Assembly (NCBI GenBank): GCA_026983795.1
Contig: JALSTI010000146.1
Span: 1 to 55,411, forward strand
Length of the DNA: 55,411 bases
Reading direction: 5' to 3'
From: Melioribacteraceae bacterium
GTDB lineage: Bacteria; Bacteroidota; Ignavibacteria; Ignavibacteriales; Melioribacteraceae
Part shown: one piece after another, positions 1 to 55,411 of the stretch
Layout: each line of letters begins with the position of its first letter
Position numbering within the stretch: position 1 is the stretch's first letter
Translations under genes and position numbers: made by a program
Notes under the pieces: generated by a model
Database searches by the model: none
Told to the model about the DNA's origin: nothing
The model's input: only the letters and a program-made list of their open reading frames with translations

Positions 1-1
1 T

Positions 2-1267
2 AATATCGGCAGTACGGCAATAGCCAATTCGTTATCGTTCAAAAAATTAAAAGAATTAAACAGAACGTTAGATTCCAAGGTTAACCAATTAAGTTCTTTG
101 TTCGATTTAAGTAAAGAATTCAGCGGAATATTGGATGAAGAGAGAGTAAGTAAATTATTGGTCTATTCCGTTATTGCGCAAATGTTGGTTTCTAAATTTG
201 CCGTTCTTTCATGCAACAATAAAGAAGTAAAAATTTTGGAAACGCGTTTTCCCAAACCAAAACTGCAAAGTATTTTACCGGATTGCTTATTAATACATAA
301 AAAAGAACCGGTCTATGAAGCACAAATTAAAAAAGAATATCCGGCATTATGGAATATAGGCGTTGTATTAATCATTCCAATGATTATAAAAGACGAAACC
401 AAAGGAATGATTTTGCTTGGCAAAAGATTAAATAATTTAAGTTATTCCTATTCCGATGTCGAATTTATTTCATCCGCCGGTAGTTTGGCTATTATATCTA
501 TTGAAAATGCCAGACTTTTTAAAGAAGCTATAGAAAAACAAAAAATTGAAAAAGACCTTGAAATTGCCAAGGATATTCAAAAGAATTTATTACCGAAACA
601 TATTCCTCAATCCGGTAGTTACGAAATTTCTGCGTACAATAAAACTGCAAGACAAGTAGGTGGAGATTATTACAACGTTATTAAATTGGGTGAAAACAAA
701 GTTCTGGTAGCGGTTGGCGATGTTTCGGGCAAAGGCGTTCAAGCGGCGCTTTTGATGGCTAATTTACAAGCGTTTCTTAAATCCATTATTAAACAGAACC
801 TTCCAATGGTAGATGCGTCTAACTTATTAAACGATTTGGTGTCTGAAAATACACTCAGCGGAAGTTTTATAACTTTTTTTTGGGGAATTTACGACGAAGT
901 TTCAAGAAAGTTTGAATATGTAAATGCAGGTCATAATCCGCCGTTATTAGTAAGGGACGGTAAACTTACTAAATTAAAAAGAGGGGGAATGATTCTGGGC
1001 GTAATGAAAACAACCGTTCCGTATCAGTCGGAAATTGTTAATATTAAGGAAAATGATGTATTAATAATTTTCACGGATGGAATTACCGAAGCAATGAACT
1101 TAAATAATGAGGAATTTAGTGACGAAAAATTAGAGGAGTTAGCTGTTCGCACTAATCATAAATCGGCCCAAGACATTATGAATAATTTGATTGACAGCGT
1201 TAATGAACATACTTGGGGTGCGGAGCAGTCGGATGATATTACATGTATAGTTATGAAGTTTAAATAA
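2..1267 (+). CDS. GAF + SpoIIE/RsbU-type PP2C serine phosphatase, 5' truncated by the window edge
   Basis: Open frame continues upstream of the listed TTG start (98) to base 2 with coiled-coil-like sequence (NIGSTAIANSLSFKKLKELNRTLDSKVNQLSSLFDLS). PP2C motifs VGGDYYN, VAVGDVSGKGVQAALLMA, FTDGITEAMN, SDDITCIVMK. Confidence 0.88.
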   Translation, partial: NIGSTAIANSLSFKKLKELNRTLDSKVNQLSSLFDLSKEFSGILDEERVSKLLVYSVIAQMLVSKFAVLSCNNKEVKILETRFPKPKLQSILPDCLLIHKKEPVYEAQIKKEYPALWNIGVVLIIPMIIKDETKGMILLGKRLNNLSYSYSDVEFISSAGSLAIISIENARLFKEAIEKQKIEKDLEIAKDIQKNLLPKHIPQSGSYEISAYNKTARQVGGDYYNVIKLGENKVLVAVGDVSGKGVQAALLMANLQAFLKSIIKQNLPMVDASNLLNDLVSENTLSGSFITFFWGIYDEVSRKFEYVNAGHNPPLLVRDGKLTKLKRGGMILGVMKTTVPYQSEIVNIKENDVLIIFTDGITEAMNLNNEEFSDEKLEELAVRTNHKSAQDIMNNLIDSVNEHTWGAEQSDDITCIVMKFK

Positions 1268-1271
1268 GTAT

Positions 1272-3899
1272 ATGAAAAATTTTTATAAAATATTGTCAAA
1301 ATACCGTAAACAAATAATATTACCGGTTACCGTAATTTTGTTAATTGTGGCATTTTTTAATTTGTATTTTATTCTAAATGTAACGCCGCGTTCAAACGAC
1401 GAATGTTTGTGGGTTCCAAAACATATTGGTAAAGACAGTACCGAGTTTGTTTTTGAGTTTGTTAAAGTTAACGGAGTTACGTGGAATGCAGGTATCAGAG
1501 ACGGGGATAAGTTATTAAAAATTGACGGGAAGGAAGTTAAAGATTTAATTAACGCCTCTTATTTAATCGATAGCCATGCGCGCGGCGATACTGCGGTTTA
1601 TACGGTCTTGCATAACGGTAAGGTTATTAATACAAAAGTCGAGATTAAAAAGTTAATTAATTTCGGCGGATTATCTTTTGTATTATTAGGAATGATTTGG
1701 TTATTGGTCGGATCAATAGTCGTATCGGCTAAACCGCAAGGAAAAACACAACTGCTCTTTTATAGAATTGGAGTGGCATTAGTATTATTTTCAACAGTTT
1801 CTTTGTTGATTAACAGTTCGGTCGCCAATCCGATATACCGGAATTCAATATTACTTCTTATTATAGATTTGGTCTGGTCAATTGCGGGCGTTTTACTTCC
1901 GTTTATGTTTGTTCATTTCTTTTGGGTCTTTCCAAGAAAATTCAAGTTTATGGAAAAAGAGATTACTATAAAAATATTGTACTCACTTGCAGGGTTATTG
2001 TTAGTAGGGGCTCTTATTTATAAATTTTTGTTTGTATATAAGCTCGAATCCACTTCGGCTAAATATAATATGATTTTTGTTAGTGTTATAAACATCCTAA
2101 TATTTTTAGCTTTTATCATCGGATTTATATCGTTAATAATTAATTATTTTAAGTTAAAATTACCGCAAAAAAGAAACCCTATTTTTATTATACTTATCAG
2201 TTACGGCATCGGAATAGCAGCATTAATTTATATCAGCACTTTTGCTTCCGTATTAGCCGATACAATTTTCAATTCTCCCGAATATTATATGCCCATTATT
2301 CTGTTAGTACTTTTGCCCATCGCTTTCGGATATTCAATTTTTAAGTATTCTTTGATGGACGTTAGCGATGTGGTTAAAAATACAATCATGTACGGAGCGG
2401 CAACGGTTTCGGTTGCCGGCGTTTATTTTTTGGTTATTTACGTTTTGGGTCAGCAAATTAGTAAAGCTATTACAACTGAATATCAAGGATTAATTGCCGC
2501 AGGTATATTTATTCTGTTTGCAATTATTTTTCAATCTACCAAAGACCGGTTTCAGGCAATGATAACAAGAAAATTTTATCCCGAACAATTTGCTTACAGA
2601 AAAGTTCTCCTCGATTTTTCTAACCATATTTCAACTGTGTTAGGACTGGAAAATATTATTAATTCGGTTACAAATACTTTTGTGGAATCTCTCCGGCTGG
2701 AAAAGTTCGGACTTGCGCTATGTAAACCGGGAAATAACAATTGCATACTGAAAAGGGAAAAGGGAATTGGCAACAAAAATTTAGAATTAGTTAATGCAAA
2801 AAATACACTTGAATTATTTATTGAAAAAAAGAAAAAACTTAATCTGCCCGTTGTTATAGAAAGAAACGATTTTAAAGATATTTTTCCGGAAAATTATGAA
2901 GAATTAATTAGAGAAGAGATATACACGGTAATTCCGATGACAATCAAATCGAATGTGATTGGATTGTTATTATTCGGATTGAAACACTCAGGCTCACAGT
3001 TTTCGGGTAAAGATATAGAATTATTAACTGCAGCCGCAAATCAAACTGCAATATCTATTGAAAATGCACGTTTATACGAGGAAGAAGCCAAAAAAATAAA
3101 ACTCGACAGGGAATTAGCCGTTGCTAAACAAATTCAGGAAAAGCTGCTGCCACAGAATATTCCGGATATTGAGGGATTAGAAATTTCAGGCACAATGATT
3201 CCGGCTTTTCATGTGGGCGGCGATTATTATGATATTATTAAAGTCTCCAAAACAAAATTATTTATTGTGGTCGGCGATGTTTCCGGTAAAGGTTTATCCG
3301 CTTCTTTTTATATGTCCAAATTACAAACAATGGTTAAATTGTTTTGTTCGGCCGACAAACATCCAAAAGAAATTTTAATGGAAATAAACAAACATATCTC
3401 CGAAGATATTGATAAACATTGGTTTATAACAATGACAATTGCTCTTTTTGACGTTAAAGAAAAAGTAGTTAAAATTTGCCGCGCCGGGCATACACCGTTA
3501 AAAATTATAAGAGACGGAAAAATAAAAACAGTTATACCTAAGGGTATGGGAATTGGACTTCAAAAAGGCGGTAAATTTAACGAATCATTGCAAGAAGAAA
3601 CTTATCATTTGCTCCCGGGCGATCTTTTTGTTTTTACATCAGACGGAATAGAAGAAACTATGGACATTAAAAATAACTTGTTCGGTTCCGGAAGGTTTGA
3701 TAAAGTTTTGTTAAATTCTAAAAATTCAAAACCTATATTGGTTTTAGATGATATTTTAAAATCATTAAATAATTTTAGGGGCTCTGCCGAAATTAAAGAT
3801 GATATTACCCTTGTTCTTGTTAAAATTACAAAAGAAATAGATAACTATATGTTCGATCAATTCAGTGATTATATTCATCCCAAGAGCAGGCTTGCATAA
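1272..3899 (+). CDS. PDZ-like + multi-TM + GAF + SpoIIE/RsbU-type PP2C phosphatase
   Basis: PDZ-like AGIRDGDKLLKIDGKEV, several hydrophobic helices, GAF segment, then VGGDYYDII, VVGDVSGKGLSASFYMS, TSDGIEETM, KDDITLVLVK. Confidence 0.88.
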   Translation: MKNFYKILSKYRKQIILPVTVILLIVAFFNLYFILNVTPRSNDECLWVPKHIGKDSTEFVFEFVKVNGVTWNAGIRDGDKLLKIDGKEVKDLINASYLIDSHARGDTAVYTVLHNGKVINTKVEIKKLINFGGLSFVLLGMIWLLVGSIVVSAKPQGKTQLLFYRIGVALVLFSTVSLLINSSVANPIYRNSILLLIIDLVWSIAGVLLPFMFVHFFWVFPRKFKFMEKEITIKILYSLAGLLLVGALIYKFLFVYKLESTSAKYNMIFVSVINILIFLAFIIGFISLIINYFKLKLPQKRNPIFIILISYGIGIAALIYISTFASVLADTIFNSPEYYMPIILLVLLPIAFGYSIFKYSLMDVSDVVKNTIMYGAATVSVAGVYFLVIYVLGQQISKAITTEYQGLIAAGIFILFAIIFQSTKDRFQAMITRKFYPEQFAYRKVLLDFSNHISTVLGLENIINSVTNTFVESLRLEKFGLALCKPGNNNCILKREKGIGNKNLELVNAKNTLELFIEKKKKLNLPVVIERNDFKDIFPENYEELIREEIYTVIPMTIKSNVIGLLLFGLKHSGSQFSGKDIELLTAAANQTAISIENARLYEEEAKKIKLDRELAVAKQIQEKLLPQNIPDIEGLEISGTMIPAFHVGGDYYDIIKVSKTKLFIVVGDVSGKGLSASFYMSKLQTMVKLFCSADKHPKEILMEINKHISEDIDKHWFITMTIALFDVKEKVVKICRAGHTPLKIIRDGKIKTVIPKGMGIGLQKGGKFNESLQEETYHLLPGDLFVFTSDGIEETMDIKNNLFGSGRFDKVLLNSKNSKPILVLDDILKSLNNFRGSAEIKDDITLVLVKITKEIDNYMFDQFSDYIHPKSRLA

Positions 3900-3906
3900 C
3901 CGGTAA

Positions 3907-4536
3907 ATGACAATTTTAATTATTCTTTCCGTTATCTTCATTTCCGCTGCTGTAGTTTCGATTTGGTCGAAATACAAACATAGAAGTATATACAAGTTTG
4001 CCAAATTAATTCCTGTCTCAGTATTAATATTATTTCTGCTAATAAAAGATTCACAATTTACGGTTTTCAGAATATTAATAATTTTTGCGTTAGTATTTTC
4101 CTTAATAGGCGATTATTTTCTTCTGCATCCCGAAACAAAGTTTAAGTATGGATTAATCTCTTTCATGATTGCTCATATTTTTTATTCCACTGCATTTATT
4201 AACGAAGTTAATACGTATAACTGGTATTTGGTTTTGCCTGTATTATTTTATTCCATATTATTCTTAAAATACTTGGGAAATGAAATTGAGAATTATAAAA
4301 TTCCGGTTTATTTGTACACATTAGTTATTTCAGTTATGTTGTGGAGTTCTTTGAACGGTTTTTATTCACTTAACGGCATGCAAGAAAAATTAATATTGGC
4401 AGGAGGAATTTTATTTGTGTTCTCAGATTCTGCTTTGGCAATAAACAAATTTAAAAGGAAGTTTAAATTTGCCGAATTTACAATATTGGGCAGCTATTAC
4501 GCCGCCCAATTATTATTTGCTTTGTCCGTAAATTAG
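3907..4536 (+). CDS. YhhN/TMEM86 (lysoplasmalogenase-like) family membrane protein
   Basis: About 8 TM segments; SLIGDYFLLHP, FMIAHIFYSTAF, GGILFVFSDSALAINKF pattern of the YhhN family. Confidence 0.8.
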   Translation: MTILIILSVIFISAAVVSIWSKYKHRSIYKFAKLIPVSVLILFLLIKDSQFTVFRILIIFALVFSLIGDYFLLHPETKFKYGLISFMIAHIFYSTAFINEVNTYNWYLVLPVLFYSILFLKYLGNEIENYKIPVYLYTLVISVMLWSSLNGFYSLNGMQEKLILAGGILFVFSDSALAINKFKRKFKFAEFTILGSYYAAQLLFALSVN

Positions 4537-7500
4537 AATTGAATTTTTTTGTGTTTTTTTTGTGTGTATTCAAATACAAACGTACTCGCAACAAAAATTG
4601 AAGAATAAGTACCGACGATAATTCCGAAAAATAATGTAAACGAAAAACCACGAAGCACTTCACCGCCGAAAAAGAGTAATACCGCAACTACTAACAATGT
4701 AGTTAAACTGGTTACTATTGTTCTGCTTAAAGTACTATTAATAGCTTTGTTCATAATTTCTTTTAACGGAGCCGTTTTATGTATTTTCATTTCCTCTCTA
4801 ACCCTGTCGAACACCACAACCGTATCGTTAATGGAATAACCGACCAGCGTTAAGAATGCAGCAACAACATCAATATTTATTTCAAGGTTGAGGAATGAAA
4901 ATACACCGTAAAGCAGAGAGAAAAGTCCCAAAGTAATCATTACATCGTGGAACAATGCAATTACCGCACCGCTTGCAAAAGCAAATTTAAATCTAAATCC
5001 TAAGTAAATTAAAATAACAAGCAGAGCAAGGATAATTGCTATAACGGCATCCATTTTTAATTCTTTTCCTATTTTAGGTCCGACTTTTTCTTCTTTTAGC
5101 ATTTTAAAAGGATTATCCGGGTATTTCATTCTCAGGTTTTCCTCAATCCAATTTGCAACGCTTGCTTTCACAATCATTTTATTGTTATTAGCATCTTGGG
5201 AAACCTTAGCCGCTTGAAATCCTTCGTCGTTTAGTTTCTGAATAACCGAATTTGTAATATCTGCATTAGGGAATTTATACGTAATTGAATTTTCCGTAGT
5301 ATCGATTATAGTTTTTTCTACATTCTTTGTTACATTATCAACAGCTTTAATCAATGACTTCCGTACTTTAGGTACAATTTCCGGGGGAAGATTTTGCAAT
5401 TCAGTTCTTACTAAAATACCGGCTTCGCTGCCAAATGTTTTCACCTCTACGTTTCCAATACCTATACTGCTTAATTGGCTTCTTATTTGGGAAATATTAA
5501 TAGGTTTTTCGAACTGAACCGCTACTTCAGATCCGCCTTTGAAATCAATGCCTAATTCAACGCCTCTAATTATTAGACTGATTATACCAAGAATGATTAA
5601 TGTTCCGGATATAGTAAAAGCTAATTTTCTATGACCGATGAAATCGAAATTGGGATTTTTGAAAATACTTTTTCTGAAACCGAAATCAACTTTTTTATTT
5701 TTAAAAATGAAATACTCATACAATACTTTTGTAATTACAAGTGCGCTGAACAAACTCGATACAATTCCAATCATTAATGTAAGCGCAAAACCTTGAACCG
5801 GACCGCTGCCGAATTGATAAAGAATAACTGCTGTAAAAAATGTGGTGATGTTAGCGTCAAAAATAGCCGAATACGAGTTTGCAAAACCGCTATCTACCGC
5901 AGCCTTTACCGTTTTTCCGGTTGCTAATTCTTCGCGTATTCTTTCAAAAATAATAACGTTTGCATCCACAGCCATACCTATTGTTAGAATAATACCGGCA
6001 ATGCCAGGCAAGGTTAGTGTGGCACTAAATGCGGCTAAAACACCCATTATAAAGACAAGCGTGCATAAAAGCGCTAAGTCAGCAAACGTACCGGATAATT
6101 TATAGTAAACAATCATAAAGAGAGCAACAATTAAAAAGCCTATGATTGTTGAGTTAAATCCTTGTGAAATTGAATCCTGTCCTAAAGACGGTCCGACGGT
6201 TCTTTCCTCAATAATATCAATAGGAGCGGGCAAAGCGCCAGCTTTAAGAACTATGGAAACTAATTTTGCTTCTTCCAAGTCTTCCATTCCAGTAATTTGT
6301 GAATTACCTGATGGAATTTTTCCTTGAATAACGGGAGCGGTATAAACATAGTTATCCAATACTATAGCACATCTTTTCCCCACGTTTGCACCGGTTATTC
6401 TTGCCCATTCTCTGGCGCCCTCGGAGTTCATTTGCATTGTAACCATAGGCGCGGAGGTTTGGGGGTCTATTGTTGCCGTTGCGTTTGTAATTACTTCGCC
6501 GGTAAGTTCGGGCTCTTTGTTTAACATGTATAACCGGTAATATTTTACACCGTCTTGAACAAATTGGGGTTTAGCGGAAAATAAAAACTGAACATTATCG
6601 GGTATTATTTTTTTTACGTCGGGTCTATTTAAATAATTTAAAACTTTATCCCGGTCGGTTTCTTTTACAATCAGGTCGGCAGAATTTTGAGAAACCAAAT
6701 GGGCAATGGCAAAAAACGGATGTTTCTTGGCAAATTCTTCCGGAGACAATTGCTTGCTGGAATCTTCCGGAGCGGTGGCGGTAGAATCTTTACTAATACT
6801 TTTAGCCAACACTTCATCAATTTTATTTAAAATCGGGAAAGCGAAGTTAGGATCTTTTAGTAATTTAAATTCCAATAAAGCTCTTCCTTGTAAAAGGCTT
6901 TTAGCTTCTTCTTTTTTAGCAACGCCGGGCAATTCAACTATTATTCTTCTTGCGCCTTGTTGTTGAATGGATGGTTCCGATACACCGTATTGGTCTACTC
7001 TGTTTCGTATAATTTCTATAGCTCGTGTAACGGCATCGCTTTCTTGCTTTTTTAGATCTTTAATTATATCGCTGTCTTCTTGTCGTATAGATCCGAAATA
7101 TCTGCTAAGTCTAATCCCTTTTTCTTTCAATTTCCTTGCGATAATATCCACAACGTCTTCATCAGAAATCTTTGCTTCTTTTTCCGCTTCTTTTAAGATA
7201 TTTTTAAAAACTATATCGGGATCTTTAGCAAGCCGTTCCAACAGTTTTACTGTGTTTACCTCCATAACCAAATACATACCGCCTTGAAGGTCCAAACCTA
7301 ATTTTATTCTTTTTTCCCTTGCTTTCCTAATAGCCGGATCCGAAACACGGAGGCTGTCTTCTTTAAAATCCAAAATGGAAATCAACTTATCTTTCGATAT
7401 ATTAGGATTTTTTTGTTTAATACTGTCTTTAATAATTTCTAAAGTTTTGTTAATTTTTTGAGAATATTTATAATCGGCATAGGTTGGGTATAACAAGTAA

Positions 7501-7556
7501 AGACTCAATGCGAAAGCCGCAATAATGATGATAATACGAAATCTTAGTTCTTTCAT
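4533..7556 (-). CDS. secDF: Fused protein translocase subunit SecDF
   Basis: SecD half (KLGLDLQGGMYLVMEV, GMAVDANVIIFERIREEL) followed in frame by SecF half (GIDFKGGSEVAVQF, VGYSINDTVVVFDRVREEM). Confidence 0.96.
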   Translation of the reverse strand: MKELRFRIIIIIAAFALSLYLLYPTYADYKYSQKINKTLEIIKDSIKQKNPNISKDKLISILDFKEDSLRVSDPAIRKAREKRIKLGLDLQGGMYLVMEVNTVKLLERLAKDPDIVFKNILKEAEKEAKISDEDVVDIIARKLKEKGIRLSRYFGSIRQEDSDIIKDLKKQESDAVTRAIEIIRNRVDQYGVSEPSIQQQGARRIIVELPGVAKKEEAKSLLQGRALLEFKLLKDPNFAFPILNKIDEVLAKSISKDSTATAPEDSSKQLSPEEFAKKHPFFAIAHLVSQNSADLIVKETDRDKVLNYLNRPDVKKIIPDNVQFLFSAKPQFVQDGVKYYRLYMLNKEPELTGEVITNATATIDPQTSAPMVTMQMNSEGAREWARITGANVGKRCAIVLDNYVYTAPVIQGKIPSGNSQITGMEDLEEAKLVSIVLKAGALPAPIDIIEERTVGPSLGQDSISQGFNSTIIGFLIVALFMIVYYKLSGTFADLALLCTLVFIMGVLAAFSATLTLPGIAGIILTIGMAVDANVIIFERIREELATGKTVKAAVDSGFANSYSAIFDANITTFFTAVILYQFGSGPVQGFALTLMIGIVSSLFSALVITKVLYEYFIFKNKKVDFGFRKSIFKNPNFDFIGHRKLAFTISGTLIILGIISLIIRGVELGIDFKGGSEVAVQFEKPINISQIRSQLSSIGIGNVEVKTFGSEAGILVRTELQNLPPEIVPKVRKSLIKAVDNVTKNVEKTIIDTTENSITYKFPNADITNSVIQKLNDEGFQAAKVSQDANNNKMIVKASVANWIEENLRMKYPDNPFKMLKEEKVGPKIGKELKMDAVIAIILALLVILIYLGFRFKFAFASGAVIALFHDVMITLGLFSLLYGVFSFLNLEINIDVVAAFLTLVGYSINDTVVVFDRVREEMKIHKTAPLKEIMNKAINSTLSRTIVTSLTTLLVVAVLLFFGGEVLRGFSFTLFFGIIVGTYSSIFVASTFVFEYTQKKHKKIQF

Positions 7557-7689
7557 TTTTTACTCAATAATTAATGTTTTAGTTACAATTATATTTCAAA
7601 ATAAGATTACTAATATAATCCGATAAGCTTAAAAAATCCATTAAAATTTCTTTTTGGATTTTGAAATTAATTAGGATAAAAATAAAAAA

Positions 7690-7708
7690 AACCGGCAAAA
7701 AGCCGGTT
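7690..7708 (-). terminator. Rho-independent terminator after rplI
   Basis: On the minus strand AACCGGC-TTTTT-GCCGGTT followed by a run of T. Confidence 0.85.
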
Positions 7709-7729
7709 AAAAATTAAAGATTAAATTAG

Positions 7730-8173
7730 TTATTCTCTAACGACCCAAGTTTTTACAGTTGCGGTAACTTGAGGATGTAATTTTACTTTAACGTTATAAA
7801 TACCTAAAGCTTTAATAGGATCTTCAATTTCAATTTTTCTTTTGTCCACATCAAAGTTTTTTTCTTTCAATGCATCGGCAATCATTTGACTGGTAACTGA
7901 GCCGAACACTTTATCGTCTTCGCCGACTTTAACAGGAATAGTAACCGAAATTTTTTCCAGTTCTTCCGAAATTTTTTTAGCGCTTTCGAAGAGTTTAGCC
8001 TCATTTTTTTCAATTTGTTTTTTCTCTTCTTCCAATGCGCGAATATTACCTTCGGTTGCCGCATAAGCGATTTGTTTAGGTAGAAGGTAATTTCTGGCAT
8101 ATCCTGCTTTAACTTCAACTACATCGCCTACATTGCCAAGTTTTTCAAAATTTTTTCTTAAAATAACTTTCAT
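7730..8173 (-). CDS. rplI: 50S ribosomal protein L9
   Basis: MKVILRKNFEKLGNVGDVVEVKAGYARNYLLPKQIA; start moved to the internal Met at 8173, downstream of the track start. Confidence 0.97.
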   Translation of the reverse strand: MKVILRKNFEKLGNVGDVVEVKAGYARNYLLPKQIAYAATEGNIRALEEEKKQIEKNEAKLFESAKKISEELEKISVTIPVKVGEDDKVFGSVTSQMIADALKEKNFDVDKRKIEIEDPIKALGIYNVKVKLHPQVTATVKTWVVRE

Positions 8174-8183
8174 TTCAACTCCT

Positions 8184-8405
8184 TTACTTAACTGCTTCGG
8201 AAACAAATGGTAATACTGCTATTTGACGGGCTCTTTTAATTGCCTTAACTAATTCTCTATGCTGTTTTGCACTTAATCCTGTAATTCTACGCGGAATAAT
8301 TTTCCCTTGATCGGAAATAAATTTTTGCAATTTTTTAGCATCTTTATAATCAATGTAATCAGTTATTACCCGTTTTACTCTTTTGGTTTTTACTTGTTTT
8401 CTCAA
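8184..8405 (-). CDS. rpsR: 30S ribosomal protein S18
   Basis: [49 protein letters not shown]. Confidence 0.97.
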
Positions 8406-8408
8406 TTG

Positions 8409-8903
8409 TTAACCTCCGTTAATTAAATCAGATTCTTCATCACTTAAAAATTTATCGAAAGAATTCTCTTCATAATCGCTTTCTTGCTCTTCGGCAGCCA
8501 ACTCGGCTTTTTCAGGTTTTTCGACCGGTTGTGATTCCGAACCGTTATTTGCTTTTGAAACTTTATTTAAAAATTGAATTCGTTTTGCTTTAATTTCAAC
8601 AATCGTACGGTTACGTCCGTCATCTGTTTTGAAAGTTCTGCTTTGTAATTCTCCGTCTACCAGCACGGCGCTGCCTTTAGACAATCTGTCTTTACAACTT
8701 TCGGCAAGCTTATTCCATGCAACAATGCCAACATAACAAACATCCTCTTGCCATTGGTTTTGACTATCTTTGTATCTTCTATTAGCCGCAATATGAAAAT
8801 TAACAACGGGAGTTTTGTTGTTAGTTTCTCTAAAAACAGGATCTTTAGTTAAATTACCTGCTATCATAACACTGTTTAATTCGGGCATTTTCAATTCAGC
8901 CAT
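8409..8903 (-). CDS. ssb: Single-stranded DNA-binding protein
   Basis: OB-fold MPELNSVMIAGNLTKDPVFRET...VNFHIAANRRYKD...GSAVLVDGELQSRTF; acidic C-terminal region; between rpsF and rpsR. Start set at MAELKMPELN. Confidence 0.95.
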   Translation of the reverse strand: MAELKMPELNSVMIAGNLTKDPVFRETNNKTPVVNFHIAANRRYKDSQNQWQEDVCYVGIVAWNKLAESCKDRLSKGSAVLVDGELQSRTFKTDDGRNRTIVEIKAKRIQFLNKVSKANNGSESQPVEKPEKAELAAEEQESDYEENSFDKFLSDEESDLINGG

Positions 8904-8948
8904 TACAAACCTCCATACATAACTATTATTATTTATTCTTAACAAGCA

Positions 8949-9365
8949 TTAATTGGATTCAATTTGTTCTTCTGCGTTCGTTTTAACTTCTTGATCGGAA
9001 GAATTTTTTTTAGCCGGAATTTCTTCGGTTTTCTCAACTTTCTCGGCTTTTTTCTGAATATGTTCAAGATCTTTTTTATTCAGTTTAATTGTAAGGTATC
9101 TGTAAACAGATTCGTCCAAGCGATATATTCTTTCTAATTTTGCAATTAAGCTTGGAACGGCGGTAAACCGAAAAATTACGTAATATCCGCTTTTCGATTT
9201 TTTTATTGGGTAAGCAAGTCTTTTTCTGCCCCATTTTTCAAGTGAAGTAATACTGCCTTCGTTAGTTTTAATAAAGTTTTCGATTTTTTTGATTACATCT
9301 TCAACTTGAGTATCTTCCAAGGCAGCATTAATAATTACTACACTTTCATAGTGATTGTTTGCCAT
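8949..9365 (-). CDS. rpsF: 30S ribosomal protein S6
   Basis: HYESVVIINAALEDTQVEDVIKKIENFI...WGRKRLAYPIKKSKSGYYVIFRF. Confidence 0.96.
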   Translation of the reverse strand: MANNHYESVVIINAALEDTQVEDVIKKIENFIKTNEGSITSLEKWGRKRLAYPIKKSKSGYYVIFRFTAVPSLIAKLERIYRLDESVYRYLTIKLNKKDLEHIQKKAEKVEKTEEIPAKKNSSDQEVKTNAEEQIESN

Positions 9366-9393
9366 TAAAATTCCTCCCTTTGGTCTATTGGTC

Positions 9394-9413
9394 TCTCAAA
9401 TTTTAATTTGAGA
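9394..9413 (-). other. Inverted repeat (hairpin) in the rpsF leader
   Basis: TCTCAAATT-TT-AATTTGAGA perfect 9-bp stem between hppA and rpsF; not followed by a T tract on the minus strand. Confidence 0.5.
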
Positions 9414-9450
9414 AACAGGGTTATAAAAAATTTATCTTACAAATATAAGC

Positions 9451-11517
9451 TTATCTTATCAATGGTGCAATAACAAAGGAAACCACCGATAATAATTTAA
9501 TCAAGATATTTAACGATGGTCCGGATGTATCTTTAAACGGATCGCCAACGGTATCGCCAACAACAGCAGCTTTATGTGCATCCGAACCTTTTTCGTATTT
9601 TTTTCCGTCAATTTCAATTCCGCGTTCAATTAATTTTTTTGCGTTATCCCATGCTCCGCCCGCATTTGCTTGAAAGACCGCCATTAAAACACCGCTTGCG
9701 GTTAATCCTGCTAAAAGTCCGGCAAGCATTTCTTTACTAAAATAACCGACTACAACGGGAACAAGTACCGCAACAACACCGGGAACTACCATTTCTTTTA
9801 TTGCTGCATCCGTCGAAATTTTTACGCATCGCGTATATTCGGCTTTAGCTTTACCTTCTCTTAAACCGGGGATTTCCCTAAATTGCCTTCCGACCTCTAA
9901 AATCATTTGTTTTGCGGCTCTACCGACTGCGCTCATTGCCATTGAAGAGAACAAAAACGGAAGCATAGCGCCTATAAACAGACCACCCATAATAATTGGT
10001 TTTGCAATATCGATAGTTTGAATACGGGCTTGGTGCATATAAGCGGAAAAAAGCGCAAGAGCCGTAAGAGCTGCAGAACCTATTGCAAAGCCTTTACCGA
10101 TTGCGGCGGTAGTATTTCCTACGGCGTCAAGTTTATCTGTCCTTTCTCTAACTTCAGGAGGTAATTCAGACATTTCCGCTATTCCTCCCGCGTTATCGGA
10201 AATCGGACCGTAAGCATCTACAGCTAATTGAATACCGGTAGTTGAAAGCATACCCAAAGCCGCAATACCGATTCCGTATAAATTGGCTAGCTCGTAAGCT
10301 CCGATTATTCCGGCTGAAATTATTAAAATCGGTAATGCCGTTGAAAGCATTCCCGTTCCTAAGCCTGCAATAATGTTAGTAGCAGCGCCGGTTACCGATT
10401 GCGATGCAATGTTAAAAACGGGTTTATAATCTGTTCCCGTGTAATATTCTGTAATAATTCCAATTAACACACCGGCTATAAGTCCGATAATTGTAGCAAA
10501 AAACACTCCGTTTGCCGTATAATTAAATCCTTCAAAAGTCCATTCCGAAGGAAGCATTGCACGGATGATAAAATACGATGAAATTATCATTAATCCCGCG
10601 GTAATAAATTCGCCTGTATTCAAAGCTTTTTGAGGATTTCCGCCTTCCCTTACTTTTACAAAGAAAGAACCGAAGACCGATAGAATTATTCCCGCTCCGG
10701 CTAAGACCAATGGAAGCAAAACACCTGCAAGACTGCTATCTTTTGGAAAAACTTCTGTGAAGACTGCTCCGAGTACCATTGAACCAATTGTTGCGCCAAC
10801 GTAAGATTCAAATAAATCGGCACCCATACCGGCAACATCGCCTACATTATCGCCAACATTATCTGCAATGGTTGCCGGATTTCTAGGATCATCTTCGGGA
10901 ATTCCTTCGTAAACTTTACCGGCCAAATCGGCTCCAACGTCGGCTGCTTTTGTATAAATTCCTCCGCCCACCCTTGCAAACAGAGCGATTGAAGAAGCGC
11001 CCAAAGAAAAACCGGAAAGTACATTTATTACTTTTGTAATATCCCAATCCAAATTGGAATAGATTAGGAATAAGGTTCCCAATCCTAAAATTCCCAGACC
11101 AACAACATTCATTCCCATTATTGAACCGCCTGAGAATGCAATTTCTAATGCCGGACCTAAACCTTTAATAGCGGCATTAGTTGTTTTAACATTAGATTTT
11201 GTTGCAGCCATCATACCCATAAAACCCGCAAGTGCGGAACAAAAAGCTCCTACTATAAATGATACTGCTATTAACCATGAAGAATCGGCGCGACCAAAAT
11301 TTGCAAATCCGAGCAGGATGCTAACAACAATAACAAAAATGATAAGAACTCTGTATTCGGCTTTAAGAAAAGCAACCGCTCCCTCATGGATATGTTGGGA
11401 AATTTCAACCATTTTTTCACTACCGCTTTCCTGCTTGTTTATCCAATTGTTTTTAAACAAGGAGTAAAGCAAGGCAACAATACCAAAAAAGGGGATGATG
11501 TAAATCAAGGATTCCAT
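9451..11517 (-). CDS. hppA: Membrane-bound ion-translocating pyrophosphatase (K+-dependent type signature)
   Basis: About 16 [66 protein letters not shown]. Confidence 0.96.
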
Positions 11518-11531
11518 AGGCTCACCTTTTT

Positions 11532-12116
11532 TTAATTTTTAGTGTTTTGTGATTTGTGTTTACTATAGCAATCTAACATATTGTTAATTCCCCCTAAAAT
11601 AAAAGCATCTAACAGATCCATGCAAAATTTTATTTTTGGTTTAAGTTCTTCAAAAGTTTTTTCATCGAATTTACTAAGGACATAATCTGCTTTTTTACCA
11701 AAATCAAAATCGTTTCCAATTCCGAACCTTAGTCTTGGAAACCGATCGGTGTAAAGATGATAGATAATCGAAGCTATACCGTTATGTCCGCCGTCCCCGC
11801 CGGATTTTCTAATTCTAATATCACCCGGCGCTAAATTAATATCGTCCGATACAACTAAAAAATCATTTAAATTTATATTATATTCTTCTATTACGTCTTT
11901 AGCGGCAATACCGCTATTATTTACATAAGTAGAGGGCTTCACTAATAAAAATTTATTTGAATTAGCGTTGCCCTCGGCAAAATAATAATCTTTTTTAGAC
12001 GGAATAAATTTAAGGTCCCGAAGTAATGCATAATTATCGAGAATAATGAAACCAACATTATGCCTAGTAAATGCGTATTCAAGACCAGGATTTCCGATGC
12101 CAAAAATTATTTTCAA
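11532..12116 (-). CDS. pth: Peptidyl-tRNA hydrolase
   Basis: [61 protein letters not shown]. Confidence 0.95.
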
Positions 12117-12125
12117 TATAGATAA

Positions 12126-12773
12126 TTATCCTTCTTGTTCCTCTTCACTCTTACCCTTAGGGATAACTTCGGGTTCGGCAGGAACTTCTTCCGCAGCAAC
12201 TTCTTCTTCGGCTTCTTCTTCAATGCCTCTGGGAGCCACAACGGAAACAATAACGCTATCTTCAGTATCCAGTATTTTTATGTTATCGTAATTCAGATCC
12301 TTTACGGTAATAGAATCGCCTAGATTTAAATTGGTTATATCAACTTCCAGCGAATCCGGAATATCTTTAGGTAAACATTCCACGTCTAATTTATGAATTG
12401 TTTGCTGAATATTTCCGCCTTCTTTTACGCCGGCTGCTTGTCCTACAAGAACTATAGGCACTTGTACGTTTATAACTTCGCCAACGGTAATACCTTGTAA
12501 ATCGATATGAATTATTTTATCGGATAAAGGATCAAATTGAACTTCTTTAACTATACATCTAAGGTTTTTATTATCACCGACGGTAAGATTTACTATATTC
12601 ATTTCGGTTGTATATACCAACGGTCTAACGTCAATTTCATTTGTATAGAAAGGAATTGCATCAGCGCCTTTTGTATAGACCACACCGGGAATATATCCTT
12701 TTTTTCTCATTTGGTTGGTTGCGCCTTTTGTGGATTTTTCACGCGGCTCTACTTTTAGGTTTATCTCTGCCAT
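12126..12773 (-). CDS. rplY: 50S ribosomal protein L25/general stress protein Ctc
   Basis: KVEPREKSTKGATNQMRKKGYIPGVVYTKG...HIDLQGITVGEVINVQVPI; precedes pth. Confidence 0.93.
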   Translation of the reverse strand: MAEINLKVEPREKSTKGATNQMRKKGYIPGVVYTKGADAIPFYTNEIDVRPLVYTTEMNIVNLTVGDNKNLRCIVKEVQFDPLSDKIIHIDLQGITVGEVINVQVPIVLVGQAAGVKEGGNIQQTIHKLDVECLPKDIPDSLEVDITNLNLGDSITVKDLNYDNIKILDTEDSVIVSVVAPRGIEEEAEEEVAAEEVPAEPEVIPKGKSEEEQEG

Positions 12774-12805
12774 TTTTAGTTATACCTCAATCAATTAATA
12801 ATTAC

Positions 12806-13750
12806 TTAACTTTTGTCAATCTCGAACAAAGAACTTATTGATTTATTATTATGAGTTCTAATAATTGCTTCACTTAACAATTGCGAAGCGGTCAGCACTT
12901 CAATTTTATTGGAAGCGCCGGCTTTAATTGGAATACTATCAGTAACGTACAATTTTTCCAAATCCGAATTTTCAATTTTTTCAATAGCATGCCCGGAAAG
13001 TAAGGGATGCGTTACCGCTCCGAAAATTCTTTTTGCGCCCTCTTTTTTTAATGCTTCAATTGCAGATACAAAAGTACCGGCAGTATCTATCAAATCATCA
13101 ATTATCAAAACATCTTTACCTTCAACTTCACCAATAATGTGCATCACCTCGGTAAAATTGGGTTTGGGTCGTCTTTTATCGATAACAACCAATTTAGCGC
13201 CAAGCCGTTTGGAATATGACCTTGCTAATTTGATACCTCCGATATCCGGCGAAACTACAACAAGGTTCTCACTGGCTTTACTCCATAAATGCGTGAAAAT
13301 TGGAGATGCATAAAGATGATCCGAAGGAATATCAAAAAAACCTTGAATTTGAGCAGCGTGCAAATCCATTGTAATAACTCTGTCGGCGCCGGCGGTTGTA
13401 ATTAAGTTTGCAACCAGTTTTGCAGAAATTGCAACGCGGGGTTGATCTTTTCTGTCTTGCCTGGCGTATCCGAAATAAGGAATTACGGCGGTAACCCTCC
13501 TTGCAGAAGATCTTTTAGCGGCGTCGAGCATTATAAGCAATTCCATTAAATTTTCTGCGGGCGGATGAGTAGATTGCACAATATAAACGTCGCCGCCTCT
13601 AATATTTTCTTTAAATTTAATCCAAATTTCGCCGTCACTAAATTTTTTCCGTTCTACGTTTCCTAGCGGTAAATCCAGCGCATCAACTATTTTTTGCGTT
13701 AATTCCGGATTAGAACTTCCGGAAAAAATTCTCGGATAATCTTCCATCAA
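12806..13750 (-). CDS. prs: Ribose-phosphate pyrophosphokinase
   Basis: FSGSSNPELTQKIVDAL, FSDGEIWIKFKENIRGGDVYIVQSTHPP, DLHAAQIQGFFDIPSDHLYASP, VLIIDDLIDTAGT. Confidence 0.97.
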   Translation of the reverse strand: MMEDYPRIFSGSSNPELTQKIVDALDLPLGNVERKKFSDGEIWIKFKENIRGGDVYIVQSTHPPAENLMELLIMLDAAKRSSARRVTAVIPYFGYARQDRKDQPRVAISAKLVANLITTAGADRVITMDLHAAQIQGFFDIPSDHLYASPIFTHLWSKASENLVVVSPDIGGIKLARSYSKRLGAKLVVIDKRRPKPNFTEVMHIIGEVEGKDVLIIDDLIDTAGTFVSAIEALKKEGAKRIFGAVTHPLLSGHAIEKIENSDLEKLYVTDSIPIKAGASNKIEVLTASQLLSEAIIRTHNNKSISSLFEIDKS

Positions 13751-13787
13751 ATATTTTTACATCTTATATCGAAAAATACAGTCTGCA

Positions 13788-13816
13788 AATATAAGTAATA
13801 CAAAAAGTTATGTCAA
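13788..13816 (-). promoter_or_regulatory. Predicted sigma70-type promoter of the prs operon
   Basis: Minus strand TTGACA-N17-TATATT about 40 bp upstream of prs. Confidence 0.65.
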
Positions 13817-13838
13817 ATATATCAATATTAAATAATTG

Positions 13839-14510
13839 CTAAGCTTTTCTTTTTTTGAATAAATAAAATAAAACTATCAAGAGCACAATAAGCGATAAAA
13901 TATAAATTGCAAGGGGAGTTTCCTTTAGCTTAAAGGGAATGTAAGTAGCTCTAATAGTTTTACCCGTACCAATTTCATCCAAATTGTATTCCCATACCAA
14001 TTTATTATTCGATCTGCTTTTAGCATTGTGCTTAATAATTTCGCCGGGCAGATAGTATACATATTTTACTCTAAATGATTTCGTATCGAAACCGAAACCG
14101 GTGGCAAATGGCGGTATGAATTGAGAAAATATTTTGGTTCCTTCCGGACCGTCTTTAATAGACAGCTCATTATTTTTGAACGGTCTTAATAAATTGAGGG
14201 AGTCGAATTTTGTGAAATAAAATTCTATTTGCGCATGAATTGTACTGTCGTTATAATCGTGATAAATTTCTATATTTTTAATATCTACAAATGATTTGGA
14301 AAATTGAGACTTTAGAGAGTCCTTATTAAATATGCCTAATTGATTAATAAAAGCCGAATCATTTTTAGTAAAGGAATTCATCCAATAGTGGATAAACATT
14401 TTACCGGAATCGTCAGTCCTTATGGTGGTAATTTGGGTGTAATTTAAGCAACCGGAAAGAAATACCGATAATATCAGTATAGTTAAAAAATTTTTTAACA
14501 TAGGGAACAA
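13839..14510 (-). CDS. Putative lipoprotein with C-terminal TM helix, function unknown
   Basis: N-terminal ILILSVFLSGCLN lipobox-like; C-terminal hydrophobic segment plus FKKRKA. Confidence 0.6.
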   Translation of the reverse strand: MFPMLKNFLTILILSVFLSGCLNYTQITTIRTDDSGKMFIHYWMNSFTKNDSAFINQLGIFNKDSLKSQFSKSFVDIKNIEIYHDYNDSTIHAQIEFYFTKFDSLNLLRPFKNNELSIKDGPEGTKIFSQFIPPFATGFGFDTKSFRVKYVYYLPGEIIKHNAKSRSNNKLVWEYNLDEIGTGKTIRATYIPFKLKETPLAIYILSLIVLLIVLFYLFKKRKA

Positions 14511-14618
14511 TTTTTACTTCAAAGTTATAAAATATTGGAATTTATTTCACTATTTATTTTATTGTAACAAATAACTAAATTTCAAGTTCGAAAAATATTA
14601 CAATGTGGAGAAAAAGAT

Positions 14619-14912
14619 ATGCCAACATACGAATATAAATGTTTACAATGCGGAGTTATTTTTGAAGAGTTTCAGAAAATGACCGACTCTCCGTTGGAGA
14701 AATGTCCTACTTGCGGCGGACCGGTTAAAAGATTAATAAGCAACGGAGCGGGAATAGTTTTTAAAGGCAGCGGATTTTATCAAACGGATTATAAAAATTC
14801 CCATTTTTCCGGTAATGGAAACGGTAAAAAAGATAAAGCCGAAAAACCAAAAACCGAAAGTGCCGTTACGCCTAAAACCGAGAATACAAGCAAAAGTAAA
14901 TCGAATAATTAA
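14619..14912 (+). CDS. FmdB-family zinc ribbon protein
   Basis: MPTYEYKCLQCGVIFEEFQKMTDSPLEKCPTCGGPVKRLISNGAGIVFKGSGFYQTDY. Confidence 0.93.
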   Translation: MPTYEYKCLQCGVIFEEFQKMTDSPLEKCPTCGGPVKRLISNGAGIVFKGSGFYQTDYKNSHFSGNGNGKKDKAEKPKTESAVTPKTENTSKSKSNN

Positions 14913-17900
14913 AAATCCAATCCTAAAGAAATATAATATTTAGGAGAAGAGAATTTTTGCAGGTCGTACGTCCAGGCTACATCAAATCTCCATAAAAATA
15001 TAAAATACAATCTAGCGCCGGTTCCCATTCCAATTAATAAATCTTGTGTTCTGGTTTTCCCGAACCTATCCCTTCCGAATAATTTTAATTGTTTATTATC
15101 ATTCCACGCAGTTCCAACATCAAGGAATGCAACGCCAAGAATATTTTGAAACGCTAATGGAAGCGGTCCGGTTAATAAATACCGTATGAGAGGCATTCTT
15201 AATTCCAAATTAAGCAGAGTATATTTATTACCGATTTTTTCCGCATAATTATACCCGCGCAAGGGCATTGCGGGAGTTAAGAAAGCAAAATCGGATGCAT
15301 TCCTTACCGGTATATCGCCGGTTGCAAAAGTTCTGTTTAGCCAGGCATCTGTGCCGCCGAGGAAAAATCTTTGCGGATTTCCGCCTCCGGAATAACCGCC
15401 CGAGATTCTGAAAGCAAAAGAATTATCGAACCAAAATCTGAAATACTTTCTGTAATCGAATACCGCCGAATAAAAACTTTGCCTTTTATTTCCGATTCCC
15501 AGATTCCCAAAAATAGTCAGGTTATATCTAACTCCTTCTATAGGAGAGGTATAACCAAATATTGTATTATCATGAACAAAACTGGCAGCGGGAATAACAA
15601 AAGTCGATTTGTCAACCGGTACAGAAATATTATCGAGATTTTCAGAAGAAACCCTTTGCAGACTTAAGCTGATATCGTATCTGTAAAATCTGTTGATAGG
15701 AATTTTAGCCGAAAGAACTCCTCCGAAATTTCTGAAACGGTATAAATCCGATGACAAACCGTTAGATAAATAAACAAACCTTGCGGTATGAAATGCTTCG
15801 ATACCGTAATCAATTTTTTTTGGCAAGTAATAATAAGCTAAACCGTAGTCGCTGTTTTTTAAGTCGATTTGCAAACTGGTTATACCTATTAATCTATGAT
15901 TCCCGAGAACATCGCTAAAAGTTAATATTGTTGTTCCGAGTAATCCGTATAAAGTACTGTATCCCGCATTTGCATAAATAAGATCGGGCGAGAAATTAAC
16001 CTTATATTTATTGGCTAAAAAGTTTCCGTTTTTGTCCAATTTTTCACTAAAGAGTTTACTCTTATCAATTTTTGATTCTGTTGAATCTAAGCTAAAATCA
16101 TCTCCGCCGAAAACGAAATTTTTATAAGCATTTTTAGAAGTATCTTCTAAAGCATTTCCGTGAATTACTTGTCCCGTAAAAATTTTTGCCGATATTTCTT
16201 CCGTGGTAGAATCCGTAGTTGCTAATTTTACTTCTTTCAATGGTTTTAAAGTATCTGTACTGCTATCATTTGGCACGGAAGCAGCAACTTGAACTTTTTT
16301 CTTTTTGTTGAGCAATCTTTCCATAAATTTAGTCGGTTTTAATTTTTTACCTACAGCGGGCATTTCGAACGGATTGCTTAAAAGAAAAATATTATATCCG
16401 CCGTTATAGAGCGAAGTAAATGCAAGTTTTTTTGTGTCTTTAGAACATGAAAGTTGATTGATACCGTTAAGAGAATTTGTAATCGGTTCGGCTTTTAGTT
16501 CGAGAACGCTGCTAACGGAATCGGAATCGTTTAAAACTATTCTTTTCCTGTAAATATTATCGATACCGTTATAATCGGAAACAAAAAGCATTTCCTTTCC
16601 GTCGCTTGAAATAACAGGCGACTTTTCATCGGAATACTCCCAATCGGTTAATCTAACAATATTTTTAGTATCAATATTTATTTTATATAAATCGAGATGT
16701 TTATAATCTAAAGTTGTCATTGAATAACCGTCTTGCGGAAACGATTCTTTTGTATAACCTTTTCTGTCGGAAGAAAAAATTATTGTTTTATTATCGGGAG
16801 CCCACATCGGTTCATAATCGCTAAAAATGTCGTTTGTTAAATTGGTGAGTTTTTTAGTATTAAAGTCGTATATATAAATATCTGATTCCTTAGCGTTGCT
16901 GCCTAAAAATGCAAGTTTGTTCCCGTCGCTTGACCAACTTACGGATTCGATTCCGTCTAATTTAAAAGGCAGCACCTCGGAATCTTCGGATTCCACATCA
17001 ATAACGGAAATTACATCGTATCCGTTACTTTTTACCGACAGGGCAATTCTTCTGTTATCCGGCGCCCAAGTTATTGAAGGGAACAATACGTTCAACTCTT
17101 CGAAATTAGCTTCTTTACCGCTTTCAACAACTCTTTTAATTATTTTGCCATCGAAAGCATTCATAATATAAACATCAAGAAAAAGATCACGGTCCGAAAT
17201 AAAAGCAATCTTATCGCCTTGCGGAGATAAAGCGGGGCTTGTATTATAAAATCCTCCGGTCTTTTTGTTGTTAGTCAATCTTTTTGCAAATTCGTCAGGG
17301 TCTTTTCGATATTCAATTGCCGGCCAATATTCTTTCTTTAAATATTTTTTCCACCTTTCGTTAAGTTCTTTCAGGTCAAGTCCGAGTGTAGATTTTAGTC
17401 CCGCTTCCAACTTCCCGGCTCCTTTTATGCGGCTTAACAATTCGCCGACTTTTTTCTGTCCGTAGGTATCTGCAATATATTTAAATAAAGACTGACCGCC
17501 TCTGTAAGCAACATAGCCGGATAATCTGTTAATATCGGGAAGATATTCGTTTATTATAGCGTCGCTTAAAAACATATCCGATAATGTTTCCCATCCCGAA
17601 GATAAATATTCTGCCATTCCTTCGTGGTACCATTGAGGCAGTTGCAATGTAATTCCTTTAGAGATTATGTTTTGAATTGTTCCGCCGTAAAGATAATCTC
17701 TCATTACGGCATGAACCAACTCATGATGAATAACATGCCTGAATTTTCTGTAAGACCCTTCAAAAGGAAAAACCACTCTGTTTTTAAACGGTTCGGTAAA
17801 CCCGCCTATTCCTTGACTTAAATAACCTTGAGTTGTATTAGTTTCTTGAAAATCGTTATGCGAGTTATAAACAATTAGAGTGATTCTATTATTTATTTGG

Positions 17901-18133
17901 TAATCAAGGAGGTTTTCTATTTGAACCAGTGCATCTTCGGCAACTTTAGCCGTAAATTCGGCAATATCTTTGCCTTTATCGGTATAATAAATATCGAAAT
18001 GTTTAGTTTGAATATAGTACCAGTCAAATTCTTTATATTGAACTTTATTCTGCCCGAACTGCGCGAACATCAGTCCCGGAAGCAAAATAAGGTAGAATAG
18101 ACTCAAGTTAAGTTTTAACTTTATTCTATACAT
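14909..18133 (-). CDS. Outer-membrane fusion: peptidase-MA-like gluzincin + PD40/TolB-like propeller + Omp85-like C-terminal barrel
   Basis: Signal peptide; HHELVHAVMRDY (HExxH) and YHEGMAEYLSSGWE; PD40 repeats (PALSPQGDKIAFISDRDLFLDVY, SWSSDGNKLAFLG, MWAPDNKTIIFSSDRKG); Omp85-like end (MPLRGYNYAEKIGNKYTLLNLELRMPLIRYLL...FLDVGTAW...ISLGLDF). Confidence 0.8.
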   Translation of the reverse strand: MYRIKLKLNLSLFYLILLPGLMFAQFGQNKVQYKEFDWYYIQTKHFDIYYTDKGKDIAEFTAKVAEDALVQIENLLDYQINNRITLIVYNSHNDFQETNTTQGYLSQGIGGFTEPFKNRVVFPFEGSYRKFRHVIHHELVHAVMRDYLYGGTIQNIISKGITLQLPQWYHEGMAEYLSSGWETLSDMFLSDAIINEYLPDINRLSGYVAYRGGQSLFKYIADTYGQKKVGELLSRIKGAGKLEAGLKSTLGLDLKELNERWKKYLKKEYWPAIEYRKDPDEFAKRLTNNKKTGGFYNTSPALSPQGDKIAFISDRDLFLDVYIMNAFDGKIIKRVVESGKEANFEELNVLFPSITWAPDNRRIALSVKSNGYDVISVIDVESEDSEVLPFKLDGIESVSWSSDGNKLAFLGSNAKESDIYIYDFNTKKLTNLTNDIFSDYEPMWAPDNKTIIFSSDRKGYTKESFPQDGYSMTTLDYKHLDLYKINIDTKNIVRLTDWEYSDEKSPVISSDGKEMLFVSDYNGIDNIYRKRIVLNDSDSVSSVLELKAEPITNSLNGINQLSCSKDTKKLAFTSLYNGGYNIFLLSNPFEMPAVGKKLKPTKFMERLLNKKKKVQVAASVPNDSSTDTLKPLKEVKLATTDSTTEEISAKIFTGQVIHGNALEDTSKNAYKNFVFGGDDFSLDSTESKIDKSKLFSEKLDKNGNFLANKYKVNFSPDLIYANAGYSTLYGLLGTTILTFSDVLGNHRLIGITSLQIDLKNSDYGLAYYYLPKKIDYGIEAFHTARFVYLSNGLSSDLYRFRNFGGVLSAKIPINRFYRYDISLSLQRVSSENLDNISVPVDKSTFVIPAASFVHDNTIFGYTSPIEGVRYNLTIFGNLGIGNKRQSFYSAVFDYRKYFRFWFDNSFAFRISGGYSGGGNPQRFFLGGTDAWLNRTFATGDIPVRNASDFAFLTPAMPLRGYNYAEKIGNKYTLLNLELRMPLIRYLLTGPLPLAFQNILGVAFLDVGTAWNDNKQLKLFGRDRFGKTRTQDLLIGMGTGARLYFIFLWRFDVAWTYDLQKFSSPKYYISLGLDF

Positions 18134-18176
18134 ATAGTCCTCAATTTTTCATCATATTATAATTACTAAATATGTT

Positions 18177-20273
18177 TTATGAAAGTGTAAAATCAATCTC
18201 TCTTTTTTCATAATCTACTCTGGCCAAACGGACATTAATTTTATCGCCCAGCCGGTATTTTTTTCCACGAGATCTACCTTTGAGTTGATATTTTTTTTCG
18301 TCAAATATATAAAAGTCGTCGTCTAAATCTCTAATACTTACCAAGCCTTCGGCTAAAGTATCTTTAAGTTCCACAAATAAACCGAAATTAGTAACGCCGG
18401 AAATAACAGCTTCAAATTCTTCTCCCAATTTGTCTTTAAGATATTCCATTTGTTTCAATTTAATGGATAATCTTTCGGCATCCGTAGCATTTCTTTCCTG
18501 GTTGGAAGCATGCTCACAAATGTTATCTAATTGTTTAAGGTTAAAGATTGCTTTCCGGTTATTATTAATGAAGCCGAAAATTAATAAATGTACTATTAAG
18601 TCCGGGAATCTTCTGATTGGCGAAGTAAAATGGGTGTAATATTTAAACGACAAACCGAAGTGTCCGATATTTTTTGTAGAGTAAATTGCTTTTGCCATTG
18701 TGCGTATTGCAATTTCATTAACAACCGCTTCTTCGGGAGAGCCTTTCACTTTGTCTAAAAGCTTCTGTAATTCTTTTGAACTGTTTTTAGAATCGGGGTT
18801 AAAATTATATCCGAGTGATCTAACAAAATTTGTAAATTCCGTTAATTTTTCTTTTGAAGGCACATCATGAATTCTGTAAACAAACGGGAATTGGGTGTGG
18901 ACTTTTTTATTAGGATGCCGTGCAACAATTTGATTTGCCAGAAGCATAAATTCTTCAACCAATTCATTGCTTTCTTGAACCTTTTTAATTCTCAGTTCAA
19001 CAGGTTTACCTGCTTTGTTTAACTTAAACTCAACTTCGGGTCTTATGAAATTGATACTTCCTTTTTTGGTCCGTTTTTGTCTTAGTAATTTGGCGAAATG
19101 ATTGAGTAAAATAATTTGTGCGTTAAAATCGCCTTTTTGAGTTTCAATAATTTTTTGAACTTCCCCGTAATTAAATCTTCTTTTGCTGTTAATAACGGTT
19201 TTTCTAATTTCATAATTTACAATTTTCGCAGTAGGGGAAAGTTCAATCATAACGGAATAGGTTAGACGGTCTTGATTGGGAACAAGCGAACAAACCCCGT
19301 TCGATAATTTTTCGGGTAGCATTGGAATAACGCTGCCTACAAAATAAACGCTTGTCGACCGTTTAAGAGCTTCGTTGTATAAAGCCGATCCGGGTTTTAC
19401 ATAGTGACTTACATCGGCAATATGAACGCCAACCAAATAATTTCCGTTCGGCAGCACGTCAATAGAAAGAGCGTCGTCAAAATCCTTAGCTGTAACCGGA
19501 TCAATAGTAAAAACCACTTTATCTCTCAAATCCAGTCTGTTTTTTATTTCTGAAGGTGAAATTTTCTCTTCAATCTGATCAACTTCATTAAGAACAGCGG
19601 TAGGAAATTTATAAGTAAGATTAAATTCTTTGGCAATTGTATTTATTTCCGTTTCGTAAGAACCTGCTTTACCAAGCGTTTCTTTAATTATTCCTTCGGG
19701 ATTGAGGAAATTAGAATTCCATTTTAATCCGGTTGCTACTACTTTATCGCCGGTTTTTGCTCCGTTTACTTTTGAAGAAGGGATGTAAATATCGCGGTGA
19801 ATTTTTTTACTATCGGGTTCAACGTAATAAAATGAACCGGATTTCTTTAATGTTCCCACAATTTCTTCATTAGCGGGTTCTATTATTTTTATAACTTTCC
19901 CTTCAATGTTTTTGCCTCTGCTTTTAGCAAATAACGAAACTTCAACCAGATCGCCGTTAAGGGCGGTGCCCAAATTTCTTTCGGCAATATATACGTCCTT
20001 AAATTTTTTATCTTTTGGTATTACGAACCCGTAATTTTGATTATTGGCAAGCTGAAGTTTTCCTGTAATTATATTCACGTTTAATTTTTTACCCGCAAGT
20101 TGATAACGTTTGCCAACTTTTGTCAGAAATCCTTCTTTTACCAGTTGATAAAGCAGGGATTTTAATTGTGAATAACTTTGGTTGTTTTTTACTTTAAGTA
20201 GTTTAGCTATTTCTTTTGTTTTGAGTCTAACGCTTGGGTTAGCTCCAAAATATTTTTTAATTTGTTTTTTCAT
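18177..20273 (-). CDS. rnr: Ribonuclease R
   Basis: RNB motifs FTIDPVTAKDFDDALSIDVLPNGNYLVGVHIADVSHYVKPGS, HFTSPIRRFPDLIVHLLI; C-terminal S1 domain. Confidence 0.95.
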   Translation of the reverse strand: MKKQIKKYFGANPSVRLKTKEIAKLLKVKNNQSYSQLKSLLYQLVKEGFLTKVGKRYQLAGKKLNVNIITGKLQLANNQNYGFVIPKDKKFKDVYIAERNLGTALNGDLVEVSLFAKSRGKNIEGKVIKIIEPANEEIVGTLKKSGSFYYVEPDSKKIHRDIYIPSSKVNGAKTGDKVVATGLKWNSNFLNPEGIIKETLGKAGSYETEINTIAKEFNLTYKFPTAVLNEVDQIEEKISPSEIKNRLDLRDKVVFTIDPVTAKDFDDALSIDVLPNGNYLVGVHIADVSHYVKPGSALYNEALKRSTSVYFVGSVIPMLPEKLSNGVCSLVPNQDRLTYSVMIELSPTAKIVNYEIRKTVINSKRRFNYGEVQKIIETQKGDFNAQIILLNHFAKLLRQKRTKKGSINFIRPEVEFKLNKAGKPVELRIKKVQESNELVEEFMLLANQIVARHPNKKVHTQFPFVYRIHDVPSKEKLTEFTNFVRSLGYNFNPDSKNSSKELQKLLDKVKGSPEEAVVNEIAIRTMAKAIYSTKNIGHFGLSFKYYTHFTSPIRRFPDLIVHLLIFGFINNNRKAIFNLKQLDNICEHASNQERNATDAERLSIKLKQMEYLKDKLGEEFEAVISGVTNFGLFVELKDTLAEGLVSIRDLDDDFYIFDEKKYQLKGRSRGKKYRLGDKINVRLARVDYEKREIDFTLS

Positions 20274-23200
20274 TAGAACCTGAAATTATATTTTAATCCC
20301 AATTCTCTTACTTTTTCTTGAGTAGCAGTTTCAACAACGGGATCTTTTTGTTCGAGCCGTATAAGAAAATTAGGGTTGATTAAGTATTCGATTTTTATAT
20401 TTGCTTTATTAATTTGGAAGTATTGCGTATTACCGCCAAAACTGTATTTAATATTTTTAATTCTGCCGGAAAATACAACTTCACCGGATTTTTTTAATTG
20501 GATATTACTAATTACATCGCCAACGGCGGAATTGACAAAAGAAGTAAGAGTTGATCCTAATAAAGAATATGCGGCGTTTTCTCCTATTGTGGCAAGTCTG
20601 CTTTGCTCGTTTGGATTTAATTCCTTGTTAAGCGAAAGTTGTCCTAACAAAATAAAAGAGATTGCGTTTGAAGCGTCGTATTGTTTACTGGCAACGTTGT
20701 TTTGAATATTTTCCCTTCCGACGTAAACGGAAAAAATATTTTTATTATTCGACAAATTTTCACCCAGTTTAGAAAGCGGGGTTTGAATTTTTAACTTGAC
20801 GGCAACTTCCTCCGTAGCATTTGTATTATAATTTTTTACTCTTTCACCAATGTAAGTTGCAACAACATCCAAATAAGGATTAGTTAAATCGCTTTCAAAT
20901 CTTATTGATCCGGTTGCATCGAAAGTTTTAAAAAATTCCAATTTTGAACCTTCAAGCAATTGTAATTCGCCTTGTGTTTTAACAATTCCGTCTTTGCTCT
21001 CAAACTTTAATTCGCCTGTAGTCTCCACGGTTAATTTTTGATTTAAGACCGGTGAAAGAATAAACTGAAGTTTTGCATTTTGCGGAATATCAATATCCAC
21101 ATTATAATCGAAATTTAGTTTCTTTATAGTAGACGAATTAGAATTTTTCTTAAATTTCTTTAAGAATTTACGGAATTGAAATTCGCTTTTCAATAGTTTA
21201 GTTGTATCTTCAACAAAGTGATAAATTATTTTTTTATCGGAATAATAATTTGCTTGTTGGGCGCTTGCATATATAATATCCGCTTCTTCAACCTTAATCT
21301 TTCCGGTCAAGTCAAATTTGTCATTATAATATTTTAATTCAAGCGGCTTTAACGTTGAAACGAATAAATCTCCAAAGAGCGTTGGGCTGACCTTTTTAGA
21401 ATAATTACTAAGCAGAGCAATATTACCATCCGTCTTCAAGTTCATTTTATAAAATTTAAAACCGTCAAGCATTAATGTGCCCGTACTAATTAACTTACCT
21501 TGATGAGGCGTATTACCCGAGTTCCGTATTTCCAAATTTAATAATTTAACTTTTTCTCCTTTAAAATCAATAAGGGTATTAACATTATATTTTAAAGCGG
21601 TTTCTCTAACTAAAAAATTACCGTTTTCTAATTTTATAAATCCCTGCCATTCCGGTTTTGAATAAGTACCGTCAAGGGTTAGGTCGGCAATTAACTTTCC
21701 GCTAACGTTTTTTACGAATGGTAAAATATTACCGATAGTTGCTAATTTAAATTTATTTGAAGATAATTGAAAATGGAGCGGCTCGGTTTCAATAAACCTG
21801 TTTGCAACGTTTAACATTCGTAAATCGATAGGAGCGTAACCTGATAATGATAGCGCCGGTTTTAAAAAGTTGCCCGTATCGCTAACAAAGGCTGTATTAA
21901 CGTTCATCAATTTATTTTTGTAAGTGATTTTAGAAATAAGATTTCCGAAATTCACTTCGCCGTAAGAAATATCTTTTATATTTGTATTCAATTCCATTTC
22001 CGGGTTTTCCAAACTTCCGTTAACACTGCCGAAAATATTTATATCGGATTCAAAATATTGATCCTCTAAATTGAAAACATATCTGCTTAACATACTGCCA
22101 GGTAAATTTTGCATTTTAAATTTAAAATTTTGTTCACCGTTATCTTTTAAAATTCCCTCCAAATTAAAATTAGCTTTTCCGCTGGAAAGAGAGAAATTAT
22201 CAACTTTCAGAAAGTCTTTTCCAAAAATCAGAGTAATAAGCGAATCGGAATTCCATTCCGTGTTTTTATAACTTGCCCATAAGTTTTCTATATTAACAAT
22301 TTGGGAATCGGGTCTCATTTCCAAATTTCCTTCCAATTCGGTTTGAAAATCATTGTTAAATGTTGTGCTTAAATTATAAACCAATTTACTTTGGTTAAAA
22401 GTCAGGTCGGCAGCCATATCCTGAAGTTGATTCCCAAAATATAATTTACCGCCATCCAAAGAAAGAGAACCGAACAAATTGCTAAACGTAAAAACTTTAT
22501 TATCCCTGCTAAAATGTAAAGTTGAGTTCAAATCCGAAACATAAATCAGCTGATCTTTATTTTTACTTAAAAAATAGTCAATATTTAAATTAGCCGATAT
22601 CGAAAAATTATTGGAATCATTTACAACCGATCCCTTGCCGGAGCCGTCTATTTCCAACTTTTCACTTTTGGTTAATAAAGAAAGTAGATCGAGATTTTTA
22701 AAAACGAACTGGTAATTAAAAGCAATATTTTCTTTTGCAATATCGCTTAAAACCAAAGTATCTGTAACGGTCGATTTATTTTTGGAAACCAAATTTACCG
22801 GATTCAACTCTCGCATTTTTGCAGAAATTATATCTGAAATAGTATTCCCTTCGTATGTAAGTAATTCTATGGCTTTTTTAAGCGAGAAATCTCCGTTTAT
22901 ACTAAAATCGATTAAATCGCTGAACAAATTAATTTTACGTTTATGATTTTGATAAGCGAGAATTAATTTTAGATCTGAACTTCCGATTGATTGACCGGCA
23001 TAGCTTGAAGAATCCAATTTTATCACAAACTCCGTGTTCATCGAATCGATATTAAGGGATTTTCCCTTTGTATGAAAGTCGAAATTCAAATTGGAAACAT
23101 CCGAAGTATCTTTTGTAAACAGAGCCAAGTTCAAACCTTTTGAACTACCGGTTAAATTATAACTCGGAACGGAGGCGTTCTGTAAGTTTAATTTACCGTT

Positions 23201-24757
23201 GACTTTTGTGGTTGAGTTATTCACAAGAGCGTTTAGATTTAATTCTATAATTTTGGATTTAGCGGTCCCGGAAAATGTCAAGGAATCAATTGAATAACCG
23301 TTGTATTTTGATTTACGCAAATCAAGCTTAACATTAGCAAGCATTTTATGCGGATCGAAACTTTTACCTATAATTTTACCCCTTCCGGTTAATGCGGTTT
23401 TAGTATTAACAATAGGAAACAAATTTAAGTTAGTAGTATTAAAGGTTACATCATATTCCGGTTCGCTAAGGTTCAGGTCTATATAACTGTCCAAATGTAT
23501 ACCGCCGTTATCCACTTTTGAATCCAGTACCGAATGAAATCTTGTAGGTTGCCCTTTGAAGCTCAAATTAAGATTGTGTAATACCAACCCGCTGTAGTCG
23601 GGTATTTTTGTAGTAGGTAAAAGATTCCTAGCATCCTTTTCGCTTATTTCGGAATTAGTTAAATTAACATTGAGGAAAAGTTTTTGAGGAATGTGCAAGT
23701 TTTTAACCGAACCGGAAAGATTTATATGGGTATTGTTATAATCGACAATTAATTTTTTTACATTGAAATTTCCAAATCTGCCGGATGCATTTAATTGTGC
23801 GCCTATTTTTCCTTTTAATATTTGCGTACCTTCCACAAAAGTTGAAAGATCGTCGAAATAAAAACTTTTTGCATCTAAATTTATTTTTAACGGGTAAAAG
23901 TTAAATTCTTTTAGTTTCGGCGCGCCCAGTAAATCCAAACTATCCAATTGTACGCTTAGTCTTACATCCGAACTGTCGGTAACTAATCTTAAATTGTTAA
24001 CCCGGGCGAATTTGTTTGTAATTTTAAAATTGCCGGACAGTTTGTGCAATTTAAAAATATTAAAGTTCGGATATCCGGATAAGTCATTCAATTGAAGTTG
24101 AACGTTATGCTTTTTCAAATCTATAAATAACGAAGCTTTTAAGTAAATGTTTTCAATACTTAGATCGTTAAGATTTACTTTATTATAAAGTTTATGGGAA
24201 TTTATATATTTTTCAGACTTTCTATTGAAATTTATATTTTTCAAAGCTAAATCGTTTACAACTATTGAAAAAGGAAACGGTTTTGATTTTTTGTTATTAT
24301 TTTTTTCTTTTTGTTCAGCCGGTTTTTCTCCTACAATTCTTTGATAATTCCAACCGCCTTGCGAATCTTGGATTAAATTAATTTCGGTGTTTTTGATTTC
24401 AATTTTCCGGATATAAATTTTTCTTAACAGCAAATGCAGCGGACTGGTTTTAATTTCAATTTTTTCGGCGGACAATAAAGTATCGGGACCGGTTACATAA
24501 ACCGTATTTTTCAAGAATAACGAAGTTAATACGGATCCGTCGATTCTTTCAATATATAATTTACCTTTAGTGGAATTATTAACATTCGAAATTATTTCAT
24601 GACGCAGATATTCGCGGAAAGTTTCTGTTTGTGAAAAACCGAAAAAGATAATTATCAGAACAATTAATATTGCAACGGCTGCAATAATTGTATTAAGAAT
24701 TTTCCTGAAAACAGAGCGTTTAAATTTAACTTTTTTATTTTTTTTTTCTTGCTTCAC
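20273..24757 (-). CDS. tamB: TamB-like (DUF490) translocation/assembly module protein
   Basis: 1494 aa, N-terminal TM anchor, long beta-rich AsmA-like region, C-terminal TamB pattern (ATYIGERVKNYNT..VAVKLKIQTPLS...YSLLGSTLTSFVNSAVGDVISNI...LIRLEQKDPV). Confidence 0.88.
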   Translation of the reverse strand: MKQEKKNKKVKFKRSVFRKILNTIIAAVAILIVLIIIFFGFSQTETFREYLRHEIISNVNNSTKGKLYIERIDGSVLTSLFLKNTVYVTGPDTLLSAEKIEIKTSPLHLLLRKIYIRKIEIKNTEINLIQDSQGGWNYQRIVGEKPAEQKEKNNNKKSKPFPFSIVVNDLALKNINFNRKSEKYINSHKLYNKVNLNDLSIENIYLKASLFIDLKKHNVQLQLNDLSGYPNFNIFKLHKLSGNFKITNKFARVNNLRLVTDSSDVRLSVQLDSLDLLGAPKLKEFNFYPLKINLDAKSFYFDDLSTFVEGTQILKGKIGAQLNASGRFGNFNVKKLIVDYNNTHINLSGSVKNLHIPQKLFLNVNLTNSEISEKDARNLLPTTKIPDYSGLVLHNLNLSFKGQPTRFHSVLDSKVDNGGIHLDSYIDLNLSEPEYDVTFNTTNLNLFPIVNTKTALTGRGKIIGKSFDPHKMLANVKLDLRKSKYNGYSIDSLTFSGTAKSKIIELNLNALVNNSTTKVNGKLNLQNASVPSYNLTGSSKGLNLALFTKDTSDVSNLNFDFHTKGKSLNIDSMNTEFVIKLDSSSYAGQSIGSSDLKLILAYQNHKRKINLFSDLIDFSINGDFSLKKAIELLTYEGNTISDIISAKMRELNPVNLVSKNKSTVTDTLVLSDIAKENIAFNYQFVFKNLDLLSLLTKSEKLEIDGSGKGSVVNDSNNFSISANLNIDYFLSKNKDQLIYVSDLNSTLHFSRDNKVFTFSNLFGSLSLDGGKLYFGNQLQDMAADLTFNQSKLVYNLSTTFNNDFQTELEGNLEMRPDSQIVNIENLWASYKNTEWNSDSLITLIFGKDFLKVDNFSLSSGKANFNLEGILKDNGEQNFKFKMQNLPGSMLSRYVFNLEDQYFESDINIFGSVNGSLENPEMELNTNIKDISYGEVNFGNLISKITYKNKLMNVNTAFVSDTGNFLKPALSLSGYAPIDLRMLNVANRFIETEPLHFQLSSNKFKLATIGNILPFVKNVSGKLIADLTLDGTYSKPEWQGFIKLENGNFLVRETALKYNVNTLIDFKGEKVKLLNLEIRNSGNTPHQGKLISTGTLMLDGFKFYKMNLKTDGNIALLSNYSKKVSPTLFGDLFVSTLKPLELKYYNDKFDLTGKIKVEEADIIYASAQQANYYSDKKIIYHFVEDTTKLLKSEFQFRKFLKKFKKNSNSSTIKKLNFDYNVDIDIPQNAKLQFILSPVLNQKLTVETTGELKFESKDGIVKTQGELQLLEGSKLEFFKTFDATGSIRFESDLTNPYLDVVATYIGERVKNYNTNATEEVAVKLKIQTPLSKLGENLSNNKNIFSVYVGRENIQNNVASKQYDASNAISFILLGQLSLNKELNPNEQSRLATIGENAAYSLLGSTLTSFVNSAVGDVISNIQLKKSGEVVFSGRIKNIKYSFGGNTQYFQINKANIKIEYLINPNFLIRLEQKDPVVETATQEKVRELGLKYNFRF

Positions 24758-25240
24758 CTATTCTTTATACTTTTTTAATATTGTTTCAATTATTTTGGAA
24801 GTCGATTGATCGCTAATAAAATCAATGGTTTTTACTTCGCCGCCGTTTTGCTCTACGGTTTTTCTTCCTGCAATTTTGTCTATTTGCCAATCGGAACCTT
24901 TTACCAAATAATCCGGGACCAATTCGTTTATTAAATTTTCCGGAGTTTCCTCGTCGAAAAGGACTACGTAATCGACTGATTTTAGATTGTTTATTATAAA
25001 AGCCCGTTCGGTTTCGGGAATGATTGGTCTTTTTTCACCCTTGATTTTTTTTACGGAAAGATCGCTGTTAATACCAACCACAAGAATATTGCCGAATGCT
25101 TTAGCTTTATTCAAATAATCTACATGTCCGGCGTGTAAAATATCGAAACAACCGTTAGTAAAAACAATTTTTTTCCCGGCTTTCTTCTCCTCGTCAAGTA
25201 TTTTAATCAATACGTTTTTATCAATTATTGCATTTTTCAT
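24758..25240 (-). CDS. rfaE2: D-glycero-beta-D-manno-heptose 1-phosphate adenylyltransferase
   Basis: KIVFTNGCFDILHAGHVDYLNKAKAFGNILVVGINSDLSVKKIKGEKRPI nucleotidyltransferase. Confidence 0.93.
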   Translation of the reverse strand: MKNAIIDKNVLIKILDEEKKAGKKIVFTNGCFDILHAGHVDYLNKAKAFGNILVVGINSDLSVKKIKGEKRPIIPETERAFIINNLKSVDYVVLFDEETPENLINELVPDYLVKGSDWQIDKIAGRKTVEQNGGEVKTIDFISDQSTSKIIETILKKYKE

Positions 25241-26232
25241 AAAACTTTTTCTTTTAAAGTGTTAAAGAGTTCGTTTTGTTCAATAGGAACAATTCCGACC
25301 TTCTCACAAACCAAACCTCCGGCGTAATTAGCCAGGTATGCAGCTTCATAAATATCTGCGCCTGCCGCCAATGCCATTGTTAAAGTAGAAATAACAGTAT
25401 CTCCGGCGCCGGAAACATCGGCTACTTTCCGTGCTTTCGTAGGAATTCTTTTGACGGAATCGTCATTCGAAAAAAGAGCCACGCCCAGTTCGCCAAGGGT
25501 CAGCAATACATATTTGCAGTTGAGATTGGATAGTAATTTTTTACCGGCAACATTTATTTCTTCATCGTTTTTAATTCTGATTCCCAGAATGTCTTCGGTT
25601 TCTTTTTTATTCGGTTTGAAGACCGTAACGTTTTTATATTCCAAAAAATTATCAAATTTCGGATCTACATTTACAATAATCCCGTTTTGGTTTGCCAAAT
25701 CAATTACACGTTTAATTAAATTTTTAGATAAAACCCCTTTGTTATAATCTTGAAGTATTATAGCATCGAATTTATTTATGTTATCGTTAAGTAAGCTGAA
25801 AAATTTATTTTCAATTTCAGTTGAAATTTCGTTTTTTGATTCACGGTCTATTCTAACAACATGTTGGTTATCGGCAATTACTCTTGTTTTTGCGGTTGTG
25901 GGTCTTAAATCGTCAACAATAATACCTTCGCCGCTAATATCTGCTTCGGCAAGAAGGGTTTTAAAAATATTTCCGTCGGTATCATTGCCGATTACGCCGA
26001 TAGGGAAGGGGATTCCGCCGAGTTTAAGAATATTCAGCGCCACATTTGCGGCTCCGCCGAATCTAAAAAATTCATTTTCTATTTCCACAACAGGCACCGG
26101 CGCTTCGGGAGAAATTCTTTTAACGTCGCCCCAAAAGTAACTGTCAAGCATCATATCGCCAATTACCGCAATATGTTTGCCGTTAAAATTATTTTTAATG
26201 CTATCCAATTTTACTTCCGAAATATTTAACAT
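25237..26232 (-). CDS. rfaE1: D-glycero-beta-D-manno-heptose-7-phosphate kinase
   Basis: HIAVIGDMMLDSYFWGDVKRISPEAPVPVVEIENEFFRFGGAANVA...DVSGAGDTVISTLTMALAAGA; start set to the internal Met at 26232 because the track extension overlaps the upstream gene. Confidence 0.93.
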   Translation of the reverse strand: MLNISEVKLDSIKNNFNGKHIAVIGDMMLDSYFWGDVKRISPEAPVPVVEIENEFFRFGGAANVALNILKLGGIPFPIGVIGNDTDGNIFKTLLAEADISGEGIIVDDLRPTTAKTRVIADNQHVVRIDRESKNEISTEIENKFFSLLNDNINKFDAIILQDYNKGVLSKNLIKRVIDLANQNGIIVNVDPKFDNFLEYKNVTVFKPNKKETEDILGIRIKNDEEINVAGKKLLSNLNCKYVLLTLGELGVALFSNDDSVKRIPTKARKVADVSGAGDTVISTLTMALAAGADIYEAAYLANYAGGLVCEKVGIVPIEQNELFNTLKEKVL

Positions 26233-26245
26233 TTTAATCCTTAAG

Positions 26246-27343
26246 TTAATTGTTAAAAGTTGGAATAAGGTTATTGACCAATTTAATTCTGTACACGCCT
26301 GAAATGGTTCCCAGCCAAACATATTTCCCGTCAAAAAAGATTTTATAAATATCGTTAGGAACGTTTTCCAAAACTATTGGTTTTATTTTTAATGTAATTC
26401 TGTTTACAAGAACAATTCCCCTGCCGTCCGCTTCTTTTTTATTTTGATTAAACTCGTAAGTTGATGCCCAAATATAATCACCTGTTCGTTCCAACGAAAA
26501 AATACCGTTTCCCAAAAGACTATTGCTCACGTCGAATTTTATCCATTGGTCTTTTCTGTCATATCTAAAAAGACCTCCCAAATTAAAATTTGGATTTTGC
26601 TGTGTGATGAACTCATCGGTTCCGAACCATAAATATTTTCTTTCGCCTAAAATTGAAGAAACGGAAACTTCGTCGCCTTCCGCGTTAAAATAGTTCATTG
26701 AATTATCGTAAAAAATATATGTCCGGTTTTTATCCATTTTGTGTTTTTTCCAAATTTTATGAACTCCTCCTTCGGTTCCTACCCATAGCAAACTGTCGCC
26801 GTCTACATACAGACTTTTAATATTATTTGTTTTTTCATTTCCGTTAATCCGTAAATCGTAATCTTTGTATTTGTGTTTTTTAATATCGTACTTGGTAAGA
26901 AACTGAAACCTTCCTATCCAAACAACATTTTGATAAGGGTCGAATTTAACGCTTCTTATCCAATTACCCAACTGACCGCCTTTACCGAATTTTCTTCTCG
27001 ACCATCTTTTCCTTTTAATATTAAAAATAAAAAGTCCGTCTGTTGAGCCCGCCCACACATATTTACCGTTTGAGGTTATGCAATAGAAAAAATCTATTTT
27101 TAGTTTTTTATTCTCGGTCGAGTAATTTTTCCATTTGTTGCCGGAAATATTATATTTAAATACACCCCGACCGTTTGTTGCAAACCATATATTTTGTCCG
27201 TCGGAACTTATATCGTTAACGGGCACATTAGGAATAAAATGATCAATTTTTAAATCCGTTGTTTGTGCGCTTAACGAAAAAGTAACCGAAAAAGCAAAAA
27301 TCAAAAAAAGTTTTAGAAATAGTTTATTTTTCAACTTGTTCAC
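26246..27343 (-). CDS. Secreted two-component-regulator-type propeller protein, no output domain
   Basis: Signal peptide (LKLFLIFAFSVTFSLSAQ) and repeats such as DGQNIWFATNGRGVFKYN, NGKYVWAGSTDGLFIFN, LLWVGTEGGVHKI, KYVWLGTISGVYRI. Confidence 0.75.
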   Translation of the reverse strand: MNKLKNKLFLKLFLIFAFSVTFSLSAQTTDLKIDHFIPNVPVNDISSDGQNIWFATNGRGVFKYNISGNKWKNYSTENKKLKIDFFYCITSNGKYVWAGSTDGLFIFNIKRKRWSRRKFGKGGQLGNWIRSVKFDPYQNVVWIGRFQFLTKYDIKKHKYKDYDLRINGNEKTNNIKSLYVDGDSLLWVGTEGGVHKIWKKHKMDKNRTYIFYDNSMNYFNAEGDEVSVSSILGERKYLWFGTDEFITQQNPNFNLGGLFRYDRKDQWIKFDVSNSLLGNGIFSLERTGDYIWASTYEFNQNKKEADGRGIVLVNRITLKIKPIVLENVPNDIYKIFFDGKYVWLGTISGVYRIKLVNNLIPTFNN

Positions 27344-27412
27344 TTTAAAAAAGTATATGGAAAATAAAAATAATTATTAATAATGAGAAGGTAAAATTAA
27401 AGGAATCATCGA

Positions 27413-28141
27413 TTAATTGAACCGGTCAATTTGCCAAACTTCGGAAAACCCTTCTATTAACGAGTCAATTAATTTAGCGTAATCGGTTTTCGAATTTAAG
27501 ATTGTATCCATTTCTATTGTTTTCCGTAAAATATCATTTCGTATTTCCGTTTTTAAGTCGTCTTCTATATTTAAGTAATTAACAATGTTTTGATGATAAG
27601 ATCCGGTTAAAATAGACCCGTGCTGTAAAATACTTTGTTCCATTCTGCGTTGTGCGCTTCCTACAAGTTTTTTCCCTTCAAATTTTATTTCATGTTTTGC
27701 CGTACTGGAAAAGCAAAGCATTCCCGATGGATTTTTATAATTTTCCCGTAAATCCGGATTTAATTTCTCCAACTCTATTACCGAAAAAATTTTGTTGAAT
27801 TTAATAAGTCCTTTTTGCAAAGCCAACGAAATTTTGTTATAAATATTTTCATTAGATAACTTCAATGAATTGGGCAAGACAACAGAATAAGTCAATTCTT
27901 CCGCATGTAAAATCGCTCTGCCGCCGGTCGGTCTTTTTACAACGTCCAAATTATTCTTACCGGCTAAGCGGATATTAATATCATCAAACTTTTGATTAGC
28001 TCCTATCGAAATACAATAAGGTTTCCATTTGTAAAATCTTAAAAAGGCTTCACCGGGTTTGCAATTGCGCGCAAGGTCAATATCCAATTGCATATTAAAT
28101 TTACCCGGATGTTCCTCACATTCAAATAGATGCCATTTCAT
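27413..28141 (-). CDS. Lipoate-protein ligase / octanoyltransferase family (BPL/LPL fold)
   Basis: NCKPGEAFLRFYKWKPYCISIGANQ, VVKRPTGGRAILHAEELTYSVVLP, KKLVGSAQRRMEQSILQHGSIL. Confidence 0.88.
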   Translation of the reverse strand: MKWHLFECEEHPGKFNMQLDIDLARNCKPGEAFLRFYKWKPYCISIGANQKFDDINIRLAGKNNLDVVKRPTGGRAILHAEELTYSVVLPNSLKLSNENIYNKISLALQKGLIKFNKIFSVIELEKLNPDLRENYKNPSGMLCFSSTAKHEIKFEGKKLVGSAQRRMEQSILQHGSILTGSYHQNIVNYLNIEDDLKTEIRNDILRKTIEMDTILNSKTDYAKLIDSLIEGFSEVWQIDRFN

Positions 28142-28914
28142 CCTTTAATAATTCCGCGGCTGCTGTTTCTAACAAACTCTATGATGGATTTTACGTATTT
28201 ATTGTCGGGGAACTGTTTTTCCAATTCCTCTGTAGCTTGGGAAAGGTTAAGTTTAGGACTGTATAAAATTTTATAAGCTTCTTTAATTGTAAAAATTTCC
28301 TGGTTGGAAAATCCGCGCCTTCTTAATCCCAACGTATTTATTCCGTTAAACTTTAACGGTTCTTTAGCGGCCAAAATAAAAGGCGGCACATCGCTTACAA
28401 CCCTGAACCCTCCGCCAACCATCGCATGCTCGCCTATGTTGGAAAACTGGTGAACGGGAGTACCTCCGCCAATAATAACCCATTCGCCCAAATTTGCGTG
28501 GCCGCCCAACTGAACTACGTTTGCAAGAATACAATTATCTCCTACAATACAATCGTGCGCAACATGAGAATACGCCATCAACAAACAGTTTTTGCCAATT
28601 TTAGTTGTTCCGGTAGCCGAAGTTCCACGGTGCAAAGTAACACTTTCCCTAATTATGGTATTGTCTCCAATTTCCAACAGGCTTTTTTCACCTTCGAATT
28701 TTAGGTCTTGAGGTAAATTGGCAACGGAAGCAGATTGAAATATTTTAACATTTTTCCCAATCCGTGCTCCGTTATAAATTGTAACAAAGGGACCTATTTC
28801 GCAATTATCCTCAATAATTACATCATCTTCAATAATTGCGTAAGGTGAAATGACAATATTATTACCTAATTCCGCTTTTGGGCTGACCAAAGCCGTTGGA
28901 TGTATATTATTCAT
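28138..28914 (-). CDS. lpxA: Acyl-[ACP]-UDP-N-acetylglucosamine O-acyltransferase
   Basis: Left-handed beta-helix hexapeptides; MNNIHPTALVSPKAELGNNIVISPYAIIEDDV, RESVTLHRGTSATGTTKIG, LLMAYSHVAHDCIVGD. Start set after the upstream stop. Confidence 0.95.
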   Translation of the reverse strand: MNNIHPTALVSPKAELGNNIVISPYAIIEDDVIIEDNCEIGPFVTIYNGARIGKNVKIFQSASVANLPQDLKFEGEKSLLEIGDNTIIRESVTLHRGTSATGTTKIGKNCLLMAYSHVAHDCIVGDNCILANVVQLGGHANLGEWVIIGGGTPVHQFSNIGEHAMVGGGFRVVSDVPPFILAAKEPLKFNGINTLGLRRRGFSNQEIFTIKEAYKILYSPKLNLSQATEELEKQFPDNKYVKSIIEFVRNSSRGIIKG

Positions 28915-28915
28915 T

Positions 28916-30331
28916 TTATGAATTTTCTTTTTGATTTTCCCTATCGACAATTGCAGCAGTCAAATCTGCTTCTGCAACCAAATTGTTACCTACAAATGCC
29001 TTTGCTCTAATAACCACAACTTTGCTTTTTTTCCTTAACAATTCAGCTTCAATAACCAATTGGTCGCCCGGTACAACGGTCTTTCTGAACTTTGCATTGT
29101 TAATACCCATAAAGAAAACTAATTTAGTACTCGGATCGATATAACTGTTTAACATTAAAATACCGCCGGTTTGCGCCATAGCTTCAATAATTAAAACTCC
29201 CGGCATAATAGGTTGACCCGGGAAATGCCCTTGAAAAAACGGTTCGTTAACAGTTACGGATTTAATTCCGATAACTTTTTTATCCAACTCAAGATGAATT
29301 ATTTTATCTACAAGTAAAAAAGGATATCTGTGCGGGAGAATTTTTTGAATTGCTTGAATATCAAAAACAACGCCCTCTTTTTTAAGATGTTGATATTTTT
29401 TTACCAGTTTTTTCTGTTGATACAATTTTCTTATTTTTTTTGCAAACTCAACGTTTACTTTATGTCCGGGTCTTGCAGCCAGAAGTTGAGCTTTAATTGG
29501 AGCGCCAATTAAAGCCAAATCGCCAATCATATCAAGTAATTTATGCCGTACGGGTTCGTTTTTAAATCTTAAGGATTTTTCGTTTAGTATTCCGTTTTGT
29601 CCGATTGTAACTTCATCCGTGATGTTTAATTTTTCAGTAATTCGTTCTAGTTTTTCTTTTGGCATGTCATGATCGACAATAACGACGGCATTATCCAGAT
29701 TTCCGCCTTTAATAAGACCGGAGTCTATCAGATGCTCGACTTCGCTTAAAAAGCAAAAAGTTCTTGCCGGGGCAAACTCTTTTACAAATTCTTTTTCCAA
29801 ATCGAATAAACCCGTATGTTGACTGCCGAGCGCAGGGTTGTGATAATCTACCATAACGGTAATTCTGTATCCGTCCAACGGAAGGGCAACAATATCAACG
29901 TTTTCTTCTTCGTTGTGATACATTACGGTTTCGTCAATTATTAAATAATCCCGTGGTTCTTTTTGCGTAACGATGCCGGCTTCTTGAATTTTTTCAACGT
30001 AAGGCATTGCACTGCCGTCGCCTACGGGAGGTTCAATTCCGTCAAGTTCTATAATTATATTATCTATTTGCATGCCGTAAATTGCGGCGAGTACATGTTC
30101 AACGGTATAGACTTTTGTATCGCCAATACCGAGTGTGGTTCCGCGCGAAATATCTATTACGTATTCTGCGACGGCAGGAATTTCGGGGTTCCCGCCTAAA
30201 TCAACCCGCACGAATCGTATTCCGTAATTTTCAGGCGCCGGTTTAAATGTCATTGTGCACGAAGTGCCTGTGTGTAATCCTGTGCCGGAAAGCGATACAG
30301 CTTTTCCGATTGTTCTTTGACGTTCAAACAT
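28916..30331 (-). CDS. lpxC-fabZ: Bifunctional LpxC deacetylase / FabZ 3-hydroxyacyl-ACP dehydratase fusion
   Basis: LpxC half (RQRTIGKAVSLSGTGLHTGTSCTMTFKPAPENYGIRFVRVDL, HKLLDMIGDLALIGAPIKAQLLAARPGHKVN) then FabZ half (ILPHRYPFLLVDKI, NEPFFQGHFPGQPIMPGVLIIEAMAQ). Confidence 0.96.
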   Translation of the reverse strand: MFERQRTIGKAVSLSGTGLHTGTSCTMTFKPAPENYGIRFVRVDLGGNPEIPAVAEYVIDISRGTTLGIGDTKVYTVEHVLAAIYGMQIDNIIIELDGIEPPVGDGSAMPYVEKIQEAGIVTQKEPRDYLIIDETVMYHNEEENVDIVALPLDGYRITVMVDYHNPALGSQHTGLFDLEKEFVKEFAPARTFCFLSEVEHLIDSGLIKGGNLDNAVVIVDHDMPKEKLERITEKLNITDEVTIGQNGILNEKSLRFKNEPVRHKLLDMIGDLALIGAPIKAQLLAARPGHKVNVEFAKKIRKLYQQKKLVKKYQHLKKEGVVFDIQAIQKILPHRYPFLLVDKIIHLELDKKVIGIKSVTVNEPFFQGHFPGQPIMPGVLIIEAMAQTGGILMLNSYIDPSTKLVFFMGINNAKFRKTVVPGDQLVIEAELLRKKSKVVVIRAKAFVGNNLVAEADLTAAIVDRENQKENS

Positions 30332-31389
30332 TAAGTTAAATCCTTTTCTTTGTTATTCAATTGCTCAACTAATTCCGTAATTTTCTTTTCCAATGCTTTA
30401 ATTCTTTTGCTGTAATCGGGAAGATTTCTTATGTGGGATTCCAATCGGAGACTGGTAGACATTTCTTTTGCAGGGTATCCGAAATATTTCCCGGGTTTTT
30501 TAATTGATTTTGAAACGCCGGATTGTGCGCCAACAATAACGCCGTCGGTTAGCTCAATATGACCAACGGTACCGACTTGTCCGGCAAGAATACAATTTTT
30601 CCCTATTTTAGTGCTTCCGGAAACACCGCTTTGCGCGCTTATTACAGTATTATTGCCAATGCTAACGTTATGCGCTATTTGAATTAAATTATCTAATTTA
30701 ACGCCTTGTTTTATTACAGTAGATCCGATTGCCGCTCTATCTATTGCGACGTTTGCTCCAATTTCCACATCGTCCTCAATAACTACATTTCCTATTTGAG
30801 GTATTTTGTGGTAAACACCTTTATCATCGGTGGTATAACCGAATCCGTCCGATCCGATTACGGTTCCCGGATGTATAATTATTCTTTTACCCAGTTTGCA
30901 ATTTTCCCTAATGGTAACGTTAGGAAAAATAAGGCAGTCGTTTCCCACGGTTACGTTTTGCAGCAAAACACAATTATGGTAAATTTTAGTGTTATCTCCA
31001 ATTGTACAATTTTCCGAAATGACAACGTTTTTGCCTATAGCAACGTTCTTGCCGATTTTTGCGGAAGGGTGGATTGCAGCCGATTTATCTACGCCGGATA
31101 ATTGGAATTCCGGTTTAAAATATTTTTCGATTACTTTTTGAAAAGCAAGATTTGGATTGCCGACTTCTATATAAATTAAATCATTACGTATTTTTTTTTC
31201 TGAAGGTTTAATCAGAATGGCGCTGGCGTTTGTTGTTGCCAAATATTTGGAATATTTGGGAAGATATAAAAAAGTTAAGTCCCCGTTTTCGGCTTCTTCA
31301 ATTTTGGCAACATTACGGATAGATTCGTTTTCATTACCAACAACTTTACCGTCAACCAGATCGGCAATATCTTTAATTAAAATGTTCAT
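30331..31389 (-). CDS. lpxD: UDP-3-O-acylglucosamine N-acyltransferase
   Basis: IHPSAKIGKNVAIGKNVVISENCTIGD hexapeptides; HPGTVIGSDGFGYTTDDKGVYHKIPQIGNVVIEDDVEIGANVAIDRAAIGSTVI. Confidence 0.95.
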   Translation of the reverse strand: MNILIKDIADLVDGKVVGNENESIRNVAKIEEAENGDLTFLYLPKYSKYLATTNASAILIKPSEKKIRNDLIYIEVGNPNLAFQKVIEKYFKPEFQLSGVDKSAAIHPSAKIGKNVAIGKNVVISENCTIGDNTKIYHNCVLLQNVTVGNDCLIFPNVTIRENCKLGKRIIIHPGTVIGSDGFGYTTDDKGVYHKIPQIGNVVIEDDVEIGANVAIDRAAIGSTVIKQGVKLDNLIQIAHNVSIGNNTVISAQSGVSGSTKIGKNCILAGQVGTVGHIELTDGVIVGAQSGVSKSIKKPGKYFGYPAKEMSTSLRLESHIRNLPDYSKRIKALEKKITELVEQLNNKEKDLT

Positions 31390-31391
31390 TT

Positions 31392-31901
31392 TTATTTTAA
31401 AATTTCTAAAACTTTGGGTGTAATATCATATTCTTCTTTGGCGTAAAGAAACATTAAATCTCCGCTTTTATCAAAAACAAAATCGAGGTCGTTTTCTTCG
31501 GCAACTTGTTTAATAGCGTTAAACACTTTATTCTGTACCGGTTTCATCAATTCTTCTTGTTTTTGATATAATACTCCGTTTGCGCCGAATTTACTTTTTC
31601 TGAATTCCGCAATGTCGTTTTCCATTTTCAATAATTTTTTTTCCGTTTCGGCTCTTTTTTTATTACTCATTATCAATTTTTTATTTTCGTAATCTTGATA
31701 ACTTTTTTTCCAATTAGTTTCCATTTTCGATATTTGTTCTTGCCATTCTTGTATGAGAGCGTCAATTTTCTTTTGAGCGTCTTGTGCATCTGGCAATTGA
31801 GACATAATTGCTTCCGAGTCGACGTAACCTAATTTTAATTGCGCGTGAAGTTGAGAAGAAAACAACGCAACAACAAAAGCTGCTAATAAAATCTTTTTCA
31901 T
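31392..31901 (-). CDS. OmpH/Skp family periplasmic chaperone (copy 2)
   Basis: Signal peptide; LGYVDSEAIMSQLPDAQDAQKKIDAL...coiled coil...DLDFVFDKSGDLMFLYAKEEYDITPKVLEIL. Confidence 0.9.
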   Translation of the reverse strand: MKKILLAAFVVALFSSQLHAQLKLGYVDSEAIMSQLPDAQDAQKKIDALIQEWQEQISKMETNWKKSYQDYENKKLIMSNKKRAETEKKLLKMENDIAEFRKSKFGANGVLYQKQEELMKPVQNKVFNAIKQVAEENDLDFVFDKSGDLMFLYAKEEYDITPKVLEILK

Positions 31902-31980
31902 GATGCTTAAAATTTTGTTTTAAAAAATAGTTCAACTAAAAAATACAAATATAGCATTAAACGGGAAAAATAATATAAAA

Positions 31981-32016
31981 AAACCTTCGAGTTATCAAAA
32001 ACGGTCTCGAAGGTTT
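31981..32016 (-). terminator. Hairpin terminator between the two ompH genes
   Basis: AAACCTTCGAG-N14-CTCGAAGGTTT perfect 11-bp stem; followed by TTTTTATATT on the minus strand. Confidence 0.75.
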
Positions 32017-32050
32017 AATTTTACATTAAATTCCTGCAAAAAGGGAAAGG

Positions 32051-32575
32051 TTATTTTTTCCCTCTTTTTAATTTATCCAAAACTGCGTTGGTTAAATCGT
32101 ATTGTGGGTCTGCAAATAAAAGAACCAATCCGCCGGCTTTATCAAAAACAAATTGCATTCCTTCGTGCTGCCGTACTTCGTCGATAGCTTTAAGAATTTT
32201 ATCTTTAATAGGTTTTAAAAGTTTGTCTTGTCTTACGAAATATTCGCCGTTTGGTTGGGAAAATTTCTTTTGACGGAATTCTTCGATTTGCTGTTGTTTC
32301 TTAACTAAATCTTGCTGTACTTCTTTTTGTTTTTCCGGAGTCATGTTTGCCAACTGTTTTTGTGCTGTTTGATATGATTTTTGCAGTTCGGCAGTCATAC
32401 TATCGATTTGTTTAGACCATTTTTGAGTTAAAGCATCCAAATCGCTTTGAGCTTTAATTGCCGGGGGATATTGTTGAAGAATAATTTGAGAATCTACCCA
32501 CCCGATTTTTTGACTATTTTGTGCAAATAGACTTACGGTTATCAAACTAAAAAATAAAAATGCTATCTTTTTCAA
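32051..32575 (-). CDS. OmpH/Skp family periplasmic chaperone (copy 1)
   Basis: Signal peptide; IGWVDSQIILQQYPPAIKAQSDLDALTQKW...MQFVFDKAGGLVLLFADPQYDLTNAVLDKLKRG. Confidence 0.9.
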   Translation of the reverse strand: MKKIAFLFFSLITVSLFAQNSQKIGWVDSQIILQQYPPAIKAQSDLDALTQKWSKQIDSMTAELQKSYQTAQKQLANMTPEKQKEVQQDLVKKQQQIEEFRQKKFSQPNGEYFVRQDKLLKPIKDKILKAIDEVRQHEGMQFVFDKAGGLVLLFADPQYDLTNAVLDKLKRGKK

Positions 32576-32596
32576 TGTTACCTCATTTGTTTGTGA

Positions 32597-35083
32597 TTAA
32601 AAACCTCTTCCAAATTGGAAATGAAATACCCATTGCGGATCTTGACCATCGACACTTCTTCTGTCGAATCCATATCCATAATCAAATCCGATTAAGCCAA
32701 TGGGATTAATTAAAATTCTTGCGCCAACTCCCACCGAACGTCTTAAGTTCAATAAATTTGCGCTGTTTAAATCCAAAAATGTATTACCGGCTTCGGCAAA
32801 GGCCAAAACGTATAAAGGCATTGGTTCCAAAGTTATTGCGGCGCGTATTTCAGCGGTATATTTTGCCATTACTCTGCCCCCAATTATATCGCCGTTTGTA
32901 TTTCGCGGTCCTACGCTTCTATCTTCATATCCTCTAAGGGGAGTGGTTGCAATTACCAATCCGTTACCGCCCATAAAGAAAAATTCGAACGGTTGAATGT
33001 TAGTGCCCGAAACAATTTCATGAATATAACCTAAATCCAAACTTGTAAAAAAGGTTATACGGGAAGAATGAAATAATCTTCTGTACCATTCGGTACTGAA
33101 TTGAATTTTGTAATAATCAACATCGCCGGGTAAAATAGGTCCGCCGGAGAGTTCCGCATTCAAATTAATTTTAGAACCCGTTGAAGGGAAAATCGGATTA
33201 TCAATATCTGTTCTTGAAATAGTTGCGCCTAAAGTATATTGGCGTGAAATTCCTTCGTTATAAAAATTTCTTCCGTCTATTACGTCGTTATATTGAAACC
33301 TGAGCATTCCTTGAACGTAAAATCTGTCATCCGGCCAAGTAAGTCTTCTTCCCAGTTTAAGAGAAAGACCCGATTGGCGTAAATCATATATAAATCTTTG
33401 GCGCGTATCAAACGCATTAACGCCAATTAAAGTAGGCGTATCTAAAAACCAAGGTTCAGTAAATCCCAGGCTGAAAGTTCTGTAAAAATTTCCGACTCCG
33501 AATTGCCAGCTAAAATCCAAACGCTGTCCGCCGCCTAAAACAAAAGGTTTGGGAAGATAAAAGTTAGAGAGTGTTACTCCAATCGATCCGCTAAAACCGA
33601 ACGCTCCGCTATAACCGACTGAGGCATTTAAATAATCGCTGGATTTTTCTTCTACTTTATAAATTAGATTTACCGTACTGTCGCTAGCCGGTTTAAAATC
33701 GACGCCTTCTTTATACAATTGTTCAACATTAAAATATTTCAAATTAGCCAATTGTTGAATACTGCGGAAAACATTACTTCTTCTAAAATAATCGCCCGGA
33801 ACAGTAAACAATTCTCTCCGGATAACTTTGTCCATTGTTCTGTCGTTTCCCGTTATTTCAACTTTATCGATTTTAAATTGATTGTTTTCGGTCACTTTTA
33901 TATAAACGTCAATCGAATCGTCGGCAACTTTCTTTTCGGAAACTTCCTGATTAAAACGGAGAAAACCGTTATCCATATATAACGAAGCGACGTCGTTTTG
34001 CGTTTTATTGCCGTATAAATTTTGTGTAAATCTTTCGTAATCGTAAATATCGCCTTTTTTGAAGTCCAATCTTGCATTTAACTCTTTATCGCTGTAAACA
34101 GAATTTCCTTCCCAAATTATATTTCTTATTTTGTATTGCGGACCTTCGTAAACGGTAATTAAAATATCGACCAGCGATTTATTTTTATTAAAAATTAAAG
34201 TATCGCCTAAAATTTCAAAATCCCGGTAACCGTTTTTTCTGTAAAAGTCTCTAAGTAAATCCTCGTCCTTTTTGAAGTCTTCCTCTTTGAAATTTGCGCT
34301 ACTCCAAAATCTCCACCAACGGTCTTCCTTGGTTTCGTCGAATTCGGATTTTAGATCGTCATCGTCAAAAGCTTTATTTCCGATAAAAGATATTTTGTGA
34401 ACGACCACTTCATCGCCTTCGTTTATATTAAAAACGAGCAGCTTTCTGTCCTTTATTCTACGAATAATATTTGAATGTATATCCGGATTGTAATCGTATT
34501 CCGTGGTTCTTTCAACCGATAAGTCCTTGTCGTTCCGCCAAGTTACGGTAATTGTATTGTCGTTTGTGTCGGCATCGAAAAAGGAATAAAGCTCGGGAGT
34601 AATTTTTGCATTCAGATATCCTTCGTCTTCGTACATTTTTTTTATTTTTACTTGAGCTTCTTTAACATCTTGGGGTTTAAGAGTTTGACCTTTTACAATT
34701 GGAATTTCTTTTATAATATCTTCTTCGTCCAACTCATCGTTTCCCGTAACTTGAATATCTTCAACTCTTTTTAATTCTTCTACTTTTATTAAAAGAAAAA
34801 CCCCGTTACCTATTTTTTTATCGATAATTATTTGTATATCGTTAAAAATTCCTAGGTTCCACAACCGTTTGATTGCATTATTTGTAGCGTCTCCGGGAAT
34901 TTCGAGCTCATTACCGACTTTAAGTCCGCTGTTTGCAATAATAGTAGTGGCGTCTGCCGTTTTGTTGCCTTCCACCGATATTCCTAAAATCTTATAGTTT
35001 ACTTTGCTTAATTGCGCATAGTTAAGATTAAAGGAAATAAAAAGTAGAATGAAGATTTTATACAAATTCTTTGCTGAGATCAT
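32597..35083 (-). CDS. bamA: Outer membrane protein assembly factor BamA
   Basis: POTRA repeats (GVFLLIKVEELKRVEDIQVTGNDELDEEDI...) and Omp85 barrel (RTDIDNPIFPSTGSKINLNAELSGG, PLRGYEDRSVGP, IGFDYGYGFDR...WVFHFQFGRGF). Confidence 0.96.
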   Translation of the reverse strand: MISAKNLYKIFILLFISFNLNYAQLSKVNYKILGISVEGNKTADATTIIANSGLKVGNELEIPGDATNNAIKRLWNLGIFNDIQIIIDKKIGNGVFLLIKVEELKRVEDIQVTGNDELDEEDIIKEIPIVKGQTLKPQDVKEAQVKIKKMYEDEGYLNAKITPELYSFFDADTNDNTITVTWRNDKDLSVERTTEYDYNPDIHSNIIRRIKDRKLLVFNINEGDEVVVHKISFIGNKAFDDDDLKSEFDETKEDRWWRFWSSANFKEEDFKKDEDLLRDFYRKNGYRDFEILGDTLIFNKNKSLVDILITVYEGPQYKIRNIIWEGNSVYSDKELNARLDFKKGDIYDYERFTQNLYGNKTQNDVASLYMDNGFLRFNQEVSEKKVADDSIDVYIKVTENNQFKIDKVEITGNDRTMDKVIRRELFTVPGDYFRRSNVFRSIQQLANLKYFNVEQLYKEGVDFKPASDSTVNLIYKVEEKSSDYLNASVGYSGAFGFSGSIGVTLSNFYLPKPFVLGGGQRLDFSWQFGVGNFYRTFSLGFTEPWFLDTPTLIGVNAFDTRQRFIYDLRQSGLSLKLGRRLTWPDDRFYVQGMLRFQYNDVIDGRNFYNEGISRQYTLGATISRTDIDNPIFPSTGSKINLNAELSGGPILPGDVDYYKIQFSTEWYRRLFHSSRITFFTSLDLGYIHEIVSGTNIQPFEFFFMGGNGLVIATTPLRGYEDRSVGPRNTNGDIIGGRVMAKYTAEIRAAITLEPMPLYVLAFAEAGNTFLDLNSANLLNLRRSVGVGARILINPIGLIGFDYGYGFDRRSVDGQDPQWVFHFQFGRGF

Positions 35084-35879
35084 TAACTTTATCTGTTTTC
35101 TTTTGTTTTTGAGACAATTGTTCGCTAATTAAACCAAATCTGCGTTCACGTGACTGATAATCGGAAATAGCTTTTGCAAGATCTTTAGCTCTAAACTCGG
35201 GCCAAAGAATTTTACTAACATAAAGTTCGGAATAAGCGATTTGCCAGATTAGAAAATTACTTATTCTGTATTCACCGCCGCTTCTAATCATTAAATCGGG
35301 ATCGGGAATATCTTTTGTATCAAGAGTTTTGGAAATTAATTTTTCGTTTATATCCGAAAGTTTGATTTCACCCGCTTTATATTGCATGGCAATTTTTTTG
35401 GCGGCTTGGGTAATTTCCCATCTGCCGCTGTAACTTACGGCCAAGTTCAGATTTAATTTTGTATTATTTTTTGTACGTTCGATTGCTTGTTTAAGTTCTT
35501 TTTGAACTTCTTTAGGAAGATGATTTACATCTCCTATGGTTCTTATTCTAACACCGTTTGCATGCAATTCGTTGGTTTCGTTTTGAAGCGTACGTACCAT
35601 CAATCGCATTAGCATTGTAATTTCTTTTTGAGGCCGTTTCCAATTTTCGGTGCTGAACGTATAAAGCGTAAGATATTTAACACCCAATTCTATTGCAGAT
35701 TCAACCATTATTCTAACTGTTTCAACGCCTTTACGGTGACCCGCGGCACGGGGTAAACCTTTATTAAGAGCCCATCTTCCGTTGCCGTCCATAATAATTG
35801 CAATATGCTTTGGTATGTTTCCGCTCTTTTTAAGGGAATCCAGAATTTCAATATCTTTTTGTGATAATTTTTTTGCCAA
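35058..35879 (-). CDS. uppS: Isoprenyl (undecaprenyl) diphosphate synthase
   Basis: IPKHIAIIMDGNGRWALNKGLPRAAGHRKGVETVR, LTLYTFSTENWKRP, DPDLMIRSGGEYRISNFLIWQIAYSELY. Confidence 0.96.
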   Translation of the reverse strand: MAKKLSQKDIEILDSLKKSGNIPKHIAIIMDGNGRWALNKGLPRAAGHRKGVETVRIMVESAIELGVKYLTLYTFSTENWKRPQKEITMLMRLMVRTLQNETNELHANGVRIRTIGDVNHLPKEVQKELKQAIERTKNNTKLNLNLAVSYSGRWEITQAAKKIAMQYKAGEIKLSDINEKLISKTLDTKDIPDPDLMIRSGGEYRISNFLIWQIAYSELYVSKILWPEFRAKDLAKAISDYQSRERRFGLISEQLSQKQKKTDKVNDLSKEFV

Positions 35880-35913
35880 AGTTAACTCTTATTAAAAATA
35901 AATCAGAACAACC

Positions 35914-35942
35914 AAAATAACCGACACTATTCTAAATGTCAA
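35914..35942 (-). promoter_or_regulatory. Predicted sigma70-type promoter of the uppS-bamA envelope operon
   Basis: Minus strand TTGACA-N17-TATTTT about 35 bp upstream of uppS. Confidence 0.55.
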
Positions 35943-36138
35943 GGTTCTTAAATCTATACTTTTACAAGCAATTTTGGTAAGCCGTTTTTTATACAATGGA
36001 AAAACGAAAAGGTTCTAAGAAAAATTTTGGGATAAATAAAAGAGAAATTTTGAAATGAACAAGGACTAAATAAATCCTGTACAATACGGAATGAAGCAAT
36101 AGATAAAAAATTCAATTAGCACATATTGTAAGTTGCAC

Positions 36139-36528
36139 TTAATTAATTCTTTGTTCGGGAATAGGAACTAATTTTATATTTTTCTGAGCATTTTCCGATA
36201 AGTTAGAGATTATAGTTTTAGCTTTAGCTAAAAATTGGCGAGGAACCCCAACAAACAAAGTAACGCGTTTATGCGAATATTTTGTTTCCCGGGTAGATAA
36301 AAACTCAAGTTTTGAATAAACTTTAGGATCGTCCAATTCTTCTTCTTTCAAAATAATTCCGATTGCATATTTTTTCTTTTGTTTTCCGATTGCGTCAACA
36401 TCGTATTTACCAACGCTATTCGGTTCGGGAAGATATGTTCCGAACTTCCGGGATAAAGTCATATATCCGTATTTCCAGAAATGCTGAATCAGGTTATCAA
36501 CGCGTTCTTCGTATTTATTTTTTTCCAT
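36139..36528 (-). CDS. Uncharacterised 129-aa protein; possible PD-(D/E)XK-like fold with degenerate active site
   Basis: GKYDVDAIGKQKKKYAIGIILKEEELDDPKVYSKLEFLS...VTLFVGVP resembles the beta-hairpin/alpha core of nuclease-like folds; 11 bp downstream of the previous gene. Confidence 0.55.
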   Translation of the reverse strand: MEKNKYEERVDNLIQHFWKYGYMTLSRKFGTYLPEPNSVGKYDVDAIGKQKKKYAIGIILKEEELDDPKVYSKLEFLSTRETKYSHKRVTLFVGVPRQFLAKAKTIISNLSENAQKNIKLVPIPEQRIN

Positions 36529-36539
36529 GTTATCTCCAT

Positions 36540-36788
36540 TTAGTTAAGAAAAGGGAGAATTGGAATAATGGGAGAAAATTTTTTCTTTTTTAATAATTTT
36601 ATGTTAAATATTTTATCATAATAAAAAGATTTAATTTGATTACTGTTATTAACTTTTCCGTAAATAACTTTTTTACCTTCTTTGGTAACGGAAATGAAAT
36701 AAGGTTCCAGAATAATTGTTTCTATCCCGTAAACAAAACGAATTTTGTTTCTTCTTAAAATCGCCTCTTTAAAAATTTTTGTTTTCAT
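36540..36788 (-). CDS. Small WYL-like domain protein, uncharacterised
   Basis: KEAILRRNKIRFVYGIETIILEPYFISVTKEGKKVIYGKVNNSNQIKSFYYDKIFNIKLL resembles a WYL core; start set at MKTKIFKEAIL, 7 bp after the lexA stop. Confidence 0.55.
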   Translation of the reverse strand: MKTKIFKEAILRRNKIRFVYGIETIILEPYFISVTKEGKKVIYGKVNNSNQIKSFYYDKIFNIKLLKKKKFSPIIPILPFLN

Positions 36789-36795
36789 AATTTGT

Positions 36796-37428
36796 TTAGT
36801 TATATGTTCTGTAAATGCCAACAACTTTTCCTATAATACTAAATTCCTGCCTGTTGGTCATATCTAACCTTGGGTATTTATCGTTAGCCGGGTACAAATA
36901 AGTTTTATCTTTTTCTTGCCGGAAAGTTTTTAATGTACTTTCTTCGCCAATAAGGGCCACAACAATATCTCCGCTGCGTATTTCCGATTGCGAATTTATT
37001 ATTACCAAGTCGTCCTCAAAAATTCCCGCATCAATCATACTATCGCCTCTAACTTTTAAGCCGAACAATTTACCGTTGTTTTTAATTAGACTTGGATCGG
37101 CTAGAAAAGTTCCTTCTATATTTTCTTCGGCAAGAACGGGAAAGCCGGCAGCTACTTTTCCCACGATAGGAATTTCGAACGAAGTATTATGTTTTGATTT
37201 TTTAGAAAGTCCGTTTTTATTTACAGATATTGCTCTTGAAGCTTTGCTTTCAATATTTAAATAACCTTTTTTTACAAGAGCGTCTATATGCCGTTTAACG
37301 CCGAATGTGCTGGTGATATTAAATTTTTTACCGATTTGCCTGTAAGTGGGGGGATAACTGTTTTCCTCCACAAAATCTTGAATGAATTTAAGAATAGACA
37401 TTTGACGGTCGGTTAATTTTGCTCTCAT
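36796..37428 (-). CDS. lexA: LexA repressor
   Basis: MRAKLTDRQMSILKFIQDFVEENSYPPTYRQIGKKFNI wHTH; cleavage site VAAGFPVLAEE; GLKVRGDSMIDAGIFEDDLVII Ser and VVALIGEESTLKTF Lys. Confidence 0.96.
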   Translation of the reverse strand: MRAKLTDRQMSILKFIQDFVEENSYPPTYRQIGKKFNITSTFGVKRHIDALVKKGYLNIESKASRAISVNKNGLSKKSKHNTSFEIPIVGKVAAGFPVLAEENIEGTFLADPSLIKNNGKLFGLKVRGDSMIDAGIFEDDLVIINSQSEIRSGDIVVALIGEESTLKTFRQEKDKTYLYPANDKYPRLDMTNRQEFSIIGKVVGIYRTYN

Positions 37429-37442
37429 AGTAGTGTCCTTTT

Positions 37443-37481
37443 GTTCACTGAAATATAGTGAACTTTTGTGCACTTTGTCAA
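37443..37481 (-). promoter_or_regulatory. lexA promoter with overlapping palindromic operator
   Basis: Minus strand TTGACA (37476-37481) N18 TATATT (37452-37457); perfect inverted repeat GTTCACT-N7-AGTGAAC at 37443-37463 covers the -10. Confidence 0.75.
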
Positions 37482-37518
37482 GGTAAAAATAAATGTAGGA
37501 AAAAATCATCAAGGCAAA

Positions 37519-37545
37519 AAAGGTCGCCTTTTTAAAGCGACCTTT
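37519..37545 (-). terminator. Rho-independent terminator after ilvE
   Basis: AAAGGTCGC-N9-GCGACCTTT 9-bp stem followed by T-rich tract on the minus strand. Confidence 0.85.
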
Positions 37546-37577
37546 CTTAAATAAATGTGTATTTAACGGAAAAAAGA

Positions 37578-38645
37578 TTAGTCCAAATATTGAATCCAGC
37601 CGTACCTGTCTTCTTTTCTTCCGTATTGTATATCGGTAATTTCATTGTAAAGTTTTGTTCCCAATTCGCCCGCTTCTTCTTCGTTAAACTTTAGAATAGT
37701 ATCGTGATATTTCAGTTTACTTAGTGAAGAAATAACCGCTGCGGTTCCTGTGCCGAATATCTCGACTAAAGTATTGGAATTATATGCTTCAATTACCTCA
37801 CCGATAGCAATTTTTCTTTCGTTTACATTATAGCCCCAATCTTTTAAAATTTGAATTACCGACATTCTGGTAATTCCGGGTAATATACTTCCCAACAGCG
37901 GGGGAGTAACGACTTCGTCCTTTAATTGAATAAAGATATTCATTGTTCCAACTTCTTCTATGTATTTTTGTTCTATTGCATCTAACCACAATACTTGAGT
38001 ATAACCTTCTTTAGCTGCTTCCCTTTGGGCAGCCAGGCTTGCGCCGTAATTGCCGGGTGTTTTACAATCGCCAACGCCTTTTCTTACAGATCTGACGTAT
38101 TTATCAGTTGCTAAAATAGGAACAGGTTTAAAACCTTCCGGGTAATACGGTCCAACCGGACTAAGCATAACCAAGTATTTGTAAGTATTGGATTCTCTAA
38201 CGCCTATAAAAGGATCGGTTGCAATTATCAAAGGACGGATATATAGAGCGTGACCTTTTTTAGTAGGTATCCAATCCTGGTCTAACCTGACAAGTTCTTT
38301 CATAGATTCAATTAAAAGGTCTTCGTCAATTTCGGGAATACACATTCTTCTAGATGATCTGTTTAACCTTTTAAAATGTTGGTCGGGTCTGAAAAAAGCT
38401 ATTTTACCCGAATCTTGTTTATATGCTTTCATACCTTCGAACACTGATTGCGCATAATGCAAAGCCATTGTAGCTGGACTTAAAGACAGGTCGGAGAATT
38501 TTTTAATTGTAGGGTTATGCCAGCCAAGCGCAGGGTCATAATCCATCTCAAACATATGATCGGTAAAATTTCTTCCGAAAATCAAATTTTCAGGCAATTC
38601 AACGCTGGTTTTTTTTTCGACATCCTTAAATATTATATTGCTCAT
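37578..38645 (-). CDS. ilvE: Branched-chain-amino-acid aminotransferase
   Basis: FGRNFTDHMFEMDYDPALGWHNPTIKKFSDLSLSPATMALHYAQSVFEGMKAYK; GNYGASLAAQREAAKEGYTQVLWLDAIEQKYIEEVGTMNIF. Confidence 0.95.
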   Translation of the reverse strand: MSNIIFKDVEKKTSVELPENLIFGRNFTDHMFEMDYDPALGWHNPTIKKFSDLSLSPATMALHYAQSVFEGMKAYKQDSGKIAFFRPDQHFKRLNRSSRRMCIPEIDEDLLIESMKELVRLDQDWIPTKKGHALYIRPLIIATDPFIGVRESNTYKYLVMLSPVGPYYPEGFKPVPILATDKYVRSVRKGVGDCKTPGNYGASLAAQREAAKEGYTQVLWLDAIEQKYIEEVGTMNIFIQLKDEVVTPPLLGSILPGITRMSVIQILKDWGYNVNERKIAIGEVIEAYNSNTLVEIFGTGTAAVISSLSKLKYHDTILKFNEEEAGELGTKLYNEITDIQYGRKEDRYGWIQYLD

Positions 38646-38683
38646 TTTTTCCCCTTTTTTTACAGTTCGAAAAAAAATAGAAA

Positions 38684-38800
38684 TTATTTAAAATAAAGAT
38701 GCCCGGCGGAGGGTTTGACCGGGCATACTTTAATGGATTTGCCGGTAATAATTACCAACAATCCTAAAATTGATAGAATTTCTGCTCTTAAATTAATCAT
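38684..38800 (-). CDS. Candidate ilvE leader peptide (38 aa, Ile/Leu/Val rich), below the ORF-track length cutoff
   Basis: Translated by hand: MINLRAEILSILGLLVIITGKSIKVCPVKPSAGHLYFK*. 9 of 11 residues in ILSILGLLVII are I/L/V; directly upstream of ilvE and overlapping a GC-rich hairpin. Shine-Dalgarno is weak. Confidence 0.65.
   Translation of the reverse strand: MINLRAEILSILGLLVIITGKSIKVCPVKPSAGHLYFK
38699..38726 (-). promoter_or_regulatory. Attenuator-type hairpin in the ilvE leader
   Basis: Minus strand ATGCCCGG-N12-CCGGGCAT, followed by CTTTATTTT, between leader peptide control codons and ilvE. Confidence 0.7.
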
Positions 38801-38897
38801 CAAATAACTTCTATACTTTGTTTGTTCTCTACATAAAATAATAAAATTAGTCTCTCATTATCAAGATAAAAAAGTTATCTGTATCTAATTTAGGCAG

Positions 38898-38926
38898 TTA
38901 TAAAGAGAACTATCAAAATATATCAA
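38898..38926 (-). promoter_or_regulatory. Possible promoter for the ilvE leader transcript
   Basis: Minus strand TTGATA-N17-TTATAA. Confidence 0.4.
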
Positions 38927-39044
38927 GTTTTTTTGCAAAAAATTGCTTCCTGAAATTTTCTATTACAAACTTTCTGATAATCTTTTTAATTTTTCCGATT
39001 AATTTACTTACTTTACGAATATAATTAATTTCTTAAGGAAAATT

Positions 39045-39818
39045 GTGACGGGCAGCATTGTAGCGGTAATAGGACAAAAGACATTAAATTTTTTCCAAGA
39101 GTTCGGACAAATATCCCGTTTGTTTTTTGATATACTAAAATTTTCGCGTAAAATACCAAAGAGCAGAAGGTTAATTTTATCCCAAATGGAACATATTGGT
39201 GTGAATTCTTTACCTCTTGTTATAATTATTGCGGTTTTTACAGGTGCAGTTGCGGCTTGGCAGGCAGCTTATCAATTAAAGGGACTGGCTCCGCTTTCCT
39301 TTTTGGGAACGGCTACAAGCAGGGCAATAATTACTGAGCTGGGACCCGTATTAACCGGAATTGTAATTGCGGGAAGAGTTGGCGCTTCAATTGCAGCGGA
39401 ATTGGGTTCAATGAAAGTAACGGAACAAATTGATGCACTTGAAACTATGGGAATAAGTCCGGTTAGATTTTTAGCTTTGCCCCGATTTTATGCCGCTTTG
39501 CTGATGATGCCTTTTTTAATCGTTTTTGCCGATGTAATTGCCGTATTGGGAGCTTTTTTGGTTTCTAACTATTTTCTTGGCATATCATTTGATGTTTTTT
39601 TTCAGTCGGTTAAAAGATTTTTTGAAATGGGGGATTTTCTTTTTGGAATGTTCAAAGGTATGGTTTTTGGCGGTATGACAGCATTGCTCGGTTGCCATAT
39701 CGGATTCAGAACGGAAGGCGGAGCCGAAGGTGTCGGTATTTCTACCATACGGGCTTTCGTTTTTGCTTCCGCAATTATTTTGATAAGCGACTATATTCTT
39801 TGGTCATTAATTTTTTGA
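39045..39818 (+). CDS. mlaE: MlaE-family ABC transporter permease
   Basis: MEHIGVNSLPLVIIIAVFTGAVAAWQAAYQL, GPVLTGIVIAGRVGASIAAELGSMKVTEQIDALETMGISPVRFL. Confidence 0.93.
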   Translation: MTGSIVAVIGQKTLNFFQEFGQISRLFFDILKFSRKIPKSRRLILSQMEHIGVNSLPLVIIIAVFTGAVAAWQAAYQLKGLAPLSFLGTATSRAIITELGPVLTGIVIAGRVGASIAAELGSMKVTEQIDALETMGISPVRFLALPRFYAALLMMPFLIVFADVIAVLGAFLVSNYFLGISFDVFFQSVKRFFEMGDFLFGMFKGMVFGGMTALLGCHIGFRTEGGAEGVGISTIRAFVFASAIILISDYILWSLIF

Positions 39819-39937
39819 TATTTGCTTTAATTATAGTATATTTCAAGTATGTAAGAATATGTTATATGAAATTTTACTTTAAATAAACTTTGGTACGTAT
39901 TGTTTTTCTTTAATTTACAAATAATTCCTTTCTGAAA

Positions 39938-40810
39938 ATGGCAAAAAGAACTTTTGATTTTGTTGTTGCTGCTTTGCTTTTGATTATAACATTTCCGTTA
40001 ATGTTGATTTTCGGAATTATTCTTTTCATCGAATTGAAACAATTCCCATTATTTGTTCAAGAGCGCGGTTTAACATTAAATAAGCACCGTTTTAAGATTT
40101 TGAAATTACGAACCATTAAAAAGCATTCCTCACACAAGCGTGATTTGGATAAAAATAACGATATTTTTCTTAAACCCTTTCTTGCCGAAAAAATTACACC
40201 TTTTGCCAAGTGGTTACGCAGAACCGGTTTGGACGAAATTCCACAGTTGTTTAATGTTATTTTAGGACAAATGAGTTTAATAGGTCCCAGACCTTTAATG
40301 ATACACGATTTACAAATTTTAAAAAATAGTTATCCGAATTTTTATAATGAAAGGGAAAAGCTGACGGTTAAACCGGGAATTTCGGGATTGTGGCAGCTTT
40401 TTGGAAATAGGAACGAAGGTGTTTCAAATCTTGTTTATTTGGATTATCTGTACGAAAAGTATTTTTCTTTTAAATTAGACTTAATTTTATTGCTTCATAC
40501 TCTTCCCGTAATTACTGCGGCAAAAAACTCCGATGCCATTTTTAATTTTTCGAACTTTTACCTGCGAACCGGTGAAGAAAGATATAATTATTCTTCCAAG
40601 TTAAAAATAAGTTTAAATTTACCCGTGGATGTTTTCGACCTGATACTTGCTACTGCGCATGAACGCGACGGTAAATATGTTGTTGAAGTGCCGGAAACAT
40701 GGTGGTATGTTTCCAATTCGTTGAAAAATTATGCCGGAGAAGAGAAAAACTTAAATATTTTCGATATTGATTCGGGTAAAAAAGCTTCGGAAAAGAAAAA
40801 AACTGCATGA
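39938..40810 (+). CDS. Bacterial sugar transferase (undecaprenyl-phosphate glycosyl-1-P transferase catalytic domain)
   Basis: KRTFDFVVAALLLIITFPLML, FKILKLRTI, RRTGLDEIPQLFNVILGQMSLIGPRPL, KPGISGLWQL. Confidence 0.9.
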   Translation: MAKRTFDFVVAALLLIITFPLMLIFGIILFIELKQFPLFVQERGLTLNKHRFKILKLRTIKKHSSHKRDLDKNNDIFLKPFLAEKITPFAKWLRRTGLDEIPQLFNVILGQMSLIGPRPLMIHDLQILKNSYPNFYNEREKLTVKPGISGLWQLFGNRNEGVSNLVYLDYLYEKYFSFKLDLILLLHTLPVITAAKNSDAIFNFSNFYLRTGEERYNYSSKLKISLNLPVDVFDLILATAHERDGKYVVEVPETWWYVSNSLKNYAGEEKNLNIFDIDSGKKASEKKKTA

Positions 40811-41078
40811 AAATCATCTTTTCAAATATTTCCTTTTAGAGTTGTTATAAACCATATCTTAATTTTTAATTAAAGAAATCTAAAAATTTTCTTGCTTAAC
40901 TCTCCTATACAATTTATGTTTCAGATATAAAGGTATTTTTTTATTGTTAAAATTAAAGCTTAGATGATTAGTAAATTTAATCGCTGTCAAATTGAAAGTT
41001 ATTTTATTCACGCAACAAAAGGAAATAAATTCCACCGTAAGAATTTTAATTTTATTCAATTAATTAAGAGAGCAAATT

Positions 41079-42419
41079 ATGTCTGAATATACAAACCGCA
41101 TTGTTGAACTTGTAAAAGCGAAAAATCCCAGTGAACCCGAATTCCATCAAGCTGTTCAAGAAGTTACCGAATCGTTGGATTTGGTATTCCAACGTCATCC
41201 GGAATATCAAGCCGCAAGAATTTTGGAAAGAATGGTTGAGCCCGAACGCGTTATCATTTTCAGAGTGCCGTGGATGGACGACCAAGGAGATTTTCATATT
41301 AACCGTGGTTACCGCATTGAAATGAACAGCGCAATAGGTCCGTATAAAGGCGGACTCAGATTCCACCCTTCGGTAACAATGGGGATATTAAAATTTTTAG
41401 CGTTTGAACAGGTATTTAAAAATAGTTTAACAACATTACCTATGGGCGGCGGTAAAGGAGGATCGGATTTTAATCCGAAAGGGAAAAGCGATAATGAAAT
41501 AATGAGATTTTGCCAGAGTTTTATGACCGAACTTTTCCGCCATATTGGTCCCAATACCGATGTTCCCGCCGGCGATATTGGTGTTGGTACGCGTGAAATC
41601 GGATATTTATTCGGGCAATATAAAAGGCTTAAAAATGAATTTACCGGAGTTTTAACAGGTAAAGGATTAAACTGGGGAGGTTCGTTAATCCGGCCCGAAG
41701 CCACTGGTTTTGGTGTGGTTTATTTTACCGAAGAAATGCTGAAAACCAAGGGAATGACAATTGAAGGCAAAACCGTTGCTCTTTCAGGTTTTGGTAATGT
41801 AGCTTGGGGAGCTGTTCAAAAAATAAACGAATTGGGCGGAAAAGTTGTTACTTTATCCGGTCCCGATGGTTATATCTACGATCCGGATGGTGTTAAAGGA
41901 GAAAAAATTGAGTATATGCTTAAATTACGTGCAAGTAATAAAGACGCAGTTGAAGATTATGCTTCGGAATTCGGAGTACAGTTTTTCCCGGATAAAAAAC
42001 CCTGGGAAGTTAAAGCCGATATTGCCATTCCATGCGCAACTCAAAATGAAATTTATCCCGAAGACGCAAAAACATTAATAGATAACGGCTGCGTTGCAGT
42101 TTGTGAAGCCGCAAATATGCCTACAACTTTGGAAGCTTATCATTTGTTTAAAGAAGCGGGAATATTATTCGGTCCTGCTAAAGCGGCTAATGCAGGTGGA
42201 GTTGCAACATCGGGACTTGAAATGGCTCAAAACAGTATGAGATTGCCTTGGTCATCCGAAGAAGTGGATAAAAGACTTCATGAAATTATGGTTAGAATTC
42301 ATAACACTTGTTTGGAAACTGCCGATAGGTTCGGAAGCCAGGGAAATTACGTTGACGGTGCAAATATAGCCGGATTCTTAAAAGTAGCCGATGCAATGAT
42401 TGATCAAGGTCTTGTTTAG
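41079..42419 (+). CDS. gdhA: Hexameric glutamate dehydrogenase, NAD-type coenzyme fingerprint
   Basis: PMGGGKGGSDFNPKGKSDNEIMRFCQSFMTELFRHIGPNTDVPAGDIGVG; Rossmann motif LSGFGNVAWG and LSGPDGYIYDPDG. Confidence 0.95.
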   Translation: MSEYTNRIVELVKAKNPSEPEFHQAVQEVTESLDLVFQRHPEYQAARILERMVEPERVIIFRVPWMDDQGDFHINRGYRIEMNSAIGPYKGGLRFHPSVTMGILKFLAFEQVFKNSLTTLPMGGGKGGSDFNPKGKSDNEIMRFCQSFMTELFRHIGPNTDVPAGDIGVGTREIGYLFGQYKRLKNEFTGVLTGKGLNWGGSLIRPEATGFGVVYFTEEMLKTKGMTIEGKTVALSGFGNVAWGAVQKINELGGKVVTLSGPDGYIYDPDGVKGEKIEYMLKLRASNKDAVEDYASEFGVQFFPDKKPWEVKADIAIPCATQNEIYPEDAKTLIDNGCVAVCEAANMPTTLEAYHLFKEAGILFGPAKAANAGGVATSGLEMAQNSMRLPWSSEEVDKRLHEIMVRIHNTCLETADRFGSQGNYVDGANIAGFLKVADAMIDQGLV

Positions 42420-42458
42420 TAAAACATAACATTGTTATGAATTTGAAACGTCAATTTT

Positions 42459-45452
42459 ATGAATGATGAAAATATAGAGATTAAATTCGAAAGCGTTTAT
42501 AGAAGCAGAATAAGAAAATTTCAGAAGCTGATGCGCTTTAAAATACGGGATATTCTTCTCGTCTCCAGCTTGTATGATAATTATTTATTCGAAGAAGACG
42601 GCAGACTTTACGAATTAATCAGAGAAGAATATCACACGCTTAATTTAAGTCACTCACCCGAAATTACTCACGTTACTACTTCAAGAGAAGCAATAGAACT
42701 TATTCAACAAGAAAATCAATTTGATTTGATTTTAACCACAATGCACATTGAAGATATGCCCGTTTTGAATTTTGTGCAGGAAATTAAAGCCTTCGGAGTA
42801 AAAATTCCCATAATTCTACTTGCCTACGATAATGAAGAAAGAAAGGAGATGGCTAACAATCCAAAAGCGTCCATTTTCGATATGATTTTTATTTGGCAAG
42901 GCGATTACAGGCTTTTAATGGGAATCATAAAATCGGTTGAGGATAAACTTAATGTTAAAAACGATACGAAAACAATCGGCGTGCAAGTTATAATTCTGGT
43001 TGAAGACGATGTTAAATTTTACTCGGCTTATTTACCTCTGATTTATACGGAAATTTTTAAACAGTCACAGCGGCTTATTTCCGAAGGAGTAAACGCATCA
43101 CACCGGTTTTTAAGAATGCGAGCAAGACCTAAAATTATTTTGTGTACAACTTACGAAGAGGCTTGGAATTATTTCAACCAATACAAATCCAATATCCTTG
43201 GCGTAATTTCAGATATAAATTTTCTTCACAACGGAGTAAAAGACCCGGAAGCCGGAATTAAATTGGCAAAAGCAATAAAATCGGAAATGATGGATATCCC
43301 TATCCTCCTTCAATCAACTCAAGAAGAATTAAGGAGCACCGCCGATAAACTTGGAGTATCTTTCTTAAAAAAAGATTCTCCCCGGCTGTTAAATGAATTA
43401 AGAAAATTCATGATCGAACATTTCGGATTCGGAGATTTTATATTTAAAACTTCGGAAGGCCATCCCGTTGGTCATGCATCTAATTTACGTGAATTTGCCG
43501 AACAACTATCCAAAGTTCCCGACGAATCAATATTGTACCATTCCAGAAGAAATCATTTTTCAACCTGGTTAAAAGCAAGAACGGAATTTTGGCTGGCAAA
43601 TAAATTGCGTCCCCGTAAAGTATCCGATTTTAACTCTGTAGTGGATCTAAGAAACGAATTGATTTCCAGCGTTACGGATTATATAAATTTTCAACAATTA
43701 GGTTCTATAACCGAATTTAATAAAGAAACTTTCGATCCTAAAAACAGTTTTGCAAAAATCGGTTACGGGTCTCTTGGCGGTAAGGCGCGCGGACTCGGTT
43801 TTATCAATAATTTAATTAACAACTTCAACTTAAATTTTGCTTCCAAAGGCGTTGATATTTACGTCCCTTCGGCAATTGTATTGGCTACGGATATTTACGA
43901 TAAATTTATTGAAGAAAATGATCTTTTCGATTTTGCCATTAATGAAACTGATGATCAAAAAATATTGGAAAGATTTGTTTTTGCCGAAAAGTTTCCCAGC
44001 GAAGTAATTCTTAAATTAATTGACTTTTTGCACATTGTAAAAGAACCGCTTGCCGTAAGAAGTTCCAGTTTGTTGGAAGATTCCCAATTTCAACCTTTTG
44101 CCGGTGTTTATGAAACATTTATGATATCCAACAACGATGAGGATCCCGAAGAGAGATTGGAAGAATTGCTTTTAAGTATAAAAGCGGTTTATGCTTCTAC
44201 TTTTTTGAAAAAAGCCAAAGATTATCTCCAAGCCACTTCTTACAGATTGGAAGAAGAGAAAATGGCGGTTATTATACAAAAATTAGTCGGAAGTAAATAC
44301 GAAGAAAGATTTTATCCCGTTATTTCCGGCGTTGCAAAGTCATATAACTTTTATCCCGTTCCCCCGCAAAAAGCAACCGACGGTATTGCTTTGATTGCTT
44401 TAGGTCTTGGAAAAACAGTGGTGGAGGGGGGCAATACTGTAAGGTTTTGTCCTAAATTTCCAAAACATTTAATTCAATTTTATTCCACAAAAGAAACCCT
44501 GAAAAACACCCAACAAAAATTTTATGCTCTCAATTTATCATCGGAATTTTCTATCGAAACAATAGATCAACTCGAGGGAATGGTTCAAAGTTACGATTTA
44601 AGCTATGCTGAAAAAGACGGAACGTTGTACAATGTAGGCTCAACTTACTCTCCGCAGAATAATGCAATTTACGATGGAATTTCACGTGACGGAATGCGGC
44701 TTGTAACATTTGCGCCGATTTTAAAGCATAATATTTTTCCTCTGCCCGAAATTTTGGATACTTTGCTGAAGTATGGCGCTTGGGGAATGGGAACTCAAGT
44801 GGAAATTGAATTTGCGGCTAATAATTCCGAAAAGGGTAAACCGATTGACGAGTTTGCCATGTTGCAAATGCGCCCGATGGTTCTTTCCAGGGAATCTGCC
44901 GATATTGATTTTTCCAATTTGAGCAACGATGATTTGATTGCCAAAAGTAATATAGTTTTGGGAGACGGAATAATTGAAGACATTTATAACATTGTAACTA
45001 TTGATAAAGAAAAATTTGACAGGGCAAAAAGTAAAGCGGCTGCCGAAGAAATTTCTCAAATAAATTCTAAATTGCGCAATTCCAACACTAAATTTATTTT
45101 AATAGGATTGGGAAGATGGGGCAGCCTCGATCCCTGGCTTGGCATTCCTGTTACCTGGGATCAAATTTCAATGGCTGCGGTTATTGTTGAAGCGGGATTT
45201 GAAGATATTGAAGTCGATCCTTCCCAAGGCTCACACTTTTTTCACAACATTACGGCTTTCAGAATCGGATATTTTACTATCAGAAATACAAATAAAGATA
45301 CTTTTGTAGATTGGAATTGGTTGGCAAAACAGCAGCCGGAAGAAGAACTGAATTTTGTTAAACATCTAAAATTCGAAAAACCTATAATTACTAAAATCAG
45401 CGGAAGACAAAACGAAGGAGTAATTATTAAACCAGGAAAGGAAGCTTTTTAA
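42459..45452 (+). CDS. Receiver-domain + PEP/pyruvate-binding (PPDK N-terminal ATP-grasp-like) protein, copy 1
   Basis: Two receiver-like domains (DLILTTMHIEDM; VIILVEDD...ILGVISDI...FLKKDSP), then GSLGGKARGLGF, PLAVRSSSLLEDSQFQPFAGVYETF, EKMAVIIQKLVG, GLGRWGSLDPWLGIPV. Confidence 0.85.
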   Translation: MNDENIEIKFESVYRSRIRKFQKLMRFKIRDILLVSSLYDNYLFEEDGRLYELIREEYHTLNLSHSPEITHVTTSREAIELIQQENQFDLILTTMHIEDMPVLNFVQEIKAFGVKIPIILLAYDNEERKEMANNPKASIFDMIFIWQGDYRLLMGIIKSVEDKLNVKNDTKTIGVQVIILVEDDVKFYSAYLPLIYTEIFKQSQRLISEGVNASHRFLRMRARPKIILCTTYEEAWNYFNQYKSNILGVISDINFLHNGVKDPEAGIKLAKAIKSEMMDIPILLQSTQEELRSTADKLGVSFLKKDSPRLLNELRKFMIEHFGFGDFIFKTSEGHPVGHASNLREFAEQLSKVPDESILYHSRRNHFSTWLKARTEFWLANKLRPRKVSDFNSVVDLRNELISSVTDYINFQQLGSITEFNKETFDPKNSFAKIGYGSLGGKARGLGFINNLINNFNLNFASKGVDIYVPSAIVLATDIYDKFIEENDLFDFAINETDDQKILERFVFAEKFPSEVILKLIDFLHIVKEPLAVRSSSLLEDSQFQPFAGVYETFMISNNDEDPEERLEELLLSIKAVYASTFLKKAKDYLQATSYRLEEEKMAVIIQKLVGSKYEERFYPVISGVAKSYNFYPVPPQKATDGIALIALGLGKTVVEGGNTVRFCPKFPKHLIQFYSTKETLKNTQQKFYALNLSSEFSIETIDQLEGMVQSYDLSYAEKDGTLYNVGSTYSPQNNAIYDGISRDGMRLVTFAPILKHNIFPLPEILDTLLKYGAWGMGTQVEIEFAANNSEKGKPIDEFAMLQMRPMVLSRESADIDFSNLSNDDLIAKSNIVLGDGIIEDIYNIVTIDKEKFDRAKSKAAAEEISQINSKLRNSNTKFILIGLGRWGSLDPWLGIPVTWDQISMAAVIVEAGFEDIEVDPSQGSHFFHNITAFRIGYFTIRNTNKDTFVDWNWLAKQQPEEELNFVKHLKFEKPIITKISGRQNEGVIIKPGKEAF

Positions 45453-45510
45453 GCTGAATAAATAATAACAAAATAATTTTGGATATCTCACAAAAATAAG
45501 GAGAAACACA

Positions 45511-46872
45511 ATGTCACAGTATGTTCAAGATTTGATGTCAATGGTAAAAGCAAAAAACCCAAACGAACCTGAATTCCATCAAGCTGTTCTTGAAGTGGCA
45601 GAATCTTTGGATGTGGTTTTGGAAAAACATCCTGAATACAGAGCCGCAAAAATATTGGAGAGAATGGTTGAACCCGAAAGGGTAATAGAATTTAGAGTTC
45701 CTTGGGTTGATGAAGAAGGTGAAATTCATATCAACCGCGGTTACAGAATTGAAATGAATAGTGCGATTGGTCCTTACAAAGGCGGATTAAGATTTCACCC
45801 TTCCGTAAACCGAAGCATTCTGAAATTTTTAGCTTTCGAACAAGTATTCAAAAACAGTTTAACCTCGTTGCCTATGGGCGGCGGAAAAGGCGGATCTGAT
45901 TTTGATCCTAAAGGTAAAAGCGACCTTAAAGTAATGAGGTTTACTCAGCAATTTATGAGCGAATTGTTCCGTCATATTGGTCCTAATACCGACGTTCCCG
46001 CCGGCGATATTGGCGTTGGCGGTAGGGAAATAGGCTATTTGTTTGGTCAATATAAAAAATTAAGAAATGAATTCTCCGGCGTTCTTACCGGTAAAGGATT
46101 AAATTGGGGAGGTTCCTTAATAAGACCCGAAGCAACCGGTTACGGAAGCGTTTATTTCGCATCGGAAATGCTGGCAACAAGAGGAGAAACGTTGGAAGGC
46201 AAAATATGTTTGGTATCCGGCAGCGGAAACGTAGCCCAATATACCGTAGAAAAAATTAACCAATTAGGCGGTAAAGTTGTTACTTTATCAGATTCCAATG
46301 GTTATGTTTACGACGAAGAGGGAATTGATGCCGAAAAATTGGCTTACGTAATGGAATTGAAAAATGTTAGACGCGGAAGAATTAAAGAATATGCCGAAAA
46401 ATATCCTAATGCGGTTTATACTCCGGTAGATCCCAATCTCGATTATAATCCTTTATGGAATCATAAAGCAGATTGCGCTTTCCCGTCCGCTACGCAAAAC
46501 GAAATAAACGGTAAAGATGCTCAACATTTACTGGATAACGGAGTTTTTGTGGTTAGTGAAGGTGCTAATATGCCCACAACATTGGACGGCGTTCAATTGT
46601 TCCTGGATAAGGGAATCCTTTACGGTCCGGCAAAAGCCGCAAATGCCGGCGGCGTGGCGGTTTCCGGCTTGGAAATGTCTCAAAACAGTATGAGGTTAAA
46701 CTGGACAAGAGAAGAAGTGGATAAACGATTACATGGAATTATGAAAAATATTCATAAAACATGCGTTGATATGGCTGAAAGATTCGGAATGCCGGGAAAT
46801 TATGTGGCAGGCGCAAATATAGGCGGTTTCTTAAAAGTTGCCGACGCAATGATGGATCAAGGCGTTGTTTAA
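45511..46872 (+). CDS. gdhA: Hexameric glutamate dehydrogenase, NADP-type coenzyme fingerprint
   Basis: PMGGGKGGSDFDPKGKSDLKVMRFTQQFMSELFRHIGPNTDVPAGDIGVGGREIGYLFGQYK; VSGSGNVAQYTVEK and LSDSNGYVYDEEG. Confidence 0.95.
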   Translation: MSQYVQDLMSMVKAKNPNEPEFHQAVLEVAESLDVVLEKHPEYRAAKILERMVEPERVIEFRVPWVDEEGEIHINRGYRIEMNSAIGPYKGGLRFHPSVNRSILKFLAFEQVFKNSLTSLPMGGGKGGSDFDPKGKSDLKVMRFTQQFMSELFRHIGPNTDVPAGDIGVGGREIGYLFGQYKKLRNEFSGVLTGKGLNWGGSLIRPEATGYGSVYFASEMLATRGETLEGKICLVSGSGNVAQYTVEKINQLGGKVVTLSDSNGYVYDEEGIDAEKLAYVMELKNVRRGRIKEYAEKYPNAVYTPVDPNLDYNPLWNHKADCAFPSATQNEINGKDAQHLLDNGVFVVSEGANMPTTLDGVQLFLDKGILYGPAKAANAGGVAVSGLEMSQNSMRLNWTREEVDKRLHGIMKNIHKTCVDMAERFGMPGNYVAGANIGGFLKVADAMMDQGVV

Positions 46873-46889
46873 TTAAGCCGTTTTATCTC

Positions 46890-46917
46890 AAACTCCCGCT
46901 CGCCCGGGCGGGAGTTT
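46890..46917 (+). terminator. Rho-independent terminator after the second gdhA
   Basis: AAACTCCCGC-N8-GCGGGAGTTT 10-bp stem followed by CTTTTT. Confidence 0.88.
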
Positions 46918-47035
46918 CTTTTTACTGTTTCTTATCTTCTCTTTTTTAATTTCTTCAATTTTACTTACTTTAATGAAAGGAATTTATTTCGTCTGAGAAT
47001 TTATCAATCTCTCATTTTTTTCGGAGAATACAAAA

Positions 47036-50011
47036 GTGAAACTTTCCAGTTGGGTAGAAGAAGGATTCGATAAAAAGGCATTGCCGTTTCAAAACTTAAT
47101 GCGGTTTAGAATTCGCGATATCCTTCTTGTTTCAAGTTTATATGATTTGTATTTGTTTGAAGAAGACGGCAGATTATATGAATTGTTAAGACACGAATAC
47201 CGCGATTTGCAATTAAGTCATACACCCGAAATTACGCGTGTATCTACCGCAAAAAAAGCTATTCAACTTGCTAAAGAAGAAAAAAGATTCGACCTTATAA
47301 TTACCACTCTTCATATTGAAGATATGGACGCAATACGCTTTGCCGAAAAAGTTAAAAGCTCCGGATTGAATATTCCTATTGTGCTGCTTACCCACAACAA
47401 AAAAGAATTAAATCATTTAATGGTAAGCCGCAACATTCACATTTTTGATAACGTGTTTATGTGGCAAGGAGATTTTAGAATAATTATCGCAATTATCAAA
47501 TCCATTGAAGATAAACTTAATGTTGACCACGACACAAATATTGTGGGCGTGCAAACCATAATTTTAATTGAAGACGATGTTCAATATTACTCTTCCTTTT
47601 TGCCTTTAATTTATACGGAATTATTCAATCAAGCCCGGCGTTTAATTTCCGAAGGCGTAAATTTGTCTCATAAATATTTAAGAATGAGGGCTCGACCCAA
47701 AATTCTTTTAAGCAACGATTATGAAACCGCATGGAAATATTACAAAAAATACAAAGAATATTGCTTGGGAATAGTTTCTGATATCGCTTTTCCTTATAAA
47801 AAGCAAATTCATCCTAAAGCGGGAATAAAATTTGCCAAAAATATTAAAGCTGATCAACCCGATTTACCAATTCTGCTCCTTTCGAACGATGAAAGCAATA
47901 AAGCCGATGCCGAAAAAGTAAACAGTTCATTTATTCTCAAAAATTCGCCTTTACTGCTTGAACAGTTAAGAGATTTTATGTATGAATATTTCAGTTTCGG
48001 AGATTTTATTTTCCGGAAAGCCGATGGTACGGAAGTAGGAAGAGCGCACGATTTAAAATCTTTGCAAGAACAACTTAAAGTGGTTCCGGACGAAAGTATA
48101 ATTTACCATGCATCCCGCAATCATTTCTCTAATTGGTTAAAAGCACGTACCGAATTCAGATTAGCTCATAAATTACGCCCCAGAAAAGTATCGGATTATA
48201 AGGATGTAACCGAACTCCGGTACGATTTAATAAATTCAATTGAAAATTATAAGAAGCAAAGGAAAAAAGGACTTATAACCGATTTTGATAAAGATAATTT
48301 TGATCCGCAAACAGGCTTTGCCAGAGTAGGAACAGGTTCTTTAGGCGGTAAAGCACGCGGTTTGGGTTTTTTAAATGCGTTAATAAGCGATTACGAATTG
48401 GATACAAAATTTGAAAATGTTAGAATTTTTGTGCCTCCGGGTATTGTAGTTGCAACCGGCGTTTACGATAGTTTTTTGGAATTAAATAATTTGAGAAAAT
48501 TTGCCATTAATTGTGACGACGATGAAGAAATAACACGGAAATTTTTAAAAGCGGAACATTTTCCCCACGAAATTATTAGCAGTCTGGCTTCTTTCCTTGA
48601 ATTAATCGATACGCCGCTTGCGGTACGCTCATCAAGTCTTTTGGAAGATTCTCAATATCATCCGTTTGCCGGAGTTTATGAAACATATATGTTGCCAAAT
48701 AATAATTCCAATCCTTTAATCAGATTAAATGAATTATTGATAACCATTAAAAAAATATATGCCTCAACATTTTACAATAGGGCAAAGGAATATCTGAAAA
48801 TTACATCTTACCGGTTGGAAGAAGAAAAAATGGCTGTCATTATTCAAAAACTTGTAGGTAAAAAGCATGAAAACCGTTTTTATCCCGAAATCTCCGGAGT
48901 TGCAAAATCGTATAACTTTTATCCGGTTAAACCGCAAAAATCCCACGACGGTATTGTAGGCATTGCGCTTGGTCTTGGCAAAACCGTTGTAGACGGCGGG
49001 AATTGCTTAAGATTTTGCCCAAAATATCCTAACGATACGCTTCAATTTAATACTATAAAAGATACATTGGATAGTTCGCAAACTAAATTTTTTGCTCTTA
49101 AATTAGACGGGGAAGTTGATCTTGAAGTTCAAACCCACGATTTACTTTTAGAGGAATACGATTTGTCCGTTGCCGAAAAAGACGGCGTTTTGAATTATGT
49201 GGGATCAACTTACTCAATAGAAAACGATATAATTTACGACGGAACAAGCAGAAACGGAATTAGAGTTGTAACTTTTGCCCCAATTTTGAAACATAAAATT
49301 TTTCCTCTTCCGGAAATTGTAAATTTTTTGCTCGAAATGAGCAGCTGGGGTATGGGTACGCCGGTCGAAATTGAATTTGCGGTTAATTTGGCTAACAGAA
49401 ACCATCCTAAAAATGACTTCGGGGTTGTACAAGTTAGACCTATTGTAATAAACGAAGAACTTGAGAATTTAAAAATCGATTTTACCGAACATAAAAAACT
49501 GCTTTGCCAAAGCGATCAGGTTTTAGGACACGGAATAATTAACGATATTTACGATATAGTTTATGTGGATCAAAAAAAATTCGATCGTTCTAAAACAAGA
49601 GAAATTGCACAGGAAATAAGTCAATACAACTCAAAACTAAATTCCCGTAATAAACCTTATTTGTTAATAGGAATGGGAAGATGGGGTTCGTTAGACCCGT
49701 GGCTCGGTATTCCGGTTGTGTGGGATCAAATCTCAGGCGCAAAAGTAATTGTCGAATCCGATTTTAAAGATATGATAGTAAAACCTTCGCAAGGTTCACA
49801 CTTTTTCCATAACATTACTTCGTTAATGATTGGTTATTTTACCGTTTCTAATTTGAATGATAAAAGTTTTCTTGATTTTGAATGGCTGGATTCCTTAGAA
49901 ACAAAAGACCAAAAAAAATATTGTAAACATTTTGAGTTTCATGAACCGTTAGTTGTTAAAATTAACGGTAGAAAAAACAAAGGAATTATTATTAAACCCG
50001 GCATGGAATAA
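47036..50011 (+). CDS. Receiver-domain + PEP/pyruvate-binding (PPDK N-terminal ATP-grasp-like) protein, copy 2
   Basis: Colinear paralogue of 42459..45452: DLIITTLHIEDMD, IILIEDD, LGIVSDIAF, GSLGGKARGLGF, PLAVRSSSLLEDSQYHPFAGVYETYM, GMGRWGSLDPWLGIPV, PSQGSHFFHNIT. Confidence 0.85.
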   Translation: MKLSSWVEEGFDKKALPFQNLMRFRIRDILLVSSLYDLYLFEEDGRLYELLRHEYRDLQLSHTPEITRVSTAKKAIQLAKEEKRFDLIITTLHIEDMDAIRFAEKVKSSGLNIPIVLLTHNKKELNHLMVSRNIHIFDNVFMWQGDFRIIIAIIKSIEDKLNVDHDTNIVGVQTIILIEDDVQYYSSFLPLIYTELFNQARRLISEGVNLSHKYLRMRARPKILLSNDYETAWKYYKKYKEYCLGIVSDIAFPYKKQIHPKAGIKFAKNIKADQPDLPILLLSNDESNKADAEKVNSSFILKNSPLLLEQLRDFMYEYFSFGDFIFRKADGTEVGRAHDLKSLQEQLKVVPDESIIYHASRNHFSNWLKARTEFRLAHKLRPRKVSDYKDVTELRYDLINSIENYKKQRKKGLITDFDKDNFDPQTGFARVGTGSLGGKARGLGFLNALISDYELDTKFENVRIFVPPGIVVATGVYDSFLELNNLRKFAINCDDDEEITRKFLKAEHFPHEIISSLASFLELIDTPLAVRSSSLLEDSQYHPFAGVYETYMLPNNNSNPLIRLNELLITIKKIYASTFYNRAKEYLKITSYRLEEEKMAVIIQKLVGKKHENRFYPEISGVAKSYNFYPVKPQKSHDGIVGIALGLGKTVVDGGNCLRFCPKYPNDTLQFNTIKDTLDSSQTKFFALKLDGEVDLEVQTHDLLLEEYDLSVAEKDGVLNYVGSTYSIENDIIYDGTSRNGIRVVTFAPILKHKIFPLPEIVNFLLEMSSWGMGTPVEIEFAVNLANRNHPKNDFGVVQVRPIVINEELENLKIDFTEHKKLLCQSDQVLGHGIINDIYDIVYVDQKKFDRSKTREIAQEISQYNSKLNSRNKPYLLIGMGRWGSLDPWLGIPVVWDQISGAKVIVESDFKDMIVKPSQGSHFFHNITSLMIGYFTVSNLNDKSFLDFEWLDSLETKDQKKYCKHFEFHEPLVVKINGRKNKGIIIKPGME

Positions 50012-50081
50012 CCGGGTTGAATTGAAACTGTTAACGAAAAAAATTAAATTGTATTAACTATTTATCAAAAAAGGTGATAAT

Positions 50082-51308
50082 ATGAACACGAATGAAATTG
50101 CTCCCGCAGTAAGAACAAAAAACATAACTTATGCCGTACGGGATGTATTATTAATAGCAAACGAAGTAGCCAAAACCGGCAAAGAAATGCTTTATTTGAA
50201 TATTGGAGATCCTAATATTTTCGATTTTGCAACACCGAGACCAATGATTGAAGCAAGCTATAAAGCAATGTTGGAAAATAAAAACGGTTACGGACCATCC
50301 TCGGGTATTGAACCCGCCAGGGAATCGATAGCGCGCGAAGCCGAAAGAAAAGGAATTAAAAACATTCAAGATATTTTTGTTACCACCGGCGCAAGCGAAG
50401 CCATTGATATTTGTTTAACGGCGCTTGTTAATCAAGGCGAAAATATTTTAACTCCAACTCCCGGTTATCCTTTATACACGGCTATTCAAAGTAAATTACA
50501 AATGGTTGAAAATCCTTACTACTTAAACGAAAGCAACGGTTGGCAGCCGGATATTGAAGATATAAAAAGTAAAATAAATGAAAAAACCAGAGCGATTATT
50601 GTAATTAATCCTAACAATCCCACTGGGTCCAATAGTACTCCGGAAACGCTAAAACAAATAATCGATTTGGCTCTTGAGCATAATTTGGTAATTTTTGCCG
50701 ATGAGATTTACGATAAATTATTGATGGACGGAGAGTCGCATACGTCTTTAGCCTCATTGAATTCGGAAGTTCCCGTTATTACATTCGGCGGATTGTCTAA
50801 AAACTATTTAGCTCCCGGTTTTAGAATAGGCTGGGGAATTATGAGCGGGAATAGATCGGTTCTTAAAAATTATATAGAAGCAATTAATAAAATTTTACGT
50901 TCGCGTCTTTCGGCTAATCACCCTATTCAATATTCAATTCCTGTTGCGCTGGACGGTGATCAAAGCCATCTTGAAGAAGTTGTTCAAAAATTAACAAAAC
51001 GAAGAAATTTAACGATGGAAATGCTCAACGCAATTCCCGGTATTACATGCGAAGCGCCGAGAGGAGCATTTTACGCTTTCCCAAGGTTACATATAAATAA
51101 TTCCGATTCTCATTTTGTTGCCGAATTAATTAAAGAAACCGGAGTTGTGGTTGTTCCGGGCAGTGGATTCGGTCAAGTGCCCGGCACGCAGCATTTTAGA
51201 GTGGTTTTCTTACCTCCGGAAGAAATATTGGAAAAAGCTTACAAAAGTATAGGCAGCTTTTTTGAGAAATATGTGGAAAAATTTGAAAAAGCCGGCACAA
51301 ATGTCTAA
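50082..51308 (+). CDS. PLP-dependent class I/II aminotransferase (AlaA/aspartate-aminotransferase-like)
   Basis: YLNIGDPNIFDF, VTTGASEAIDICLTAL, INPNNPTGSN, FADEIYDKLLMDG, TFGGLSKNYLAPGFRIGWG. Confidence 0.92.
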   Translation: MNTNEIAPAVRTKNITYAVRDVLLIANEVAKTGKEMLYLNIGDPNIFDFATPRPMIEASYKAMLENKNGYGPSSGIEPARESIAREAERKGIKNIQDIFVTTGASEAIDICLTALVNQGENILTPTPGYPLYTAIQSKLQMVENPYYLNESNGWQPDIEDIKSKINEKTRAIIVINPNNPTGSNSTPETLKQIIDLALEHNLVIFADEIYDKLLMDGESHTSLASLNSEVPVITFGGLSKNYLAPGFRIGWGIMSGNRSVLKNYIEAINKILRSRLSANHPIQYSIPVALDGDQSHLEEVVQKLTKRRNLTMEMLNAIPGITCEAPRGAFYAFPRLHINNSDSHFVAELIKETGVVVVPGSGFGQVPGTQHFRVVFLPPEEILEKAYKSIGSFFEKYVEKFEKAGTNV

Positions 51309-51441
51309 ACAATTTGTAAAATAAATCTAAATTGTTTCAGAACCTGATAGGGTTAAAATCTTTTTAAATTTAAAGCGAATTTTTGTTGAATTTATCTTTT
51401 AGAATTCATAAATTCTTATTGATAATTGCTTACTTACTTCT

Positions 51442-53097
51442 ATGAAAAGAGTTTTATTTGTCATATTGATTGGATGTGTATCGGTTCTTTTTGCACAAGA
51501 ATCACCTTATAAATTCCGCATATTTTCGCCTCAGTTAGTTCCTGTTAATAAAAGTTTCGATGTTTCTGTTATTGGCAAAATAGATGCATCGGTAAATAGT
51601 ATAAAAATTGAATTCAGGTCAAATAATAAATTTAGAATTAAAAAAGCTTCAGTTAATAACAAAAACACCGGGTCCCAAAAAATATCTTTCAAAAAAACCG
51701 AAAACGCATTTAGCAATTTTAGTTACGCAGCTAACATACCGGTTAAACGGGATTCTTCGGCAGAGTTTATGACTTACCAAATTTCTGCTACATTTAAAGG
51801 AATTAGAAAAAATATAAACCTTTTACCGCTTCTTACGGTAAAAGACACTTCGGGGAATGTCTACTATTTTTCGCCCGACGAAGATGAAAATTCCGGATTT
51901 TATATTTCTCCCATTTCTATAAAAAGTTATGTCGTTCAAAACCAAGCCGGAAAAGCTTTGTTGTTGAAAAATAATTCTGAATTTAGTCTGCCGGTTAAAT
52001 CCGTAAACGATATCAATAAACTGTTAATTGAATTTTGGGCAAAATTTGATGGTCCCGTTAAAAACTTTTTTGAAATAGTAAACGGAGAAAACGGCGATTC
52101 AATTCTTGGATTTACGAATAATTCTTTGCAGTTACTTTCACCTTCATTTAAAAGCGAAAATGAGCTTTTTAACGATTGCAGTTTAATTAAAAAAACGTGG
52201 CATCACTTCTCCATTCTTATGAATAAAGAAGATTCGAAAATTAACATTTACGTGGATGACGAAAAATCTTGTTCCTTTAACGATGATATTTTTTCGGATA
52301 TGAAAGATATTTACCTGAAATTTATAAATAGAAATTCCGGCAACAATTTTGAAGTAGATTTGTTGAAAATTTGGAACATTAACGATGATATTGAACAAAC
52401 TTTTGCGAATAAGCATTTTGTACATGCAAATTTGGATGGTTCCGATCTTATTGGAATTTTTAATTTCGACGAGAATAATCTCATATCCAAAAGCAATTCC
52501 GTTCTAATTTCAAATTCAGAACTAATCAAATCCGACGCGCCTATTTTTTCACCTACTCCCATCTTAAATATTTCCGTTAGTTCAAATATAATTTCACTTG
52601 AATGGAAAGGCGACGAATACAGTTCGGCAAAGCAATATATTTTACAAAAAGCGATTAAAAACGGTAATTTTCAAGATATTTACGAAACGGATGTAAGCGA
52701 AGATAAAGATAAAACTTACTACTTTTCCGATGTAAACAACGAAGAAAACGTAATTTACTATCGATTGAAACAAACAAATTCCGACGGAACTACAAGTTAT
52801 TCTCAAATTCTTAAATTAGGAAAAGCAAATCAAGAAGAGTTTGTGCTCGAACAAAACTATCCAAATCCTTTTAATCCAACTACCAGCATAAATTTTGAAG
52901 TGTTACAACCGGGAGATTACGAAGTAATAGTCTATGATTTAGTCGGCAATTCGGTTGCAACGTTATTTAAAGGTAATTTAAGTGAAGGAAAACATTCGTT
53001 TCGTTTCGACGGTTCTAATTTACCTTCCGGAATTTACTTCTACGAGGTTAAATCTCCTCATACAAATTTAGTGCATAAAATGATTTTGGCTAAATAG
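51442..53097 (+). CDS. Secreted protein with LamG-like region and T9SS type A C-terminal sorting domain
   Basis: Signal peptide (MKRVLFVILIGCVSVLFAQ); C-terminus LEQNYPNPFNPTTSINFEV...YDLVGNSVATLF...LPSGIYFYEVKSPHTNLVHKMILAK. Confidence 0.85.
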   Translation: MKRVLFVILIGCVSVLFAQESPYKFRIFSPQLVPVNKSFDVSVIGKIDASVNSIKIEFRSNNKFRIKKASVNNKNTGSQKISFKKTENAFSNFSYAANIPVKRDSSAEFMTYQISATFKGIRKNINLLPLLTVKDTSGNVYYFSPDEDENSGFYISPISIKSYVVQNQAGKALLLKNNSEFSLPVKSVNDINKLLIEFWAKFDGPVKNFFEIVNGENGDSILGFTNNSLQLLSPSFKSENELFNDCSLIKKTWHHFSILMNKEDSKINIYVDDEKSCSFNDDIFSDMKDIYLKFINRNSGNNFEVDLLKIWNINDDIEQTFANKHFVHANLDGSDLIGIFNFDENNLISKSNSVLISNSELIKSDAPIFSPTPILNISVSSNIISLEWKGDEYSSAKQYILQKAIKNGNFQDIYETDVSEDKDKTYYFSDVNNEENVIYYRLKQTNSDGTTSYSQILKLGKANQEEFVLEQNYPNPFNPTTSINFEVLQPGDYEVIVYDLVGNSVATLFKGNLSEGKHSFRFDGSNLPSGIYFYEVKSPHTNLVHKMILAK

Positions 53098-53146
53098 TTA
53101 AATTTGATTATTTTACTTGCCGTTAAAATTCTAAATTTTTAAGATA

Positions 53147-54685
53147 ATGTTTTCACAAGTATATTCCAGCGCAACATACGGTATCGATGCGGTAATAATT
53201 GAAGTTGAAACCAATGCGGAAAAGCAACTTCCGTCAATAACCATAGTCGGATTGCCGGATAGTGCAGTTAAAGAAAGTAAGGAAAGGGTAAGTGCGGCAA
53301 TTAAAAACAGCGGTTTTAATTTTCCTTTGCGTAAACTTACCATTAATTTGGCGCCGGCTGATATAAAAAAAGAAGGCAGCGCATTCGACCTTCCCATTGC
53401 AATAGGTATTCTTGCCGCAAGCGATTTGCTTAATTCCAATTTTTTATCCGATACAATAATTTTAGGGGAACTTTCTCTCGATGGTTCGTTAAGGAAGATT
53501 AAAGGAGCCCTCTCAATTGCTGCCGAAGCAAAGAAAAACGGATTCAAAAAAGTGATTTTACCCAAAGACTCTGTTCGTGAAGCTTCTATTGTAGAAGGAA
53601 TTGAAGTTTACGGTATGGGAAGTTTGATTGAGGTGGTAAATTTTTTAAGCGGGAAAGAAAATTTTGATCCCGTCTTTACGGATAAAAATGAAATATTTTC
53701 ACAAGTTAATACGTATCATTTGGATTTTTCCGATGTGAAAGGGCAAGAAAACGTAAAACGCGCATTGGAAATTGCAGCTGCCGGCGGACATAATATTTTA
53801 ATGATCGGACCGCCCGGTTCGGGAAAAACAATGCTGGCGAAACGGATGCCGTCCATTTTACCTCCGCTCACTTTCGAAGAGGCGTTGGAAACTACAAAAA
53901 TTCATTCGGTTGCGGGAATTTTACCCAAAGATAAAGCATTAATTACCGAAAGACCTTTTCGCAATCCACATCACACGGTTTCGGATGCCGCATTAATCGG
54001 CGGTGGAACTTTCCCGCGCCCTGGTGAAGTTTCGTTTGCGCATCATGGAGTTTTATTTCTCGACGAACTCCCCGAATTCAAAAAAAATGTTTTGGAAGTT
54101 TTACGCCAACCTCTCGAAGATTATAAAGTAACAATAAGCCGCTCTAAAATGTCGCTCGAATTTCCGGCTAATTTTATGCTTGCCGCTGCAATGAATCCTT
54201 GTCCGTGCGGTTATTATACTGACCCAACCCACGAATGTACTTGCACAATTGGAATGATACAAAAATATATGTCTAAAATTTCCGGACCGTTATTAGACAG
54301 AATAGATATTCACGTTGAAGTGCCGGCTGTGAAATACAAGGAATTATCGTCCAGTGCAAAAGGAGAAACTTCCGGGGAAATCAGAAAACGGGTGGTTGCC
54401 GCCAGAAAAATTCAACAAAAAAGATTTGAGAATGAAAAGCATATTTACAATAATGCTGATATGGGAACAAAAGAAGTAAGAGAATACTGCCGGCTCGATT
54501 CGGCTGGAGCTGAATTGTTAAAAATGGCGATGACAAAATTAGGACTTTCTGCACGGGCATACGATAGAATTTTAAAAGTAAGCAGAACAATTGCCGATTT
54601 GGAAAACGAAGAAAATATTCTTCCCCAACATGTAAGCGAAGCTATTCAATACAGAACCTTGGACAGGGAATTGTGGAATCATTGA
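53147..54685 (+). CDS. comM: YifB/ComM family Mg-chelatase-like AAA+ ATPase
   Basis: [94 protein letters not shown]. Confidence 0.95.
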
Positions 54686-54699
54686 TTATTGTTTTTTTT

Positions 54700-54732
54700 A
54701 CCAATCACAAACCAATCACAAACCAATCACAA
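54700..54732. repeat. 3 x 11-bp perfect tandem repeat
   Basis: ACCAATCACAA repeated three times without mismatch. Confidence 0.95.
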
Positions 54733-54785
54733 AGCTGTAAAATCTTTTTAACTACTGTTGTCGTATCTAAATACATTAAATTAAA

Positions 54786-54800
54786 AAGACAAATTGTCTT
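54786..54800. other. Perfect 15-bp palindrome upstream of a predicted promoter
   Basis: AAGACAA-A-TTGTCTT. Confidence 0.6.
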
Positions 54801-54829
54801 AAATTCTTAAAGTAATAATAATTAAGATA

Positions 54830-54858
54830 TTGACAAAAAATATTTGTTCTATTATATT
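54830..54858 (+). promoter_or_regulatory. Predicted sigma70-type promoter
   Basis: TTGACA-N17-TATATT upstream of the gene starting at 54973. Confidence 0.65.
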
Positions 54859-54972
54859 GCGGTAAAGTTTTATATAATTTATTTTAAGAAGAGTCCTAAT
54901 CCGTTTACTCATTTCGTTCCGTTTCATTGTTCTCTCTTCTTCCGGTCAACAAAATAATAGCGGGAGGAATTT

Positions 54973-55411
54973 ATGAAAAACCTTACTTTTTATGTCACAC
55001 TTTTTTTAATTTTAACTTTTTTGTCCGGCAGGTCTTTTGCCCAAGAAAGTCCGGGCTGCCAATTGTTAAGTTCTTTTACAAACGGTCCGACGGAATTTGT
55101 GAAAGTTAAAAACAATATCGCATATTTCGACAATGGAATTAATTTGGAAATAGTTGATTTTTCTGATCCCGCAAACCCCGTTGAACTTCTCAAAGAACAG
55201 CTGGGCGGAACAGCAATCGATTTGGAACTTGTCGATTCGCTTCTCTATTTTGTACTGAATACCAGGGAACTATTGATTATGAATATTCGCCAGCCGCTTA
55301 ATCCACCGTTAACTATTGCCAAAATTGAAACCAATACACCAATCCGTGATGTGGAAGTAGTAGATAGCATCCTTTACATTCTTACCTGGAATGAGTTTGA
55401 ATTTTATAACA
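54973..55411 (+). CDS. Secreted LVIVD-repeat-like protein, truncated by the window end
   Basis: Translated by hand: MKNLTFYVTLFLILTFLSGRSFAQESPGCQLLSSFTNGPTEFVKVKNNIAYFDNGINLEIVDFSDPANPVELLKEQ...; signal peptide plus repeats; open to the window end, so absent from the ORF track. Confidence 0.75.
   Translation, partial: MKNLTFYVTLFLILTFLSGRSFAQESPGCQLLSSFTNGPTEFVKVKNNIAYFDNGINLEIVDFSDPANPVELLKEQLGGTAIDLELVDSLLYFVLNTRELLIMNIRQPLNPPLTIAKIETNTPIRDVEVVDSILYILTWNEFEFYN

Follow-up and report, generated by a model that had tools for sequence, protein, structure and literature searches.

Why does a bacterium carry two glutamate dehydrogenase (GDH) genes in tandem, each followed by a gene for a protein of about 1,000 residues, and does each large protein act with the dehydrogenase encoded beside it? 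GDH stands at the junction of carbon and nitrogen metabolism, and its control in gut and environmental Bacteroidota is poorly understood. We analyzed such an arrangement in a Melioribacteraceae bacterium (GenBank assembly GCA_026983795.1, contig JALSTI010000146.1, positions 1 to 55,411 of the forward strand; this whole stretch of 55,411 nucleotides is the window). Open reading frames and Pfam matches bore out the gene order read in the initial annotation, namely gdhA, receiver-ATP-grasp protein, gdhA, receiver-ATP-grasp protein and aminotransferase, all on the + strand:

41079..42419, + strand: GDH1, 446 aa, family I hexameric glutamate dehydrogenase with an NAD-type coenzyme fingerprint
42459..45452, + strand: partner A (RPA), 997 aa, comprising Rec1 (degenerate), Rec2, a linker/DUF5752-like region, a PPDK_N ATP-grasp domain and an orphan C-terminal domain
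45511..46872, + strand: GDH2, 453 aa, family I hexameric glutamate dehydrogenase with an NADP-type coenzyme fingerprint
46890..46917, + strand: strong terminator-like hairpin between GDH2 and partner B, 12 bp stem followed by CTTTTT
47036..50011, + strand: partner B (RPB), 991 aa, with the same architecture as partner A
50082..51308, + strand: class I/II aminotransferase, which adjoins partner B in several family members

The two partners are colinear along their full length, as had been claimed, with 58% identity over 975 aa. The likeness of the two GDHs, previously placed in their first 150 or so residues, is present there and is not limited to that part, since 69% identity spans the whole length. 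Partner B starts with a GTG codon preceded by GGAG, and the hairpin at 46890-46917 may lower its expression relative to GDH2. A search of the source genome found no further partner copy and no further close GDH.

GDH1 and GDH2 both match the Pfam families ELFV_dehydrog and ELFV_dehydrog_N, and the Lys and Asp catalytic motifs are intact in both. Their coenzyme segments differ in type: that of GDH1 (SGFGNVAWGA...TLSGPDGYI) is NAD-type and that of GDH2 (SGSGNVAQYT...TLSDSNGYV) is NADP-type. The closest solved structure to GDH1 is 1bgv/1hrd, of which the near-identical entry 1aup was deposited as NAD-specific, and the closest to GDH2 is 5ijz, an NADP-specific GDH. GDH1 probably has a catabolic role and GDH2 probably an assimilatory one.

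In Pfam, both partners match Response_reg and PPDK_N, the latter with E values of 1.7e-35 and 5.4e-38, and marginally DUF5752. The description of the partner as a receiver joined to a PPDK-N-like domain therefore held for the second part; for the first, Foldseek and alignment revealed two receivers, which match the tandem receivers of PleD. The domains below were delimited on partner A, modelled by AF2 with a mean pLDDT of 86, and residue conservation was counted in an alignment of 68 diverse partner homologues:

42540..42968, + strand: Rec1, residues 28-170 approximately, a pseudo-receiver (Pfam Response_reg at 61-142, and secondary structure)
42978..43424, + strand: Rec2, residues 174-322 approximately, a complete receiver with D183, D252 (phospho-acceptor), S286 and K305
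43764..44891, + strand: PPDK_N/ATP-grasp domain, residues 436-811 approximately, with K442, R534, E540-D541, E782/E784, Q803 and R805
44892..45449, + strand: C-terminal domain, residues 812-997, with invariant G885-R-W-G, D891 and S922-x-G-[ST]-H926-F-F

In Rec1 the phospho-Asp site is occupied by T93/T94, and the alignment has no conserved Asp there. In Rec2, D252, S286 and K305 are present in 68/68 homologues and D183 in 67/68. The DUF5752 (PF19027) matches score 23.5 and 27.6 bits, the cut-off being 23, and cover less than half of the profile; the score falls under the cut-off in two Bacteroidales long forms, and a literature search found nothing on this domain. Pfam found no DNA-binding domain, and the idea that the partner is a transcription regulator was rejected. 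Across the family the putative sensory parts beside the core vary: some versions have two receivers in tandem, some have no such part, and some have an N-terminal region with a nucleotidyltransferase domain. Several relatives encode a PAS-HisKA_3 histidine kinase and a LuxR-type regulator between RPA and GDH2; no histidine kinase was seen adjoining the window's own pair.

The nucleotide-site residues of the ATP-grasp domain are invariant in all 68 homologues except R805, which is R in 58 and K in 10, and the best PDB sequence match to the partner is 5hv6. The K, R, E, Q and R motif residues are common to the partner and to PEP synthase/PPDK (PF01326 + PF00391 + PEP-utiliser C). However, the partner has two receivers, an orphan C-terminal domain and gdh linkage, and the other domains of these enzymes are missing. 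The phospho-His swivel domain PF00391 gave no Pfam match and no Foldseek match at E<=0.001, and there is no Pfam match to the PEP/pyruvate-binding barrel, the partner stopping 186 residues past PPDK_N. We therefore rejected the partner as a PEP synthase or PPDK. Its C-terminal domain, modelled with confidence (AF2 pLDDT 92, pTM 0.90), yielded no relative in Pfam or the PDB, and a tblastn search of it against plasmids matched Bacteroidales only. The order of strands and helices, together with the position of the invariant His at the beginning of a helix, had prompted the idea of a divergent PEP-utiliser phospho-His domain. Foldseek, Pfam and hhalign did not support it, the last aligning the C-terminal domain with PEP-utiliser His over an unrelated stretch at E 0.14 (some too-short template rows were dropped).

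These features bear on whether the partner turns over ATP at all. It could instead be a signalling scaffold or pseudo-enzyme, a nucleotide-bound energy sensor that would control GDH allosterically by binding, with neither ATP turnover nor phosphoryl transfer. Ligand sensing would require just the ATP site, and the degenerate Rec1, the missing His domain and the sequence GLGK, found in 62/68 homologues in place of the GLGE motif of PEP synthases, are consistent with such a role. Nevertheless, the invariance of K442, R534, E782/E784 and Q803 across homologues this diverse goes beyond simple scaffolding needs, and we consider a scaffold unlikely.

We then surveyed the neighbourhoods of partner homologues for adjacency to gdhA. 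Among 118 full-length homologues, 79 are encoded no more than 700 bp from a GDH gene and 86 no more than 4 kb from one. The two genes occur in at least 4 relative orientations (same strand upstream, same strand downstream, divergent and convergent), indicating that their linkage is not one frozen operon. The window's class was represented by 50 genomes, of which 48 carry both genes, 2 GDH alone and none the partner alone. Partner and GDH copy numbers are identical in 47/50 of these genomes (shuffle mean 30, maximum 41) and in 88/149 Bacteroidales (shuffle mean 57, maximum 75), in a test that counts related genomes as independent. GDH occurs without partner in 15/149 Bacteroidales and partner without GDH in 5/149. 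Many shorter-form Bacteroidales partners do not adjoin any gdh gene. The majority of flavobacteria-like genomes carry GDH but lack the partner; in two others of this kind the partner adjoins a Bacteroidales-type NAD-GDH, and the two genes were likely moved together by transfer. A single-sequence search of genome contigs returned only two close relatives.

Could this linkage be inherited gene order without function, and the array an ordinary segmental duplication? The array clearly arose from duplication of a gene pair, and within the window's class the principal pairs keep a single order. However, linkage persists in several orientations in both Bacteroidales and the window's class, co-transfer into flavobacteria-like genomes appears likely, and genomes with an unlinked partner retain GDH, mostly in equal number. 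Moreover, a protein with the same core is encoded directly after an archaeal-type GDH, a third and unrelated type, in 23/26 loci. Inherited order alone is thus very improbable.

Pairing also follows the type of GDH. RPA was found with GDH1-type enzymes in 15 pairs, and RPB with GDH2-type in 29 and GDH1-type in 2 (Fisher p 2.7e-10). By coenzyme class, RPA goes with NAD-type GDH in 15/16 pairs and RPB, the clade to which partner B belongs, with NADP-type GDH in 28/31. Two other partner forms in Bacteroidales mostly follow the same coenzyme split, a long form with NADP-type GDH in 15/18 and a shorter form mainly with NAD-type. The GDH types differ solely in coenzyme and not in other substrates or products, so specialised partners suggest that the GDH protein itself is recognised. 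The distance matrices of GDH and partner correlate with r 0.845, a value that includes species-tree signal. Co-divergence of the two trees, put forward earlier as a check, is seen within the window's class and fails at the deepest level, where the branching order of the partner clades disagrees with that of the GDH clades. The proposal that each partner acts with its own GDH agrees well with the window's class and many Bacteroidales but not with a sampled Bacteroides-like genus, which has one partner, near gdh genes, and two GDHs.

The same data bear on an alternative in which the partner would serve as a metabolic enzyme of the same pathway. Its receiver-regulated ATP-grasp domain would phosphorylate a small molecule, such as a substrate or product of GDH or an amino acid further along the pathway, and the protein would never contact GDH. 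PPDK_N relatives of known function (PEP synthase, PPDK, rifampin phosphotransferase and PigC) mostly use small molecules, and an aminotransferase frequently adjoins the partner, its family being present at 16 loci of the survey. But the partner lacks the His and PEP/pyruvate domains of the known enzymes, its copy number follows that of GDH, and separate NAD- and NADP-type partner paralogues, in both clades, are hard to explain by shared metabolites. This view also appears unlikely.

Altogether, neighbourhoods, pairing and within-class co-divergence in trees, matching copy numbers and pairing by coenzyme class strongly support the proposed functional link between partner and GDH, as far as sequence comparison can establish it, and the same comparison yields the conserved sites and the missing PEP-synthase domains. 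Our preferred reading, to which we assign a probability of roughly 0.6, is that the partners are dedicated, signal-gated, ATP-using post-translational regulators of the adjacent cognate GDH. Partner A would serve NAD-type GDH1 and partner B NADP-type GDH2. We infer GDH as the target, the gating and the chemistry: a signal would arrive as phosphorylation of D252 in Rec2, phosphorylated Rec2 would gate the ATP-using PPDK/PEP-synthase N-terminal-type ATP-grasp domain, and this domain with the orphan C-terminal domain would activate or modify the cognate GDH. Phosphoryl transfer might proceed via invariant H926, a guess, or directly onto GDH. Against a dedicated regulator, many GDHs of the family work without a partner.

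Known systems resemble the partner in parts. Rifampin phosphotransferases (5hv6, 5fbs) and PigC also reuse a PPDK_N-type ATP-grasp domain for another acceptor; they keep the His swivel domain, act on small molecules and, unlike the partner, are not known to have receivers or a GDH partner. PorX and PleD, both among the Foldseek matches, likewise fuse receivers (in PleD, tandem ones) to an enzyme-like output that does not bind DNA, but these outputs are PglZ and GGDEF rather than ATP-grasp, and no GDH association is known. GarA/OdhI control NAD-GDH of a different class by binding, through an FHA domain and dependent on a phospho-signal; this is GDH control, as proposed here, but without an ATP-grasp domain. 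By analogy, the closest working likeness is most likely offered by AceK, the isocitrate dehydrogenase kinase/phosphatase, and the PPDK regulatory proteins, dedicated modifiers encoded beside the single metabolic enzyme that they control. To our knowledge, their folds are unrelated to that of the partner. Literature searches found no GDH-controlling system of the present form, nothing relevant for BT_1970, BT_1971 or gdhX, and nothing on a pyruvate-binding-domain protein together with GDH. The initial annotation, which knew of no such system, needs one qualification: the title of Baggio & Morrison 1996, a paper cited in PMC4539542, reports that GDH activity in Bacteroides thetaiotaomicron is affected by trans-acting gene(s) located downstream of gdhA. 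Going by that title, the gene(s), of the same phylum and near gdhA, are a candidate match to the partner, with other near-gdh genes as alternatives.

The pairing of GDH and partner points to an enzyme-control system so far uncharacterised. More tentatively, and on balance still doubtful, a widespread, so far undescribed class of protein-modifying enzymes built from a PEP-synthase-type ATP-grasp domain and the orphan C-terminal domain may control GDHs post-translationally throughout Bacteroidota, with NAD-, NADP- and archaeal-type versions and exchangeable sensory parts. If the proposed role is true, it would give a testable function to a family whose members now carry the annotation 'PEP/pyruvate-binding domain-containing protein' or 'phosphoenolpyruvate synthase'. 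It would also put the PEP-synthase ATP-grasp fold to a new purpose and add a domain that has no known structural relatives. Most Bacteroidales, common gut commensals included, would then have an uncharacterised layer of control over ammonia assimilation.

The initial annotation had described 4 genes on the + strand followed by an aminotransferase gene, and both the open reading frames and the Pfam domains agree with this array, in which each glutamate dehydrogenase (GDH) gene precedes a gene for a large receiver and ATP-grasp protein, its partner (partner A, 997 aa; partner B, 991 aa):

41079-42419, + strand, gdh1 (both GDH domains by Pfam)
42459-45452, + strand, partner A gene (Response_reg, DUF5752 and PPDK_N by Pfam)
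45511-46872, + strand, gdh2 (both GDH domains by Pfam)
46890-46917, strong terminator-like hairpin 3' of gdh2
47036-50011, + strand, partner B gene (Response_reg, DUF5752 and PPDK_N by Pfam)
50082-51308, + strand, class I/II aminotransferase gene

The likeness of GDH1 and GDH2 first seen in their first 150 residues is present but not confined there, as the proteins are 69% identical over their full length; partners A and B are 58% identical across 975 residues. Neither a third partner gene nor a further close GDH was found in this genome. Gaps of approximately 40 and 60 bp link gdh1, the partner A gene, and gdh2. Because the hairpin follows gdh2, partner B may be expressed at a lower level than gdh2 or separately from it. 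Among solved structures, GDH1 is closest to 1bgv/1hrd and to entries nearly identical to them, of which one was deposited as NAD-specific, and it has their coenzyme segment in common (in GDH1, SGFGNVAWGA...LSGPDG). GDH2, which carries the other fingerprint (SGSGNVAQYT...SDSNG), is closest to the NADP-specific GDH 5ijz. From these fingerprints, we read GDH1 as an NAD-type and GDH2 as an NADP-type enzyme. Elsewhere, the window encodes a membrane H+-pumping inorganic pyrophosphatase (PF03030; 9451-11517, - strand) and lipid A and outer-membrane assembly genes: an LpxC-FabZ-like fusion and LpxD (28916-31389, - strand) and, nearby, an Omp85/POTRA protein (32597-35083).

The AlphaFold2 model of partner A was confident (mean pLDDT 86, 68-sequence alignment), and its Foldseek matches were the PleD tandem receivers for the N-terminal part and HpeI and PPDK for the ATP-grasp domain. 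The first receiver domain (Rec1) has no phospho-Asp. The second (Rec2) is complete, with D252, S286, and K305 (partner A numbering) in 68/68 homologues and D183 in 67/68. In the ATP-grasp domain, K442, R534, E540, D541, E782, E784, and Q803 are invariant among the 68, and position 805 is occupied by R in 58 and by K in the other 10. Among solved sequences, this domain comes closest to proteins of the rifampin-phosphotransferase type that bear the deposited name phosphoenolpyruvate synthase. The 186 residues that follow the ATP-grasp domain form an independent domain of confidently predicted fold (pLDDT 92, pTM 0.90), with GRWG, D891, and SxG[ST]H926FF invariant in the same homologues. This domain had no Pfam match, no PDB match by Foldseek at E<=0.001, and no alignment to PEP-utiliser His domains in a profile comparison in which some template rows were unusable; the partners are therefore neither PEP synthases nor PPDKs, despite their automatic names.

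The survey of adjacency to gdhA covered 396 genomes belonging to the phylum and 149 from a single order, which we took for Bacteroidales because its sequence neighbours were Parabacteroides, Phocaeicola, and Prevotella. A GDH gene lay within 700 bp of the partner in 79 of the 118 full-length homologues (one locus, L004/L091, entered twice) and within 4 kb in 86, bearing out the linkage proposed from the window. In Ignavibacteria, the window's class, GDH is upstream on the same strand; it is divergent from the Bacteroidales long form, downstream of the partner at other loci, and convergent at two Bacteroidaceae-like loci. This long form (approximately 1,150-1,200 aa; L129, L132, L137, and others), mostly divergent from a neighbouring NADP-type gdh, carries an N-terminal extension of about 200 residues for which Pfam gave no convincing match, and two copies, at L163 and L170, reach approximately 1,410 aa. 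In a Bacteroides-like genus, 29/31 genomes have a single partner, with an NAD-type gdh within 3 kb in 19 of those 29. All 48 sampled genomes of the window's class with a full-length partner have a family I GDH, two have GDH without partner, and copy numbers are equal in 47/50 (related genomes treated as independent). Copy numbers were equal in 88/149 Bacteroidales genomes, whereas shuffling gave an expectation of 57 and none of 5,000 shuffles exceeded 75 (kinship ignored); 18 Bacteroidales genomes with an unlinked partner all keep at least one GDH. In one genome (L173, G236:C1:2087000-2101000), a distance of 3.7 kb separates two GDH1-type genes that are nearly identical, and the only partner lies approximately 660 kb away.

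Pairing in the window's class was specific: partners of the partner A clade (RPA) adjoined GDH1-type enzymes in 15 cases and those of the partner B clade (RPB) GDH2-type enzymes in 29, with 2 RPB/GDH1-type pairs (Fisher p 2.7e-10). These exceptions, L072 and L087, look like a tandem array that lost its RPA-GDH2 middle. Co-divergence of the two trees, a further check proposed initially, held in part. The pairs of this class form one clade in each tree, hence the pair was duplicated there as a unit, and partner and GDH distances correlate (r 0.845, 78 pairs; the species tree contributes), but the deepest branching disagrees. Bacteroidales have two partner forms of their own, and the coenzyme split recurs: RPA goes with NAD-type and RPB with NADP-type GDH, the long form with NADP-type and the shorter form mainly with NAD-type. 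In two flavobacteria-like genomes, a Bacteroidales-type partner lies beside a GDH grouping with Bacteroidales GDHs, as if both had moved together.

A third, archaeal-type GDH (approximately 30% identity to GDH1) is accompanied in 23/26 loci by core-bearing proteins of 580 and 1,060 aa, some by the latter only; at one of the remaining three loci, the contig stops short of where the gene could be seen. The 580-aa protein consists of ATP-grasp and C-terminal domain without receivers, and the 1,060-aa protein of an N-terminal region, both these domains, and a nucleotidyltransferase domain with, in most, a GSx10DxD-like motif. The ATP-grasp and C-terminal core is what the modules of all three GDH types have in common. 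In L071 (0.3-11.7 kb; G035:C7:138500-152500), archaeal-type GDH, GDH2, partner B, the 580-aa protein, and the 1,060-aa protein follow one another on a single strand, the two modules nested in one cluster.

The simplest account, and the most likely one, is that the partner regulates GDH by acting on the protein itself. NAD- and NADP-type GDHs have separate partners, yet their substrates are the same except for the coenzyme, which argues for recognition of the enzyme and not of its substrates. Phosphorylation of Rec2 would gate the ATP-grasp activity, which would in turn activate or modify the cognate GDH by direct phosphorylation, adenylylation, help in assembly, or pure allostery. Such a system was undescribed in the open-access literature searched; a title in the reference list of PMC4539542 (Baggio & Morrison 1996) names trans-acting gene(s) downstream of gdhA that affect GDH activity in B. 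thetaiotaomicron. In several relatives (L037-L042), the interval between RPA and GDH2 encodes a histidine kinase of the PAS-HisKA_3 type together with a LuxR-type response regulator (e.g. L039:9322-11397), both absent from the window's cluster, which are a possible signal source. Because we know of no known kind of system that couples a receiver/ATP-grasp protein to GDH, we rate this one as categorically new, with a putative regulatory function.
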